From Candidatus Enterocloster excrementipullorum (GTDB lineage: Bacteria; Bacillota; Clostridia; Lachnospirales; Lachnospiraceae), in contig DWWT01000070.1 in the NCBI GenBank assembly GCA_019119575.1, positions 1 through 52,239 of the forward strand: DNA of 52,239 bases. Direction: 5' to 3'. The position numbers and the translations under genes were made by a program. This document shows, piece by piece, positions 1-52,239 of the stretch; positions within the stretch are counted from its first letter, which is position 1; the number at the start of each line of letters is the position of its first letter. The notes under the pieces were generated by a model that saw nothing but the letters and a program-made list of their open reading frames with translations, had not been told where the DNA came from and did no database searches.

Positions 1-219
1 TACGTATACGGGTTACGGTTGCCTTTAGGACTTCGCTGTCTCTGGCCAGCTTATCCGCCATGTACGGCTTATATCAGGTTTCTATCCGTCAGGCTACGAT
101 TTCGCTATCCCTTCTTCTCGCCCACACCTCACGATGTAAACCTTGGGAGTCGCTATGGGGTTCGTCGGCAACTACGCCCCTTGTGGACTTTCACCACAGA
201 CTGACGGCATGCCCGTCAT
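1..219 (-). mobile_element. Group II intron-like 5' RNA fragment (partial, cut by window edge)
   Basis: Read on the minus strand, this stretch has no convincing reading frame. It carries a run of phrases I associate with domain I of clostridial group II introns: a GGTGAAAGTCCAC hairpin, GTAGTTGCCGACGAACC, a GTGAGGTGTGGGCGAGAAGAAGG segment and a CTGACGGATAGAAACC segment. It lies directly downstream of the uxaC terminator in the same orientation, which suits an element inserted behind a terminator. The intron would continue past the left window edge, so the maturase and the 3' end cannot be seen. The exact 5' boundary is uncertain because I see no clear GUGYG start. The identification rests on recalled sequence resemblance only. 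Confidence 0.42.
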
Positions 220-226
220 ACCAGAA

Positions 227-250
227 AAGGAGGCGGATTTCCGCCTCCTT
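227..250 (-). terminator. Terminator of the sugar-acid operon
   Basis: A perfect 10-bp stem, AAGGAGGCGG pairing with CCGCCTCCTT around a 4-nt loop, lies just after the uxaC stop codon. On the minus strand it is followed by a short T-rich stretch (TTCTGG). It probably ends the operon that starts near 12 kb. Confidence 0.75.
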
Positions 251-255
251 ATATC

Positions 256-1665
256 TTAGTAAAACCCAAAATACTCTTTCACATTATAATAGCAGATGTT
301 CTGCACAACCTTCCCAAGCTCCTCTTCTCCGGAGAAATACTCGCCCCGTTCCACCAGTTCGCCCAGGAAATTGCACAATACCCGGCGGTAAAGCTCATGG
401 CGCGGATAGGAGAGGAAGCTGCGGCTGTCCGTCAGCATGCCCACAGACAGGCTCAGCGGATACAGGTTGGACGCTGCCCGGAACTGCCGGTCAATCCCGT
501 AGATCTGATCGTGGAACCACCAGGGAGCGCCCAGCTGCACCTTAGCCTTCACGCCCTTCTCGCAGAAGCCCGCGGCCAGAATCGCATAATTCTCCATGTT
601 GGTGCCGTCCAGGCAGTAGAGGATGGTCTTCGGCAGGGCGTCCTCCAGGGTCAGGCGGTTTAAGAGCTCGCCCACGCTCTGCACCCGTGTGGTGTCGTCC
701 GCGCAGTCAAAGCCCGTGCTCTGTCCCACCAGCTTCACATACTTGCGGTTGGCGTCCAGATAGGTGCCGATGTGAAGCTGCATCACATAGCCATTGCGGC
801 TGTACATCTTGCCCATCTCATAGAGGAAGGCGCTGCGGTACTGATTGTCCTCTTCCTTGGAAATGGCCTCTCCCCTGCAGGCTTTTTGGAAAATAGCCTC
901 GATTTCTTCCTCGGACGCATCCGCCCAGGTAAAATCCGGGATTCCGTCATCAGAAACCGTGGTTCCCGTAATCTCTTTGAAATATTTCAGCCTCTGCTCC
1001 AGAGCTGCCAGCATTTCCTTAAATGATCCCACCGGCATTCCCGCAGCTTTTCCCAAAGCCTCCATGTAGGAGCCAAATCCGGGTTTTGCCGCGAACATGG
1101 CCTTGTCCGGTCGAAATGCGGTAATCACCCTCGTCTTTAAGGTTTCATCCTTCTGCATGGCAATATGATAATGAAGGTCATCAACGGGATCCTCCGTGGT
1201 GCTCACCAGCTCCACATTGGAAATCTCCATGCACCACCGGGGCGTAATGCTTTTCTCCGCAATCATCTTCTTTGTCCGGTCATAGATCTCCTGGGCGTTG
1301 TCCGGGCCCAAAGGTTCGTCAATGCCGAAGAACCGCTTTAACTCCAGTGCGCACCAGATATAGATCGGGTTTCCGATCAGCTGGGGAAGAATTTTCGCGA
1401 ATTCCATGTACTTCTCATAGTAGGAAGTCTCATTTCCCGTAATATACTTCTCATCAATGCCGAAGGTGCGCATAGCCCGCCATTTATAGTGGTCGCCGGA
1501 GAGCCACATCTCCCCGATATCCTCAAACTGCTTATTTTCGCAGATTTCTTTCGGCTGCAGGTGGCAGTGGTAGTCGATGATGGGCATGTGCTCCGCATAT
1601 TTGTGGTACAGAAGCCGTCCTGTCTCGTTGGTCAGGCACAGCTCCTCGTCAAATTTTCGATTCAT
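256..1665 (-). CDS. uxaC: Uronate (glucuronate/galacturonate) isomerase
   Basis: 469 residues, the usual length for UxaC, a cytoplasmic TIM-barrel enzyme of the amidohydrolase superfamily. It interconverts D-glucuronate and D-fructuronate, or D-galacturonate and D-tagaturonate. The family hallmark near the N terminus is present as DYHCHL at residues 31-36, with H33 and H35 as expected metal ligands. The reading frame is open further upstream, but I start at the ATG followed by NRKFDEEL because it has a good RBS (GGGAGGCG) and gives the family length. It is the last gene of a co-directional sugar-acid operon and ends just before a strong hairpin. The SDR gene upstream stops 29 bases before this start, so the two are probably co-transcribed. 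The aldarate-type enzymes upstream make the true physiological substrate uncertain, but the family call is firm. Confidence 0.95.
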   Translation of the reverse strand: MNRKFDEELCLTNETGRLLYHKYAEHMPIIDYHCHLQPKEICENKQFEDIGEMWLSGDHYKWRAMRTFGIDEKYITGNETSYYEKYMEFAKILPQLIGNPIYIWCALELKRFFGIDEPLGPDNAQEIYDRTKKMIAEKSITPRWCMEISNVELVSTTEDPVDDLHYHIAMQKDETLKTRVITAFRPDKAMFAAKPGFGSYMEALGKAAGMPVGSFKEMLAALEQRLKYFKEITGTTVSDDGIPDFTWADASEEEIEAIFQKACRGEAISKEEDNQYRSAFLYEMGKMYSRNGYVMQLHIGTYLDANRKYVKLVGQSTGFDCADDTTRVQSVGELLNRLTLEDALPKTILYCLDGTNMENYAILAAGFCEKGVKAKVQLGAPWWFHDQIYGIDRQFRAASNLYPLSLSVGMLTDSRSFLSYPRHELYRRVLCNFLGELVERGEYFSGEEELGKVVQNICYYNVKEYFGFY

Positions 1666-1694
1666 AAAATTCGCCTCCCGAACATCCAATCCGT

Positions 1695-2495
1695 TTAGAA
1701 TCCAATCAGAGCACCGCCGTCCACGGGCACGCAGGTTCCGCTGATGTAGCGGGCCGCCTCGCTGCACAGAAACGCGGCGCACATGCCCACATCCATGGGA
1801 TCTCCCACGCTCTTGGCGGGAATGCGGCCCATAATCTTGGCAAGCCTTGGCGGATCATTGTCCGTGGCCTTGTGGAACATAGGGGTGTCAATCCAGCCGG
1901 GAGCAATGGCGTTCACCGTAATGCCGTACTCTGCCAGCTCTGCGGTCAGCGTGTGGATCAATCCCAGATATCCGGCCTTTGCGGTGGAATACCCTGCCAC
2001 CTGGGGCTGGCCGATGTAGCTGGTCATGCTGGCCTGGAACAGGATACGGCCATGCCCCAGTTCCTTCATCTGCGGCACCAGAGCCTTCGTCAGAGCGAAC
2101 GCGCCCACCAGGTGAACATTGAGCACATTTACATACTCCTCCACGCTCATCTCCCAGATAAATTTCTTGCAGTGATTGCCCGCATTGTTGATGAGGATGC
2201 TCACGGGCCCCTGCTCTGCCAGAATTCTGTCCACCATAGCCTGTGTCTTATCCGTCTCCGTGATATTAAACGGATAATAAACAGCCTTATCGCCAAATTC
2301 TTTTAAAGCCTCTGCCGCCTGCTCCTCTGTCTCCATACTCAGGACTACCACCTTGGCTCCGGCGCTGATTAAGCATCGCGTAATAGCCAGCCCCAGCCCT
2401 GTGGAGCCGCCGGTAACCACCGCGGTCTGCCCTTCCAGAGAATAATACTTTGCCATAGAAAATTCCTTCATCTGCTGTTCTGTAAATGCAGCCAT
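1695..2495 (-). CDS. SDR-family oxidoreductase (sugar-acid dehydrogenase type)
   Basis: 266-residue classical short-chain dehydrogenase. The cofactor-binding motif TGGSTGLG is at residues 28-35, NNAG at 103-106, and the catalytic Tyr and Lys are Y169 and K173 (YSTAK). The C terminus GGALIGF is typical of the 2-deoxy-D-gluconate 3-dehydrogenase / gluconate 5-dehydrogenase / mannonate-type branch. The start was set at the ATG that follows AGGAGG by 10 bases; an earlier in-frame ATG would read through that RBS. Next to uxaC and a UxaA-type dehydratase it may supply the keto-acid reduction normally done by UxaB or UxuB, neither of which is in this window. The exact substrate cannot be read from the sequence. 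Confidence 0.85.
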   Translation of the reverse strand: MAAFTEQQMKEFSMAKYYSLEGQTAVVTGGSTGLGLAITRCLISAGAKVVVLSMETEEQAAEALKEFGDKAVYYPFNITETDKTQAMVDRILAEQGPVSILINNAGNHCKKFIWEMSVEEYVNVLNVHLVGAFALTKALVPQMKELGHGRILFQASMTSYIGQPQVAGYSTAKAGYLGLIHTLTAELAEYGITVNAIAPGWIDTPMFHKATDNDPPRLAKIMGRIPAKSVGDPMDVGMCAAFLCSEAARYISGTCVPVDGGALIGF

Positions 2496-2533
2496 CTCTA
2501 TACAACCTCCTAACTTTTTGAACGGCAAGGGGC

Positions 2534-3763
2534 TTATTCCCGCCCCTCCGCCTTTTCACAGGGCTTGAAACACACCTGTTTTTCCTGATATTTATAAGGT
2601 ATAAAATACTCCCTGTGGCCCAAAGCCTCGCTCTTCGTCTCTTTTCCTCCGGCAGTCTCCGCCACCATGTCCGCCAGGCGCAGGGCCATCTCGTCCTGGC
2701 TGCACAGACCTGCAAGGACCGGGCTCGCATCAAAGTCCATGTCCTCCTCCATCCGCGCATACGTGTGATGGTTTCCCGTAATCTTAATACAGGGGCTCAC
2801 CGCGCTCCCCACAACATTTCCCCTTCCCGTCACAAGGAATACAATGTGGGCTCCGCAGCTGATTAAATCCATCAGCCCTTCGTTGTCATTGGGATTGGTG
2901 ATTCCAAACTGCATCCAGTAGGGATCCGGCGTGGAATCAAGGAGCCACAGCCCCTTCTTCGGCGCCGGACAGGAAACCTTGATAACCCCTTCAATGGGAC
3001 GGCTTCCGCTTTTGATCACCGCCCCCATGCTCTTTTCCTCAATGGTGGAGAGGCCCCCGGCAAAATTGCCCGGGCTCACCGAATACTGGCGCACGGATTT
3101 GCAGTATTCCAGCGCCTTATCGTAGGTGTAGCGAAGTTCCTTTCTCGCCTGCTCATTCGCCGCCCGCTCCTCCAGAAGATCAACGAGGCCCACAGCCTCC
3201 ACAATCTCCTCGAAAATAGCGGTTCCGCCCATATCCACCAGCTTATCGTAAAAGCGGCCCACAGCCACATTTCCCGCAAGGCCGCTGGTGTAATCGCTGC
3301 CGCCGCACTCCGCGCCGATCACCAGGTCGGAGAATCCCATCTCCACCCGCGGCGTGTTCTTCAGGCGTTCCCGCATGGCACGGACGCTGGCTAGTCCCTT
3401 CTCAATGGCCCTGCGCGTTCCGCCCACGTCCTGGATAAACATCCAGTCCGCCTCCTTGCCCTCTTTCTCGGCAATCTCCGCCAGCCATTTTGGCTGCACG
3501 TACTCACAGCCCAGCCCCACGGCCAGCACGCCGCCCACATTGGGATGGCGGATCAGGCTGATCAGCAGATTTACCGCGTACTGGTTGTCCGTACAGCCGT
3601 CAAAGCCCAGAACCTCCACATCCGTGTGGTTTGCCTCCTCACAAATGCGCCGGGCCACAAACTCACTGCATTTTACCGTATAGATGACCAGAATGCGGTT
3701 GCGTATCCCTTTTGTGCCGTTTTTTCTGGCATACCCCTGCCAGCGCATACATTTAAGCTCCAT
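2534..3763 (-). CDS. UxaA-family dehydratase, large (C-terminal) subunit
   Basis: 409 residues matching the large catalytic domain of altronate/galactarate dehydratases (UxaA/GarD family), which dehydrate a sugar acid to a 2-keto-3-deoxy acid using a metal centre. Recognisable blocks are the N-terminal [22 protein letters not shown] near residue 100, [16 protein letters not shown] in the middle, and PLIKITGN-like segment [11 protein letters not shown] near the C terminus. Conserved cysteines in [13 protein letters not shown] and ISCGAHIVF fit a metal or Fe-S site. In Escherichia coli UxaA the small SAF domain is fused to this domain; here it is the separate gene immediately upstream. Altronate is the likely substrate if UxaC works on galacturonate, but galactarate or another sugar acid is possible. 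Confidence 0.88.
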
Positions 3764-3833
3764 TATCCGGATTTCCTTCCTTCTTCCTTCATGTCCGGGC
3801 GCGGTCTCCTTCTAGCTGCGCCGCGCCTGCTCC

Positions 3834-4157
3834 CTACTCGTACCGCGTATCCTTGGGCGCTCCGGTCACCGCATCCAGATGGCTGGACCTCTCATCGTAC
3901 ACGCTGTGAATGTTGTGAAGATGCACCCAGCTTCCCTTGGAAATGGGCTTTACCGCCCGCCCAATGCGCACGCCGTACTTAATGATATCTTCCCCCTCAG
4001 CGATATCCCTAAGGGCAATTTTATGTCCCTCCGGAATCTTCTCCAGGGCCTCCACACAGGGCGCTTTGGCGTCGCCGCGAAGCGTTACCGTCCCCGGCGC
4101 AATCTCCTCCAGGGCTGTGGCCACATTATCTGAAAAGTCAATTTGAAAAGCCGTCAT
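3834..4157 (-). CDS. UxaA-family dehydratase, small SAF-domain subunit
   Basis: 107-residue protein made of a single SAF domain, the N-terminal piece of altronate/galactarate dehydratases. The segment around KIALRDIAEGEDIIKYG and IGRAVKPISKGSWVHLHNI is characteristic. It is preceded by AAGGAG seven to eight bases before the ATG. The large subunit gene follows 70 bases downstream, so the two are co-transcribed and probably form one enzyme. A split arrangement of this kind is common in Firmicutes and is not a frameshift, because each part has its own start, stop and RBS. Confidence 0.88.
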   Translation of the reverse strand: MTAFQIDFSDNVATALEEIAPGTVTLRGDAKAPCVEALEKIPEGHKIALRDIAEGEDIIKYGVRIGRAVKPISKGSWVHLHNIHSVYDERSSHLDAVTGAPKDTRYE

Positions 4158-4199
4158 CGTGCTCTGTCTCCTTTTTTACAGCCCGACAGGCTGTCCTCC

Positions 4200-4907
4200 T
4201 TACAAAATCCCGTAGGTTGCGAATGCCTCCGTAGCGCTCATTCCGTTTTCAATGGCCTTGCGCACCGTCTTCTCGCCGGAAGCCTTGATAAGCGCCTTCT
4301 CCAGCACCTCCTCATGCACCTCTTTGGGGATAATGAGGACCCCATCCACATCTCCGAACACCAGATCGCCGTCGTGAATGGTCACCTGGCCGATCTCAAT
4401 GGTGCAGCGGAAATCACACACATACGTGCGCACGCTGGAATCCTGCGCCCAGCAGGCCCTGGCAAATACCGGCCAGTTCAGTCCCAGAACCTGCGGCGTA
4501 TCTCTGGTATAACCGTCCACAACGGCTCCCGCCGCTCCCCGCGTCTTTGCCGTGGTTGTGAGCAGTTCTCCCCATAGGGCGCTGTTGTGCGCTCCTGTAG
4601 CCACATAAATTTCATTGGGCTTTAACTGATCCAGCGCCTCCGTCAGGTAGCCGAAGGGCTTCTTGGGCGCCCCGAACACATCATTTTCCAGAACCGTGCA
4701 GGCATAGCCTGCCAGCTTCAGCCGGTTGTCCGGCTGGGTCGGATCCACAAAGGGAGCTGTGGGAACCATCGCGGCCAGAGGCCGAATCTCCGAGGGAAGG
4801 AACTGATGGGTATATCCCATCTGATCAAGAATATCCCCAACCACCGGGGTGTACAGTTTCTCCTTCATGAGCTGAAACATTTCTTCATCGTTTTTCCATG
4901 ATGCCAT
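4200..4907 (-). CDS. RraA-family aldolase-like protein
   Basis: 235 residues of the RraA / 4-hydroxy-4-methyl-2-oxoglutarate aldolase family. These are metal-dependent pyruvate-class II aldolases or oxaloacetate decarboxylases, though some members bind RNase E instead. The substrate-binding block is present: WGELL at residues 112-116 and DGYTRD at 131-136, where R135 and D136 are expected to hold pyruvate and Mg2+. Since the catalytic residues are kept and the gene sits inside a sugar-acid operon, cleavage of a keto-acid intermediate to pyruvate is more likely than RNase inhibition. The start follows TAGGAGG. No KDG kinase or KDPG aldolase is in the window, so this enzyme may provide the carbon-carbon cleavage step; that is inference. 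Confidence 0.82.
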
Positions 4908-4963
4908 GACTTAAAATCCTCCTAACACTCATCTATCTTCCGATATTTTACATCAAATCGGCG

Positions 4964-5710
4964 CTAAAATCCATAGGCCAGCGCGCCGCCGTCCACAGCA
5001 AAATCCTGTCCGGTCACGTAAAGAGCACCGTCCGATACCAAAAACAGAGCCATGGAACCGATATCCCTGGGATCTCCGAACTTGTGAACCGGCATGCGGG
5101 CCAGAATCTGCGCCCGTCTCTCCTCGTCCATCACTTTTTTGCTCATCTCTGACGGAAACCACCCCGGGGATATGGAATTTACCGTAACGTTGTCATTGGC
5201 CCATTCCACGGCAAGTCCCCGAGTCATAGCGGCTACGGCTCCCTTGCTGGTGCAGTAGGGAACCACCTGGTTGAAGCCCAGATGCGCCGACATAGACGCG
5301 ATGTTGATAATCCGGCCCATATGGGGGGATTCCTTCAGATAGGGATAGCAGAGGCAGGAGAGCTTGAACACACTGCTGACATTCGTCTTCATAATGCGCT
5401 CAAAATCATCATCCGCAAACTGCTCGGCCCGGCACTTGACCGTGGCTCCCGCATTGTTGATCAAAAAGTCCAGTCCATCCGCCCCGATCTCTTTAACCAT
5501 TTCTTCCAATGCCTCATAATCGCACACATCGATCTTCCGGTGAATTACATTTGCAGGAGTGGGGGCCTCCCCGGCCTTTACTCCGCCGGTCCGGCTCAAA
5601 GCGTAGACCGTTGCCCCGGCCTCCGCCAGCACATTTGCCATAGCCAGCCCCAGGCCGCTGGAGGCACCGGTAATGATCCCCCTCCGCCCTTTCAAATCAA
5701 ACATGCTCAT
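4964..5710 (-). CDS. SDR-family oxidoreductase (second in operon)
   Basis: 248-residue classical SDR. TGASSGLG lies at residues 14-21, NNAG at 85-88, and the catalytic pair is Y152 and K156 (YCTSK). The ending GGALAYGF resembles that of the first SDR in this operon, but the two differ widely inside, so they are paralogues and not a recent duplication. I start at the ATG followed by SMFDLKG, which follows GAAAGGAG at a seven-base spacing; upstream in-frame GTG and ATG codons overlap that RBS. The upstream enolase-superfamily gene stops only two bases before the start, so translation is probably coupled. Confidence 0.85.
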   Translation of the reverse strand: MSMFDLKGRRGIITGASSGLGLAMANVLAEAGATVYALSRTGGVKAGEAPTPANVIHRKIDVCDYEALEEMVKEIGADGLDFLINNAGATVKCRAEQFADDDFERIMKTNVSSVFKLSCLCYPYLKESPHMGRIINIASMSAHLGFNQVVPYCTSKGAVAAMTRGLAVEWANDNVTVNSISPGWFPSEMSKKVMDEERRAQILARMPVHKFGDPRDIGSMALFLVSDGALYVTGQDFAVDGGALAYGF

Positions 5711-5712
5711 GA

Positions 5713-6840
5713 TCATTCTCCTTTCCACTCCAGCACCTTATGGGAAACACAGCTGCGCTCGATCAGCTCCCAGTCCAGCTCCGCTCCCACACCGGGCGCA
5801 TTGGGAACATGGATGATTCCATTCCCGTCGATGGGAAGATCCCCCTTCATGGGAAGACGGTAGTTATCCTCCGGCACGAAATATTCAAAATACTGGCAGT
5901 TTTTGATCGCGCAGCTCACATGCAGATTGACCATATCCATATAGTTCATGGTTGTAGTGTGGATCTCACAGTTCAGTCCGAATGCCTCCGCCATATGAGC
6001 AATCTTCAGCGTGCCGGTAATGCCGTCCTTCCAGCTCACATCCGCCCGCACAATGTCCGCAGCCCTCTGGGCGATAACCTGCGCCACGCCCCAGTGGCAG
6101 CCCCGGGTCGTCTCCGTGGCCGCAATGGGAATATCCAGTGTCCGGCACAGCTCCGAATATTTATAGAGCTCAAAGTCACGGAAGGGTTCCTCAAACCAAA
6201 GGTAATTCAGCTTCTCCAGATGGCGTCCCACCCGGATTGCCTCGTCCAGCGTATAATCTCCTACCGGATCCGTCATCAGGACAAAGTCATCTCCCACAGC
6301 CTTCCGCACGGCCTCGTGAACCTTCATGTCAAATTCCGCAGGGCCCGCGGGATGCGCCTTGTATCCCTTGATTCCCTTGCTCTTATAATAGAGAGCCTCC
6401 TCTACGTAGGCGTCCACTGAGGGAAGGAAATTGCTGCTGGCATAAACCGGCAGACTGTCCCGATAGGCTCCAATATACTTATAGAGGGGAAGCCCCGCCT
6501 CTTTGGCGCAGATATCCCACAGGGCCACGTCCACCGGGCCCGGGAGAAATACCGGGAAGAACGCCTCATGCCGGTCAATCACCCACAATTCCTGGAAGAT
6601 CGCCTCCCGGTCGTGGGGATCCCTCCCAAGCACCACCGGGCCGATACTCTCCTGAAGATACGACTCGCTCACTGCTCCGCTTCTGGCCGCCATGCATGTG
6701 GCAATCCCTTCAATTCCCGTGTCCGTTGTCAATTTAATCACGATCACGTCCCATCCCATTTTCGCGCCTCCCTGGCGCTTTTCATCAAACAGACACTTTG
6801 CCCTCTCGACCCACCAGGTTTCAAATTTAATGATTTTCAT
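5713..6840 (-). CDS. Enolase-superfamily sugar-acid dehydratase (mandelate racemase/muconate lactonizing type)
   Basis: 375 residues with the capping domain first and the barrel second. Catalytic positions are visible: the KxH pair K161 and H163 on one face, metal ligands D191 (in DPVGDY), E217/E218 (FEEP) and E243 (ATE), and a C-terminal base candidate H294 (EIHTTT). This pattern fits the acid-sugar dehydratases that remove water from an aldonate or aldarate to give a 2-keto-3-deoxy acid. The specificity cannot be read directly. The start is the ATG after AAAAGGAG, which overlaps the stop of the esterase gene upstream by four bases (ATGA). Having this enzyme and a UxaA-type dehydratase in one operon suggests that two different acids, or two steps, are handled. 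Confidence 0.88.
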   Translation of the reverse strand: MKIIKFETWWVERAKCLFDEKRQGGAKMGWDVIVIKLTTDTGIEGIATCMAARSGAVSESYLQESIGPVVLGRDPHDREAIFQELWVIDRHEAFFPVFLPGPVDVALWDICAKEAGLPLYKYIGAYRDSLPVYASSNFLPSVDAYVEEALYYKSKGIKGYKAHPAGPAEFDMKVHEAVRKAVGDDFVLMTDPVGDYTLDEAIRVGRHLEKLNYLWFEEPFRDFELYKYSELCRTLDIPIAATETTRGCHWGVAQVIAQRAADIVRADVSWKDGITGTLKIAHMAEAFGLNCEIHTTTMNYMDMVNLHVSCAIKNCQYFEYFVPEDNYRLPMKGDLPIDGNGIIHVPNAPGVGAELDWELIERSCVSHKVLEWKGE

Positions 6841-7610
6841 TTTTCTTCTCCTTTTCCTGCGAAGCAATTCTCCATCCACTGAATGCACGCATCAAACCAG
6901 CCTGCCACATGCTCATCCGCCCACCGGTCCTTGTCCGGCTCCGCCACCTCCGGTGTGGCGAGGGACAGACCGTGAACGCCATAAGGATACACCAAAAGCT
7001 CAAAAGGTACTTTATTTTCTGAGAGACGCCCCGCGAACAGCAGGCTGTTTTCTACGGGTACCGTCCCGTCCTCGGCCGTATGCCATATAAAGGCAGGGGG
7101 AGTATTCCTGCTGACATACTGTTCCAGGCCAAAATACGTCCAGTCTCCCTCTCCCGCCAGGCGCCGTATGCTTTCCCGATGCGCCTTGGGCCCCGCTGTA
7201 ATCACGGGATAGCAAAGAATCAATCCGTCCGGGCGATGGCTTTCCTTCCATTCCTCCGGGGCAAACAGTGCCTGGTCATCCCAATGAACCCCAAGGCTGG
7301 CCGCCAAATGGCCGCCTGCGGAAAAACCGCAGATGAACACGGGACTGCCCGGCTGCAGCTCTCTCGCATGCTTTACTGCCCAGGCCGCCTGCTCCATCGG
7401 CCTGGTTCCCAAAACAGGTGATTCCACATCATAATATAGGATAAGAGGCATGTAGCCCTTCTCCCGAAATGCCTCGGCAACCGGCTCCGCTTCTCTCGGA
7501 GAAAGGTATCCATAACCTCCTCCCGGACAAATGACCACCGCGCCTTTTCGGGTTTCTTGGTCGGCCGGTTCATAGGCCAGCTTCGCTCCATATATTCCCC
7601 GGATCTCCAT
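6837..7610 (-). CDS. Alpha/beta hydrolase, carbohydrate-esterase-like
   Basis: 257 residues of the BD-FAE/acetyl-esterase type alpha/beta hydrolases. The oxyanion-hole motif PGGGYG is at residues 29-34 and the nucleophile elbow GFSAGGH at 95-101, with S97 as nucleophile. Candidate Asp and His follow in WHTAEDGTVP and YGVHGL. No signal peptide is visible, so it acts in the cytoplasm on imported material, for instance removing acetyl, feruloyl or methyl esters from, or opening a lactone of, the sugar acid brought in by the TRAP system. That role is inferred from the operon. The start was chosen at the ATG after AAAAGGAG; the 4-base overlap with the dehydratase gene suggests coupling. Confidence 0.82.
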   Translation of the reverse strand: MEIRGIYGAKLAYEPADQETRKGAVVICPGGGYGYLSPREAEPVAEAFREKGYMPLILYYDVESPVLGTRPMEQAAWAVKHARELQPGSPVFICGFSAGGHLAASLGVHWDDQALFAPEEWKESHRPDGLILCYPVITAGPKAHRESIRRLAGEGDWTYFGLEQYVSRNTPPAFIWHTAEDGTVPVENSLLFAGRLSENKVPFELLVYPYGVHGLSLATPEVAEPDKDRWADEHVAGWFDACIQWMENCFAGKGEEK

Positions 7611-7642
7611 CTTCTTCCTCTCCTTTTCCGCCCTTTGACAAA

Positions 7643-7720
7643 GAGAATGCCCCAAAACGAATTCTCTCCCCAAGATATGCGTTCACATCTCATTGAAATT
7701 ATTCATTTTGCGGCATTCTC
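7643..7720. repeat. Long-range inverted repeat between dctP and the esterase gene
   Basis: GAGAATGCC at 7643-7651 and GGCATTCTC at 7712-7720 form a 9-bp inverted pair separated by about 60 bases, in the 128-base gap between the TRAP binding-protein gene and the esterase gene. It could form a stem in the operon transcript, for example a processing or stabilising structure after the highly expressed binding protein. No T run follows, so it is not a clear terminator. Confidence 0.4.
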
Positions 7721-7738
7721 GCTTTTGGCAATTATGCT

Positions 7739-8839
7739 TTATTTCGCAAGGATCTGCTCGTAATAATCCTCATATCCCGCTGCATATTTGGCAACCACAT
7801 CCGCAGTAGCCTCGATAAAGGAAGACTTATCCTCAATCTCAATTACGTTTGCTCCCTCTGCTTTGATCTGCTCCAGAAGCTCGGCATCCAGCTGCTCAAT
7901 ATTTGTCCGGTTCCACTCTTCGGTTTCCTTCGCTGCCTCCTCGATGATTGCCTTATCCTCGTCGCTCAGCTGGTTCCAAGCGGACTCCGCCATGATAACG
8001 ATGGAGGGGCTGTAGGTATGTCCGGTCAGAGAATAGTTCGGCGCTACCTCGGAATATTTATTGGAGTAATAACCGGAGTGGGGCTGCTCAGCGCCGTCAA
8101 CCGTTCCTGTCTGCAGAGCGGAATACAGCTCGGAGAAACTGATCGGAGTGGACTGCGCGCCCAGGGCTGCAACCGTATCGGACATCAAGTCTGTGGTGGG
8201 CACTCTCAGCTTCAGACCCTTAAGATCCTCTGCTGTGCGGATCTCAATGCCTTCCTTTGTAAAGAAGTTGCGTGATCCCTCATCCAGGTAGAACAAGCCA
8301 ACCATTCCTGTTCCCTTCTCCTGAAGCTCTCCCTTAAACTCATCGCCGATCTCACTGTTTAATACGTTCCATAAGTGCTCTCTGTCGCGGAAGATAAAGG
8401 GCAGGCCGAACAGGGTCAGCTTCTCTGCACCGAAATCAACCAGAGAGTTGGTATTCGCGCGGCAGATGTCAATCGCGCCGCCGCCCATCTGAATGGTCTG
8501 GTACATGGTCTTCTCATCTCCCAGCTGTCCTGCCGGGAAAACCTGGATATTAATTCTTCCGCCGGATTTCTCATTCACAAGCTGGGCAAAATAATCGCCG
8601 CACTCGTCCATAATATGTCCGTCCGGATTCAGCTCCGCATACCGGAAGGTATAGGTAGCGCCTTCTGCCGCCGGAGCAGCCTCCTCTCCCTCTGCCGCTG
8701 CCTCTGTCTCACCGCCGGCCGCTGCCTCCGTCTCAGCACTTCCCGCCGCTGTTGTCTCCGTGCCGGAGCCGCCGCAGGCCGTCAAAGACGTTACCGCCAT
8801 AGCTGCTGCCAAAATTGCTGCTGTCAATCTTTTTTTCAT
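7739..8839 (-). CDS. dctP: TRAP transporter substrate-binding lipoprotein (DctP family)
   Basis: 366 residues. It starts with a lipoprotein signal peptide (lipobox LTAC, C22) and a low-complexity T/A/E/G-rich linker to about residue 55, then the DctP fold. The segment LKLRVPTTDL carries the arginine that in this family grips the substrate carboxylate. It captures an organic acid outside the membrane and hands it to the DctQM permease encoded upstream (10.1-12.0 kb). The gene order is unusual because the LacI gene lies between the permease and this gene. The start follows AGGAGGAAAAGAAAA. With the uronate enzymes downstream, a uronate or aldarate is the likely ligand. Confidence 0.92.
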   Translation of the reverse strand: MKKRLTAAILAAAMAVTSLTACGGSGTETTAAGSAETEAAAGGETEAAAEGEEAAPAAEGATYTFRYAELNPDGHIMDECGDYFAQLVNEKSGGRINIQVFPAGQLGDEKTMYQTIQMGGGAIDICRANTNSLVDFGAEKLTLFGLPFIFRDREHLWNVLNSEIGDEFKGELQEKGTGMVGLFYLDEGSRNFFTKEGIEIRTAEDLKGLKLRVPTTDLMSDTVAALGAQSTPISFSELYSALQTGTVDGAEQPHSGYYSNKYSEVAPNYSLTGHTYSPSIVIMAESAWNQLSDEDKAIIEEAAKETEEWNRTNIEQLDAELLEQIKAEGANVIEIEDKSSFIEATADVVAKYAAGYEDYYEQILAK

Positions 8840-8888
8840 TTTTCTTTTCCTCCTGCTTTTTAATGATAGAATCGGGAGAAACAAATCG

Positions 8889-9968
8889 TCAGATCAAAAA
8901 CCGCTCTGTTTCTCCTTGTTTATACATTGGCAGGCTGCTCTTAAATACAATCTCTGTCCCTACATATATTTCCCGTGTCCTCGGCCGCTCTTCCCTGGCC
9001 AGGCAGTTAACCATGGAATCCAAAGCGCCCCGCATCTGCATATAAGGGTTCTTGTTCAAAAGATTCGAAAACACGCCCTGTTCGAGGAAGCTGATATTCT
9101 CCTCAAACATATCGCTCCCGACCGCCAGGAGCTTTCCCGCCCGGCCCGAGGCCTCCAGGGCCTGTCCCAGAAGGATGCTCTCTCTGGCCGTTACCGCAAA
9201 GCATGCGGATATTTCCTCCTCTTTCGAAAGGATATCGAAAAGGCTGTTGTAATAATCCTGGGCATCATGGGAATAATGCTTTCTCACCAGCTGGTTTTCC
9301 AGCCCCTCTTCTCTCCAAAACTCCGCAAACCCCTCTACCACCCGGTAGTGGGATGCGATGCGCACATCGCCCGCGCAGATCAATATCCTGCCGCGGTCCT
9401 TCAGCTGCCTGGAAAGAAGCTCTCCCACCATTCTCCCTGCCATCACATAATCCGGCAGTACGCTGCACAAAGCAGTTCCATAGGAGTCCCTTTCGCCCAC
9501 AAGCACAACTGTCTTTCCATCCGCCCCTATATCCCGCAGAAGCTCCTTAGCCTTCTGATCCATATAGCCGGAAAATCCAATCACCCCGGAGATCTCCTCA
9601 TCCTCCTGAATCCTCTGCAGCTCCGACAGCAGAAGAGGATCGTTGATATAGTAGGGAATCTCCGTAAACAAAATATTCAGATCATTAATTGTATTCTTAT
9701 AGTTATTCAGAGCCGCCCACAAACTGTTGAAATAATACCTATTTACGGACGCCACGGTTGGAATGACCACCGCAACTTTTTTGGGCTTCCGCTTCAGGGC
9801 CGCCGCCGTAGAATTAATCCTGTAATGATTCTCTCTGGCGATCCGCTGAACTTTTGCTCTTGTCTCTCTGCTGACCCCAGGCTTGTTATAAAGGGCGCCG
9901 TGAACCGTCCCTACGGATACACCGGCCAGCAGCGCAATTTCCTTAATTGTAATACGCTTATCGTCCAT
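8889..9968 (-). CDS. LacI-family transcriptional regulator of the sugar-acid operon
   Basis: 359 residues. The N-terminal helix-turn-helix (ITIKEIALLAGVSVGTVHGAL, about residues 6-26) uses VHGAL where most LacI proteins have VSRAL. A periplasmic-binding-protein-like sensor domain follows from about residue 62. The gene sits inside the operon between the TRAP permease and binding-protein genes and has its own good promoter 40-70 bases upstream, so it may be made both from the operon and alone. The likely targets are the GAAACGTTTT palindromes at 11.98 and 12.15 kb. The effector is probably the imported acid or a breakdown product. Confidence 0.9.
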   Translation of the reverse strand: MDDKRITIKEIALLAGVSVGTVHGALYNKPGVSRETRAKVQRIARENHYRINSTAAALKRKPKKVAVVIPTVASVNRYYFNSLWAALNNYKNTINDLNILFTEIPYYINDPLLLSELQRIQEDEEISGVIGFSGYMDQKAKELLRDIGADGKTVVLVGERDSYGTALCSVLPDYVMAGRMVGELLSRQLKDRGRILICAGDVRIASHYRVVEGFAEFWREEGLENQLVRKHYSHDAQDYYNSLFDILSKEEEISACFAVTARESILLGQALEASGRAGKLLAVGSDMFEENISFLEQGVFSNLLNKNPYMQMRGALDSMVNCLAREERPRTREIYVGTEIVFKSSLPMYKQGETERFLI

Positions 9969-10007
9969 GCCGCATCCCTCTCCACTTGTTCCTTTTTATA
10001 ATGGAAT

Positions 10008-10036
10008 ATTATACCCGATAAACAGCGGTTCCGCAA
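10008..10036 (-). promoter_or_regulatory. Promoter of the in-operon lacI gene
   Basis: On the minus strand, -35 TTGCGG (10031-10036) and -10 TATAAT (10008-10013) are separated by exactly 17 bases. The -35 box is part of a small CCGCAATGCGG palindrome, which may be an operator or a weak hairpin. Confidence 0.65.
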
Positions 10037-10077
10037 TGCGGCAGGCTTAATTCTCCCCTTAAAGCAAATCCTTTCGG

Positions 10078-11373
10078 CTAGTTCAGAGGCATGATCAGAT
10101 TTGGCAGGAACATAACGATTTCCGGAACATATGTAATCACCAGAAGTACGCCTACCATAACCAGGAGCTGATGCCACAGAGTCTTGCACAGACGCTCGAT
10201 CGGAATGCCGGATACCGCAGAACCCACAAACAGCGTGCCTCCCACGGGAGGGGTAATCAGTCCGATTCCCAGATTCAGAATCATCACTACGCCGAAGTGC
10301 ACCACATCCATGCCGGCAGACTGCGCGATAGGAAGAAGAATGGGAGTAGCCACCAGGATAATGGCGGACATATCCATGATCGTTCCCAGGAACAGCATGA
10401 TCAGATTCAGGATCAGCATAATCGCATATTTATTGGAAGTCAGCCCCAGGATGGCATCCGCAATCATCTGCGGCATCTGCAGATAGGTGAGCAGCCATCC
10501 GAATACCTGGGAGGTGGAGATCAGGATCATAACGATCGCCAGGGTTCCCAGCGCACGCTCGAGTACATGCCATGCCTCAATGAGCGTCAGTTCCTTGTAA
10601 ACAAAGAATCCTACCATCAAGGACCACACCACGGCCAGGGCCGCTGATTCCGTAGCGGTTACAATACCGGTAACCACGCCCACCACAACGATCAGCAGAG
10701 TAACCAGGCCCCAGAACGCGTCGACAATCGCTCTTACCGCGTTCTTCAGATTAAAGGGAGAGCCCATAGGATAATTGTGCTTCTTTGCCATAAAGTAGCA
10801 GTATACGGCCAGTGTAAGCCCCAAGGAAACACCCGGAATAATTCCTCCCAGGAACAGTCTTCCCACGGACACGCCGCCGGCCACCATCGCGTACATAACC
10901 ATGTTGTGGCTCGGAGGGATCAAAAGGCCCTGTACGGAACTCGTCATCGTCAGGTTCGTGGCGAAGCACTCATCGTATCCCTGCTCCTTCATCATGGGAA
11001 TAATGATGGAGCCGAGAGCTGCCGTATCTGCAGTAGAGGAACCGGAAATTCCGCCGAAGAACATGGAGTCCACGCAGTTTACCATCGCCAGGCCGCCGCG
11101 CAGCCACCCCACCAGAGCGTCCGCCAGCTTGATCAGCCGGTTGGAAATTCCGCCGGCGCCCATAATCTCACCGGCAACAATAAAGAAAGGAACCGCCATC
11201 AGGGTAAATACGTTTACGCCCTTTACCATCAACTGGGCGATCTGCATCAGAGGCAGCCCAAGGTAGGCAGTAGTCAATATACTGGAGATGCCGATCGCAA
11301 AAGCAATAGGCACCCGGCCAATCAGCATTACAAAAAAGGATACGACCAATATCAATACTGCTGTAGAATTCAT
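10078..11373 (-). CDS. dctM: TRAP transporter large permease (DctM)
   Basis: 431 residues, the normal DctM length, almost entirely hydrophobic with about 11-12 predicted membrane helices. Typical DctM features are FGGISGSSTADTAALGS around residues 90-106 and PPSHNMVMYAM shortly after, then a C-terminal PPVGGTLFVGSAVSG. This subunit forms the sodium-coupled transport path of the tripartite importer. Its start overlaps the last four bases of the small-permease gene, a standard coupled arrangement. Confidence 0.95.
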   Translation of the reverse strand: MNSTAVLILVVSFFVMLIGRVPIAFAIGISSILTTAYLGLPLMQIAQLMVKGVNVFTLMAVPFFIVAGEIMGAGGISNRLIKLADALVGWLRGGLAMVNCVDSMFFGGISGSSTADTAALGSIIIPMMKEQGYDECFATNLTMTSSVQGLLIPPSHNMVMYAMVAGGVSVGRLFLGGIIPGVSLGLTLAVYCYFMAKKHNYPMGSPFNLKNAVRAIVDAFWGLVTLLIVVVGVVTGIVTATESAALAVVWSLMVGFFVYKELTLIEAWHVLERALGTLAIVMILISTSQVFGWLLTYLQMPQMIADAILGLTSNKYAIMLILNLIMLFLGTIMDMSAIILVATPILLPIAQSAGMDVVHFGVVMILNLGIGLITPPVGGTLFVGSAVSGIPIERLCKTLWHQLLVMVGVLLVITYVPEIVMFLPNLIMPLN

Positions 11374-11957
11374 CCCCCGTACGCCTCCTTTATCTTCTCG
11401 CTCTCCTCATCGTCCATCTTGGACTCTTCAACCAGTGCCTTCGCCTGGGCCGCAAGAGTATCCTCCTCCAGAGTAACGCCTCTGCGGATCCGGTCAATGC
11501 AGTTGATAAAGCGCTCAAGCTCCATCAGGCACATGGCCACTCCCGCGATCGGGCAGGCGATATACAGCCAGGAAGACTTGATTCCCACACCGGTAATCAC
11601 ATTCCTGCCGGCCAGCTCGGTAAACTGGGCTCCATAGATAATCATGAAAACGCCAAAACCGAAAATCAGCATCTGGGCAAATCCTCTCAGCACGCAGATC
11701 ACTTTCTTCGGAACCAGAAAGTCAATCACCTGCATACGGATATGCGTGTCCTTGCGGATCGCCAGGGCTGCCGATACCAGAGACATGTAAACCATGCACA
11801 GAAGCACCACAGGCTCTCCCCAAGCCATAGGCGTCTTCAATACGTACCGGTTTACAACCACGGCAAAGCAGATAACAACCATGCCTACAAACATGATCTG
11901 ACAAGTCACCATAAAGAACCGGTAGACAATGTCAAAAAATTTGGTTACACTTTTCAC
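11370..11957 (-). CDS. dctQ: TRAP transporter small permease (DctQ)
   Basis: 195 residues with four membrane segments, matching DctQ, the small subunit that holds DctM and receives the binding protein. The charged tail after the last helix (KMDDEESEKIKEAYGG) is cytoplasmic. I chose a GTG start (followed by KSVTKFFD) because GAGGAGG lies at the right distance; in-frame ATG codons 48-51 bases upstream lack an RBS and would put the LacI-type operator inside the coding region. It is the first gene of the sugar-acid operon. Confidence 0.9.
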   Translation of the reverse strand: MKSVTKFFDIVYRFFMVTCQIMFVGMVVICFAVVVNRYVLKTPMAWGEPVVLLCMVYMSLVSAALAIRKDTHIRMQVIDFLVPKKVICVLRGFAQMLIFGFGVFMIIYGAQFTELAGRNVITGVGIKSSWLYIACPIAGVAMCLMELERFINCIDRIRRGVTLEEDTLAAQAKALVEESKMDDEESEKIKEAYGG

Positions 11958-11978
11958 ATTTACCCTCCTCTTCTTGCT

Positions 11979-11992
11979 CTGAAACGTTTTAG
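11979..11992. promoter_or_regulatory. LacI-type operator, site 1
   Basis: CTGAAACGTTTTAG is a 14-bp near-palindrome with a central CG and one mismatch, the typical shape of LacI-family operators. It lies about 10-20 bases downstream of the expected transcription start of the TRAP/uronate operon, a position suited to blocking transcription. The protein most likely to bind it is the LacI regulator at 8.9-10.0 kb. Confidence 0.65.
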
Positions 11993-12006
11993 ATCTTGTT
12001 GCCATC

Positions 12007-12035
12007 ACATTAGCATATTATCCTATCTTTGTCAA
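12007..12035 (-). promoter_or_regulatory. Main promoter of the sugar-acid operon
   Basis: Minus strand: a perfect -35 TTGACA (12030-12035), a 17-base spacer and a weak -10 TAATGT (12007-12012). The region around it is very AT-rich (12.0-12.2 kb). Transcription would start near 12000 and run about 45 bases to the dctQ start, crossing operator site 1. Confidence 0.5.
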
Positions 12036-12141
12036 TGAACATCGCATTTAAATTATATTTTTGTCATTTTTGTCAAAAATTCTTTTCATTATTTGTGCTA
12101 TATTTACTAACTATCTTTTTGTATTCTATATTTAGTTTTCA

Positions 12142-12151
12142 AAAACGTTTC
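12142..12151. promoter_or_regulatory. LacI-type operator, site 2
   Basis: On the minus strand this reads GAAACGTTTT, identical over ten bases to the core of site 1 and about 160 bases upstream of it. Two identical cores flanking the promoter suggest a repression loop. It also lies just upstream of the divergent YcxB-like gene promoter. Confidence 0.5.
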
Positions 12152-12172
12152 ATATAATACGCAGATCTGTTC

Positions 12173-12201
12173 TTGCCTTTTCCGTTCTCTTTTGTTATAC
12201 T
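12173..12201 (+). promoter_or_regulatory. Promoter of the YcxB-like gene
   Basis: -35 TTGCCT (12173-12178), 17-base spacer, -10 TATACT (12196-12201). Together with the two operators and the minus-strand promoter this accounts for the 311-base gap between 11958 and 12268. Nothing else is evident there beyond high AT content. Confidence 0.5.
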
Positions 12202-12268
12202 TTTTTAAAAGCCGTTTCACCCAAAGCTGCTTTTTCACAAATTCATGCCGCAATAGGAGAGAATACAC

Positions 12269-12793
12269 ATGAAAGTTCAATCTGTCACCATTCAGTCAAC
12301 CATTGATGAGCAGACCTTCCGGGATTTCAGCTATTTCCACAATCTCACACTCGGAAGCCGCATGACAGGTTTTGTCGTGAGTTCCGCTCTTTTGGTCATC
12401 TTTGGTGCGGTCAACCTTTTGACCGGCAGCCTTCTCCTGTTCGTTTTATGCGTCGGATTCGCTGTTTTTATTCCCCTCCTTTATTATTTGTTTTACCAGA
12501 GAAGCCTGCGCAACCAAATCCGGGCCAATCAGCTGCATGAGCCCCGCACTGCTTATACCTTGACTCTGGATGATAAGGGGGTTACCGCCTCCACGGAAAA
12601 GGAACGCATGGACTATCCCTGGAAAAATATTTTCCGGGTCTACCGAACCCAAAAGTATATTTATGTCTACATCATCAAAAATCGGGCCTTTATTATCCCT
12701 CTGAAGGATGTCAAGGGCGCCACGCCGGATGCTTTGTGGGATTTGATTTGTTCCCACACAGACCGGACAAAAGTGTTTGCCAGAGCCAGATAG
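12269..12793 (+). CDS. YcxB-like membrane protein
   Basis: 174 residues. Two adjacent hydrophobic segments (about residues 32-50 and 53-72) are followed by a soluble domain with the pattern YTLTLDDKGVTAS, MDYPWKNIFRVYRTQKYIYVYI and AFIIPLKDV. This matches the YcxB-like C-terminal domain found in many Firmicutes membrane proteins. The function of the family is not established. It is a single gene with its own promoter and an RBS (AGGAGAG), and ends at a strong bidirectional terminator shared with the convergent hydrogenase gene. Confidence 0.78.
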   Translation: MKVQSVTIQSTIDEQTFRDFSYFHNLTLGSRMTGFVVSSALLVIFGAVNLLTGSLLLFVLCVGFAVFIPLLYYLFYQRSLRNQIRANQLHEPRTAYTLTLDDKGVTASTEKERMDYPWKNIFRVYRTQKYIYVYIIKNRAFIIPLKDVKGATPDALWDLICSHTDRTKVFARAR

Positions 12794-12821
12794 CTGCGTA
12801 CCGTACGGTACACGCAAAATA

Positions 12822-12868
12822 AACCCCCGAAGGAGACGGCCTCATTGTGAGGCGCTCCCTCGGGGGTT
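12822..12868. terminator. Bidirectional terminator between ycxB-like and hydrogenase genes
   Basis: AACCCCCGAAGGAG pairs with CTCCCTCGGGGGTT around a loop holding a smaller GGCCTC..GAGGC hairpin. It is followed by TCTGTTTTTA on the plus strand and TTTATTTTG on the minus strand, so it can stop both convergent transcripts. Confidence 0.85.
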
Positions 12869-12887
12869 CTGTTTTTACTTTTTACAT

Positions 12888-14339
12888 TTAATGTCTGTGC
12901 ATAGAAAACTGATCCATCGGATACTTTTTCAGATTCTCCAGCACTTTCCGGTCGTCCGCCTGGGCAATGAGCTGATCCCTGGCCTTCTTGGCCTCCATCT
13001 CTGTCTTGTGCTTGCTGGGGCCGCCCACACAGCCGCCCACACAGGCCATTCCTTCCACAAAGTCCTCAGGAAGACGGCCCACCTTCATGAGCAGAAGGGC
13101 CTTCTTGCACTCTGCGGCGCCATTGCACCGGGCCACCTTGATGTCCGTATTTTCATCCATCTCCTTTAAGCACTCCAGCACAGCAGCCGTCACGCCGCCT
13201 CCGTTTCCAAAGCGCTTCCCAAAGGTAGAGCTCTCCTGGTAGTCATTCTCCGCAGGCTGCAGCTCCACACCCTTGGCCCGCATCATGGCCCGCACTTCCC
13301 CGAAGGTCAGCGCGTAGTCCGCGTTGTCCTTAATATTCAGATCCAGGCTCTCGCTCTTCTTCGCCGTGCAGGGGCCGATGAACACCGTCACTATCTCCGG
13401 ATCCTGGCTCTTCAGCATACGGGAGACCGCACACATGGGGGAGACTGTCGTGGACATATTGTCGAGCAGCATGGGGAAATGCTTTTTGATCATATTTACA
13501 AAGGCCGGGCAGCAGGACGTAGTCATCTTTTTGCCCTCCTTGTAGGCCTCCGCCCACTCTTCCGCCTCATAGGCTGCTGTCATATCTCCGCCCAGGCCAA
13601 CCTCAACCATATCGGCAAAGCCAACCTGCTTCAGCGCGATCTTCCAGCTCGCCATGGTGATATCCGGGCCGAACTGACCTTCCGTAGCCGGAGCCACCAT
13701 AGCCACTACCTTCTTTCCCGCATTGATTAAGCGGATCACATCCACCATAAAGGTCTTGGAACCGATGGCACCGAAAGGACAGCTGTGAATGCATGCCCCG
13801 CATTCAATACATTTCTTTTCATCTATCACGCAGATACCATACTCATCGTAGGTAATCGCGTCCACCGGGCAGGCTTTTTTGCAGGGACGCTCCAGATGAG
13901 CGATCGCATTGTAAGGACATGCCTGAGAGCACTTTCCGCACTCTTTGCATTTGCCGGGGTCAATATAGGCGTGCTCGCGGCCCATAGAAATAGCGCCAAA
14001 ATTGCAGGAATTCTGGCACGCCTTTCCCATGCACTTGCGGCAGTTGTCCGTGACAATATAGGACGCGATGGGGCACTCCTCGCAGGCCGCGTTGATGACC
14101 TGCACCACATTGCTGCTGTCCATACCCGCCGGGCACTTGCCCTCTGCCAGCCGAACTCTCTGTTTAATAATCTCTCTTTCCTTATAGATGCAGCATCTCC
14201 AGGTTGCCTGGGGCCCCGGGATCATTCGAAACGGAATCTGGTCTCTCTCTTCCTCCAGGTTCCCTTCCCAGGCGGCCTTCGCGACCTCGTAGAGAACATC
14301 GTGCTTCAGACGCAGGATCGTTGCATCATTGGTTACCAT
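12888..14339 (-). CDS. [FeFe] hydrogenase, stand-alone group B-like
   Basis: 483 residues. The N-terminal part has several ferredoxin-like cysteine clusters: C100, C103, C108, C112; a set around 131-141 (CKECGKCSQAC); C153, C157; and CIECGACIHSC at 177-187. The H-cluster domain follows with its three loops: TSCCP at 274-278, GPCTAKK at 322-328 and MACVGGCVGGP at 431-441. The third loop lacks the GGGQP ending of classical group A enzymes, and no diaphorase subunits lie nearby, so I place it with the ferredoxin-linked group B enzymes that probably make H2 during fermentation. The start is the ATG after GAGGAGG. A palindromic repeat lies in its leader. The maturases HydE, F and G are not in the window. 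Confidence 0.88.
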   Translation of the reverse strand: MVTNDATILRLKHDVLYEVAKAAWEGNLEEERDQIPFRMIPGPQATWRCCIYKEREIIKQRVRLAEGKCPAGMDSSNVVQVINAACEECPIASYIVTDNCRKCMGKACQNSCNFGAISMGREHAYIDPGKCKECGKCSQACPYNAIAHLERPCKKACPVDAITYDEYGICVIDEKKCIECGACIHSCPFGAIGSKTFMVDVIRLINAGKKVVAMVAPATEGQFGPDITMASWKIALKQVGFADMVEVGLGGDMTAAYEAEEWAEAYKEGKKMTTSCCPAFVNMIKKHFPMLLDNMSTTVSPMCAVSRMLKSQDPEIVTVFIGPCTAKKSESLDLNIKDNADYALTFGEVRAMMRAKGVELQPAENDYQESSTFGKRFGNGGGVTAAVLECLKEMDENTDIKVARCNGAAECKKALLLMKVGRLPEDFVEGMACVGGCVGGPSKHKTEMEAKKARDQLIAQADDRKVLENLKKYPMDQFSMHRH

Positions 14340-14387
14340 ATTCTTTTCCTCCTCAAACTTATCTATCCCCTGAAAATCCATTAACCA

Positions 14388-14474
14388 GAGCGTATTTAAA
14401 AATTGCGTTCTGCCAGATGAGCGTTCCGCTTTGCGGGACGCCGAAGACAAGAATGCTCTTTCAAACACCTCCGG
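14388..14474. repeat. Palindromic interspersed repeat, copy A (hydrogenase leader)
   Basis: The left end GAGCGTATTTAAAAA and the right end CTTTCAAACACCTC are degenerate inverted ends. The centre carries CCAGATGAGCGTTCCGC and a TTGCGGGACGC arm that pair. The same layout and core recur at 32066-32157, and a shorter related palindrome lies at 19598-19664. The copy occupies the 5' leader between the hydrogenase start and a candidate -10 box (TATAGT, minus strand, 14497-14502), so it would be transcribed and fold. Confidence 0.65.
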
Positions 14475-14544
14475 AACGCTTCACCAACAAGAATCTACTA
14501 TACCAGACGTGAAAATGCAAGTATAAAATGGGGTACATTCGCAT

Positions 14545-14606
14545 GGGGCGTCCCCCCGATGCGAAAAAGCAGGCGCTCACGGGCTTTCAAGCAAGCTTGA
14601 CGCCCG
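14545..14606. repeat. 62-bp direct repeat, copy 1
   Basis: 62 bases beginning GGGGCGTCCCCCCGAT and ending TTGACGCCCG, repeated with a single visible mismatch at 14694-14755. This copy holds the left arm of the terminator-type hairpin but lacks the matching right arm. The 455-base gap from 14340 to 14794 is made up of the palindromic repeat, these two copies and two hairpins; I see no gene in it. Confidence 0.8.
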
Positions 14607-14656
14607 CAGGCTGCCCTTGGGGACCTTCGCTCCGCTTGTTTCTTCCGCACGGCTCT

Positions 14657-14688
14657 CTTCTGGAGCTGCACTGTGGCAGCTCCAGAAG
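14657..14688. repeat. Perfect 13-bp hairpin
   Basis: CTTCTGGAGCTGC and GCAGCTCCAGAAG pair perfectly around the 6-base loop ACTGTG. It lies between the two copies of the 62-bp repeat. There is no T run, so it is more likely an RNA structure or repeat-element part than a terminator. Confidence 0.7.
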
Positions 14689-14693
14689 CATCG

Positions 14694-14755
14694 GGGGCGT
14701 CCCCCCGATGGGAAAAAGCAGGCGCTCACGGGCTTTCAAGCAAGCTTGACGCCCG
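14694..14755. repeat. 62-bp direct repeat, copy 2
   Basis: Nearly identical to 14545-14606, differing at GATGGG versus GATGCG. Here the right arm of the large hairpin follows directly, so this copy forms most of the terminator at 14710-14774. Confidence 0.8.
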
Positions 14756-14774
14756 GGAGCGCCTGCTTTTTCCC
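14710..14774 (-). terminator. Large terminator downstream of the HydS/phosphatase unit
   Basis: GGGAAAAAGCAGGCGCTC (14710-14727) pairs perfectly over 18 bp with GAGCGCCTGCTTTTTCCC (14757-14774). An inner hairpin is formed by GGGC..TCAAGC and GCTTGA..GCCC. The stem is A/T-rich at its base in both directions. It lies 20 bases after the phosphatase stop and would separate that unit from the hydrogenase gene downstream. Confidence 0.8.
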
Positions 14775-14794
14775 GCCGTGCGGACTTGGTGTCC

Positions 14795-15973
14795 TCAATA
14801 GTACGTTACGGTTACTTGCTTGCCCATGTCTTCTATTGCGCGCTTCAGCTGTTCCACCAGATTTTGGCGGATTCCCAGATCGAAGGGGAGGCTGGGGTTC
14901 TGGTAAGCGCTGTTGATGGCTTTGCCCACGTACAGGTGTACTTCCGTACAGTCCTCGATGAGAATTTTCGCCACCATAGATGCGCCGTTGTTCTTGTCCA
15001 GCTCTTCAAAAAACTCTTCGGATACCGTCTCGTTCTTCACATACCGCCGCAGAAGCTGCACCACCCGGTTTAAGGTAAGCACGCCTTCCGTCACAAGATC
15101 CACCCCGTCCATGTACGCAATGGGAGGGATCTCCGGATCTACATAATCCAAAGACACGTCAAGCCGCTTTCCCAATACCCGTGACACGATACTCGCGCTG
15201 GTTCCCCCGCATACAATTGTTTTTGCGGACGGATCCGACATAAAATCCCGCACCATCCGCCCGTCGTCATCCGGGTTCTTGGCAGGCCCGGTCATCAGAT
15301 GCACCGGCTTGCTGTCTATAATCCGCATACAGGCCACTGTGGTGTCATCTCCGGGGCGGAACTGATAGAGCTCGTCGCAGGCCCGGCTGATGGCTGCCGC
15401 CAGACGCATGGCGGATATCGTTACCTGGTACTGGCGCACCGCGTAATCCGCAATATCCTTCCAAAGCCATCCGAAATTCAGCAGATCACCCACTCCTGCG
15501 TGAATCGTCCCGTCGCTCATCAGGATCAGGGCGTCACCTTTCTGCACCTTAAAGCGATATTCATTGATGGACTTGCCCTGGATCACCCGGATGTTCTTGG
15601 GTATCTCCATAAGCATTCCGTTCCGTATAAAAATACAGCCCGGATTGTCATATTCCACCAGATATGCGTCTCCGTTGTGAAACACCTGAAGAATGCTGAA
15701 CGTGGAATAAGCGACCTGCCGAACCTGGCAGATGGGAAGCGTCTCGCTGATGGTATCCACACATTCCTCCAGCGTTGCCCCGTTCAAAAACATAGTTCCC
15801 AGAATCTTGGAGGTCAGGGTGGAAAGAATGTTGGCCTTCACACCGCTGCCCATACCGTCCGCCAGGATCATGATATGGGAATCCTCCGTGTGAAGGATCT
15901 CCACTTTGTCCCCGCAGAGTATCTCCGTAAATTTGTTCAGGCTTTTGTAGGCCACATCAACCGTAATCCCCAT
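14795..15973 (-). CDS. SpoIIE/PP2C-type serine phosphatase, partner of sensory hydrogenase
   Basis: 392 residues. The N-terminal two thirds are a PP2C-like phosphatase domain with metal-binding motifs ILADGMGSGVKA (about residues 34-45), ILMSDGTIHAG in the middle and PGDDTTVACMRI (about 220-231). The C-terminal third is conserved-looking but unnamed to me. No sensor or membrane segment is present, so its activity is probably controlled by a partner protein. The gene starts three bases after the stop of the HydS-like gene. PP2C-type phosphatases are known neighbours of group C sensory hydrogenases and are proposed to pass the H2 signal on. The target phosphoprotein is not in this window. Confidence 0.87.
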   Translation of the reverse strand: MGITVDVAYKSLNKFTEILCGDKVEILHTEDSHIMILADGMGSGVKANILSTLTSKILGTMFLNGATLEECVDTISETLPICQVRQVAYSTFSILQVFHNGDAYLVEYDNPGCIFIRNGMLMEIPKNIRVIQGKSINEYRFKVQKGDALILMSDGTIHAGVGDLLNFGWLWKDIADYAVRQYQVTISAMRLAAAISRACDELYQFRPGDDTTVACMRIIDSKPVHLMTGPAKNPDDDGRMVRDFMSDPSAKTIVCGGTSASIVSRVLGKRLDVSLDYVDPEIPPIAYMDGVDLVTEGVLTLNRVVQLLRRYVKNETVSEEFFEELDKNNGASMVAKILIEDCTEVHLYVGKAINSAYQNPSLPFDLGIRQNLVEQLKRAIEDMGKQVTVTYY

Positions 15974-15976
15974 GAT

Positions 15977-17914
15977 CTACCTCCCGCCCCCGGGCTTTTT
16001 CAGATCCGCGCTGCTTATGTGGACATAGCCCGCAGGCTTCCCGGAGGGCGCAGCACTTCCCACATGGACATATCCGGTCTTTCTCTGCTCTTCCTGACTC
16101 TGCGCTGTCATGACACCCGTTAAGGGAACCGCGCCGCTTCCCAGATGGACATTAGCCGGCGCCTTCTCCTCCTCTGCCGTGTATCCCCCGTCGCTTCCGT
16201 CATCCAGCAGGGACTGGCAGAGCTTCGTCAGAGTTGTCTTTGTCTCCGCCGTGGTCTCACCCAAAAGACCCGCGATCTCCTGCGCCACCATCATCTGCTT
16301 ATGGATTACCTTTTGGGCCAGATCAATGGTCTCCAGATTCTTCTCGTAATCCTCTCTGGCCTGCTCCTCCTCCTTGGTAATATCAATAAAGGTAGCGAGA
16401 ACCGCATTCTCCTTCTCTATGTACACAATATTTTGAAGCGTAGACAGATGATACTCGGGGTAGTTCACCCGTTTACCATGGATATTCTGGTGGGTTTCAA
16501 ATACCCATTGAAAATCTGCCGGATCAATGAATTCATACAGGTACATCTGCAGAGCTTCCGACCGGGTTTTGCCGAAATATTTCTCCCCCACATCGGAATA
16601 CTCCAAAATACGCATGTCTTCTCCGACAATCAGCACGATGTTGGGCGAGGTTTCCATCACCAGGTTTGCCATGGATTCTGCCTTTTCATGCATAAAGGGG
16701 ATACACATGCTCACCTCCGCCTTATGCTGGAACACAGCGATGGCTTTGTCCCGGCAGGTGGGATAACCGCAGGCGCCGCAGTTGAGTTCATCCTCAGGCC
16801 TAGTCTTGTTGGTCATCCGCAGGATTTCCCGAATCTGTTCCTCGGTGGGCATGGGATCCTTGGGCGACCGGTCCACAAACCGCTTCCGGAAGGACACCTT
16901 TTCCCACACCGGCTCCATATCCTTCCCGCTGGCAGGCTCCCGCGCAATGGCTTCCTCCATATCCAGCTTCACCTTAAACCGGGAAATGGACTCGTCATTC
17001 ACCGTGGGGCCCTTAATGCAGCCGCCCGAGCACATATTCATCTCGATAAAGCAGCCCTTGATCTCTCCCCGCGCCATGCTCTTGCACAGATCAATACAGT
17101 TGGACACCCCGTGAACGTAAAATTTCCTGTATCCGTCCTTCTCCGGCTCTGTGGCCAGCACGGAACTCACCACCCCGTTTGTCACCGGATAAAGCCGGTT
17201 AACCTTGGGATCAAAACGGGTAAACGGCATATCCTCGCAGTCTTCAATGACAATATTCTCCTCATCCAGCCAGCGGTTGATATCGTTGAAATTCAGCACT
17301 GCATCAATAAATCCCTGATGGCGCACATCCAGAGATTCCTTTTTCTTCGCAATGCAGGGGCCCAAGAATACCACCCTGACATCTCTTCCCAGCTCTTCCT
17401 TCAGCAGCTTGCCGTGAGCAATCATCGGGGACACTACGGGAGCCAGATAGGGAACCAGCTCCGGATAATAAATCTCTACCAGATCATTCACACTGGGACA
17501 GCATGTGGTAATGATATTCTCCATGGCATGTTCTTCCAGCAGACGGGCGTACTCTGCCGTCACAAAGGCCGCCCCTTCCGATGTCTCCCGCACATCTTCA
17601 AATCCCAGACGGATCAGCGCGCTTCTCACCTGCCCGATGGTCTTGTATTTTAAAAGGCCCATATAGGCCGGGGCAATGGAGACCACCACCCGGTCTCCCC
17701 TGGCAATAAATCCCTTTACCAAATCCAGGTCGCTCTTTAAGGTCTTGGCGGACTGCGGACATATTTTCAGGCAGTGGCCGCAGAGAATGCACTTATCCGG
17801 CATGATCACCGCCCGCTCGTCCTTTACCTGGATGGCTTTCACCTCGCAGTAGCGGACGCACTTGTAACAATGCTTACACTTGGTGGCCTTAAAGTCTATG
17901 ATCTCTATGCCCAT
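15977..17914 (-). CDS. Sensory-type [FeFe] hydrogenase with PAS domain (HydS-like, group C)
   Basis: 645 residues. Order of domains: two [4Fe-4S] ferredoxin motifs (C13, C16, C19, C23 and C42, C45, C48, C52), an H-cluster domain with TTCCPS, GPCIAKKKE and NMCSGGCIKGP, a four-cysteine Fe-S motif of the CGACGYPTC type (about residues 385-415), a PAS domain (about 430-540, with ILEYSDVGEKYFG), then a helical tail and a disordered end containing three repeats of a VHxGSxAxP-like phrase. This is the architecture of group C hydrogenases thought to sense H2. The ATG start was preferred over a TTG two codons earlier because of RBS spacing. It is followed by a PP2C phosphatase and preceded by a 2Fe-2S protein. 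Confidence 0.88.
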   Translation of the reverse strand: MGIEIIDFKATKCKHCYKCVRYCEVKAIQVKDERAVIMPDKCILCGHCLKICPQSAKTLKSDLDLVKGFIARGDRVVVSIAPAYMGLLKYKTIGQVRSALIRLGFEDVRETSEGAAFVTAEYARLLEEHAMENIITTCCPSVNDLVEIYYPELVPYLAPVVSPMIAHGKLLKEELGRDVRVVFLGPCIAKKKESLDVRHQGFIDAVLNFNDINRWLDEENIVIEDCEDMPFTRFDPKVNRLYPVTNGVVSSVLATEPEKDGYRKFYVHGVSNCIDLCKSMARGEIKGCFIEMNMCSGGCIKGPTVNDESISRFKVKLDMEEAIAREPASGKDMEPVWEKVSFRKRFVDRSPKDPMPTEEQIREILRMTNKTRPEDELNCGACGYPTCRDKAIAVFQHKAEVSMCIPFMHEKAESMANLVMETSPNIVLIVGEDMRILEYSDVGEKYFGKTRSEALQMYLYEFIDPADFQWVFETHQNIHGKRVNYPEYHLSTLQNIVYIEKENAVLATFIDITKEEEQAREDYEKNLETIDLAQKVIHKQMMVAQEIAGLLGETTAETKTTLTKLCQSLLDDGSDGGYTAEEEKAPANVHLGSGAVPLTGVMTAQSQEEQRKTGYVHVGSAAPSGKPAGYVHISSADLKKPGGGR

Positions 17915-17916
17915 AC

Positions 17917-18156
17917 TCAAAGTCTCCCCTTAATCTCGTTCTCGAAAAACTCCTCCGTATCCTCAGGTTTTAATGAATAGAGCTCTCCCTCCACGGTCAC
18001 ACAGACGCCGTGGTCGCAGTTGCCGGAACAGAAGGCCCCGTTCAGATCGACCTTGTCCGTAAGCCCATTCTCCGCCACCAGCTTCTGCAGCTTCTCGATA
18101 ATCTGCCTGGATCCCTTCAGATGACAGGCACTCCCAATACATATTGTTACTTTCAT
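17917..18156 (-). CDS. Small 2Fe-2S thioredoxin-like ferredoxin (NuoE-type)
   Basis: 79 residues with the thioredoxin-like [2Fe-2S] pattern C6-x4-C11 and C43-x3-C47 (CIGSACH and FCSGNCD), as in NuoE/HndA C-terminal domains. It is short and stands alone, so it is an electron carrier and not a full NADH dehydrogenase subunit. It is the first gene of a three-gene unit and its stop codon almost touches the HydS-like start. The start follows GGAGG. It probably carries electrons to or from the sensory hydrogenase. Confidence 0.86.
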   Translation of the reverse strand: MKVTICIGSACHLKGSRQIIEKLQKLVAENGLTDKVDLNGAFCSGNCDHGVCVTVEGELYSLKPEDTEEFFENEIKGRL

Positions 18157-18263
18157 CCCTTTGTTCCTCCACTTTTCGTGTTTTTAGGAGCCATCCGGGA
18201 TACACCCGGACAGACGCTATTTGCAGGGTTTTTGCTGCTGCCCAACCCCCAAAGCATAGATTC

Positions 18264-18292
18264 ATTATCTCATATTGTGAACTTTATATCAA
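18264..18292 (-). promoter_or_regulatory. Promoter of the 2Fe-2S/HydS/phosphatase unit
   Basis: Minus strand: -35 TTGATA (18287-18292), 17-base spacer, -10 GATAAT (18264-18269). The leader is about 100 bases. A weaker plus-strand candidate for the divergent importer is TATAGT at about 18335-18340 with a poor -35. Confidence 0.55.
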
Positions 18293-18390
18293 TAATATTT
18301 CTCAAATTTATTATAGAAATAGGGCCCCTTCTGTGCTATAGTTTAGGGAGTACCTGCAGCGCATGCTGGGGTAGAGAGGAGAGACGTATT

Positions 18391-19530
18391 ATGAAAAAAC
18401 ATATTTGTGTGCTGACGGCAGCCTTTCTCGGGCTTTCCGTCCTTTTAGGCGGCTGCGGCGGCCAGACCGGAGGGGCAGAATCCTCCCAGGCTCAGACATC
18501 CGCCCAGGCTCAGGAAGAGAGCCAACAGCAGGAAAGTGGAGTGAATGATTCCGGAGAATCCCAGGCTTCCGAAGCGGCCCAGACCGACGGCCAGTCCCAG
18601 GCAGACAGCGCCGGCGAGACCGAAGCCGCTGACCCAAACGCCATCCGGGTCGGCTCCTTAAACGGCCCTACTTCCATGGGGCTTGCGAAGCTCATGGACG
18701 AGCAGGCCGGCGGCGAAGCCTCCCAGTCATACGCTTTCACCATGGCCGGAAAAGCCGATGAGCTGGTTGGAAAAATTGCAAACGGCGATCTGGACATCGC
18801 CCTTCTGCCCGCCAATGTGGCCAGCGTCCTTTATTCCAAAACACAGGGCAATGTAAAAGTGATTGACATCAACACACTGGGCGTTCTCTATGTGGTCGCC
18901 TCCGATGACTCCATCAGCTCCATCAGTGATCTGAAAGGGAAAACCCTGTACATGACAGGAAAAGGCACCACGCCTGAATACGTGATGAACTATCTTCTGG
19001 AGGAAAACGGCCTCACTGCCTCCGATGTAACCCTGGAATTTAAATCCGAGGCCGCAGAGGTGGCTTCCGTTCTCAAGGAGGATCCCACAGCCATCGGAGT
19101 GCTTCCCCAGCCCTTCGCCACCGCTGCCTGCATCCAGAATGAAAACCTGAAAACCGTCCTGGATCTGACAGAGCAGTGGAATATCTTAAACGGCGACACC
19201 GGGAGCATGCTCGTCACAGGCGTCACCATTGTCCGCTCCGATTACCTGGCGGAAAATGAGGAGGCCGTAAAGCAGTTTATCGAAGATCATCAGGCTTCCG
19301 CCTCCTACACCCAGGAAAATCCCGCGGATGCGGCGGAGCTGGTGGCCGCTCAGGGAATCGTGGAAAAGGCAGCCATCGCCCAGAAGGCTCTGCCTTACTG
19401 CAATATCGTCTGCCTGACCGGCACAGAGATGAAGGATGCCCTGGAGGGCTATCTGGAGGTTCTGTTTGAGCAGGATCCCCAGTCCGTGGGCGGGAACCTG
19501 CCGGGCGAGGATTTTTACTACATTCCTTGA
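18391..19530 (+). CDS. ABC transporter substrate-binding lipoprotein (NMT1/SsuA-like), substrate unknown
   Basis: 379 residues. Lipoprotein signal peptide with lipobox LGGC (C22), then a Q/S/E/A-rich disordered linker to about residue 85, then a type 2 periplasmic-binding fold beginning IRVGSLNGPTSMGLAKLM. Segments such as KGKTLYMTGKGTTPEYVMNYLLEENG and ADAAELVAAQGIVEKA are typical of the SsuA/ThiY/NMT1 group that takes up sulfonates, thiamine precursors, nitrate and similar small molecules. The longer reading frame upstream is not used; the ATG after GAGAGGAG fits the signal peptide. It opens a three-gene importer operon divergent from the H2-sensor unit. Nothing in the sequence fixes the substrate. 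Confidence 0.88.
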   Translation: MKKHICVLTAAFLGLSVLLGGCGGQTGGAESSQAQTSAQAQEESQQQESGVNDSGESQASEAAQTDGQSQADSAGETEAADPNAIRVGSLNGPTSMGLAKLMDEQAGGEASQSYAFTMAGKADELVGKIANGDLDIALLPANVASVLYSKTQGNVKVIDINTLGVLYVVASDDSISSISDLKGKTLYMTGKGTTPEYVMNYLLEENGLTASDVTLEFKSEAAEVASVLKEDPTAIGVLPQPFATAACIQNENLKTVLDLTEQWNILNGDTGSMLVTGVTIVRSDYLAENEEAVKQFIEDHQASASYTQENPADAAELVAAQGIVEKAAIAQKALPYCNIVCLTGTEMKDALEGYLEVLFEQDPQSVGGNLPGEDFYYIP

Positions 19531-19546
19531 CTTTGATATGTATACC

Positions 19547-19588
19547 CTCCGCGCACAAAAGGGACACCCGGTTCCCCTGTACGCGGAG
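19547..19588 (+). terminator. Possible attenuator after the binding-protein gene
   Basis: CTCCGCG and CGCGGAG pair around an inner GGG..CCC hairpin, 16 bases after the stop codon. The stem is not followed by a T run (AATAAAAAC instead), so it is more likely an mRNA-stabilising structure or attenuator than a full terminator. Confidence 0.45.
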
Positions 19589-19597
19589 AATAAAAAC

Positions 19598-19664
19598 GGG
19601 CGCGGCCCAGAGTGCGTTTGAAGACAGCGGGAATACATATTCAAACGCACCCTAAGCCGCGCCC
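19598..19664. repeat. Palindromic interspersed repeat, short copy (inside ABC operon)
   Basis: An outer arm GGGCGCGGC/GCCGCGCCC and an inner arm GTGCGTTTGAA/TTCAAACGCAC make a 67-base palindrome between the binding-protein and permease genes. The GCGTTTGAA inner arm matches the ends of the copies at 14388 and 32066, so I group it with them although the central sequence differs. Confidence 0.6.
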
Positions 19665-19688
19665 CATTTTGCATTGAGGGTACTGGTT

Positions 19689-20426
19689 ATGAAGCAGCAC
19701 TTTACTTTAAGAAAATGTCTTATATGGCTCTTTTGGCTCCTTCTGTGGCAGGGGGCCAGTTTGGCTGTCTCCAACAATGTCATTCTGGTAGGGCCTGCTG
19801 AGATGCTGCGTTCCCTTCTTTTCCAGGCAGGGAACCCGTCTTTCTGGATCACTATCCTTCACTCCTTCGGACGGATCAGCCTTGGATTTTTGGCTGCCTT
19901 TGCGGCGGGCATCGCTGCCGGCAGCCTGGCCTATGCCCTTCCCTTCATTCACGAGCTTCTGGATCCACTGCTTTCCGCTGTAAAGTCCATACCCGTTGCC
20001 TCCTTTGTGATCCTGGCTCTCATCTGGATCGGCTCGGAGAACCTCTCGGTGTTCATTGCCTTTTTGGTTGTAGTTCCCATGATTTATTCCAGCACTCTGG
20101 CTGGCCTGAAAAGTGCGGACCGCAGGCTCCTGGAAATGGCCCGGGTATTCTCCATGCCCTTTTGGAAGCGGCTCCGTTTTATCTACATCCCCGCTGTCCT
20201 TCCCTATCTGATGAGCGGCTGCCGCACAGCCCTTGGCATGAGCTGGAAATCCGGCATCGCAGCGGAGGTCATCGGCATCCCCGGTCAGTCCATCGGAGAA
20301 CAGCTCTACTACGCCAAACTTTACCTGGACACCGCCGGCCTTTTTGCCTGGACCTTTGTGATCATTCTCGCAAGCTCCGCCTTTGAAGCCCTGTTTCTGT
20401 GGCTCCTGGGACGGATCCGCCGCTGA
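19689..20426 (+). CDS. ABC transporter permease (SsuC/TauC-like)
   Basis: 245 residues with five to six membrane helices and the permease coupling motif EMARVFSMPFWKRLRFIYIPAVLPYL (about residues 150-175, EAA-type), the site that contacts the ATPase. KSIPVASFVILALIWIG is characteristic of the SsuC/TauC/ThiX permease family. The ATG after GAGGG was chosen over a TTG five codons earlier. It is the second gene of the importer. Confidence 0.9.
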   Translation: MKQHFTLRKCLIWLFWLLLWQGASLAVSNNVILVGPAEMLRSLLFQAGNPSFWITILHSFGRISLGFLAAFAAGIAAGSLAYALPFIHELLDPLLSAVKSIPVASFVILALIWIGSENLSVFIAFLVVVPMIYSSTLAGLKSADRRLLEMARVFSMPFWKRLRFIYIPAVLPYLMSGCRTALGMSWKSGIAAEVIGIPGQSIGEQLYYAKLYLDTAGLFAWTFVIILASSAFEALFLWLLGRIRR

Positions 20427-20468
20427 TCCGGCGGCAGACTTTTATCGTAAGGAGGCAGATACCTGCTC

Positions 20469-21074
20469 ATGGAAATTATTATTCGTGATCTCTCCAAATC
20501 CTATGGAGGCCGCCCTGTTTTAAGCGGCCTGAACATGACCTTCACTTCTCAGTCCCCCTGCTGTCTCATGAGCCCTTCCGGCAGCGGAAAGACCACCCTC
20601 TTCCGCATCCTCATGGGGCTTGAGACAGCGGACAGCGGTTCCATACATTTCACGGACGACACAGGACGCACGCTGCCCGGGCGCCCCGGATTTTCCGTCG
20701 TCTTTCAGGAGGACCGGCTCTGCGAGGCCTTCACTCCCCTTGAAAATGTGCGGATGACCGCCGGGCGTTCCCTCCCGCCGGAACAAATCCGCAAAGAAAT
20801 GGCCCTCCTCCTTCCGGAAGAGAGCCTTGACCGTCCCGTATCCACTTTAAGCGGCGGCATGAAACGCCGCACAGCCCTCTGCCGGGCCATTCTCACACCG
20901 TCCTCCGTCCTGCTTATGGACGAACCCTTCACCGGGCTGGACGACGCCATGCGCCGCCAGGCAATCCGCTATCTCTTGGACCGCCTGGCTGGCCGCCTTC
21001 TTCTGCTGTCCACTCACTCCCAGGAGGATGTGAGCCTTCTCGGAGGGAAGTGCTTCCGCCTCTCTCATGGGTGA
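20469..21074 (+). CDS. ABC transporter ATP-binding protein (SsuB/TauB-like)
   Basis: 201 residues, somewhat shorter than the usual 240-260. Walker A PSGSGKTT (about residues 36-43), signature LSGGM (about 127-131), Walker B VLLMDEPF and an H-loop histidine in STHSQED. The Walker A is preceded by S where most have G. Spacing from AAGGAGG to the ATG is long (13 bases), so a CTG two codons earlier could be the real start. The last ten bases overlap the convergent dehydrogenase gene. It energises the importer. Confidence 0.9.
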   Translation: MEIIIRDLSKSYGGRPVLSGLNMTFTSQSPCCLMSPSGSGKTTLFRILMGLETADSGSIHFTDDTGRTLPGRPGFSVVFQEDRLCEAFTPLENVRMTAGRSLPPEQIRKEMALLLPEESLDRPVSTLSGGMKRRTALCRAILTPSSVLLMDEPFTGLDDAMRRQAIRYLLDRLAGRLLLLSTHSQEDVSLLGGKCFRLSHG

Positions 21075-22051
21075 AGCTCGCTCGCGCAGCTTCCCTTCTC
21101 CTTCATCTCCACAATCCCCCGGATTCCGCATTCCACCATGCTGTCCGTGTTGGCATCCGTATAAAATGCCATGTGCTGGGTCAGCACCACATTGGGAAAC
21201 TGGCGGATATAGGCCATCTTCCGGTTGCGGATAATGTCATTGATCCGGCTCTCATGGTAAATCCCGTTCTCGTCTTCAAATACATCCATGGCCAGAGCGC
21301 CGATCTTTTCCGTCTCAATTCCCTCGGTCAGAGCCTCGATGTCCGTCAGCTCCCCCCGTGAAGCATTGATGATTACCACGCCGGTTTTCATCTTCGCAAT
21401 GGCCTCCCGGTTGATCATATGCCGTGTGGACTCCATCAGCGGAATATGAAGCGTAATAATGTCGCTGGTTCTCAGCAGCGTATCTCCATCCACATACTCC
21501 ACCGTATTTTTAAGATCTTCGGCCGGATAGGGATCATACGCCAGAATCCGGCAGCCAAAGCCGCCCAGATCCTTGATTACAGCCCTTCCAATCTTTCCGG
21601 TTCCCATAACACCCACCGTCATATTTCTGATCTCGCGCCCCTGCAGCCCGGACAGAGAATAGTCGTTCACCCCTTGGCGCCACATGGCGGGCTTATACTT
21701 GCGCAGGGCCAGCAGCATGAGCATGATCGTAAACTCAGCAACCCCGTAGGGCGGATAATTGGCATTGCACAGGCGGATTCCAACCTCTGCCGCGTAGGCT
21801 ACATCCATATGGTTGTAGCCCACTGTCCGTGTGGATACATATCCTACCCCGGCTTTTTTCAGGCCGTCCAGAAGCTCCTTATTCACCGTGGTCCGGCCCA
21901 GAATAGAAACACCGTCGATTCCGCGAAGGCTCTCCGCTTCCTGGGGAGTCAATATATTGCTGCTTATGGACACATCCGCTCCCAGCTCCTCCGCCACCCG
22001 CTCAATGGCCTTTTTTTCGTCCTCCCGGACCTCATACATCTTAATCTTCAT
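21065..22051 (-). CDS. D-2-hydroxyacid dehydrogenase (D-lactate dehydrogenase/VanH-like)
   Basis: 328 residues. NAD-binding GTGKIG at 150-155, the family phrase STRTVGYNHMD at 73-83, and the catalytic set R232 (NASRGE), a Glu/Asp in DVFEDE (about 256-261) and H293 (TQHMAFYT). These features place it in the D-LDH/VanH branch, which reduces pyruvate or larger 2-keto acids to D-2-hydroxy acids. The ATG after GAAGGAG was chosen. It follows the IlvD/Edd gene by 54 bases, which suggests that it may act on the 2-keto acid made by that dehydratase; that is inference. Confidence 0.87.
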   Translation of the reverse strand: MKIKMYEVREDEKKAIERVAEELGADVSISSNILTPQEAESLRGIDGVSILGRTTVNKELLDGLKKAGVGYVSTRTVGYNHMDVAYAAEVGIRLCNANYPPYGVAEFTIMLMLLALRKYKPAMWRQGVNDYSLSGLQGREIRNMTVGVMGTGKIGRAVIKDLGGFGCRILAYDPYPAEDLKNTVEYVDGDTLLRTSDIITLHIPLMESTRHMINREAIAKMKTGVVIINASRGELTDIEALTEGIETEKIGALAMDVFEDENGIYHESRINDIIRNRKMAYIRQFPNVVLTQHMAFYTDANTDSMVECGIRGIVEMKEKGSCASELHP

Positions 22052-22105
22052 GTGCGTCTCCTTCGGAATATTGTCGCAGAATTCTGCCGATTTCGTCAGA
22101 TCCAA

Positions 22106-23788
22106 TCAGCATATAAGCACGCCGCCCTTATCCGCGGAGGCAGCCAGCTTTGAATACCTTCTCAGATATCCGGACGCAGGCTTTGGCTCGTATGTCCACT
22201 CTCTGCGCCTCTGCTCCAGCTCCTCCTCACTCACGTGAAGGGTCAGTTCCTTCTTATACACATCGATCGTAATTTTGTCTCCGTCCCGCACAAGGGCGAT
22301 GGGGCCGCCAGCTGCCGCTTCCGGCGACACGTGCCCCACAAAGCAGCCGTTGTTTGTTCCTGAGAAGCGCCCGTCAGTCACAACCGCCGTGGTCTTATTG
22401 AGTCCCTGGCCAAAGAGAAGCTTGAGAGGCTGGTACATCTCCCGCATGCCCGGACCTCCCTTGGGTCCCTCATACCGGATAACCACCACGTTTCCTTCCT
22501 TGATCTTTCTCTGGCTGATTGCCTCCGTACATTCTTCCTCAGAGTCAAAGCATACTGCCGTTCCGGTAAACACCCGGGCCTCCTCCGCGATAGCCGCAGG
22601 CTTTGCCACCCCGGTATCAGGGGCCAGATTTCCCCGCATAATGGCCAGGCCGCCCAGCGTGCTGTGGGGATTGTCCAGGGGCCGGATGATCTCGGGATTC
22701 GGCGCATACGGATTTTTGTAAGCCGCCAGATTTTCTCCCAGCGTCTTTCCCGTCACCGTCATCACGTCCAAATCCAGGCTGTCCTTTATCACCTTCATGA
22801 CCTCCGGGATTCCTCCCGCCTTATAGAGGTCTTCGCTGTCATACACTGCGCTGGCCGGGCTGATCTTGGCAATGTGAGGAATCTGATCACTGATAATCTC
22901 AAACTCGTCCATAATCTTCGCCGGGTCAATCCCAAGCTCATAGGCCAGAGCGCAGGTGTGAATTACCGCATTGGTAGAACCGCCCACAGCCATGAGAATC
23001 CGGATGGCGTTGCGGATGGCGTCCATTGTCATAATCTTCCGGGATGTAATTCCCCGTTTTACCAGCTCCACGATCTTCTCGCCGCTCTTAAACGCGGAGC
23101 GGAGGCGCTCATTATAAAACGCCGGAATCAAAGCAGAGCCCGTCAGACTCATTCCCAGCGCTTCCGCCTCACAGCACATGGTATTTGCCGTTCCCATAAA
23201 CTGGCAGGAGCCGCAGGTAGGACATGACACTGTAGTCAGGTTCTGAAGTTCCTCATAGGTAGCCTTTCCCGCCTGATACATGCCGGTCGCTTCGGTGATG
23301 GTGGTTGTGTTGGATTTTGCCTGATGGGCAAAAGGCGCGCCCCCGGCCATGCATCCTCCGGCCACAAAAATGGCGGGAATATCCAGCCGCGCCGCGGCCA
23401 TAAGCATGCCCGGCACAATCTTGTCGCAGGAGCCAAGAAGCACCAGGCCGTCCAGCTTATGGGCCTTGGCTTCAATCTCGATGCTGTCCGCAATATTGTC
23501 CCGCGACGGCAGGGCATAGTTATTGCCGATGTGTCCGGTGGCAACGCCGTCGCAGCAGGCGATTACTCCAAACTCCGCAGGTGTGCCCCCTGCCCGGTAA
23601 ATCCCGTGCTTTACCTGCTCCGCCAGCTGGCGCAGATTGGTGTGGCCCGGCACCATGTCGTTGAAGGAATTGGCGATGCCGATGATGGGACGATCCAGAT
23701 CCTCATCGGAATAGCCGCAGCCCTTCCACAAAACTTTGTTGGTCAGCATCTCGTCCGTATTAAATTGTCCGTATGTTTTTTCTTCCAT
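22106..23788 (-). CDS. ilvD: IlvD/Edd-family dehydratase (dihydroxy-acid or sugar-acid dehydratase)
   Basis: 560 residues. Fe-S ligand cysteines are seen in IACCDGVATGH, LGSCDKIVPG and CPTCGSCQFMGTANTM, and the C-terminal phrase TDGRFSGTNNG is the family signature. It dehydrates either dihydroxy-isovalerate in branched-chain amino acid synthesis or an aldonate. No ilvB, ilvC, ilvE or leu gene is nearby, and the gene pairs with a D-2-hydroxyacid dehydrogenase, so a catabolic role is plausible; the gene symbol denotes the family only. The ATG followed by EEKTYG was chosen after a GGGGGAAAGG RBS. Confidence 0.87.
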   Translation of the reverse strand: MEEKTYGQFNTDEMLTNKVLWKGCGYSDEDLDRPIIGIANSFNDMVPGHTNLRQLAEQVKHGIYRAGGTPAEFGVIACCDGVATGHIGNNYALPSRDNIADSIEIEAKAHKLDGLVLLGSCDKIVPGMLMAAARLDIPAIFVAGGCMAGGAPFAHQAKSNTTTITEATGMYQAGKATYEELQNLTTVSCPTCGSCQFMGTANTMCCEAEALGMSLTGSALIPAFYNERLRSAFKSGEKIVELVKRGITSRKIMTMDAIRNAIRILMAVGGSTNAVIHTCALAYELGIDPAKIMDEFEIISDQIPHIAKISPASAVYDSEDLYKAGGIPEVMKVIKDSLDLDVMTVTGKTLGENLAAYKNPYAPNPEIIRPLDNPHSTLGGLAIMRGNLAPDTGVAKPAAIAEEARVFTGTAVCFDSEEECTEAISQRKIKEGNVVVIRYEGPKGGPGMREMYQPLKLLFGQGLNKTTAVVTDGRFSGTNNGCFVGHVSPEAAAGGPIALVRDGDKITIDVYKKELTLHVSEEELEQRRREWTYEPKPASGYLRRYSKLAASADKGGVLIC

Positions 23789-23904
23789 CTTGCCTTTCCC
23801 CCTGGTATACAAGTATGTTTCTCTCGCATATCAGAATATCATTTTTCCGCCCTCATTTCAATAGAAATCTGCCCATTGTCCCCCGCATCAGAATCGACGG
23901 AAAA

Positions 23905-23933
23905 GGCCGCATCTGATCCGCTCAGATGCAGCC
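23905..23933 (-). terminator. Terminator after glyA
   Basis: On the minus strand GGCTGCATCTGA and TCAGATGCGGCC pair around a 5-base loop and are followed by TTTTCC, 34 bases after the glyA stop. Confidence 0.8.
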
Positions 23934-23967
23934 TCTCTCCCTCTCAAATATATTTTCACAAATAGAC

Positions 23968-25215
23968 TTACCGATAAATCGGATACTTCTCACAGAGCTT
24001 TGTCACTTCATCCCGTATGTAGTCCGCTTTTGCCTCAAAATCCGTGGCGGCCAGCCAGATGCACTCCGCAATCTTGGGCATATCCTCTTCTTTTAAGCCT
24101 CTCGCTGTGACAGCAGGGGTTCCGATGCGCACGCCGGAGGTCACAAAAGGCTTTCTTGGATCGTTGGGAACTGAATTTTTATTCAGAGTAATGTAAACCT
24201 CATCACAGCGGTTCTGCAGCTCCTTGCCCGAGATATCCATATCCCGCAGGTCAACCAGCATAAGATGATTGTCCGTACCGCCGGTGAGCAGCTTGAATCC
24301 TCTGTCCATCAGGGCATCCGCAAGGGCCTTCGCGTTCTTTACAATCTGATGCTGATATGCCTTGAACTCCGGCTTCAGGGCTTCTCCGAAGCACACGGCC
24401 TTGGATGCAATCACGTGCTCTAAGGGGCCTCCCTGGGTTCCCGGGAATATCGCCTTGTTGAAATTAAACTTGTCTGCCGCCTCCTGGTTGGCCAGGATCA
24501 TGCCGCCTCTGGGGCCCCGCAGGGTCTTATGGGTGGTGGTGGTAACCACGTGGGCATAGGGAATGGGGCTCGGGTGCTCGCCTGCCGCCACCAGGCCTGC
24601 GATATGGGCCATATCCACCATCAGGTACGCGCCCACTTCATCGGCAATCTCCCGGAAGCGCTTAAAATCAATCGTACGGGCATAAGCGCTGGCTCCCGCG
24701 ATGATCAGCTTCGGCTTGGCTTCTTTTGCAATCCGCTCCAGTTCATCATAATCAATGAAGCCCTCATCATTGACCCCATAGGGCACAATATTGTAATTCA
24801 TGCCGGAGAAATTTACAGGGCTGCCGTGGGTCAGGTGTCCGCCATGGTTTAAGTTCATGCCAAGAACCGTATCGCCGGGCTGCAGCATCGCAATGAACAC
24901 TGCCATGTTGGCCTGGGCGCCGGAATGGGGCTGTACGTTGGCGTAGTCGCAGCCAAACAGCTTTTTCGCGCGCTCAATGGCAAGGGTCTCCACCACATCC
25001 ACGCACTGGCAGCCGCCGTAATAGCGCTTTCCTGCGTATCCCTCTGCATATTTATTCGTAAGTACCGTTCCCATAGCCAGCATCACCGGCTCTGACACGA
25101 TGTTCTCCGAAGCAATCAGCTCCAGGTTCCGGCTCTGGCGCTGAAACTCGGCTTCAATGGCCTGGCCTACCTCCTGATCATAGCTGGTTATCAGATCCAT
25201 CACTTCTTTAACCAT
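23968..25215 (-). CDS. glyA: Serine hydroxymethyltransferase
   Basis: 415 residues, the standard length. This PLP enzyme interconverts serine and glycine with tetrahydrofolate. Seen motifs: [12 protein letters not shown] at the N terminus, [23 protein letters not shown], and [14 protein letters not shown], whose lysine holds PLP. It is a single-gene unit with its own promoter and terminator, a common arrangement for this housekeeping gene. Confidence 0.98.
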
Positions 25216-25253
25216 TTCCCTGCCCTTCCTTTCTCATATGCCTTTTTCTGGTG

Positions 25254-25282
25254 ATTATACCGTATCCTGATAGAAAATGCAA
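25254..25282 (-). promoter_or_regulatory. glyA promoter
   Basis: Minus strand: -35 TTGCAT (25277-25282), 17-base spacer, consensus -10 TATAAT (25254-25259), about 40 bases before the ATG. I see no riboswitch fold in the short leader. The rest of the 264-base gap up to 25479 holds the leader of the acidic lipoprotein gene. Confidence 0.7.
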
Positions 25283-25479
25283 GGGCAGCCCGGAACCTGT
25301 ATCCGCGCGCGGCTGATCAGCGACGAATTTTCCATCTTTTCTTAAGAATTTCATCAGAAATTGTCCACATTTTTAATTGTTTAGACACAATTTGGACACA
25401 TTTTATCCGTATTATCGTACTTGTCGCATGACAAGACGGATGTCCCAACAGGGGACACCATGAGGAGAGGAGAATTATT

Positions 25480-25809
25480 ATGAGAAAATCACTTGCAAAA
25501 TCCATGACAGCTATTCTTGCTGCCGCTATGGTAGCTGCCGGCGTAACCGCATGCGGATCCGACGATACCGCTGAGACCACCACCGCAGCTGTTGAGACCA
25601 CTGCCGAGGAGACCACCGCGGCTGAAGAGACCACGGAAGAGGCGTCCGAGGAGGAGACCGAGGCTGCTGACGCTGCGTCCGAGGAGGAGACCGAGGCCGC
25701 TGATGCTGCGTCCGAGGAGGAGACCGAGGCCGCTGACGCTGCATCCGAGGAGGAGACCGAGGCCGCTGACGCTGCGTCCGAGGAGGAGACCACTGAAGCT
25801 GCTGAATAA
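25480..25809 (+). CDS. Small acidic repeat lipoprotein, function unknown
   Basis: 109 residues. The first 25 form a lipoprotein signal peptide (lipobox VTAC, then GSDD). The whole mature protein is low complexity, built only from T, E, A, D, S and V: first a TTAAVETTAEETT stretch, then four full and one partial copy of an 11-residue unit (ASEEETEAADA). There is no recognisable domain. A good RBS (GAGGAGAGGAG), a clear signal peptide and a strong terminator right after the stop make it a real gene. The mature part is extremely acidic and probably unfolded, like the linkers of the binding proteins at 8.8 and 18.4 kb but with no domain attached. It could be a truncated binding protein, a wall spacer or a cation binder. 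Confidence 0.75.
   Translation: MRKSLAKSMTAILAAAMVAAGVTACGSDDTAETTTAAVETTAEETTAAEETTEEASEEETEAADAASEEETEAADAASEEETEAADAASEEETEAADAASEEETTEAAE
25642..25773 (+). repeat. 33-bp tandem repeat array within the acidic lipoprotein gene
   Basis: Four consecutive 33-bp units (25642-25674, 25675-25707, 25708-25740, 25741-25773) beginning GCGTCCGAGGAGGAGACC, with only a few base differences, followed by a partial fifth. The unit is a multiple of three, so changes in copy number would keep the frame and change the protein length. Confidence 0.9.
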
Positions 25810-25826
25810 TTTGCTGCGAAAGACAA

Positions 25827-25888
25827 ACCCGGCTGAGCCGGGCCCGGACGGGCATCTCCCGCCCGGGCCGCTCTGCCGGGTCTTTTTA
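25827..25888 (+). terminator. Terminator of the acidic lipoprotein gene
   Basis: ACCCGGC and GCCGGGT form the outer stem around a second GC-rich hairpin (GGGCCCGG..CCCGGGCC type), followed by CTTTTTAT. It begins 18 bases after the stop codon. Confidence 0.85.
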
Positions 25889-25954
25889 TGCGCGGGCCTG
25901 CTGCGCGATCCTGCCCGCCGCCTTCTTATCAGGCGCAGCTCAGCCTGCTCTGTC

Positions 25955-27682
25955 TCACCGGAATTTCCAGGCTTTCACCACCACCTGCAGGCTTCTTTTC
26001 CCATTATATTCATTTACCGTGGGATAATAGACCACATCAATCGTTCTTCTGCTTCCCATCTCTTCCGCAAAACGATCCCCATCCGTAAACACAATCCCGT
26101 CCACTCCATAACCGCGCTCATTTATCAGGCTGAGCCGCACCGCGTTGCGATTCCGGCCCATGACCCGCACACTGCGCACCTCCAGGGACTTCTGGGCAAA
26201 CTGAGGTTTTTCATTTCCCTGGCCAAAGGGTTCCAGCCGAGAGAGCTCCTCGATCAGACCGTCATTTATATATTCAAATGGCATAGCCGCGTCAATCCAT
26301 ATTTTAGGAATGAAGTCCTCCGGCTTCAGGCGCTTATCCCCATTTTCATTGAGCCGCCTGCGAAACTCCTCCACATTTTCCTCCGCCAGAGAAAATCCCG
26401 CAGCCATAGGATGGCCTCCGAATTTCAGGAGCAGATCCTTCACCTCCACAAGGGCTTCAAACATATGGTAGGCTTCAATCGACCGTCCCGATCCCTTCAC
26501 ACAGCCTTCGCTCCGCGTAAGGATAAATGTGGGCTTGTGATATCGTTCTCTGATACGCCCCGCCACAATTCCGGCCAGGGATTCGTGGCAGTCCGGCAGA
26601 AAGAGAACCAGCACCTTATCCGCACCGCAGGGCCCCTCTGCCAGGGCAGCGGCAGCGTCCACCCCCTCCTGGGTCATATCCTTTCTCTGGTCATTGAGAT
26701 CCTTTAACGCCCCGGCAAGCCGATCTGCCTCCTCCCCATCCTGGCTGAGCAGCAGGGAAACCGCCATCTGCGCTGTCTGCAGCCGCCCGCTGGCATTCAG
26801 GCACGGTCCCAGGACAAATCCCACATGGTAGGCCGTAATGGCTGCCGGATCCAGGGCATTCTTCTCTATCAGTTTTCTCAATCCAAGATTTTTTGTAAAG
26901 GCCAGACGCTTCAGCCCCTCCTTCACCACAATCCGGTTTTCATCCTTTAAAGGCATCACATCTCCTACCGTTGCAAAGGCCGCCAGCTCCAGAAGCTTCA
27001 GCCACTCTTCTTTTTCAATCCCCTGATTTTCATACAGCACCTGAACCAGCTTAAAGGCCACCATGGCGCCGCAGATATTTGGGTACGGATACCGGCTCTC
27101 TTCCCGCTTTGGATTGACAATCGCCTGAGCCGGCGGAAGGATCTGCTCTCCCTCCGGCGTCTTCTGGATATCGTGGTGATCTGTCACAACCACCTTAATC
27201 CCCATCTCCTCCGCCAGAGCAATCTGCTCCACCGCCGCAATTCCATTGTCGCAGGTGAGAAGCACATCCACGCCATCCGCTGCTGCCTCACGGATGATGC
27301 GTTCATTGATTCCGTAGCCGTCCCGTATCCGCTCAGGAATCACATAGTCCGCGGCCGCTCCCAGCCGCCTGAGCGCCGTATGAAGGATACAGACGGAGCA
27401 GACGCCGTCTATGTCATAATCCCCCACAATCCGTATCCGGCTTCCCTTATGGATTTCCTCCTCCAAAATGCGGGCCGCCCGCTCCATATCCGGCAAAAGC
27501 CTGGGCTCGTAGAGATCGCCCAGGCCTCCTTCCAGATATCGTTTAAATTCCTCCGGGCTTTTCACATCCCGGTTGCGTATAATCCTGGCCGTAACAGGGC
27601 TTATGTGAAACATCTCCGCCAGCCCGTTAAAATCAGCCTTCTTCGCATACAGCATCCACACTGCTTCCGTATTTTCCGTCAT
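25955..27682 (-). CDS. recJ: Single-stranded-DNA-specific exonuclease RecJ
   Basis: 575 residues. DHH-superfamily motifs: DYDIDG at 88-93, CDNGI near 144-148 and TDHH at 167-170; then the DHHA1 domain with GGHPMAAGFSL (about residues 424-434). RecJ degrades single-stranded DNA 5' to 3' in repair and recombination. It is a short form lacking the long C-terminal extension of some Firmicutes RecJ proteins. The ATG after AAAGAGGGA overlaps the brnQ stop (ATGA), so it is translated together with that transporter, an unusual operon partner. Confidence 0.93.
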   Translation of the reverse strand: MTENTEAVWMLYAKKADFNGLAEMFHISPVTARIIRNRDVKSPEEFKRYLEGGLGDLYEPRLLPDMERAARILEEEIHKGSRIRIVGDYDIDGVCSVCILHTALRRLGAAADYVIPERIRDGYGINERIIREAAADGVDVLLTCDNGIAAVEQIALAEEMGIKVVVTDHHDIQKTPEGEQILPPAQAIVNPKREESRYPYPNICGAMVAFKLVQVLYENQGIEKEEWLKLLELAAFATVGDVMPLKDENRIVVKEGLKRLAFTKNLGLRKLIEKNALDPAAITAYHVGFVLGPCLNASGRLQTAQMAVSLLLSQDGEEADRLAGALKDLNDQRKDMTQEGVDAAAALAEGPCGADKVLVLFLPDCHESLAGIVAGRIRERYHKPTFILTRSEGCVKGSGRSIEAYHMFEALVEVKDLLLKFGGHPMAAGFSLAEENVEEFRRRLNENGDKRLKPEDFIPKIWIDAAMPFEYINDGLIEELSRLEPFGQGNEKPQFAQKSLEVRSVRVMGRNRNAVRLSLINERGYGVDGIVFTDGDRFAEEMGSRRTIDVVYYPTVNEYNGKRSLQVVVKAWKFR

Positions 27683-29043
27683 AAATCCCTCTTTCCGTTC
27701 TGCATACTGTGTCCGAATACCATTCCCAGAAGGATTCCTGCCGCAGCCGGAAGAATCCATCCAAAACCGGCCTCATAGCCCGGAAGCCAGAGGGCCAGCC
27801 AGTTTCCCGGCAGGGCCAGGCCCGCTGTCTGAAGCCCGTAGATCACACTCACCACCCCGGTAAAAACCACAGACCACACATAAACTCCCCTGTACCTTTC
27901 AAACAGCCGGTCAAAAAACGAGAGCAGGATCAGCACAATGGCCACCGGATATACCGCAAGGAGAACTGGCTCTGACAGCCGCAGGATGATGTCCAGCCCT
28001 GCGCTGGATATGAAAAGACTGGCTGCGGCAAAAACTCCCATCCACTGTCTGTATCCCAGACGCGGAAAGCGGACGGAAAAGAACTGACTGCAGCAGCACA
28101 GCAGGCCCACACATGTATTCAGGCACGCGATAAAAAAGATAAAGCCCAGAATCGCCCTGCCCGCATCCCCAAACAGGCTGCCTGCCACATAGGAGAGGAT
28201 TCTGGCGCCATTTGCCCCCTTCCCTGCGGCACTCCCCACCGGCGCGCCCACATAGGCCAGCGCACTGTACACCAGCGCCAGGAGCAGGCCTGCAATCAGC
28301 CCTGCTTTTATGGTCTCCCACACCACAAAGCCTTCCTGATTCACTCCTTTTTCCCGCACATTCATAGCAATGACGATCCCAAAATTGAGCGCCGCCAATG
28401 TATCCATCGTGCCGTATCCTTCCAAAAATCCCTTGAGCGCAGGAGCAGACCGATAGGAGGCCTCCGGCCCTGATGGAATCCCCACCGGCCATACCAGACA
28501 GCCGGTAAAAATAACAGCGATCAGAATGAGCAGAGTCGGGCACAGGACCTTTCCCAGCCTGTCCGTCAGCCGCTCCGGCTTAAGAGAAAGCAGAACCGCC
28601 ACAATGAAAAACAAGACGGAATATCCCGCCTGGGCGGCAAATGCTCCCTGAACTCCCAGGAATCGTCCCTCCAGGTCAATTCCCAGAGCATTCGCTGCGG
28701 GAAGAACCGTCATCTCAAAAGATGTACTGGCCGTTCTGGGAATGGCAAGGCAAGGGCCTATAAAGAGATAGATAAGAACCGGAAATACGGCAGCAAAATG
28801 CGGCCCCACACGGCCTGCCAGCTTTTCCAGCCCCCCTGCAAGGGCCGCGGCCGCAACCCCCAAAACAGGAAGCCCTGCAGCGCTCACCAGAAAGCCCGCC
28901 ATCGCTTTCCAGGATTCCTGCCCCGCCTGGGCCCCCAAAAAAGGCGGGAAAATAAGATTCCCCGCTCCAAAAAACATGGAAAACAGGGTAAAACCTACTA
29001 AGAAAAGATTCCTGATGGATAATTTCTGCCTATTCATGGGCAT
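27679..29043 (-). CDS. brnQ: Branched-chain amino acid transporter BrnQ (LIV-II)
   Basis: About 454 residues with some 12 membrane helices. The N-terminal phrase LFLVGFTLFSMFFGAGNLIFPPFLG is the BrnQ hallmark. It is a sodium-coupled symporter for leucine, isoleucine and valine. Two ATG codons lie two codons apart; I use the first, which sits about five bases after AAGGGA. A near-consensus promoter is just upstream and recJ is coupled downstream. Confidence 0.93.
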   Translation of the reverse strand: MPMNRQKLSIRNLFLVGFTLFSMFFGAGNLIFPPFLGAQAGQESWKAMAGFLVSAAGLPVLGVAAAALAGGLEKLAGRVGPHFAAVFPVLIYLFIGPCLAIPRTASTSFEMTVLPAANALGIDLEGRFLGVQGAFAAQAGYSVLFFIVAVLLSLKPERLTDRLGKVLCPTLLILIAVIFTGCLVWPVGIPSGPEASYRSAPALKGFLEGYGTMDTLAALNFGIVIAMNVREKGVNQEGFVVWETIKAGLIAGLLLALVYSALAYVGAPVGSAAGKGANGARILSYVAGSLFGDAGRAILGFIFFIACLNTCVGLLCCCSQFFSVRFPRLGYRQWMGVFAAASLFISSAGLDIILRLSEPVLLAVYPVAIVLILLSFFDRLFERYRGVYVWSVVFTGVVSVIYGLQTAGLALPGNWLALWLPGYEAGFGWILPAAAGILLGMVFGHSMQNGKRDL

Positions 29044-29071
29044 AAAGTCCCTTCTTTTGTACTTAATCCCT

Positions 29072-29100
29072 ATCATACCATATTTGGGTTTTTCTTTCAA
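29072..29100 (-). promoter_or_regulatory. Promoter of brnQ-recJ
   Basis: Minus strand: -35 TTGAAA (29095-29100), 17-base spacer, -10 TATGAT (29072-29077). The leader to the ATG is about 20 bases, too short for a T-box or riboswitch. Confidence 0.7.
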
Positions 29101-29211
29101 TCGCGTTCCTGCCTCACTCCTGCTTTGGAATTAATTTGAGACGTCCTCGGGGGTAAAGGGCGCAGATATTTTCGTTTGCCCTACCTTTTCCGCACTTTTT
29201 TTAAAAAACTG

Positions 29212-29240
29212 TTGACAAGCGGAAACCAATTCGCTATAAT
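29212..29240 (+). promoter_or_regulatory. Consensus promoter of tRNA-Arg
   Basis: A perfect -35 TTGACA (29212-29217), exactly 17 bases, and a perfect -10 TATAAT (29235-29240), about 35 bases before the tRNA. This is the strongest promoter I can see in the window. Confidence 0.88.
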
Positions 29241-29281
29241 AGTTTTTGCGTTGTTGAGGAAACAAGTTACAGCGCAAGGAT

Positions 29282-29355
29282 GCGTCAGTAGCTCAGCTGG
29301 ATAGAGCATACGGCTACGGACCGTAGTGTCGGGAGTTCGAATCTTCTCTGGCGCG
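29282..29355 (+). tRNA. tRNA-Arg (anticodon ACG)
   Basis: A full cloverleaf: acceptor GCGTCAG/CTGGCGC, D arm AGCTCAGCTGGATAGAGC, anticodon stem TACGG/CCGTA with loop CTACGGA (anticodon ACG, A34 to be inosine), and a T arm with TTCGAAT. The CCA end is not encoded. A perfect promoter precedes it and a terminator follows within 10 bases, so it is a single-gene unit. Confidence 0.96.
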
Positions 29356-29362
29356 CGAAGAA

Positions 29363-29400
29363 AACCCTGTAAGTGTAAGGCTTACAGGGTTTTTGTTTTT
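29363..29400. terminator. Terminator of tRNA-Arg
   Basis: AACCCTGTAAG and CTTACAGGGTT pair around a 7-base loop and are followed by TTTTGTTTTTTATTTTTT on the plus strand. On the minus strand it also ends in TTTTC and may serve the gdpD operon. A further perfect hairpin, GCGCGGCAGG/CCTGCCGCGC, lies at 29409-29441. Confidence 0.88.
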
Positions 29401-29453
29401 TATTTTTTGCGCGGCAGGTATTTACAATCGCCCTGCCGCGCAGATTCTTCCCA

Positions 29454-30185
29454 CTACTTTTCCCCGCCGAGCAGCCACCTCTTAGCCACCCCAGGATAGT
29501 TCGTGATAATCCCCTCGCAGCCCCAGTCACGGAGCTGTTCCAGGCCTTCCATAGAATTCACCGTCCAGACATTCAGCCGAATTCCGTACTGTCTGCAGTT
29601 TTCCACCATCTCCCGGGTCAATCCCTCATAATCCGGATGGTAGCACGAAAATCCATTGACGCTGCAGTAATACCCCGCATTCCCAATTCCCATCTTTCCG
29701 ATAAGCGCGCCGCAGACCGCCTCCGGCATCAGCTCCCGGATACGGATCAGGGATACATGGTTAAAGGAAGAAAACATCACTTTATCCTCCAGGCCATGCC
29801 TGCGGATGATATCCAGCGTCTTTTTCTCAATATCCTCATAATAGTAAATCCCGGTTTTAATTTCAATATTTGTCTCAATGCCCGCCTGCTTTGCCCAGGA
29901 GCAGTATTCGTCAAAGGTGGGAATATGCTGAAACTCGGTGATATGCGGAAAAAGCTTAGCCGCATTGAACCGCTGCAGCTCGCCTGCGGTATAGTCCTTC
30001 ACAAAGCCCGTTCCATCCGTAGTACGATCGATCCGCTCATCATGGATTACCACAACCTCCCCATCCTTTGTGAGCTGCACATCCATCTCAATGGCGTCGC
30101 ATCCCGCCTCCACGGCTTTTTCAAAAGCCAGCATGGTATTTTCCGGATATCTTCCGCTGTAGCCCCTGTGGGCAATTACCTTCAT
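29454..30185 (-). CDS. Glycerophosphodiester phosphodiesterase
   Basis: 243 residues of the GDPD family, TIM-barrel enzymes that split glycerophosphodiesters into glycerol 3-phosphate and an alcohol. The catalytic start AHRGYSGRYPENT is at residues 5-17, the metal ligands are in EMDVQLTKDGEVVVIHD (about 36-52), and EIKTG follows in the middle. No signal peptide, so cytoplasmic. It is the last gene after a Ugp-like importer and its ATG lies 17 bases after the permease stop, so the importer probably brings in a glycerophosphodiester or glycerol 3-phosphate. Confidence 0.93.
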   Translation of the reverse strand: MKVIAHRGYSGRYPENTMLAFEKAVEAGCDAIEMDVQLTKDGEVVVIHDERIDRTTDGTGFVKDYTAGELQRFNAAKLFPHITEFQHIPTFDEYCSWAKQAGIETNIEIKTGIYYYEDIEKKTLDIIRRHGLEDKVMFSSFNHVSLIRIRELMPEAVCGALIGKMGIGNAGYYCSVNGFSCYHPDYEGLTREMVENCRQYGIRLNVWTVNSMEGLEQLRDWGCEGIITNYPGVAKRWLLGGEK

Positions 30186-30202
30186 CTTTTCCTTCCTCCT
30201 TG

Positions 30203-31084
30203 TCACTTCATTGCCGCTTTAGAATAGCCGGTAAGCATATATTTCTGGAAAATAAAGAACAGAATCACTACCGGCAGAATCGCCATCACCGCTCCGGCCA
30301 TAATCTCATGGTTATTCATGGTGGCCTGGCCGGCAAAGGTATTCTTAAGCTGGGCCAATCCCACTGTCAGCACCCGTCTCGTCTCATTCTTTGCAATAAT
30401 CTTGGGCCAGAAATAGTTGTTCCATCCGCTGGTAAAAGTCACCAGCGTCACCGTAAACAGCGTGGACTTGCACATAGGCGCCAGAATCTTAGTGATAATC
30501 CCTATCCGTCCCAGGCCATCCACCCTTGCAGCCTCCACATAGCTGTCATCAATAGCCATAAAGGTCTGCCGAAGCATAAAAATATAATAAGGAGACACGC
30601 ACTCCGGAAGAATCAGCCCCAGGAAGGTGTCTGCCAGCCCCCAGTTGGCACACATGATATAGATGGGGATAAAGGTCACCTGCAGAGGAATCATCAGCGC
30701 GCCCAGCACGATGAGAAAGCAGAGATTCTGCCCCTTAAATTTGCCCTTGGAAAATCCGTAAGCGGCAAAGATTCCCGTGATGATCTGGGAAATCAAAAGA
30801 CCTGCCGTCATCACAATGGTATTATAATAGTATTTTCCAAAATTTGCACGCTGAAATACATTTATATAATTTTCAAAATGAAATTCCCTGGGCCAAAGCG
30901 TGGGCTCCAGAAGAAGGATCTCTTCCTGGGATTTTACAGAAGAGATTAACATCCAGTAAAGCGGAAACATCACAACCAGCATGACAATAATTGCCAGAAC
31001 ATATTGTATTACGGTTTTTATCTTCCGCACCCGCTTCGCCGTTCGGTCCTTATCCAGATAAGAAATATTTGCATTCGCTCCCAT
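30203..31084 (-). CDS. ABC sugar-type permease 2 (UgpE/MalG-like)
   Basis: 293 residues with six membrane helices. The coupling loop EAARVDGLGRIGIITKILAPMCKST (about residues 190-215) is the EAA motif of MalG/UgpE permeases, and the C terminus ends FQKYMLTGYSKAAMK as in that family. It is the third gene of a binding protein-permease-permease-phosphodiesterase operon. No ATPase gene is in the operon, so a shared MsmK/UgpC-type ATPase encoded elsewhere is expected. Confidence 0.92.
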   Translation of the reverse strand: MGANANISYLDKDRTAKRVRKIKTVIQYVLAIIVMLVVMFPLYWMLISSVKSQEEILLLEPTLWPREFHFENYINVFQRANFGKYYYNTIVMTAGLLISQIITGIFAAYGFSKGKFKGQNLCFLIVLGALMIPLQVTFIPIYIMCANWGLADTFLGLILPECVSPYYIFMLRQTFMAIDDSYVEAARVDGLGRIGIITKILAPMCKSTLFTVTLVTFTSGWNNYFWPKIIAKNETRRVLTVGLAQLKNTFAGQATMNNHEIMAGAVMAILPVVILFFIFQKYMLTGYSKAAMK

Positions 31085-31095
31085 AGCTGCCTCCT

Positions 31096-32004
31096 TTATG
31101 CATCATAATGCACGCTGTTCTGGGAAACCTTAAAGGTCAGCGCAGTGACTGCCAGCAGCAGAACAAAAAATGCAATGGCAACCACCGACGCGCGATCCAT
31201 GCGGAAGTCTTCCATAGCGTACAGATAAATCTTATAGACAAACACCTCCGTGGAGCGGTAGGGGCCGCCCTGGGTCAGGATATCCACGGACTGAAATACC
31301 TTCATAGAGGAGATGAATGTGGTGACAAACAAAAACAGGGTGGTGGGCGACAAGAGGGGCAAGGTAATTTTCCAGAATTTCTGAACCGAGGTTGCGCCGT
31401 CTAAGGAGGCCGCTTCATAATAATCCTTGGAAATGCCGATCATGGCAGACAGGTAAATCATCATGCCGTATCCCACCGCGCGCCATCCTGTGAGCATCAG
31501 CACAGAAATCAATGCCGTATTCCGGTTGCCCAGCCAGTCAACCGCCGGCAGCCCCACCTTTTCCAGAAGATAATTCAAAATACCCGTGTCCGTATTCAAA
31601 ATCCACAAAAACACAACAGCCGCCGAGGACATGGCCACATATCTCGGAACAAACACCACCGCGCGCATAACAGAAAACGTCCGACTCATACGATTGAAAA
31701 TCAGAGCAAACACCAGTCCTCCGATCAGCGTGACGGACAGCTCCCCTATAGAATACAATATGGTAACCCGCAGGGAGTTTAACAGATGCCTGGTGCCGGA
31801 ACCGTTAAACAGCCATTCCCAGTTTTCCAGGCCCACATAATTCCACGTCGCGTTCAGCAGATTCCAGTCCGTGAAGCTGATCTGTATCAATTTTCCGATC
31901 GGATAATAGGTAAACACCGCCAGAAAGAGCAGCGCCGGCACCACACAGACAAAATCTTTAATACTCGATATGGTTCTCGGCTTTAAAAAAGATTTCTTTT
32001 CCAT
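31096..32004 (-). CDS. ABC sugar-type permease 1 (UgpA/MalF-like)
   Basis: 302 residues with six membrane helices. FTYYPIGKLIQISFTDWN near the N terminus and the EAA loop EAASLDGATSVQKFWKITLPLLSPTT (about 205-230) mark it as a UgpA/MalF-type permease. TQGGPYRSTEVFVYKIY is typical of the C-terminal part. The start follows TAGGAGG. It is separated from the binding-protein gene by 162 bases that contain a terminator-like hairpin and a palindromic repeat, which probably lowers permease expression relative to the binding protein. Confidence 0.92.
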   Translation of the reverse strand: MEKKSFLKPRTISSIKDFVCVVPALLFLAVFTYYPIGKLIQISFTDWNLLNATWNYVGLENWEWLFNGSGTRHLLNSLRVTILYSIGELSVTLIGGLVFALIFNRMSRTFSVMRAVVFVPRYVAMSSAAVVFLWILNTDTGILNYLLEKVGLPAVDWLGNRNTALISVLMLTGWRAVGYGMMIYLSAMIGISKDYYEAASLDGATSVQKFWKITLPLLSPTTLFLFVTTFISSMKVFQSVDILTQGGPYRSTEVFVYKIYLYAMEDFRMDRASVVAIAFFVLLLAVTALTFKVSQNSVHYDA

Positions 32005-32023
32005 CTGTAATTCCTCCTAAAAG

Positions 32024-32052
32024 GGAGGCTCCGGATGTCTGCCGAAGCCTCC
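32024..32052 (-). terminator. Leaky terminator between binding protein and permease genes
   Basis: On the minus strand GGAGGC and GCCTCC, extended by TTCGG/CCGGA, pair around a short loop and are followed by CTTTTAGG. It sits 20 bases before the permease start and probably acts as an attenuator. Confidence 0.65.
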
Positions 32053-32065
32053 TTATCTGCCGCCG

Positions 32066-32157
32066 GAGCGCGTTTGAAAACCGTTTTTCCCAGATGCACG
32101 TCCCACTTGCGGGAGGCAAAGCGCGCAGACGGCCGGAATGAATTTTCAAACACGCTC
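32066..32157. repeat. Palindromic interspersed repeat, copy B (inside Ugp-like operon)
   Basis: The ends are inverted repeats with one mismatch: GAGCGCGTTTGAAAA (32066-32080) and TTTTCAAACACGCTC (32143-32157). The centre, CCAGATGCACGTCCCAC with a TTGCGGGAGGC arm, matches the centre of copy A at 14388-14474. At 92 bases with imperfect inverted ends and no coding capacity it looks like a MITE or a REP-type element. Confidence 0.72.
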
Positions 32158-32166
32158 TATTGCAGC

Positions 32167-33564
32167 CTATGAATCTGCCAGAACGTCATCGATTTCCTCA
32201 ACCATCATCTCGATCATCTCCGGAATATCCACATCTTCGATCATCATCTCCGCCATATAGTTCATCCAGATCGTTGCCAGCTGGCTCCAGCCGGAATGCT
32301 GGATTCGGGGCTGAATCAGATCCAGATTATCAAAGATGCACTGGAAAGCCGGCTTTTCCTCCAGGAATTTCTGTCCCTCCTCTGTCTCGAGCACAGAGTT
32401 TCTGGTGGGAATATATCCGGTTTCCGTCGCCCACTTCATATTTACTTCCTTGCTGCACAGATAGGACAAAAACTGCCATGCCGCATTCTTGGTCGCCTGG
32501 TCATTCTTAGCCGGAATCAGAAGCACGCATCCCCCGATTTCCTGATCCCTGGTATCGCCTCCGGGCAGCCAGGACATGCCCACCTCGAAATCACACAGAT
32601 CCACATATGTATTATAGAGAGAGCTTGTGTGAACTACGGAAAATGCTTTTCCATCAATAAAGTTCTGCCGCATAATAGAGGATGCATCCGCGCCGTTTGC
32701 CCAATAAATCCATCCCTTGCCGCACCACTCTTTGAATTTATTCACCAGTGCGACCGCGGCCTCGCTTCCCAGATCCGTGCTGGTCTGATCGTCATTGATG
32801 ATCTTCACTCCATTGTTCAGGTAGAATGTCTCATAATACCACTGATCCCAGCCAGGAATAATGGTGCCGTAGCGCTCCGTGGTTCCGTCAGCCCCTACAA
32901 CAGAGGCCTTCTCCAAAAACGCATCCATATCCGCAAAGTTTTCCGGTATAGTAATCCCCAGCTCATCCGCCATATCCTGGTTGTAATACATCACCTGCGT
33001 GGAAATCAAGAAGGGAAGAGCCACCTGCTTCCCATCATAGCTGGAAGCCTCCACAAGCCCCTTTCCAAAGTCATCAATCTCAAAGCCTGTAGCCTCAATA
33101 TAAGGCGTCAGATCCTCGGTAAGGCCGCCGGCGCCGTATTCTGCCACATAGGGCGTATTTGCCACCGTCAGGGCCGGAAGTCCTGTGCCGGCCGCATGCG
33201 CCGCCACCAAAGCCTCATTTACCGCGGAGTAATCGCCCACATACACAGGCTCCACCGTAATCAGATCCTGAGAATTATTGAAATCATCCACCACTTCCTG
33301 AACCGTCTGTGAATATTGATCTTCCAGGGCATGCCACCACTGGATCGTAATAGGTTCCGTCACCTCAAAATTTGCCGGATCCGCTGTCAGCGCACTTCCG
33401 TCTTCCTGCGCGTCCGCCGTCTGGTCTCCTGCCGCTCCGCTTCCCTCTGCGGATGCCTGGGCACTCTGAATTGCTGCTCCGCCCGTGGAACCGCCGCCGC
33501 TGCATCCCGCCAGCATCCCGCAGCTCACTGCCACCGTCACTGCTGCCGCCAACATCTTTTTCAT
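32167..33564 (-). CDS. ABC sugar-type substrate-binding lipoprotein (UgpB-like)
   Basis: 465 residues. Lipoprotein signal peptide (lipobox LAGC, C21), a short A/S/G/Q-rich linker, then the MalE/UgpB fold starting EPITIQWWHALEDQYSQTVQEVVDDFN. The WWHAL segment and the phosphodiesterase gene in the same operon favour glycerol 3-phosphate or a glycerophosphodiester over a sugar, but many related proteins bind oligosaccharides. It is the first gene of the operon and follows CAGGAGGGA. Confidence 0.9.
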   Translation of the reverse strand: MKKMLAAAVTVAVSCGMLAGCSGGGSTGGAAIQSAQASAEGSGAAGDQTADAQEDGSALTADPANFEVTEPITIQWWHALEDQYSQTVQEVVDDFNNSQDLITVEPVYVGDYSAVNEALVAAHAAGTGLPALTVANTPYVAEYGAGGLTEDLTPYIEATGFEIDDFGKGLVEASSYDGKQVALPFLISTQVMYYNQDMADELGITIPENFADMDAFLEKASVVGADGTTERYGTIIPGWDQWYYETFYLNNGVKIINDDQTSTDLGSEAAVALVNKFKEWCGKGWIYWANGADASSIMRQNFIDGKAFSVVHTSSLYNTYVDLCDFEVGMSWLPGGDTRDQEIGGCVLLIPAKNDQATKNAAWQFLSYLCSKEVNMKWATETGYIPTRNSVLETEEGQKFLEEKPAFQCIFDNLDLIQPRIQHSGWSQLATIWMNYMAEMMIEDVDIPEMIEMMVEEIDDVLADS

Positions 33565-33586
33565 AGACTTTCCCTCCTGGTATAAT

Positions 33587-33613
33587 GTTGAAATTTGTTG
33601 AATATTTGTTGAA
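33587..33613. promoter_or_regulatory. Phased GTTGAA triplet in the binding-protein leader
   Basis: GTTGAA occurs three times, at 33587, 33597 and 33608, with 10- and 11-base spacing, so the copies lie on one face of the helix. The region is about 25-50 bases upstream of the ugpB-like ATG. The motif is half of the palindrome at 33794-33810, so it may be an array of half-sites for the divergent LacI protein. Confidence 0.5.
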
Positions 33614-33660
33614 CATTTTTGTGGTGATCCATGCGCATTTTCACATCAGCTTTTCGATTT

Positions 33661-33671
33661 ACATGTTTAAC
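33661..33671. promoter_or_regulatory. Operator-like half palindrome
   Basis: ACATGTTTAAC reads GTTAAACATGT on the minus strand and shares GTTRAACAT with the site at 33794. It is next to a minus-strand TTGACA (near 33695) that is the likeliest -35 box of the importer operon, although I see no good -10 at 17 bases. Confidence 0.4.
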
Positions 33672-33793
33672 CTAGCATATCTTCGTGCATTCTGTCAATA
33701 AATTTCCCGAAATCCCAGAAGGTTTTACAGCTATTTTACACGCATTTTACCTTGCTATACATAAATTTAACAAAGATTATTGTTGATTTTTTA

Positions 33794-33810
33794 GTTGAAC
33801 AATGTTAAAC
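33794..33810. promoter_or_regulatory. LacI-type operator in the divergent Ugp/LacI region
   Basis: GTTGAACAATGTTAAAC is a 17-bp palindrome with one mismatch, 34 bases before the LacI start. The arms GTTRAACA match the other GTTGAA/GTTAAACAT motifs in this 280-base divergent region, so self-regulation plus control of the importer is likely. Confidence 0.6.
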
Positions 33811-33844
33811 TTTTTATACCATTCAAATAAATCGAGGAGATGCC

Positions 33845-34933
33845 ATGAAGAAACCCACAATACGAGATATTGCGAAACAGGCGGATGTATCCCCTTCCTG
33901 CGTTTCCATGATACTAAACGGAAAGAGCCTCTCCCGTTTTTCTCAGGAAACGGTCAGCCGCGTTTATGCAGCCAGCCGGGAGCTGGGATACCGAAACAGA
34001 CGGAAGGAAAAAGAAGGGCAGCGGGAGATTATTCTGATTATCTGCCCATCCCTCACCAATCCCTACTACGCCACTTTAATTCAGGGTATGGAGCAGGAAG
34101 CCAAGGGTCAGGGGTATACAACCATCATTTACACCACCTACTGGGACAAAGAGGAGGAGCAGGCCGCCCTAGAGCTGTGCGCGGATCCACGAATCGCCGG
34201 CGTGGTATTTTCCATGATTCCCCAGCAGCCGGCCCTGGCCGAAAAAGCCGCTGCTTCCGTCCCTATGGTGGCCGTCGGAGACCGGAACACCAGCCTCGGC
34301 GTGGACACCATTGATGTCTGCAACTACCGCGCGGGCTGTATGGTTGCTTCCCATCTGATCGGGCTTGGCCACCGCCATGTGGCCTACATCTCCACCGGCC
34401 TGAACAGCGAGCACTCCTCCCGCGTGAACCGCTGCACCGGTCTTGCCGAAGAATATGGACGTTCCTGCCCCGAGGGCAGCGTGACCGTCTACTCCAGGGA
34501 CGTATCCCCGGAGCGGGAATTAAATGTAGTGGAAATTGAGCACAGCGTGGGGTACGCCCTGGCACAGGAATGCCTGAAAAAATCCCCCGAGATAACCGCC
34601 ATGGTGGCGATCAATGACATGGTGGCCTACGGCGTGCGGGATGCCCTTTTGGACGCCCGAAAGAAAATCCCGGAAGATATCAGCCTCTGCGGGTTTGACA
34701 ATATCTATCCATCCGGTTTTCACGGCGTAGAGCTCACTACCGTGGAGCACTCCATTGTGGAGCGCGGGCGAAGCAGCATCCGCCTTTTGGCGGAAAAGCT
34801 GCGGGGACAGCCTGGCTTAGCCAAGGACGGCAGCGCCGTCACCCGCGTGGAGTACCAGAGCTGTCTGGTGGTACGGGGTTCTACTGGTCCTGCCAGTACC
34901 GGGAAAACACATAGCGGAACAGATAGGAGCTGA
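33845..34933 (+). CDS. LacI-family regulator of the Ugp-like operon
   Basis: 362 residues. The helix-turn-helix TIRDIAKQADVSPSCVSMILNG (about residues 5-26) is followed by the hinge and a sensor domain with DRNTSLGVDTIDVCNYRAG and the C-terminal TTVEHSIVERGRSSIRLL. It has CVSMILNG where most have VSRALN. Transcribed away from the importer operon and separated from it by clustered GTTRAACA motifs. The last 53 bases overlap the convergent YesL-like gene, giving an 18-residue tail beyond the usual end. Confidence 0.92.
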   Translation: MKKPTIRDIAKQADVSPSCVSMILNGKSLSRFSQETVSRVYAASRELGYRNRRKEKEGQREIILIICPSLTNPYYATLIQGMEQEAKGQGYTTIIYTTYWDKEEEQAALELCADPRIAGVVFSMIPQQPALAEKAAASVPMVAVGDRNTSLGVDTIDVCNYRAGCMVASHLIGLGHRHVAYISTGLNSEHSSRVNRCTGLAEEYGRSCPEGSVTVYSRDVSPERELNVVEIEHSVGYALAQECLKKSPEITAMVAINDMVAYGVRDALLDARKKIPEDISLCGFDNIYPSGFHGVELTTVEHSIVERGRSSIRLLAEKLRGQPGLAKDGSAVTRVEYQSCLVVRGSTGPASTGKTHSGTDRS

Positions 34934-35492
34934 CAAAAGCTCCCAAGGCCGCAAATACGGGAAATAAAAGGGGAATAAACCAAGTGAGGGCCGCTGCCGC
35001 GATGTAAACCACCAGCACCGTCACCGAGACATGAAGATTTCCCACCGCCATGATAAAACTGTGCTTTAAAATAATCGGCACCGGGCGGTCATAGCGGGAT
35101 ACCAGCGGAAATATGTAGAGAGATGTGAGCAGGAGAAGCGCGCCCAAACAGACCAGGACTCCAAAACAAAGCGTCCGCCACATCCCGGGCAATTCCATAT
35201 GAAGACAGGCGTAGATGTCCGCCGCAAGGAAGGCCCACGCCGCCAAAAGAATCAGCCACAAAACCGTGGACTGGCGGAAATTTTTCACAAACGCCCGCCG
35301 GAAGCTCCTCCATACATACCCTTCCTCATCATCCGCCTGCTTCAAAGTGAATTGATAGAGGGCTGTAAGAGCCGCTCCCGCAGTGACTACCGGCAGAGAA
35401 AAAACAAACCACAGGATTCCGATAAAGAATACATCCATGATCTTATTCATGAACGACCAGAAACGGTTTTCCGGATCAAACAGATAATTCAT
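34881..35492 (-). CDS. YesL-like (DUF624) membrane protein
   Basis: About 203 residues with four to five membrane helices. The opening LFDPENRFWSFMNKIMDVFFIGILWF and the segment LPVVTAGAALTALYQFTLK are typical of the DUF624/YesL family, whose members often accompany carbohydrate ABC transporters and whose function is not established. Two candidate ATG codons lie three codons apart; the first is too close to AAAGGA, so I use the second. The 3' end overlaps the LacI gene by 53 bases. Confidence 0.8.
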   Translation of the reverse strand: MNYLFDPENRFWSFMNKIMDVFFIGILWFVFSLPVVTAGAALTALYQFTLKQADDEEGYVWRSFRRAFVKNFRQSTVLWLILLAAWAFLAADIYACLHMELPGMWRTLCFGVLVCLGALLLLTSLYIFPLVSRYDRPVPIILKHSFIMAVGNLHVSVTVLVVYIAAAALTWFIPLLFPVFAALGAFVSSYLFRYVFSRYWQDQ

Positions 35493-35614
35493 AAAAACCA
35501 TATTCCTTTCAAAGCAAACGCGCCTGCCCCAGGATCATAGCGGGAAATTCATTTTTATCACGGCAGGCATCCGGAGCCATTATAGCACAGCAGCAAAAGA
35601 CAGGGAGACACTTT

Positions 35615-36313
35615 ATGAATATTTTACATGAATTTTTCAAAAAAATAACGCGCGAACTGCTCCGGGACAGGGAAACCATGAAATCCCTCTCCCCTTCCCA
35701 GCGGCTGCGCTTTATCTTTGACTACTACCGCGGACGCATTTTTTTGCTCCTCTGCCTTTGCCTGGCCGGTTTTTATGTGTGGGATGCCGCCTGCCAGGCC
35801 AGCCGCCAGACCGTCCTGGAGGGCTTTTTCACCAACGATGATGCCGGCCTGTTCCCTGCCCAGGATATTGCCCGGGATTTCTCTGAAATTCTGGAACTGA
35901 ATTCCCGCCAGCAGGTGATCTTTGATGACAGCCTCTACGTAGTTCCCGGCTCCTCCGCGGATTATCATACCGCCAGCCAGAGCAAGATCGTGGCCTATGT
36001 AGCTGCCAGGGAGCTGGACTTTCTTGTCACCACCCCGGAACTGACCGAATACTACGCCGCAAGCCTTCCCGTTTATGATTTGAAGGATCTGATGCCCCCG
36101 GAGCTCTTTGCGCGGCTGGAGGACCAGATCTACTATGCGACAGACGCCGCGGGCTCCCGGAAAGCCTGCGCTGTGAGCATGGCCAAATCCCGCTTTCAAA
36201 AAGGGACGGCCTCCGAAGACGCCGCCCCCCACTATCTCATGGCTTTTTCCTATACAGAACATCAGGATACTATCATTCGTTTTCTTGAATACGCTTTTCC
36301 TGCTCCATCTTGA
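35615..36313 (+). CDS. Unknown membrane-anchored protein
   Basis: 232 residues that I do not recognise. An N-terminal charged stretch with SLSPSQRLRFIFDYYRGRIF leads into a single membrane helix (about residues 43-60). The rest is a soluble domain with DSLYVVPGSS, AARELDFLVTTPELTEYYA and YLMAFSYTEHQDTIIRFLEY. The orientation suggests the soluble part is outside. It is divergent from the YesL-like gene, and YesL-type proteins are often found next to such small anchored proteins in Lachnospiraceae, so the two may belong together. The RBS is GGGAG; the last 41 bases overlap the convergent alarmone synthetase gene. Confidence 0.7.
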   Translation: MNILHEFFKKITRELLRDRETMKSLSPSQRLRFIFDYYRGRIFLLLCLCLAGFYVWDAACQASRQTVLEGFFTNDDAGLFPAQDIARDFSEILELNSRQQVIFDDSLYVVPGSSADYHTASQSKIVAYVAARELDFLVTTPELTEYYAASLPVYDLKDLMPPELFARLEDQIYYATDAAGSRKACAVSMAKSRFQKGTASEDAAPHYLMAFSYTEHQDTIIRFLEYAFPAPS

Positions 36314-36911
36314 TGCCCTTTCTCTCATTGTAGGCTTCAAATTCCATTTCAATATCCTCCAGCACCTGGGCATAACGGCGAAATTCCCGCTCCAGCTCTT
36401 CCCGGTTGTCGGGATTCTTTTTGTAACAAACCCGATGCTCCATACTGGCCCAAAAATCCATAGCCATGGTTCTAAGCTGAACCTCCACCGGAAAATATTC
36501 CATGGTATCCAGGCAGTATACCGGTATTCCCAGGACAATATGATAGCTGCGGTATCCATTGGGCTTTGGATGCGAAATATAATCCCGTTCCTTTATGACC
36601 ACCAGATCCGGCTGTCTCTTCAGAATTCCCGCCATATTATAGATGTCCTCCACAAAATAGCAGATCACCCGTATGCCGGCAATATCCTGAAGACTATCTT
36701 TTGCATTGAAAATGCTGTCCTTCAGCCCCATGCGCTTCAGCTTCTCCTCAATGCTCCGCTTCTCCTTAACTCTGCTCTGGGTATTGTGAACAGGGCCCAG
36801 CGTCCTCTTGTCCCGGTACAGGCTATGGTTTAAAATCTCTAATCGGGTATACAATATACGTCTGGCATCCTCATAGGGTTTAATTAAGTCATAATACTGT
36901 TCGTTAGTCAT
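36273..36911 (-). CDS. Small alarmone synthetase, (p)ppGpp synthetase (RelQ/YjbM-like)
   Basis: 212 residues, a stand-alone RelA/SpoT synthetase domain with no hydrolase or regulatory domain. Motifs: RVKEKRSIEEKLKRMG (about 47-62), DIAGIRVICYFVEDIY (about 77-92), HPKPNGYRSYHIV (about 114-126) and EVQLRTMAMDFWASMEHR (about 142-159), the last holding the catalytic Glu. It transfers pyrophosphate from ATP to GDP or GTP. The start follows a weak RBS. The C-terminal part is rich in charged residues and probably a helix used in tetramer formation. Confidence 0.93.
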   Translation of the reverse strand: MTNEQYYDLIKPYEDARRILYTRLEILNHSLYRDKRTLGPVHNTQSRVKEKRSIEEKLKRMGLKDSIFNAKDSLQDIAGIRVICYFVEDIYNMAGILKRQPDLVVIKERDYISHPKPNGYRSYHIVLGIPVYCLDTMEYFPVEVQLRTMAMDFWASMEHRVCYKKNPDNREELEREFRRYAQVLEDIEMEFEAYNERKGIKMEQEKRIQENE

Positions 36912-37087
36912 CTGAATCCGACGCCCGCTTTCTCATTTTGCTGATATACCGCACATTATTTACAAGCATAGCGGAAATTTGTGAGCATTCTGTGTTCCTT
37001 TTCTTCACAGATTATTAAAGTTCATAAATTTTTCTGCAGAAGCTTCTTGTATTAAAACCCACCTTAAATCTTCTTAAAATTTTCAGC

Positions 37088-37123
37088 AAAAAAGAAAAGC
37101 CCGCAAACCCTAAAATTTACAAG
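37088..37123 (-). terminator. Terminator of tRNA-Gln
   Basis: On the minus strand GCTTGTAAA and TTTGCGGGC pair with a few G-U pairs and are followed by TTTTCTTTTTT, 22 bases after the tRNA. The 233-base gap from 36912 to 37144 holds nothing else that I can identify; its left half is AT-rich. Confidence 0.65.
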
Positions 37124-37144
37124 CTTCTCTCTCATTTACCCAAA

Positions 37145-37216
37145 CTGGGCCGGCGGGATTCGAACCCTCGAGTGCAGGAGTCAAAGTCCTGTGCCTTACC
37201 GCTTGGCGACGGCCCA
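37145..37216 (-). tRNA. tRNA-Gln (anticodon TTG)
   Basis: Cloverleaf on the minus strand: acceptor TGGGCCG/CGGCCCA (U1-A72, usual for tRNA-Gln), D arm CGCCAAGCGGTAAGGCA, anticodon stem CAGGA/TCCTG with loop CTTTGAC, and a T arm GAGGGTTCGAATCCCGC. CCA is not encoded. No clear consensus promoter is seen in the 221 bases upstream. Confidence 0.96.
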
Positions 37217-37437
37217 CCGCAGAATATAGATAATTGCTATCTTTTTCCTGCTATTCACAGGATTCTTGCCAATATCTCTCGCAGGATTCCCTGTAAGTGC
37301 CTATTTATTCTACCACAAGGCAATCCTTCCCGTCAACGATTTTGTTCATCTCCATTTCGAGCCTGTCTCCCTTTACTGTCCCTCCCGCCCGTTGTATAAT
37401 AAAAAGCAACAGCAAAGAAGAGGAGGAAGTGTCTACC

Positions 37438-38427
37438 ATGAAAGTACTCATCATCGGGAACCCGGACCGATACGAGAAATTCCGCCCGGATCTGCCCGTC
37501 TATGACCAATGCGAAAAAACATTTTGTCCGCGCGGAACCTCTGACCCGGAACTTCTGGATGCAGCCGGGGATGCCCAGGTCATTCTCGCGGATGCCATAA
37601 GCCCTGTCTCCGCCTATGTGATTGACCATATGCCTAATTTAAAATTGATCCATTCCGAAGGAGTGGCCTTTGACAAACTCGACATCAAGGCAGCTGCGCG
37701 AAGAGGAATCTTTGTCTGCAACAATAAGGGACGCAACGCAGATGCAGTGGCGGAGCAGACCCTGATGCTCATGCTCGGCCTGCTGCGTTCTGTGGTCACC
37801 GGACATCAAGCGGTTTGTGCGGGTCATCAGATCCAGGTCAAGGAGCGTCTTATGGTGCAGGGCATTACCGACCTGGAAGACTGCCGGGTCGGCCTCATCG
37901 GGCTGGGCGATATCGGAAAAGCCACAGCAAAGCGGCTGTCTGCTTTTGGCTGTCAGTGCCACTATTACTCTCCACACAGAAAAAGCATCCCGGAGGAAGA
38001 AGAATACGGCATATCCTATCTGCCGCTTGATGAACTTCTCTCCTGCTGCGACATCATAAGCCTCCACATGGCGGTAAACGAGGAAACCATGCATTTTATA
38101 AACCGCAGCCGGATCGCCGGGATGAAAGACGGGGCCCTCCTCATCAACACCGGCCGGGGAGAGCTGGTTGACACCGAGGCCCTTTGCCAGGCCATTGAGA
38201 GCGGAAAACTGGGCGGCGCCGGGCTTGACACGCTTTTCCCGGAGCCCGTAGAAGCAGAGAATCCCCTGGTTCTTCTGGCGCAGAAGCTGCCCGGACGTAT
38301 TCTCCTGTCTCCCCATATCGGCGGCATCACCACCGGCAGCTTCCGGCGCATGCACCTGCATATGTGGGAAAATGTCGCCCGGCTGTCCCGCGGCGAGAAG
38401 CCGGACTGCATTGTGAACGGCTTGTAA
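37438..38427 (+). CDS. D-isomer-specific 2-hydroxyacid dehydrogenase (second)
   Basis: 329 residues. NAD-binding GLGDIGKATAKRL (about 153-165), catalytic Arg in INTGRGELVD, Glu in LFPEPVEAENPL and His in SPHIGGIT. This belongs to the phosphoglycerate/glyoxylate-reductase-like branch, different from the D-LDH-like enzyme at 21 kb. The long N-terminal extension of the open frame was discarded because GAGGAGG lies before the ATG of KVLIIGNPD. The substrate is unknown; no sugar or amino acid genes are next to it. Confidence 0.88.
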   Translation: MKVLIIGNPDRYEKFRPDLPVYDQCEKTFCPRGTSDPELLDAAGDAQVILADAISPVSAYVIDHMPNLKLIHSEGVAFDKLDIKAAARRGIFVCNNKGRNADAVAEQTLMLMLGLLRSVVTGHQAVCAGHQIQVKERLMVQGITDLEDCRVGLIGLGDIGKATAKRLSAFGCQCHYYSPHRKSIPEEEEYGISYLPLDELLSCCDIISLHMAVNEETMHFINRSRIAGMKDGALLINTGRGELVDTEALCQAIESGKLGGAGLDTLFPEPVEAENPLVLLAQKLPGRILLSPHIGGITTGSFRRMHLHMWENVARLSRGEKPDCIVNGL

Positions 38428-38441
38428 GCGTTCCGAATAGT

Positions 38442-38924
38442 ATGGCTGACACCTTATTTACCATCGGTTACTCCGGTTTTTCTGTGAGAACTTTTATCAG
38501 CACGCTTCAAAAGAATAACATTACGCTTCTGGCTGACGTGCGGAGCCTGCCGTATTCCCGGCGCCACCCCGATTACAATCAGGATGTTCTGAGTGCCGTC
38601 CTAAAGGAGTATCAGATCCGTTACCAGAGCTATGCGGCAGAATTCGGCGCAAGGCAGGAGGACCGCCGGTACTATCCAAATGGCTATCTCGATTTTGAAC
38701 AGTTCTCAAAATCAGATCCTTTTTTGTCCGGCGTCCGCACGCTGGCCGCATACACCAGGCAGGGCGGCAGGGCGGTTACCCAAAGGGAGCTGGAAGAGGA
38801 GCTGCTGAACAAATATTTTCCCAACCGGGGCCAGCTTAATCTTTTCGAAAAAGAGCTGTCTCTGCAGGAATACATTGACGCGGCTTACAAAAAGCAAAAT
38901 GCCCTGATCGGCTTTCGCATATAG
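38442..38924 (+). CDS. DUF488 family protein, internally shortened
   Basis: 160 residues. The N terminus LFTIGYSGFSVRTFISTL, ADVRSLPYSRRHPDYNQ and AAEFGARQEDRRYYPNGYLDFEQF match DUF488 proteins. The C terminus ELEEELLNKYFPNRGQLNLF..AYKKQNALIGF also matches. Between them (around residue 109, TRQGGRAVTQ) the block that in this family carries a Cys and a CHR motif (a C-x-E..CHR segment of roughly 40-45 residues) is missing while the frame stays open. The joint lies in two tandem copies of GGCAGGGC. It starts 14 bases after the dehydrogenase stop without a good RBS. Probably non-functional or altered. Confidence 0.7.
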   Translation: MADTLFTIGYSGFSVRTFISTLQKNNITLLADVRSLPYSRRHPDYNQDVLSAVLKEYQIRYQSYAAEFGARQEDRRYYPNGYLDFEQFSKSDPFLSGVRTLAAYTRQGGRAVTQRELEEELLNKYFPNRGQLNLFEKELSLQEYIDAAYKKQNALIGFRI

Positions 38925-38935
38925 AAGGAAATCGC

Positions 38936-39246
38936 ATGCGTTTATTTACCATTGGATTCACAAAAAAATCTGCGGCTGTCAGTATGTATACTGCCCGGAG
39001 TACGCGCCCACGAAAGAACTCATGGATGGCTACAAGAAAAAGCAGCTTCCATGGGACAGTTACACCCAGATATACCGCAGGCTCATGGAAGAGCGAGGCA
39101 GCGGCCAGGACTTCCTTTCCCGATTCTCCGGATTCCAGAACGTCTATTTGCTCTGCAGTGAGGCATCTGCCGAACGGTGTCACCGCAGTCTTGCCGCAGA
39201 GATCATCGCCCAGCGCTGCGGCCTTGCTCCTGCCTCCCACCTGTAA
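38936..39246 (+). pseudogene. DUF488 family pseudogene, internal deletion with frameshift
   Basis: It begins MRLFTIGFTKKSA, a typical DUF488 start. After about 12 residues the family sequence continues in another frame as CGCQYVYCPEYAPTKELMDGY and then through MEERGSGQDFLSRF, LLCSEASAERCHRSLAAEII to a stop at 39246. The part that normally lies between the TIGFTKKS and CPEYAPTKEL segments (roughly 45 residues with the DVR motif) is absent. So the gene lost an internal block and its frame. Unlike the neighbour upstream, this one keeps the LLCSE..CHR motif. Confidence 0.75.
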
Positions 39247-39289
39247 AGCCAGGCCGGCGGCCGGAGCGCCTTTCAGCTTCGCCACATAT

Positions 39290-39320
39290 AAACGCCCCGG
39301 AATAACTTTCCAGGGCGTTT
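39290..39320. terminator. Hairpin between DUF488 pseudogene and tRNA-His
   Basis: AAACGCCCCGG and CCAGGGCGTTT pair with one bulge around AATAACTTT. It can end the plus-strand unit and the minus-strand tRNA transcript, though the T runs are short. Confidence 0.65.
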
Positions 39321-39327
39321 CATAAAG

Positions 39328-39402
<75 letters not shown>

Positions 39403-39431
39403 ATATGAAGTTATAAGAGCTTTCGCTCAAA

Positions 39432-39505
<74 letters not shown>

Positions 39506-39567
39506 ACACACCTGACAGCCCGTTCTTCCTGCCGCAGTTATAGTGTCATTTGCTGTCAACGTGCTAT

Positions 39568-39596
39568 AGTTTACCATAGGTTTGTAAATAATGCAA
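39568..39596 (-). promoter_or_regulatory. Promoter of tRNA-Arg/tRNA-His
   Basis: Minus strand: -35 TTGCAT (39591-39596), 17-base spacer, -10 TAAACT (39568-39573). A TTGACA further downstream has no -10 at usable spacing. Confidence 0.55.
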
Positions 39597-39624
39597 GTAC
39601 TTTTTTAGATTTATTTGCTGCCGC

Positions 39625-41148
39625 TCACCCGTCCAGCCGCTCATCCCACTGCCAGCCAAGGCGGCCGTACCTTCGGGTGATGGCGCGAATCTCTTTCTGC
39701 AGATCCTCGGTGAGTTCCCCGCTCTTTAGGCGCCACTTCCAATTGATTCCCACAGTGGACGGCTTGTTCATCCGGCAGGTGTTGTCATATCCCATATAGT
39801 CCTGAATCGGAATGACGCACAGGTTTGCGCGGCTTGCCATAATCAAACTGATAAATGAGGTGTGCAGGTACTGTCTGGGCGTGTATTTGTCGCAGATATA
39901 AGCCCGCGCCAGCCGGCGCTCATCCTCCCGGATGCTCTCAAACCAGCCCCGGATGGTTTCATTGTCATGGGTACCGGTATAGGCCACGCAGTTTTCCGTA
40001 TAGTTATGGGGAAGATAGTCATTTGCACAGCCCGAGTCACGGGAGTCAAAGGCAAACTCCAAAACCTTCATGCCGGGAAAGCCCGTATCCCGCACAAGCT
40101 GGCGCACCGAATCCGTCACATACCCCAAATCCTCGGCAATGACCTCCTTCTCTCCCAGCACTTCCCGCATCCGGCGGAAGAGATCCATTCCCGGCCCTTT
40201 CTCCCAGTGACCGCCGATCGCAGATTTTGCCCCATAGGGGATGGAATAATACTCATCAAATCCGCGGAAATGGTCAATGCGCACCACATCATAGAGAGAA
40301 AAACAGTGCGCCAGACGTTTCATCCACCAGTCATATCCTGTCTGCCGGTGATAGTCCCAGCGGTACAGGGGATTTCCCCAGAGCTGACCCACAGCGGAAA
40401 ATCCGTCCGGAGGGCATCCTGCCACCGCCAGCGGCACATTGTCCTGATCCAGCTGGAAAAGCTCGGGGTGCGCCCAGGCATCCGCGCTGTCCATGGCCAC
40501 GTAGATGGGAATATCCCCGATAATGCGCACGCCCTGGCGATTGGCATAATCCTTCAAAGCCTGCCACTGCTTATAAAAGGTAAACTGCAGATACTGCTGG
40601 AACTCAATGTCAAAGTACAGCTCCCTGCGGTAGTAGTCCATGGCATAGCCCCAGCGCAGCCGGATATCCTGTGCCCACTCGGTCCAGGGCGCCCCGTCAA
40701 AACGGCCCTTGACTGCCATAAAGAGAGCGTAATCCGAAAGCCACCAGCCATTTTCCTCCATAAAGCGGATATAGTCAGGGTTTTGGCTGATGTTGCTGCG
40801 CTCATAAGCTTTCCGCAGAAGGGGATAGCGGCCCTCGTACATCTTCTTGTAGTCGATGGTGCCCTCCTCTTCCCCCATATCCGCTTTCTCGCACTCCTCA
40901 CGGGTCAGAACGCCCTCCTCGATGAGCGCCTCCAGGTCAATGAAATAGGGATTGCCCGCATAGGTGGAAAAGGACTGATAGGGAGAATCCCCGTAGCTGG
41001 TGGGGCCCAGGGGCAGAATCTGCCAGCAGGTCTGTCCCGCCGCCTTCAGCCAATCCACAAAATCATAGGCACTCTTTGAGAAACAGCCGATGCCGTACTT
41101 AGACGGCAGGCTGGTAATGGACAATAAAATTCCCGCTCCTCGGTTCAT
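39625..41148 (-). CDS. malQ: 4-alpha-glucanotransferase (amylomaltase)
   Basis: 507 residues of the GH77 family. Motifs include the N-terminal RGAGILLSITSLPSKYGIG, SYGDSPYQSFSTYAGNPYFID, DIPIYVAMDSADAW, VRIDHFRGFDEYY with the catalytic Asp, AEDLGYVT with the acid Glu, and YTGTHDNETIRGW. It transfers glucan segments between maltodextrins and releases glucose. The ATG after AGGAGG overlaps the stop of the phosphatase gene by four bases. It is the last gene of a maltose-type PTS operon. Confidence 0.96.
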   Translation of the reverse strand: MNRGAGILLSITSLPSKYGIGCFSKSAYDFVDWLKAAGQTCWQILPLGPTSYGDSPYQSFSTYAGNPYFIDLEALIEEGVLTREECEKADMGEEEGTIDYKKMYEGRYPLLRKAYERSNISQNPDYIRFMEENGWWLSDYALFMAVKGRFDGAPWTEWAQDIRLRWGYAMDYYRRELYFDIEFQQYLQFTFYKQWQALKDYANRQGVRIIGDIPIYVAMDSADAWAHPELFQLDQDNVPLAVAGCPPDGFSAVGQLWGNPLYRWDYHRQTGYDWWMKRLAHCFSLYDVVRIDHFRGFDEYYSIPYGAKSAIGGHWEKGPGMDLFRRMREVLGEKEVIAEDLGYVTDSVRQLVRDTGFPGMKVLEFAFDSRDSGCANDYLPHNYTENCVAYTGTHDNETIRGWFESIREDERRLARAYICDKYTPRQYLHTSFISLIMASRANLCVIPIQDYMGYDNTCRMNKPSTVGINWKWRLKSGELTEDLQKEIRAITRRYGRLGWQWDERLDG

Positions 41149-42047
41149 CGCTTTTCCTCCTGGCTCTGCTGCATTGCATTTTCCCCGGCCCAAGCCGTTT
41201 TTCCTGTTGTCAAAATGATCCCGCAGTGGTCGGAAACCCTGGGATAATTCTTGCCGTCAAATATAATGCGTGAGGAATCTGCCTTTACGCCGCGGGAACA
41301 CCAGATATAGTCAATCCGCATTCCGCTGTTCTCCCCGCGCTCTCTCCAGCCGTCAATAACTGTCTGCACGGTCAGCCCCTCGTCCCGTTTGCCGGCCGTC
41401 TCATAGGTATCCTTCCATCCATGGGATTTTACATAATCATATCCCTGTCCCCGCACATTGGCCGGGCTGTTAAAATCCCCTGCCGCCCACACGGAACCCC
41501 GGGTTCTTTTTTCTCTCACACCGGACTCCAGGCGGTCCCACTGCTCCTTAAAGGGTTCTTCCCCATCGTCCCACCAGCCCATATGAACCGTGTAAAACCA
41601 GGCGTCCTCCCTTTCGTCCGCTGCCCGGGCCCGTATTCCCAAAGCCTTCCTCGTCTTCCAGTTTCCGTAGTCCTGCGTGCGGCTCAAAGCGATCTGATCC
41701 GTCTCCTTGATGGGACTGCGGCTGAACAGTGCCAGTCCCTCGTCGTAAATCCCATATCCCAATTTCACCGGCAGCCAGGTCCAAAAATACGGGCATCCCT
41801 CTGCCTCAAGCAGAGCTGCCAGACGGGCCGCATGATTCCCGCGGCGCACAGTTCCCGCAAAACCCGTGCAGGGAACATAGCCCTTTAAAGCATCTTCCGC
41901 AAGAGGCGGCTGGCCTGTCTCCTGGTTTACCTCCTGAAAGGCCATGATATCCGGCCGCTCTTTGAGAAGGGCTCTGACCGTGCAGGCCAGGCCGTTCTCA
42001 TAATCCTTTTCCGCCAAGCTGTGCGTATTCAACGTAAGAATCTTCAT
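41145..42047 (-). CDS. mapP: Endonuclease/exonuclease/phosphatase-family protein, probable maltose 6'-phosphate phosphatase (MapP-like)
   Basis: 300 residues of the EEP fold: MKILTLNTHS at the start, FQEVNQ near residue 37 (Mg ligand Glu), a YTVHMGWW segment, AAGDFNSPAN and a C-terminal SDHCGI with the catalytic His. Such folds act on phosphate esters. Between a maltose/glucose-type PTS gene and malQ it fits MapP, the EEP-like phosphatase that removes phosphate from maltose 6'-phosphate in Enterococcus and Lactobacillus, so that free maltose can be used. The operon order PTS, phosphatase, glucanotransferase supports this, but the family alone would also allow other substrates. Confidence 0.75.
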   Translation of the reverse strand: MKILTLNTHSLAEKDYENGLACTVRALLKERPDIMAFQEVNQETGQPPLAEDALKGYVPCTGFAGTVRRGNHAARLAALLEAEGCPYFWTWLPVKLGYGIYDEGLALFSRSPIKETDQIALSRTQDYGNWKTRKALGIRARAADEREDAWFYTVHMGWWDDGEEPFKEQWDRLESGVREKRTRGSVWAAGDFNSPANVRGQGYDYVKSHGWKDTYETAGKRDEGLTVQTVIDGWRERGENSGMRIDYIWCSRGVKADSSRIIFDGKNYPRVSDHCGIILTTGKTAWAGENAMQQSQEEKR

Positions 42048-42072
42048 TTTTTCTCCCAGAACCTCATTTAAT

Positions 42073-42102
42073 GGGCAGCGCGTCTTTCAAAGAGCGCCGC
42101 CC
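42073..42102 (-). terminator. Attenuator-like hairpin after the PTS gene
   Basis: On the minus strand GGGCGGCGCTCTT and AAGACGCGCTGCCC pair with two bulges, followed by ATTAAATGAGG. It lies between the PTS gene stop and the phosphatase start, so it may reduce expression of the downstream enzymes. Confidence 0.5.
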
Positions 42103-42112
42103 ATCTGAATTA

Positions 42113-44362
42113 TCACAGGATATCATTGATATCGGATTTGAGCACATCGGCCTTGGGTCCGTAGACCGCCTGGATTCCCCCGTCCTTCTTGATAAGTCCA
42201 AGGGCGCCCTCTGCCTTCCATGCAGCCAGGTCAGCCACTTTCTCCGGATCCTTCACTGTCACGCGGAGCCGGGTCATGCAGGCGTCCACCAGGACGATAT
42301 TTTCCCGTCCTCCCAGGAGCCCGATGATTCTCTCCGCCTGGCTTCCGGCCGCTGAAGCGCTTCCGGATGTCCTGGCAGCGCCGGTTCCCGCGTCCTCATC
42401 GTCGGATGCGTTCTCATCCGTATAGTTTCCCAGACGTCCCGGCGTCGCATAGCGGAACTTTCCAATCATAAAGTATGCCACAAAGTATCCAATGATAAAG
42501 AATGCAATCACACAGATTACAAAGTTAATGATATCGCCTGTAAGTCCCGCCTGCACCGACATGGGGATCCGGGTGATGAACTCCAGATTTCCAAACGAGT
42601 GCAGCCGCAGATCAATAATGCCTGCCATGGCAAACGCGCATCCCTGCAGAATCGCATACACAATATAAAGAGGCAGCGCGCAGAACATGAACATGAACTC
42701 CAGGGGTTCGGTCACGCCGGTGAGGAACACAGCCAGCACCGTGGAGAGGAACATGGATTTATACTGCTTTCTCTTATCCGCATCTACCCTGCGGTACATA
42801 GCCAGAGCGATTCCTGTCAAAAGGCCCGTGGCGCCTATCATCTGCCCCACCTTAAACCGGGCCGGCGTTACGGTGGCGAGAAGATTGGCGTAAGATTCCA
42901 TATCGCCCGCATTCTTAAAGTTAATCAAATCATTGGCCCAGGCCAGCCACAAAGGATCCTGGCCAAATACCTGGCTTCCCGCATTGACGCCTGTCTGGAT
43001 CATATAGGTGCCTCCAAAGGAGGTGTAATTCATCGGTATGGTCAGCATATGATGCAGGCCGAAGGGAAGGAGAAGCCTCTCCAGCGTTCCGTAGATAAAG
43101 GGTGCAAGCACCGGGGATGTGGAAGACGAATTCGCAATCCACACGCCGAAAGCGTTAATTCCCGTCTGCACCACCGGCCACACCAGAGCCATGATAATAG
43201 AAATAATCACGGACCAGGCAATGACCACCATGGGCACGAACCGTTTTCCGTTGAAAAAGGAAAGGGCATCCGGAAGCTTTCTATAATTATAATATTTATT
43301 GTAAATTACTCCCCCTGCAAAACCGGATATAATGCCCACGAACACGCCCATGTTCAGAGCCGGAGCTCCCAGCACGGAAGTGAAATATCCATCTACCGGA
43401 ATCTCCCGTCCAAACAGAGTGTGGGTTACGGCCTCCGGATCTGCCAGCATGTCTGCGGTAACTCCGAAAATCGCACCGGTGATGGAATTAATCAGTATAA
43501 AGGCAATGACTGCTGCAAACGCGCCGCCTGCCCTCTCCTTTGCCCAGGAGCCGCCGATCGCAGCCGCGAAAAGGATATGCAGATTATTGATAACCGCCCA
43601 TCCGATGCTCTCCATGGTGCTCCCCACCATGTAAATCATATGTACATCGGCGCCGCCCATCTGCACCAGCTTGCCAAGGCTTATCATCAGTCCCGCAGCG
43701 GGCATAACCGCGATAACGGTCATCAGCACCTTGCCCAGCTTCTGGAGAAAATCAAAGTTGAACGACAGCTTCTTCTTTCCGGGCGCTTCTGCGGCGGACG
43801 GAGTTTTTTCCGGCTCCGCAGTCTTCGGCTTCTCCTCCTGCTCCTCCCCGCTTTTTTTCTCTTCCGGACTGTCTGCGGCCTGCTCCTGTGCGACGATCAA
43901 AACCGGATCCTTTCCCGCCTCGCAGGCGCCTTCACAAAGCTTTAAGCTTCTGCCGTCCATACCTCCGCACACCAAAACCGGCGTTATAGGATTCACATTT
44001 TTCTCTCCCAGGGCCTTTAAATCCACCTCTGCGATCAGATCCCCGGCTTTTACGTGATCCCCGGTCTTCACGTGGGCTGTGAAGCACTCACCTTTCAGGA
44101 CCACTGTTTCCAAACCCACATGAATCAAAAGCTCCAGCCCATCCTCTGTGCGGAATCCATAGGCGTGAAGGGTATCTGCCACAGAAACCACCTCGCCGCT
44201 CACCGGGCTGACAATCTTTCCCTCTGTGGGGATCACTGCGATACCATCTCCGATTATCTTCTGGGAAAATACAGGATCCGGCACCTGCTCCAGCGGAACG
44301 GCCCGGCCTGTAAGGGGCGCCAGAATGGAAACACATCCGTTAGCGCTTTCATTGCTGCTCAT
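42113..44362 (-). CDS. PTS glucose/maltose-type transporter EIIA-EIIC-EIIB
   Basis: 749 residues in the order A, C, B. EIIA (about 10-155) has H66 and H81 (DGLELLIHVG); a charged E/K/P linker runs from about 160 to 200; EIIC (about 205-640) has around 10 helices with PAAGLMISLGKLV, FVGIISGFAGGV and GVTEPLEFMFMF; EIIB (about 670-749) has the phospho-cysteine C695 (VDACMTRLRV). The glucose-superfamily IIC with downstream MalQ and MapP-like genes points to maltose uptake as maltose 6'-phosphate, though glucose is possible. Its promoter carries an inverted repeat array and the divergent LacI gene is 270 bases away. Confidence 0.92.
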   Translation of the reverse strand: MSSNESANGCVSILAPLTGRAVPLEQVPDPVFSQKIIGDGIAVIPTEGKIVSPVSGEVVSVADTLHAYGFRTEDGLELLIHVGLETVVLKGECFTAHVKTGDHVKAGDLIAEVDLKALGEKNVNPITPVLVCGGMDGRSLKLCEGACEAGKDPVLIVAQEQAADSPEEKKSGEEQEEKPKTAEPEKTPSAAEAPGKKKLSFNFDFLQKLGKVLMTVIAVMPAAGLMISLGKLVQMGGADVHMIYMVGSTMESIGWAVINNLHILFAAAIGGSWAKERAGGAFAAVIAFILINSITGAIFGVTADMLADPEAVTHTLFGREIPVDGYFTSVLGAPALNMGVFVGIISGFAGGVIYNKYYNYRKLPDALSFFNGKRFVPMVVIAWSVIISIIMALVWPVVQTGINAFGVWIANSSSTSPVLAPFIYGTLERLLLPFGLHHMLTIPMNYTSFGGTYMIQTGVNAGSQVFGQDPLWLAWANDLINFKNAGDMESYANLLATVTPARFKVGQMIGATGLLTGIALAMYRRVDADKRKQYKSMFLSTVLAVFLTGVTEPLEFMFMFCALPLYIVYAILQGCAFAMAGIIDLRLHSFGNLEFITRIPMSVQAGLTGDIINFVICVIAFFIIGYFVAYFMIGKFRYATPGRLGNYTDENASDDEDAGTGAARTSGSASAAGSQAERIIGLLGGRENIVLVDACMTRLRVTVKDPEKVADLAAWKAEGALGLIKKDGGIQAVYGPKADVLKSDINDIL

Positions 44363-44399
44363 CTCATTTAACCTCCCATTTATGTTGTCTGGCTTTCAT

Positions 44400-44427
44400 T
44401 TGCATTTATAATGCAACCGATTGCATT
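44400..44427. promoter_or_regulatory. Overlapping MalR-like operators
   Basis: TTGCATT, AATGCAA and TTGCATT follow each other with 3- and 4-base gaps, forming two overlapping inverted repeats: 44400-44416 and AATGCAACCGATTGCATT at 44410-44427. The second is perfect over 7-bp arms with a central CG. It lies just after the -10 box of the PTS promoter. It resembles the TGCAAnCGnTTGCA operators of MalR-type LacI proteins. Confidence 0.72.
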
Positions 44428-44428
44428 A

Positions 44429-44457
44429 AATATATTTTGTTTGCGCAGGTTTTTCAA
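44429..44457 (-). promoter_or_regulatory. Promoter of the PTS-mapP-malQ operon
   Basis: Minus strand: -35 TTGAAA (44452-44457), 17-base spacer, -10 TATATT (44429-44434). The operator pair starts two bases downstream, covering the transcription start. Confidence 0.68.
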
Positions 44458-44571
44458 GCCTTTTTTACAAAATTCTGGTGTTTCTCCTTTTTTCACAAGA
44501 ATTGCCTCCTGTTTTTGTGCAATATTCGCATCAGTTCTCCCGGATTATTTGCATTTATTTTGCGCAACAAA

Positions 44572-44600
44572 TTGACTTTGTTTTTATTTTGGATTAAAAT
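44572..44600 (+). promoter_or_regulatory. Promoter of the divergent lacI gene
   Basis: -35 TTGACT (44572-44577), 17-base spacer, -10 TAAAAT (44595-44600), 36 bases before the ATG. A TTGCGCAA palindrome at 44560-44567 just upstream may be another half-operator. Confidence 0.65.
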
Positions 44601-44635
44601 GGAAAAAACAGATTTCAGGAAGAAAGGAATGGCAT

Positions 44636-45682
44636 ATGGCAGTAACGATAAAAGATGTGGCGGCGCTTGCCGGCGTTTCCCCCTCCACCGTGTCAAGAAC
44701 CTGCAAGGACAATCCCTCCATCAGCTGGGAAACAAAAGAAAAAGTGCGCCGGGCCATGGCGCAGCTGGGATATGAGCCAAATTTTCAGGCCAGCAATCTG
44801 GCCACGCAGAATTCCCGGGCCATCGGCATCATTCTGCCGCCCTCGGAGCGGGAAGCATTTGAAAATCCTTTTTATCTGGAGGCCATCCGCGGAATCAGCC
44901 AGTTCTGCAACAAGCGGCAGTACAGCAACACCGTGATTACCGGACGGGATGACCAGGAAATTCTGCAGGTCATCCGAACTATGACCCGGAGCGGCCAGGT
45001 GGACGGATTTATTCTGCTCTATTCCCGTCAGAAGGATCCCATTGCGGATTATCTCTACAGCGAAGGCCTGCTCTATGTCCTGATTGGAAAAGCCTATCAA
45101 TTTGCCAACCAGACCATTTACATAGACAACGACAATCTTCTGGCCGGACGCGAGGCGGCGGAGTACCTTTACGGCCTGGGTCACCGGCGGATCGCCTACA
45201 TCGGAAGCGACATCCGGCTGATGTTCTCGGCAGACCGGCGCTCCGGCTGCCAGCTTGCTCTGCTGGAAAAAGGCCTGTCCCTTCGGCCGGAATATTTTGC
45301 GGAGGTTCACTCCCTCTCCGAAGCGGGAGAAGCTCCTATCCGCCAGCTTCTGCAGCTTGCCGAGCGGCCCACCGCCGTCATCGTCAGCGACGATATTCTG
45401 GCCGTGGCCCTGGAGCGGGTGTGCCTGGAGATGGGCATCTCCATCCCAAAGGATCTGTCCATCCTTTCCTTCAACAATTCCCTCTTTGCCCGGCTCACTT
45501 CCCCGCAGCTCACCTCGGTGGATGTCAATTCTCTTCAGCTGGGAACGGAGGCTGCCTCACAGATGATCAACCATATTGAAAATCCCAATCTGCTGGCCAC
45601 CAAAATCATCGTGCCCCATCATATTATAGAGAGAGACAGCTGCGCGCCCCCGCCTACTCCAGAGAAAGAAAATGAAAGTTAA
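44636..45682 (+). CDS. LacI-family regulator, MalR-like
   Basis: 348 residues. The helix-turn-helix VTIKDVAALAGVSPSTVSRTCKDN is at about residues 3-26, then the hinge YEPNFQASNLATQ and a sensor domain with DDILAVALERVCLEMG near the C-terminal third. The divergent position, facing the PTS operon across TTGCATT operators, and the PTS/MalQ context make it a MalR-type maltose regulator. The last 29 bases overlap the convergent phosphoesterase gene. Confidence 0.9.
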   Translation: MAVTIKDVAALAGVSPSTVSRTCKDNPSISWETKEKVRRAMAQLGYEPNFQASNLATQNSRAIGIILPPSEREAFENPFYLEAIRGISQFCNKRQYSNTVITGRDDQEILQVIRTMTRSGQVDGFILLYSRQKDPIADYLYSEGLLYVLIGKAYQFANQTIYIDNDNLLAGREAAEYLYGLGHRRIAYIGSDIRLMFSADRRSGCQLALLEKGLSLRPEYFAEVHSLSEAGEAPIRQLLQLAERPTAVIVSDDILAVALERVCLEMGISIPKDLSILSFNNSLFARLTSPQLTSVDVNSLQLGTEAASQMINHIENPNLLATKIIVPHHIIERDSCAPPPTPEKENES

Positions 45683-46166
45683 AATGGGCTTCCCCCGCAT
45701 CGTCCAGGGTCATAACCGCATAGGAGGGCGCATGGCCCTCCTGTCTGGGATAGGAGAGACTTCCCGGATTCAGCACGATCAGATCCTTGTCTCCCCTTCT
45801 CCTGTCCACATCGTAATAGGGCCTGTGCGTGTGGCCGAACATCACGATATCATATCCCCGCGCCCTTGCCTCCTGGCGCAGATATTCCGTACCCACCGAC
45901 ACATTGTAGTAATGCCCATGGGTGAGCAGCACCCGGTATCTGCCGATCTCCACATCCCGCTCCCGATCCAGTGAAGAGAAAAAGTCATTGTTCCCGGAGA
46001 TCATCTGCATCTGGCAGGTCTCATTCACCCAGGACGCAATCGCATACTCGCTCCCCTCCGCGTCTCCCAGGTGGATAAGCATATCCAGCGGTTTCTCCTT
46101 CTCAATCACCTGCTTTAAATTCTCATCCTTCCGGTGGGTATCACTGACAATCAATATCTTTTTCAT
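45654..46166 (-). CDS. YfcE/MJ0936-family metallophosphoesterase (first copy)
   Basis: 170 residues. Metal-binding motifs: SDTHRKDENL (about 8-17), HLGDAEG (about 32-38), SGNNDF (about 57-62), THGHYYN (about 82-88) and FGHTHRPYY (about 109-117). The family splits phosphodiesters or phosphomonoesters with Mn2+ or Mg2+; the natural substrate is not settled. It is the last gene of an operon, and overlaps the RdgB gene by four bases. A second family member lies at 49.4 kb in the same operon. Confidence 0.9.
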   Translation of the reverse strand: MKKILIVSDTHRKDENLKQVIEKEKPLDMLIHLGDAEGSEYAIASWVNETCQMQMISGNNDFFSSLDRERDVEIGRYRVLLTHGHYYNVSVGTEYLRQEARARGYDIVMFGHTHRPYYDVDRRRGDKDLIVLNPGSLSYPRQEGHAPSYAVMTLDDAGEAHFNFHFLSLE

Positions 46167-46771
46167 CCCTGCAACTTCAGCTCCCTCTTTAACAGCTCCT
46201 TCACCGCCCTGAGCGCCTTGCCCCTGTGGCTGATTTGATTTTTCTCATCCATGGTCAGCTCCGCAGATGTCTTTGCAAACTCCGGCAGGTATAAAATGGG
46301 ATCATACCCAAATCCCCCGCTCCCCGCAGGCGCATAGGCAATCTCCCCTTCCATGGTTTCCTCCGCATGGAGCACCCGCCCGTCCGGAAGAACCGCCGCT
46401 ATATTGCACACAAAGCGGGCGCTCCGCTCGCTCCCCTTCGCCTGGGAAAGCCGGTCGATAATCACCTGGTTCTTGACCGCATAGGAGGTATCCTCCCCCA
46501 GATAGCGGGCGGAATAAATGCCGGGCTCCCCTCCGATATAATCCACCACAAGGCCGGAGTCATCCGCCAGCACGATATCCCCGGTCAAATTCCACACAGC
46601 CCGGGCCTTTATCTCGGCATTCTCCCCAAAGGTCTTCCCATCTTCCACAATTTCCGGATTTACTCCGGCCTCCTTCATAGAGAGCACCGGGAGCTTGAGG
46701 TCTTCCAGTATAGCCCGGATCTCCCGCATCTTTCCCTCATTTCCTGTGGCAAATATAATTCTGTGTCCCAT
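46163..46771 (-). CDS. rdgB: XTP/dITP diphosphatase (RdgB/HAM1)
   Basis: 202 residues. FATGNEGKMREI near the N terminus, GKTFGENAEIKARA, ADDSGLVVDYIGGEPGIYSARY in the middle and GGFGYDPILY all match the family, which removes non-canonical purine triphosphates from the nucleotide pool. The ATG was chosen over a GTG one codon earlier. It shares one base with the stop of the papain-like lipoprotein gene (TGATG), an overlap typical of coupled translation. Confidence 0.96.
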   Translation of the reverse strand: MGHRIIFATGNEGKMREIRAILEDLKLPVLSMKEAGVNPEIVEDGKTFGENAEIKARAVWNLTGDIVLADDSGLVVDYIGGEPGIYSARYLGEDTSYAVKNQVIIDRLSQAKGSERSARFVCNIAAVLPDGRVLHAEETMEGEIAYAPAGSGGFGYDPILYLPEFAKTSAELTMDEKNQISHRGKALRAVKELLKRELKLQG

Positions 46772-48183
46772 CACTCAATCTCCTGCTTCTGTGTACTTTT
46801 CCGCTGGGTATAAACTTTCAGGCAGACATTGCATCCCTGGGTTTCCTCCACATGTTCCCAGCGCTCTCCGTCATAGCTTAGATAGCCCTCACCGTCCGTC
46901 AAATCCACCTCGGCGATTCCGTCGCCCGAATCGTACTCAATCGCCACCGGATGTACCGTTCCCGGCGTCATTATTTTTATAATTATAGCAAACTTTTCCC
47001 CGTCATCCAAGAGTATTTTTTCCTCAAAAGGAATGGTATAAAATCCCGCATGGGAAAGTTTCCCCCGGGCCAGAAGGCTCCGGCTGTTAAGCCCGGCCGC
47101 TTCTTCCCCGAAGGGCAGGCGGCGGGCCAGATATATCTCGTACTCCGTGTCCTTATCCGTGGCGTAAAATCCGGCCGCAGCCAGAGTCTCGTCCTCTCCC
47201 GCCTCATACGCTGCCCCAAACCACGCTTCCTCACTTCCGTATCCGATCTGCCCAATCCATCCGCACAGGTCTCCCTGATAAATGCGGTCGTAATTGTCCG
47301 CCGGCTCGATTCCTGTGTATACAATATTATTTACCCCAATGTTTGTATCATAGTAGGAAACATAAAAATATCCCTGATCGCCGAATTCTTCCCCCCAGCT
47401 GTTAATACAGAGGAATGCGCCGTCCCCTTCGGGCTCTACGGAAAAATTCTCCTTGGGATAGGTATCATCCCATCCCACAATCACGGAATCGTGGTTGGGC
47501 TGCGCCTGCCCCGTATAGCAGTAGGCATTTGTCCGCGGGTTGTAGTGGATGGATTCATCCATACCGTTCTCCATGGAGGTATAGAGGGAACTCTGCACAC
47601 CCCCTTCCCGATAAACCGCCTGCTTGATGGCCTCGTAATCTTTGGAAGGAAGAATCTGGATTTCCTGGACATGGCGGCAGGCCAAAAGCCCATCCGGGGA
47701 AATCCCGTCCCCATAAGGATCCTCCTCTGCCAGCACCGGCCCCTCCCAGGAGAGAAGATAGGCCATGGACATCGTATACTCCCCTCCCTCATCCTGATCC
47801 AGCTGAAAATGATTGTGCATGGTCATATGATCCACGGAAAATGTCAGATCTTCCTCCGGAAGGAGGGAGGAAGACAGCGCGGCGAGAGAGGCAAAGGCCC
47901 AGCAGGTTCCCAGATTGCCCTGATTGCCAATGCGGGGCGCACGTCCCTCCTGCCGGTAGTCGTAGACAGCAGGGAGATCGTCCGCATCCGCCTCTGGCAT
48001 CGCCTCTGCGTCCGTCTCCGGCAGCGTCCCTGTCTCCGGCTCCGTCTCCTCCCTTGTCCCCGCCTGCTCTTCTGCCTTATGTCTCCCAGGACCGCCGCAG
48101 GCGGCCAGACAGAATACAACAGACAGAAGGAGCCCGAACCATGTCAGCCTCCTCCTCTTCTCTTTCGTTTTCCCCCTGCTCAT
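46771..48183 (-). CDS. Papain-like (C1) cysteine peptidase lipoprotein with lectin-like domain
   Basis: 470 residues. N-terminal lipoprotein signal (lipobox LAAC, C29), an acidic E/T/A/D linker to about residue 70, then a C1 peptidase domain: oxyanion Gln Q88 and nucleophile C94 in GNQGNLGTCWAF, His in PNHDSVIVGWDD and Asn in CINSWGEEFGDQGYFYVSY. After that comes a region (about 320-455) with TDKDTEYEIYLARRL that resembles the lectin-like domain often fused to such peptidases in Clostridia. So it is a surface protease acting outside the membrane. Its place between a tRNA/rRNA methylase-type gene and rdgB is odd but the overlaps (4 bases and 1 base) show one operon. Confidence 0.87.
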   Translation of the reverse strand: MSRGKTKEKRRRLTWFGLLLSVVFCLAACGGPGRHKAEEQAGTREETEPETGTLPETDAEAMPEADADDLPAVYDYRQEGRAPRIGNQGNLGTCWAFASLAALSSSLLPEEDLTFSVDHMTMHNHFQLDQDEGGEYTMSMAYLLSWEGPVLAEEDPYGDGISPDGLLACRHVQEIQILPSKDYEAIKQAVYREGGVQSSLYTSMENGMDESIHYNPRTNAYCYTGQAQPNHDSVIVGWDDTYPKENFSVEPEGDGAFLCINSWGEEFGDQGYFYVSYYDTNIGVNNIVYTGIEPADNYDRIYQGDLCGWIGQIGYGSEEAWFGAAYEAGEDETLAAAGFYATDKDTEYEIYLARRLPFGEEAAGLNSRSLLARGKLSHAGFYTIPFEEKILLDDGEKFAIIIKIMTPGTVHPVAIEYDSGDGIAEVDLTDGEGYLSYDGERWEHVEETQGCNVCLKVYTQRKSTQKQEIE

Positions 48184-49358
48184 ACTGCAGGCCGGGGCTC
48201 CCGGTTCGCCGCTCCCTTTCTCGGCGGCTTGGGCCCCAGAAACTGATAAAAATACGTCTTCATCATTCCGTTATAGATCTTCCGGTTTTTGTCCGCCTTC
48301 CTGCCGATGTATTTCTCCGCATCCTGGTATGCGGTAATCAGATACATGGACCAGGAATCCAGATCCGCAAACCGCTCCCCGATCTCCCGGTACAGCCCGG
48401 GCAGATTTTCTTTGTCCTCAATCCGCTCGCCGTACGGCGGGTTCGTGATGAGAAACCCATATTTTTTCGGGTGGCTCAAAGCGCTCACCGGCCTCTGCTG
48501 GAAATGGATCAGGTGCTCCACCCCCGCCGCCTTCGCATTGGCCCTGGCTGCCCGAATAATATCCCCGTCAATGTCATAGCCCTGGATATCCGTCTCTACA
48601 TCAGGGTTTGCCAGGCTCTGCGCCTCATCCGCTGCCTCATACCAGTATTTGCGCTTTACCACATGCCGCCACTCTTCCGCCAGGAAATCCCGGTTCATCC
48701 CCGGAGCAATGCGGGCCGCCATCATGGCCGCTTCGATGGGAAAGGTACCGCTCCCGCAAAACGGGTCCACCAGAATCCGATCCTTATTCCACGGCGTCAG
48801 AAGAAGCAGGGCCGCCGCCAGGGTCTCCGTGATGGGCGCCTTGCTGGAGAGGGTGCGGTATCCCCGCTTGTGAAGGGAATCTCCGCTGGTGTCAATGCCC
48901 ACGGTTACCATGTCTTTATATAAAAATACACGCAGGGGATAGCTGGCCCCATTTTCCGGGAACCAGCTCACCTTATAGCGGCTCTTCAGCCGCTCCACCA
49001 TAGCCTTCTTCATGATGGACTGGATATCCGACGGGCTGAACAGTTTGCTCTTGATGGAGGACGCCTTTGCCACCCAGAATTTTCCATCCTCCGGGATAAA
49101 CTCCTCCCAGGGAATTGCCTTTGTCCCCTGAAAAAGCTCCTCAAATGTCTCCGCCCGGAAGCTGCCCGCCTTGAGCAGAACCCGCTCCGCTGTGCGCAGA
49201 AACACATTGGCGCGGCAGATCGCGTCCTCCCCGCCTGTAAAGGTGACCCGGCCGTCCTCCACCAGGGTAATCGCATACCCCAGATCCATTATCTCTTTTT
49301 TCAGTACCGCCTCCAGCCCAAAATGGCAGGGCGCAATCAGTTCATACACTTTGCTCAC
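48180..49358 (-). CDS. THUMP-domain class I RNA methyltransferase (RlmL-N/YpsC-like)
   Basis: 392 residues. An N-terminal THUMP-type domain (about 1-160) is followed by a methyltransferase domain with VDPFCGSGTFPIEAAMMAARIAPG (about 195-218), GYDIDG and the catalytic NPPYGERI (about 308-315). The family methylates guanine N2 in 23S rRNA. Length and layout match Bacillus YpsC. It overlaps the peptidase gene by four bases, and follows the phosphodiesterase gene by 18 bases. Confidence 0.9.
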   Translation of the reverse strand: MSKVYELIAPCHFGLEAVLKKEIMDLGYAITLVEDGRVTFTGGEDAICRANVFLRTAERVLLKAGSFRAETFEELFQGTKAIPWEEFIPEDGKFWVAKASSIKSKLFSPSDIQSIMKKAMVERLKSRYKVSWFPENGASYPLRVFLYKDMVTVGIDTSGDSLHKRGYRTLSSKAPITETLAAALLLLTPWNKDRILVDPFCGSGTFPIEAAMMAARIAPGMNRDFLAEEWRHVVKRKYWYEAADEAQSLANPDVETDIQGYDIDGDIIRAARANAKAAGVEHLIHFQQRPVSALSHPKKYGFLITNPPYGERIEDKENLPGLYREIGERFADLDSWSMYLITAYQDAEKYIGRKADKNRKIYNGMMKTYFYQFLGPKPPRKGAANREPRPAV

Positions 49359-49376
49359 TCGGTCTTGCCCTCCTTA

Positions 49377-49934
49377 TTACAGAGCCATCTTCTTTACCAC
49401 ATCCCCGTCCAGGGTAATAATGGAAAACACTCCATCCTCCAGCATGCCGTATGTATTGGGATTTCCTCCCTTGGGAATGGACACGGAGCCAGGATTTAAC
49501 ACGGTGATCCGCCCGCAGCTCTCCGTCTCGGCCTGCTCCGCCTTCAGAAGATGGGTGTGTCCGTGAATCAGGATGTCGCCCTCCTGCATGGGCGGCAAAT
49601 GATCCTGGTTATAGACATGTCCATGGGTCGCGTAGAACGTCTTTCCCTCGATGGAGAGAAGGGCATAGTCCGCCAGGATGGGGAACTCCAGCACCATCTG
49701 GTCCACCTCCGTATCGCAGTTGCCCCGAACCGCGTAAATCTGGTTTTTTAAGGGGTTCAGCATGGCGATCACCTCCTTGGGTGCATATTCCCAAGGCAGG
49801 TCGTTGCGGGGGCCATGGTATAAGATATCTCCCAGAATCACCAGGCGGGAGGCGCCGGAGGCCTCGTAGACCTCCAGCATCCTCCGGCAGTAATATGCAG
49901 AACCGTGTATATCAGATGCAAACATAATTTTCAT
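49377..49934 (-). CDS. yfcE: Phosphodiesterase YfcE
   Basis: 185 residues. ASDIHGS (about 6-12), LGDILYHGPRN (about 34-44), RGNCDTEVDQMV (about 70-81), THGHVYN (about 103-109) and HGHTHLL (about 123-129) give the full metal site of the YfcE family. The RGNCD and YHGPRN phrases are specific to true YfcE, unlike the paralogue at 45.7 kb. It is the first gene of the operon running down to 45.65 kb. The start follows AGGAGG. Confidence 0.94.
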   Translation of the reverse strand: MKIMFASDIHGSAYYCRRMLEVYEASGASRLVILGDILYHGPRNDLPWEYAPKEVIAMLNPLKNQIYAVRGNCDTEVDQMVLEFPILADYALLSIEGKTFYATHGHVYNQDHLPPMQEGDILIHGHTHLLKAEQAETESCGRITVLNPGSVSIPKGGNPNTYGMLEDGVFSIITLDGDVVKKMAL

Positions 49935-49992
49935 CAGGTATTCCTCCTATATTTCCGGATAGCAGCCTGCCCGCACGCGGGACGGCTACGCT

Positions 49993-50325
49993 TTATTTTA
50001 GTTTGGGAGAGGGGCTTTTGTCAATGTATTTCCCCCGGTAATTCAGGATTCCTCCGGCCAGATCGGCCACATCCCATCCCAGGCGCCAGAGATCCCGGCA
50101 GACCACCATGCTTTTCGCTCCCCGGTCGCAGTAAAACACCAGAGTCCCATTTGGGTTAAGCTGGTCCGCCCGGCTTTCTATCTCATCATACGGTATATTG
50201 ACGCTCCCCCATATCCTGGATTCCCGAAAGAGCCAGGGTTCCCTCAGATCAATCAGCTGGCCGATTTTTCCTTCCTCCAGCCACCGGTCAAATTCCCGGT
50301 ACGAAAGCATGGGAAATGACGACAT
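49993..50325 (-). CDS. Rhodanese-like protein, single domain
   Basis: 110 residues. LIDLREPWLF and the active-site loop FYCDRGAKSM, where the Cys would carry the sulfur. It ends DLAGGILNYRGKYI as in GlpE-like single rhodanese domains. Alone it may serve sulfur transfer or detoxification. The RBS before the ATG (GGTGAAG) is modest. It is transcribed in the same direction as yfcE and may belong to the same unit. Confidence 0.88.
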   Translation of the reverse strand: MSSFPMLSYREFDRWLEEGKIGQLIDLREPWLFRESRIWGSVNIPYDEIESRADQLNPNGTLVFYCDRGAKSMVVCRDLWRLGWDVADLAGGILNYRGKYIDKSPSPKLK

Positions 50326-50445
50326 TTTTCTTCACCTGCCTTTTCCGGACAGCTTTCGTCAGCAGAAAACGTGTCCTATTACCACTATATGCATGTCTGG
50401 GGGACAGGGTGCGGCGCGCGAAATATGCTTTATCAGACGCTTCGA

Positions 50446-51645
50446 TTAATATGTGTCACTTAGCAGGAAATCCGCCAAATGCACGATCTTCACGCCATTG
50501 ATATTTCCTGCCGCCAGCGCATCCAGCGTTACCACATATTTCGGATAGTGGTCTTTGATTTCGAGGAGATTGGCGACCTCCCGGTCCGATTCCTCCGGCA
50601 GCCTGCGGCACACCTGAACGTAGATACGCTCGTCGCGCTGCACTGCCACAAAATCAATTTCCTTTGTTTCATTCTTTCCGATATAAACTTCATAGCCCCG
50701 CCGCCGCAGTTCGAAATACACAATATTTTCCAGCATAGCGGCTATGGACTTCGGATTAAAGCCCATGACGCAGTATTTCAGGGAAGGGTCCGCCAGATAG
50801 AATTTCTCTTGGGTTTTCAGCACAGATTTTCCCTGTAAATCATACCGCCTGCAGCGATAAATCACAAACGCCTTTTCCAGCCAGTTCAGATAGTTGTAAA
50901 CCGCCTCCACGGATAGGGAACGCCCCTCGCTTTTGAGGAACTTCGCAATGGCGTTGGCGGAAAAGGTCTTGCCCACATTTTCCACGATATACTTGACAAC
51001 ACGGTTGAACAAATCGAAGTTCATGATGTTATGGCGCTTTGTAATATCGTTGGTAATTACAGAGTTATAGATTCCCTCCACAATCTGATAGGCGGAGCGT
51101 TCATCAAAGTTACCCAGCGCCACAATGGGGAATCCACCCAGCCGCAGGTATTCGTTTAACAGCTCCTTTGGGGAACGGGAATCTGATTTCTTAAACTCCA
51201 AATATTCAGCGAAAGACAGCGTATAAACCGGAATGGAGATATACCGTCCCGTCAAATAGGTGGAGATCTCGCTGGACATCAGCTTGGAATTGGAGCCGGT
51301 CACATAAATATCGGTATTGGCATTTTCAAGTAGGCTATTGACCGCTTTTTCCCAACCGTCGATTTCCTGCACTTCGTCCAGCAGCAGATAGTAGCGCCCA
51401 TCGTCGGTCATCTGTTCTTTAATGCCCTGATACATAGCCTTGTCGGTCATTCCGTCGTCAAAATCCTCCGACGTATAGCGCATACTGAGTATGTGGTCTG
51501 CGGCAATCCCGCATTTCAGCAGATCGTCCCGCAGCATATCTAAAATTGTGGATTTACCACAGCGCCGGATTCCCGCAAGTATCTTAACAAGCGGAACATC
51601 CCGATAGGTTTTCAGCGTGTTCATATATTGTGGTCGGATAATCAT
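50446..51645 (-). CDS. AAA ATPase with DUF4143 domain
   Basis: 399 residues. Walker A AGIRRCGKST (about 24-33), Walker B YYLLLDEVQEIDGW (about 86-99) and a sensor-like YVTGSNSKLMS (about 114-124) form the ATPase half; the C-terminal half is DUF4143 with VYFELRRRGYEVYIGKNETKEIDFVA (about 310-335), a nuclease-like pattern (E, D, then Q..). The family is very common in gut anaerobes, often on mobile DNA; its role is not established. Base use here is more AT-rich than the neighbouring genes. It has its own promoter and sits next to a recombinase fragment, so it is probably acquired. Confidence 0.92.
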   Translation of the reverse strand: MIIRPQYMNTLKTYRDVPLVKILAGIRRCGKSTILDMLRDDLLKCGIAADHILSMRYTSEDFDDGMTDKAMYQGIKEQMTDDGRYYLLLDEVQEIDGWEKAVNSLLENANTDIYVTGSNSKLMSSEISTYLTGRYISIPVYTLSFAEYLEFKKSDSRSPKELLNEYLRLGGFPIVALGNFDERSAYQIVEGIYNSVITNDITKRHNIMNFDLFNRVVKYIVENVGKTFSANAIAKFLKSEGRSLSVEAVYNYLNWLEKAFVIYRCRRYDLQGKSVLKTQEKFYLADPSLKYCVMGFNPKSIAAMLENIVYFELRRRGYEVYIGKNETKEIDFVAVQRDERIYVQVCRRLPEESDREVANLLEIKDHYPKYVVTLDALAAGNINGVKIVHLADFLLSDTY

Positions 51646-51673
51646 ATCGTTCGCCTCCTTATTCCTTGCTTAT

Positions 51674-51702
51674 AGTATAGCCAAAAACTGAAAATATTTC
51701 AA
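51674..51702 (-). promoter_or_regulatory. Promoter of the DUF4143 gene
   Basis: Minus strand: -35 TTGAAA (51697-51702), 17-base spacer, -10 TATACT (51674-51679), about 30 bases before the ATG. Confidence 0.7.
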
Positions 51703-51717
51703 TAGTTTTTATTTGTA

Positions 51718-51757
51718 ATCCGAAAAAACTTACTTTTATAAAAAGGTTTTTTCGGAT
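51718..51757. repeat. 11-bp perfect inverted repeat upstream of the DUF4143 promoter
   Basis: ATCCGAAAAAA (51718-51728) and TTTTTTCGGAT (51747-51757) pair perfectly around an 18-base AT-rich loop. It lies just upstream of the -35 box on the minus strand and could be an operator or a terminator-like structure shielding the gene. Confidence 0.65.
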
Positions 51758-51858
51758 AAAATAAAAGATTCGGATACGAATAAATATCCCCCGGCGAATG
51801 GGCGGGGGTCGTAAAAAGGTTATTTTGAAAAAGCAGAAAACTGCATAGTTTTCAAGGG

Positions 51859-51882
51859 ACGGCGTGGCGTGAGCTACGCCGT
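51859..51882. terminator. Hairpin between recombinase end and DUF4143 gene
   Basis: ACGGCGT and ACGCCGT pair around a 10-base loop; on the plus strand TTTTCC follows. Its T run suits plus-strand transcription, but it lies 11 bases after the recombinase stop on the minus strand, so it may also be a simple 3' structure. Confidence 0.5.
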
Positions 51883-51893
51883 TTTCCTTTGCT

Positions 51894-52239
51894 TTATTCG
51901 TGTTTCATCAGTTCTTCCAACGGGATAAAGCCGATTCCATCGTACTTGATGTGGATGTTCTGTCTGCGTTTACCGCTGGACTTGTCCGGTGCTTCCACAT
52001 AGATGGCTTGAATCAGCTCTCTGAGCATATACGGGTCGATTTCCTCGATAGCATACTCAGTAGGCGTCTTTGCGCCGGCAAGCATCATCACTTCCGAAAG
52101 ACCAGGGGTAACTTCTTTGGTGGCAGTACGGCTATCATCCGTGTATTCCGCAAAGGTCAGTGTGGTGGTTATCTGGGGATAGCACTGGAATAGGTAGAGC
52201 CTATCCTTCATGGTTTCCACGGTCACATTACTCTGGGTT
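51894..52239 (-). CDS. Probable large serine recombinase, C-terminal end (partial)
   Basis: The frame stays open to the right edge of the window, so only the last 115 or so residues are seen and the start is outside. The end EIDPYMLRELIQAIYVEAPDKSSGKRRQNIHIKYD resembles the C-terminal DUF4368-type region of site-specific serine recombinases carried by integrative elements, where a LI..I.V..PDK..GKR.Q.I.I.Y motif follows the coiled coil. The catalytic N-terminal domain and zinc ribbon are not visible, so the call depends on this C-terminal resemblance. Confidence 0.6.
   Translation of the reverse strand, partial: TQSNVTVETMKDRLYLFQCYPQITTTLTFAEYTDDSRTATKEVTPGLSEVMMLAGAKTPTEYAIEEIDPYMLRELIQAIYVEAPDKSSGKRRQNIHIKYDGIGFIPLEELMKHE

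Follow-up and report, generated by a model that had tools for sequence, protein, structure and literature searches.

Gene content and operon structure

In the 52,239 nt of Candidatus Enterocloster excrementipullorum DNA analysed here (contig DWWT01000070.1; hereafter the window), three tightly packed genes run on the minus strand in the order hfsA, hydS (hfsB) and hfsC. The first (17917..18156) encodes a thioredoxin-like [2Fe-2S] protein of 79 aa (Pfam PF01257, 2Fe-2S_thioredx, 32.2 bits; cut-off 24.8), and the second (15977..17914) a group C (PAS) [FeFe]-hydrogenase and putative H2 sensor, assigned by its domains and tree position and 645 aa long counted from ATG (a TTG start would give 647). 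Only 3 nt downstream, with GGAGGT preceding its ATG, hfsC (14795..15973) encodes a SpoIIE/RsbU-type PP2C phosphatase of 392 aa (SpoIIE, 49.1 bits). The original prediction had described these three genes, and they are real in kind, position and strand. It had left out a group B hydrogenase; a group B1 [FeFe]-hydrogenase gene, hfsD (12888..14342, minus strand; TIGR04105, 608 bits, cut-off 450), follows downstream of hfsC in the same direction, and its product clusters with other HfsD in our tree. The hfsD open reading frame (14468-12888) opens with a GTG at 14468, and the model match and homologue lengths suggest that translation starts at 14342. A promoter-like site, TTGATA-17-GATAAT with TG, lies upstream of hfsA (18264..18292, minus strand), as a consensus match only; nine such sites occur between 12600 and 18700, where shuffled sequence gives 4.2. 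For the genes themselves, chance is excluded by homology, by active-site residues that do not vary and by the conservation of gene order. The operon has the published hfsABCD layout and is another member of an already known type; judged from its architecture and tree position rather than with the HydDB classifier, it appears to fit HydDB group C3, "phosphatase-linked (putative)".

Comparisons were made over 75 loci, comprising the window, all 34 other family-search matches and 40 loci from the class. Of 71 matches in the class, we examined the neighbourhoods of 53 in addition to the window itself. Twelve further class loci were kept apart: L139, L149 and L150, with HfsC beside HydS; L148, truncated where its contig stops; and eight fusions. 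A named set of 80 HydS repeats seven members of the 75-locus set, so the two are not independent. Co-occurrence was counted in 150 family genomes, with wider profile searches in class genomes.

The putative sensory hydrogenase and its C-terminal segment

HydS matches Fe_hyd_lg_C (184.6 bits) and PF04060 FeS (43.5 bits) and contains Fer4 motifs. The H-cluster cysteines of its H-domain (residues 75-303; 17006..17692, minus strand), C139, C187, C295 and C299, are invariant, as are two N-terminal 4Fe-4S motifs (C13/16/19/23 and C42/45/48/52) in HydS homologues. A C-terminal [4Fe-4S] motif, Cx2Cx4Cx16C (C379, C382, C387, C404; 16703..16780, minus strand), with each cysteine present in 75/75 homologues, leads into a PAS domain at about residues 405-511 (16382..16702, minus strand). 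The Pfam PAS score in the window, 21.4 bits, is slightly below the cut-off of 22.6; PF00989 is matched at E <=0.001 by 28/34 aligned HydS homologues, and the AlphaFold2 model has PAS-like secondary structure (block means mostly 87-94).

In a tree of 56 rows, without named reference sequences, HydA (group A) lies on one side of a branch supported at 100/100 and HfsD (group B) is set off at 96/98, with HydS outside both. On this tree position we reject an ordinary catalytic enzyme of groups A and B, and the sensory class that had been predicted for HydS is upheld; scores for TIGR04105 and TIGR02512 are far below cut-off. The proton-transfer position (that of CpI C299) is Cys in the window and in 55/75 homologues, and A, S, T or V in the other 20/75; an excerpt of PMC8163306 describes it as lacking conservation across group C, not as missing throughout, and its replacement is no strict requirement of the group. 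Since the Cys is kept, slow turnover of HydS cannot be assumed. Two residues beside the H-cluster are changed in the window (G185, N293).

The highest conservation in HydS is found near its C-terminus, at residues 536-562 (VIHKQMMVAQEIAGLLGETTAETKTTL; 16229..16309, minus strand; consensus KQM..AQEIA.LLGETTAETK), where 11 of 27 columns are invariant across 75 homologues and mean conservation is 0.85; the H-domain averages 0.57 and the PAS domain 0.46. AlphaFold2 models the surrounding region, at low confidence (block means 56-77), as a helix (513-551), a turn and a second helix (556-574). The segment is absent from all eight related sensors that are fused to sigma-54 activators, and the HfsC phosphatase is missing from the five genomes whose only sensors of this kind are fusions. 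It is retained in loci without HfsD, and in L099 even though HfsC is ~15 kb away. On this pattern of conservation we propose that the end segment is an output element that contacts HfsC. The remaining tail (residues 573-645; 15980..16198, minus strand) is disordered (pLDDT <50), with mean conservation of 0.03 over residues 577-645 and three VH(L/V/I)(G/S)S repeats; by eye, similar repeats occur among the 75 tails only in L036, from the same genus.

The HfsC phosphatase and its pairing with HydS

HfsC has the PP2C fold and metal-binding aspartates of the RsbU/RsbP/SpoIIE type, and the PP2C site is intact: D22, D39, D154, D209 and D210 are invariant in a domain spanning residues 1-221 (15311..15973, minus strand), of which the Pfam SpoIIE match covers only 33-218. 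The phosphatase had been described as having no sensor of its own, but it is more than a catalytic domain: residues 222-392 (14798..15310, minus strand) form an extra conserved and undescribed domain of ~170 aa without a family match, which co-occurs with HydS in 58/59 class genomes. Pfam, NCBIfam and PDB-profile searches with this region returned chance-level matches only, matches to the PP2C domain took up the structure searches, and no named fold is given to it. In one structure search 3ke6 (RsbU-RsbW) aligned across HfsC residues 3-384, on which we base no assignment.

HydS and HfsC are present in the identical 32/150 family genomes, and the two genes adjoin in 71/75 loci and in 76/80 of the named loci, where three of the four misses are contig ends. 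The conservation of the phosphatase gene with hydS is thus borne out. One genome (G270) retains HfsA and HfsC with no HydS match. Sensor and phosphatase are two genes in the window, no HydS-PP2C fusion was seen among the loci read, and the idea of a natural single-chain form was rejected on these loci.

HfsA as a possible redox partner

The ligand pattern CX4C...CX3C is present in 70/70 HfsA-matching open reading frames, and in the PDB HfsA is matched best by 7p5h, in the C-terminal part of the alpha subunit of a bifurcating hydrogenase. HfsA had been put forward as the redox link of the system, a role for which support is weaker. In its favour, Thermoanaerobacterium strains without hfsA resemble those without hfsB, but the hfsA deletion additionally cuts hfsBCD expression 2-6-fold (PMC5707799); and hfsA is not adjacent to hydS in 15/75 loci, in four of which HydA is directly upstream.

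A proposed split PAS-PP2C switch

We consider it probable, if by no means assured, that the hfsABC(D) unit senses H2 and acts as a split PAS-PP2C switch whose contact is the end segment; the H2 response, this contact, the direction of control, the kinase and the target are what we infer. H2 would be bound by HydS at the H-cluster and electrons would pass via its [4Fe-4S] clusters, HfsA either exchanging electrons with them or offering a path for reset. Electron flow would bring the C-terminal [4Fe-4S]/PAS part into another state, and the PAS domain would then displace the following helix and the conserved end segment, so controlling HfsC; the segment may replace, in trans, the helical linker that precedes PP2C in single-chain phosphatases such as RsbP. 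Published hfs genetics already suggest the direction of control, by which HydS most likely holds HfsC back at low H2 and releases it at high H2. Released HfsC would dephosphorylate a regulator and raise expression of ethanol-formation and ferredoxin hydrogenase genes (adhE, hydA2/hfsD), and would be opposed by a kinase, probably the RsbW-like ATPase of a DRTGG-ATPase-group D-like hydrogenase cluster, or an APH-like kinase in adhE-type clusters. Several observations count against this reading: the low confidence of the modelled end segment, the drop in hfsBCD expression on hfsA deletion, the G270 genome, the distant HfsC of L099, the retained proton-transfer Cys, and adaptive disruptions of 'hfsB/C' mentioned in PMC13277313.

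The absence of a kinase gene beside the operon, noted in the original prediction, is true of the window but does not extend to the family, where an APH-like kinase gene can precede the operon and an RsbW-like ATPase is linked to it elsewhere (L045 and G245). In the window's own genome the RsbW-like ATPase is on a separate contig (C47) beside hydABC, within a DRTGG-ATPase-group D-like cluster. It is missing from 7/32 HydS genomes and so cannot be the sole kinase; as an obligatory kinase it is ruled out. Both this ATPase and the APH-like kinase found beside the operon in relatives are retained as candidates. No STAS-type phosphorylated partner was recognised by eye among the frequent operon neighbours.

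A sensor-phosphatase pair opposed by the APH-like family, and not by the RsbW-like ATPase, would be an unlikely arrangement in our estimation, though one with several points in its favour. An APH-like kinase gene lies directly before hfsA or hydS in 13/75 loci, directly after adhE in 8 of these 13, and is found in 20/32 HydS genomes against 32/118 others; a copy (56%) is also present in the window's own genome, on contig C64. This association is weaker than that of the ATPase, however, the 19.5 kb around the C64 copy contain no recognised hyd or hfs gene, and APH-family kinases act mostly on small molecules. In C. thermocellum we take Cthe_0426 and Cthe_0427 to be HydS and HfsC. An excerpt of PMC3848806 numbers Cthe_0424, annotated as an aminoglycoside phosphotransferase, between adhE (Cthe_0423) and these two genes, and reports it down-regulated together with Cthe_0426 (Fe-S protein) and Cthe_0427 (SpoIIE protein).

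It is also conceivable, but in our judgement quite unlikely, that HydS (HfsB) mainly restrains HfsD, as a partner subunit or via expression, with the phosphatase minor or separate and the fermentation shift a matter of HfsD activity. In T. thermosaccharolyticum hfsD suffices by itself, with no other gene of its operon, to raise the ethanol yield when hydAB and nfnAB are present (PMC11837493), so the effect of hfsB need not run through HfsC; deletion of hfsB also increases benzyl viologen hydrogenase activity (PMC5707799). HfsD follows HfsC in the window and in 33/75 loci; but the remaining loci, some of them cut by contig ends, have no HfsD there, whereas adjacency of HfsC to HydS is nearly general, and the end segment is kept where the locus has no HfsD. 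It is very improbable that HydS works catalytically at a low rate, HfsA carrying its electrons and PAS and phosphatase only tuning it: the intact H-cluster cysteines, the frequent proton-transfer Cys and the resemblance of HfsA to the 2Fe-2S domain of a hydrogenase speak for it, and against it stand the tree position of HydS, the changed G185 and N293, an end segment conserved above the H-domain, and the 15 loci where HfsA is not adjacent.

A TnpB-like protein in sister operons

In a sister lineage, and not in the window, a TnpB-like protein and a structured RNA occur inside the HydS-HfsC operon; Ruminiclostridium sufflavum (L181) has such a protein. In 12/12 of these proteins the first RuvC aspartate, located by its motif GI[D]LG and not by structure, has given way to another residue (S, G, A, T or V). 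They are probably nuclease-dead, and the RNA lies downstream of the gene in 12/12. A profile from ten HydS-adjacent copies, run against 196 class genomes at E <=1e-20, recovered a single locus in each of ten genomes, without exception within the HydS-HfsC operon, and no more; a model of the RNA likewise found one copy in each of the same ten genomes, behind the TnpB-like gene, and none in the window's own genome. Rfam searches of seven of the loci gave no family at gathering score. A guide target within the same locus was considered and dropped, no match of at least 10 nt being found there, and a literature search returned nothing on TnpB with hydrogenases.

The split switch may have a wider use, and we tentatively raise, while leaning against it, the possibility that HydS-HfsC is a portable H2-sensing phosphatase switch wired to differing outputs: one lineage of Clostridia would use a TnpB-like protein, domesticated and nuclease-dead, together with its RNA for H2-dependent RNA-guided gene control, and in the window the RsbW-like ATPase/DRTGG pair elsewhere in the genome would take that place. 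Nuclease-dead TnpB regulators (TldR) have been studied for their part in flagellin control (PMC13418256), and the protein of the sister operons, should it prove to regulate by RNA guidance, would add to that class a member linked to H2.

Relation to known systems

On how group C hydrogenases relay an H2 signal, our literature search found no paper on the mechanism of group C3 and nothing on HydS with SpoIIE, and an excerpt of PMC12316311 makes no mention of fused hydrogenase sensors. In thermophiles used by industry the hfs operon affects the balance of ethanol and H2 yields (PMC5707799), and it probably matters for rumen H2 handling (PMC6776011). To a known operon type we add the family-wide pairing of HydS with the phosphatase and the conserved HydS end segment. 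The earlier interpretation of the window is partly supported, having omitted the group B hydrogenase, the extra domain of HfsC, the HydS C-terminal segment and the published hfs genetics. The comparison offers handles for testing in the near-invariant end segment, the HfsC extra domain and the two kinase families.

The hfsABCD operon of Thermoanaerobacterium saccharolyticum was reportedly described by Shaw in 2009. By gene order it is alike, with hfsA, hfsB (PAS hydrogenase), hfsC (serine phosphatase) and hfsD (ferredoxin hydrogenase) (Eminoglu 2017, PMC5707799), but the window has ~325 bp with repeats between hfsC and the hfsD open reading frame, and its HydS bears a 70-aa disordered tail. 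HydDB group C3 similarly joins group C architecture to a neighbouring serine/threonine phosphatase, although neither the end segment nor the phosphatase C-terminal domain is described in the excerpt of PMC5037454 consulted. TmHydS of Thermotoga maritima shares the H-domain, the C-terminal Cx2Cx4Cx16C cluster, PAS and a Gly at the place of CpI M353, whereas in the window HydS the C299 place is still Cys and the M497 place is occupied by Asn instead of Ser (excerpts of PMC10055695 and PMC8163306). RsbU, RsbP and SpoIIE have the same PP2C fold and metal aspartates, with PAS plus helix as input in RsbP (PMC12143880, in part); in the window, by contrast, input and phosphatase are separate proteins, and HfsC, itself lacking a linker, carries an additional domain at its C-terminus. 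The HydS/HydA2 cluster of Ruminococcus albus, which is regulated with H2 level, also brings together a putative sensor, a phosphatase and a ferredoxin hydrogenase, and from what the excerpts of PMC6776011 and PMC5707799 describe, the window operon differs in having no adjacent adhE or kinase.

The operon and the class of its hydrogenase

The operon lies on the reverse strand of contig C33, part of a 3.18 Mb assembly in 81 contigs (88% complete), and runs from hfsA (18156-17917, 79 aa; a [2Fe-2S] protein) through hydS/hfsB (17914-15977, 645 aa; a PAS-bearing [FeFe]-hydrogenase) to hfsC (15973-14795, 392 aa; a SpoIIE-type PP2C phosphatase). These three genes are as tightly packed as originally predicted, only 3 nt separating hydS from hfsC. 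Next on the same strand comes hfsD, for a [FeFe]-hydrogenase of group B1; its ORF, at 14468-12888 with 14342 as the likely start, is ~325 bp from hfsC; the corresponding gap in a genome of the same genus, G119, is ~45 bp. Between hfsC and hfsD (14545-14785) are two copies, 98% alike, of a 62-nt direct repeat along with related inverted repeats, and diverged partial copies occur on contigs C78 and C51. HydDB describes a putative phosphatase-linked group C3 (PMC5037454), and the hfs gene layout has been published since 2009, as cited in PMC5707799; the present operon is a further member of this already known kind.

HydS comprises two N-terminal 4Fe-4S motifs, an H-domain, a Cx2Cx4Cx16C motif and a PAS domain. 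The PAS domain scores 21.4 bits, below the cut-off of 22.6, and PF00989 (E up to 0.001) is matched by 28 of 34 aligned homologues. Against the group B1 and group A models HydS reaches 205.6 bits (cut-off 450) and 111.1 bits (cut-off 406), respectively. In a 56-row tree built without named reference sequences, group A hydrogenases (HydA) occupy one side of a branch (100/100), HfsD likewise (96/98), and HydS falls outside both, in agreement with its proposed separation from the catalytic classes; the three most distant HydS rows do not cluster with the others, so that HydS does not form a single group in this tree. Near the H-cluster, Gly185 is Gly in 71/75 homologues, and Asn293 is Asn in 45 and Ser in 25 of the 75. 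Cys138 is kept, with Cys there in 55/75, and judging by its position before an invariant ligand it is in the place of CpI C299; according to Land et al. (PMC8163306), this Cys is not conserved across group C. The disordered HydS tail (15980-16198, reverse strand) contains three VH(L/V/I)(G/S)S repeats, the like of which were seen by eye, among 75 tails, only in G119.

Pairing of HydS with HfsC

Among 150 family genomes (HydS at E up to 1e-60, HfsC at E up to 1e-30), HydS and HfsC are each present in 32, and the two sets are identical. Across 75 loci, comprising the window, all 34 other family HydS matches and 40 class loci, HfsC immediately follows HydS in 71. The exceptions are a tandem HydS pair with HfsC only behind the second copy (L138, 7288-11086), two loci with HfsC ~1 and 3 kb further on (L044, L049), and one with HfsC ~15 kb off on the same contig (L099, genome G245). 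A second set, the best 80 of at least 541 loci confirmed from at least 590 pattern matches (the named loci), has HfsC next to HydS in 76; three of the four misses are contig ends, and in L159 HfsC is displaced. The predicted conservation of the PP2C gene with HydS is thus borne out. HfsA adjoins HydS in 60/75 loci, and HfsD comes next after HfsC in 33/75.

Other arrangements were seen around these genes. HfsA and HfsC occur divergent from hydABC, with no HydS match found, in L254:8996-10448 (genome G270), and in L160:15399-17127 a complete operon is accompanied, on the other strand, by a second HfsC-like ORF and a 178-aa HydS-like fragment. In the window, genes for an NMT1-like binding protein and an ABC permease, followed by an ATPase-like ORF, are divergent from the operon (18337-21074, forward strand); the binding protein and permease are beside HydS in 7/75 loci (window, L036-L041).

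Candidate kinases

That no kinase adjoins the operon holds for the window and fails in relatives, in which an APH-like kinase (PF01636, ~51 bits, cut-off 23.2) stands just before HfsA or HydS in 13/75 loci, directly behind adhE in 8 of the 13 (one adhE copy confirmed by Pfam). It is present in 20/32 HydS genomes versus 32/118 others (p 3e-4), with a copy in our own genome on contig C64 (56%). In C. thermocellum this kinase appears as Cthe_0424, whose number falls between those of adhE and of the genes presumed to be HydS and HfsC (PMC3848806).

Another candidate H2-sensing unit of the same genome is a run on contig C47, beside and divergent from hydABC (L005:5496-8814). It consists of a DRTGG protein (30.1 bits against a cut-off of 25.2), a HATPase (PF13581, 43.3 bits against 27.4), a PAS-less hydrogenase here called group D-like, another DRTGG-like protein, whose 22.0 bits fall below the cut-off, and a PHP protein (37.8 bits against 26.4). 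A histidine-kinase-like ATPase is reported to adjoin the group D enzyme TamHydS (Land et al., PMC8163306). L045 has the DRTGG-HATPase run joined to HfsA-HydS-HfsC, and G245 has it joined to HfsC; the HATPase is found in 25/32 HydS genomes versus 9/118 others (Fisher p 5e-15, kinship ignored).

A TnpB-like protein and RNA in sister operons

Ten of the 75 HydS loci (L126-L131, L133, L134, L136, L137) encode a ~490-540-aa protein with a Cas12f/TnpB TNB domain, as do L183 and L186; PF07282 scores are 28.8 and 29.5 bits in two copies and 21.7 in a third (cut-off 26.3). In the ten loci the gene is right behind HfsC in seven and behind AdhE in three. Searched against 196 class genomes (E up to 1e-20), a profile of the ten copies returned the same ten loci only, one in each of 10 genomes and always within the HydS-HfsC operon; our own genome had no match at this threshold. 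The first RuvC aspartate, placed by motif, is substituted in 12/12 copies, and the protein is probably nuclease-dead.

In 12/12 the gene is also followed downstream by a structured, pseudoknotted RNA (in L127, protein 10958-12571, RNA 12577-12691). The pairing of this RNA holds in 96.4% of cells versus 18-50% with partners slid, and 7/15 pairs show double changes. Of five measures, one (further pair types) is not above shuffles, 440/500 of which score as high; pairing is weakest in the first helix, at 87% with several gaps. A model of the 12 copies found those 12 and no further copy in 88 sources; with 150 candidates scored per genome, it found a single copy per genome in all ten and none in our own. 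By eye, a short stretch separates the RNA from a terminator-like hairpin. No guide match of at least 10 nt was found within the same locus. TldR proteins are described as RNA-guided regulators with dead RuvC domains, for which guides of only 6 nt can function (PMC13418256), and the TnpB-like protein is a candidate TldR.

Probable direction of control and the proposed HydS output segment

In the work of Eminoglu et al. (PMC5707799), deletion of hfsA or hfsB raised ethanol yield ~1.8-fold and adhE transcript 2-3-fold, deletion of hfsC and/or hfsD left ethanol at wild-type level, adhE transcript was unchanged upon hfsC or hfsD deletion, and an earlier whole-operon deletion gave no substantial ethanol increase. 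The R. albus cluster, for which H2 sensing with the phosphatase has been proposed, is given as expressed 111-fold lower in co-culture (rumen bacteria, PMC6776011). Together these deletion phenotypes and co-culture data suggest restraint of HfsC by HydS at low H2. Two reports speak against a simple HydS-HfsC chain: hfsD alone reportedly suffices for more ethanol in T. thermosaccharolyticum, given hydAB and nfnAB (PMC11837493), and there is mention of adaptive 'hfsB/C' disruptions (PMC13277313).

The most conserved stretch of HydS lies C-terminal of its PAS domain, at residues 536-562. Mean conservation there is 0.85 (H-domain 0.57, PAS 0.46), and 11/27 columns are invariant versus 11/229 in the H-domain. 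A strict pattern of this stretch occurs in 75/80 named HydS (best 80 of at least 541), the remaining five being close variants; the most distant HydS (L139, L149, L150) have a diverged form. Eight further proteins (L140-L147) share the hydrogenase/FeS/PAS input, but their C-terminal part is a sigma-54 activator with HTH: all four of those scanned match Sigma54_activat (225-233 bits) and HTH_50, the other four contain the GAFTGA motif, and none of the eight carries the GETTAETK segment. Genes of hydABC type adjoin 6/8 of these fusions. From these sequence comparisons we infer that the segment would be the contact of HydS with HfsC. In the structure model the end of HydS forms two helices (513-551 and 556-574) joined by a turn at GETT; with block means of 56-77 confidence is low here, and the hairpin is tentative. 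Literature searches, covering few subscription papers, found nothing on this segment or on the extra domain of HfsC (residues 222-392, C-terminal to PP2C).

In RsbU the signal is carried by a helical linker before the PP2C domain, and the same role is predicted for the linker of PAS-bearing RsbP, according to PMC12143880. HfsC begins straight with its PP2C domain, and HydS could therefore supply a linker-like helix in trans: the helix that RsbU and RsbP have in front of PP2C would, in the hfs system, be provided from outside to a phosphatase whose catalytic domain stands at the very start.
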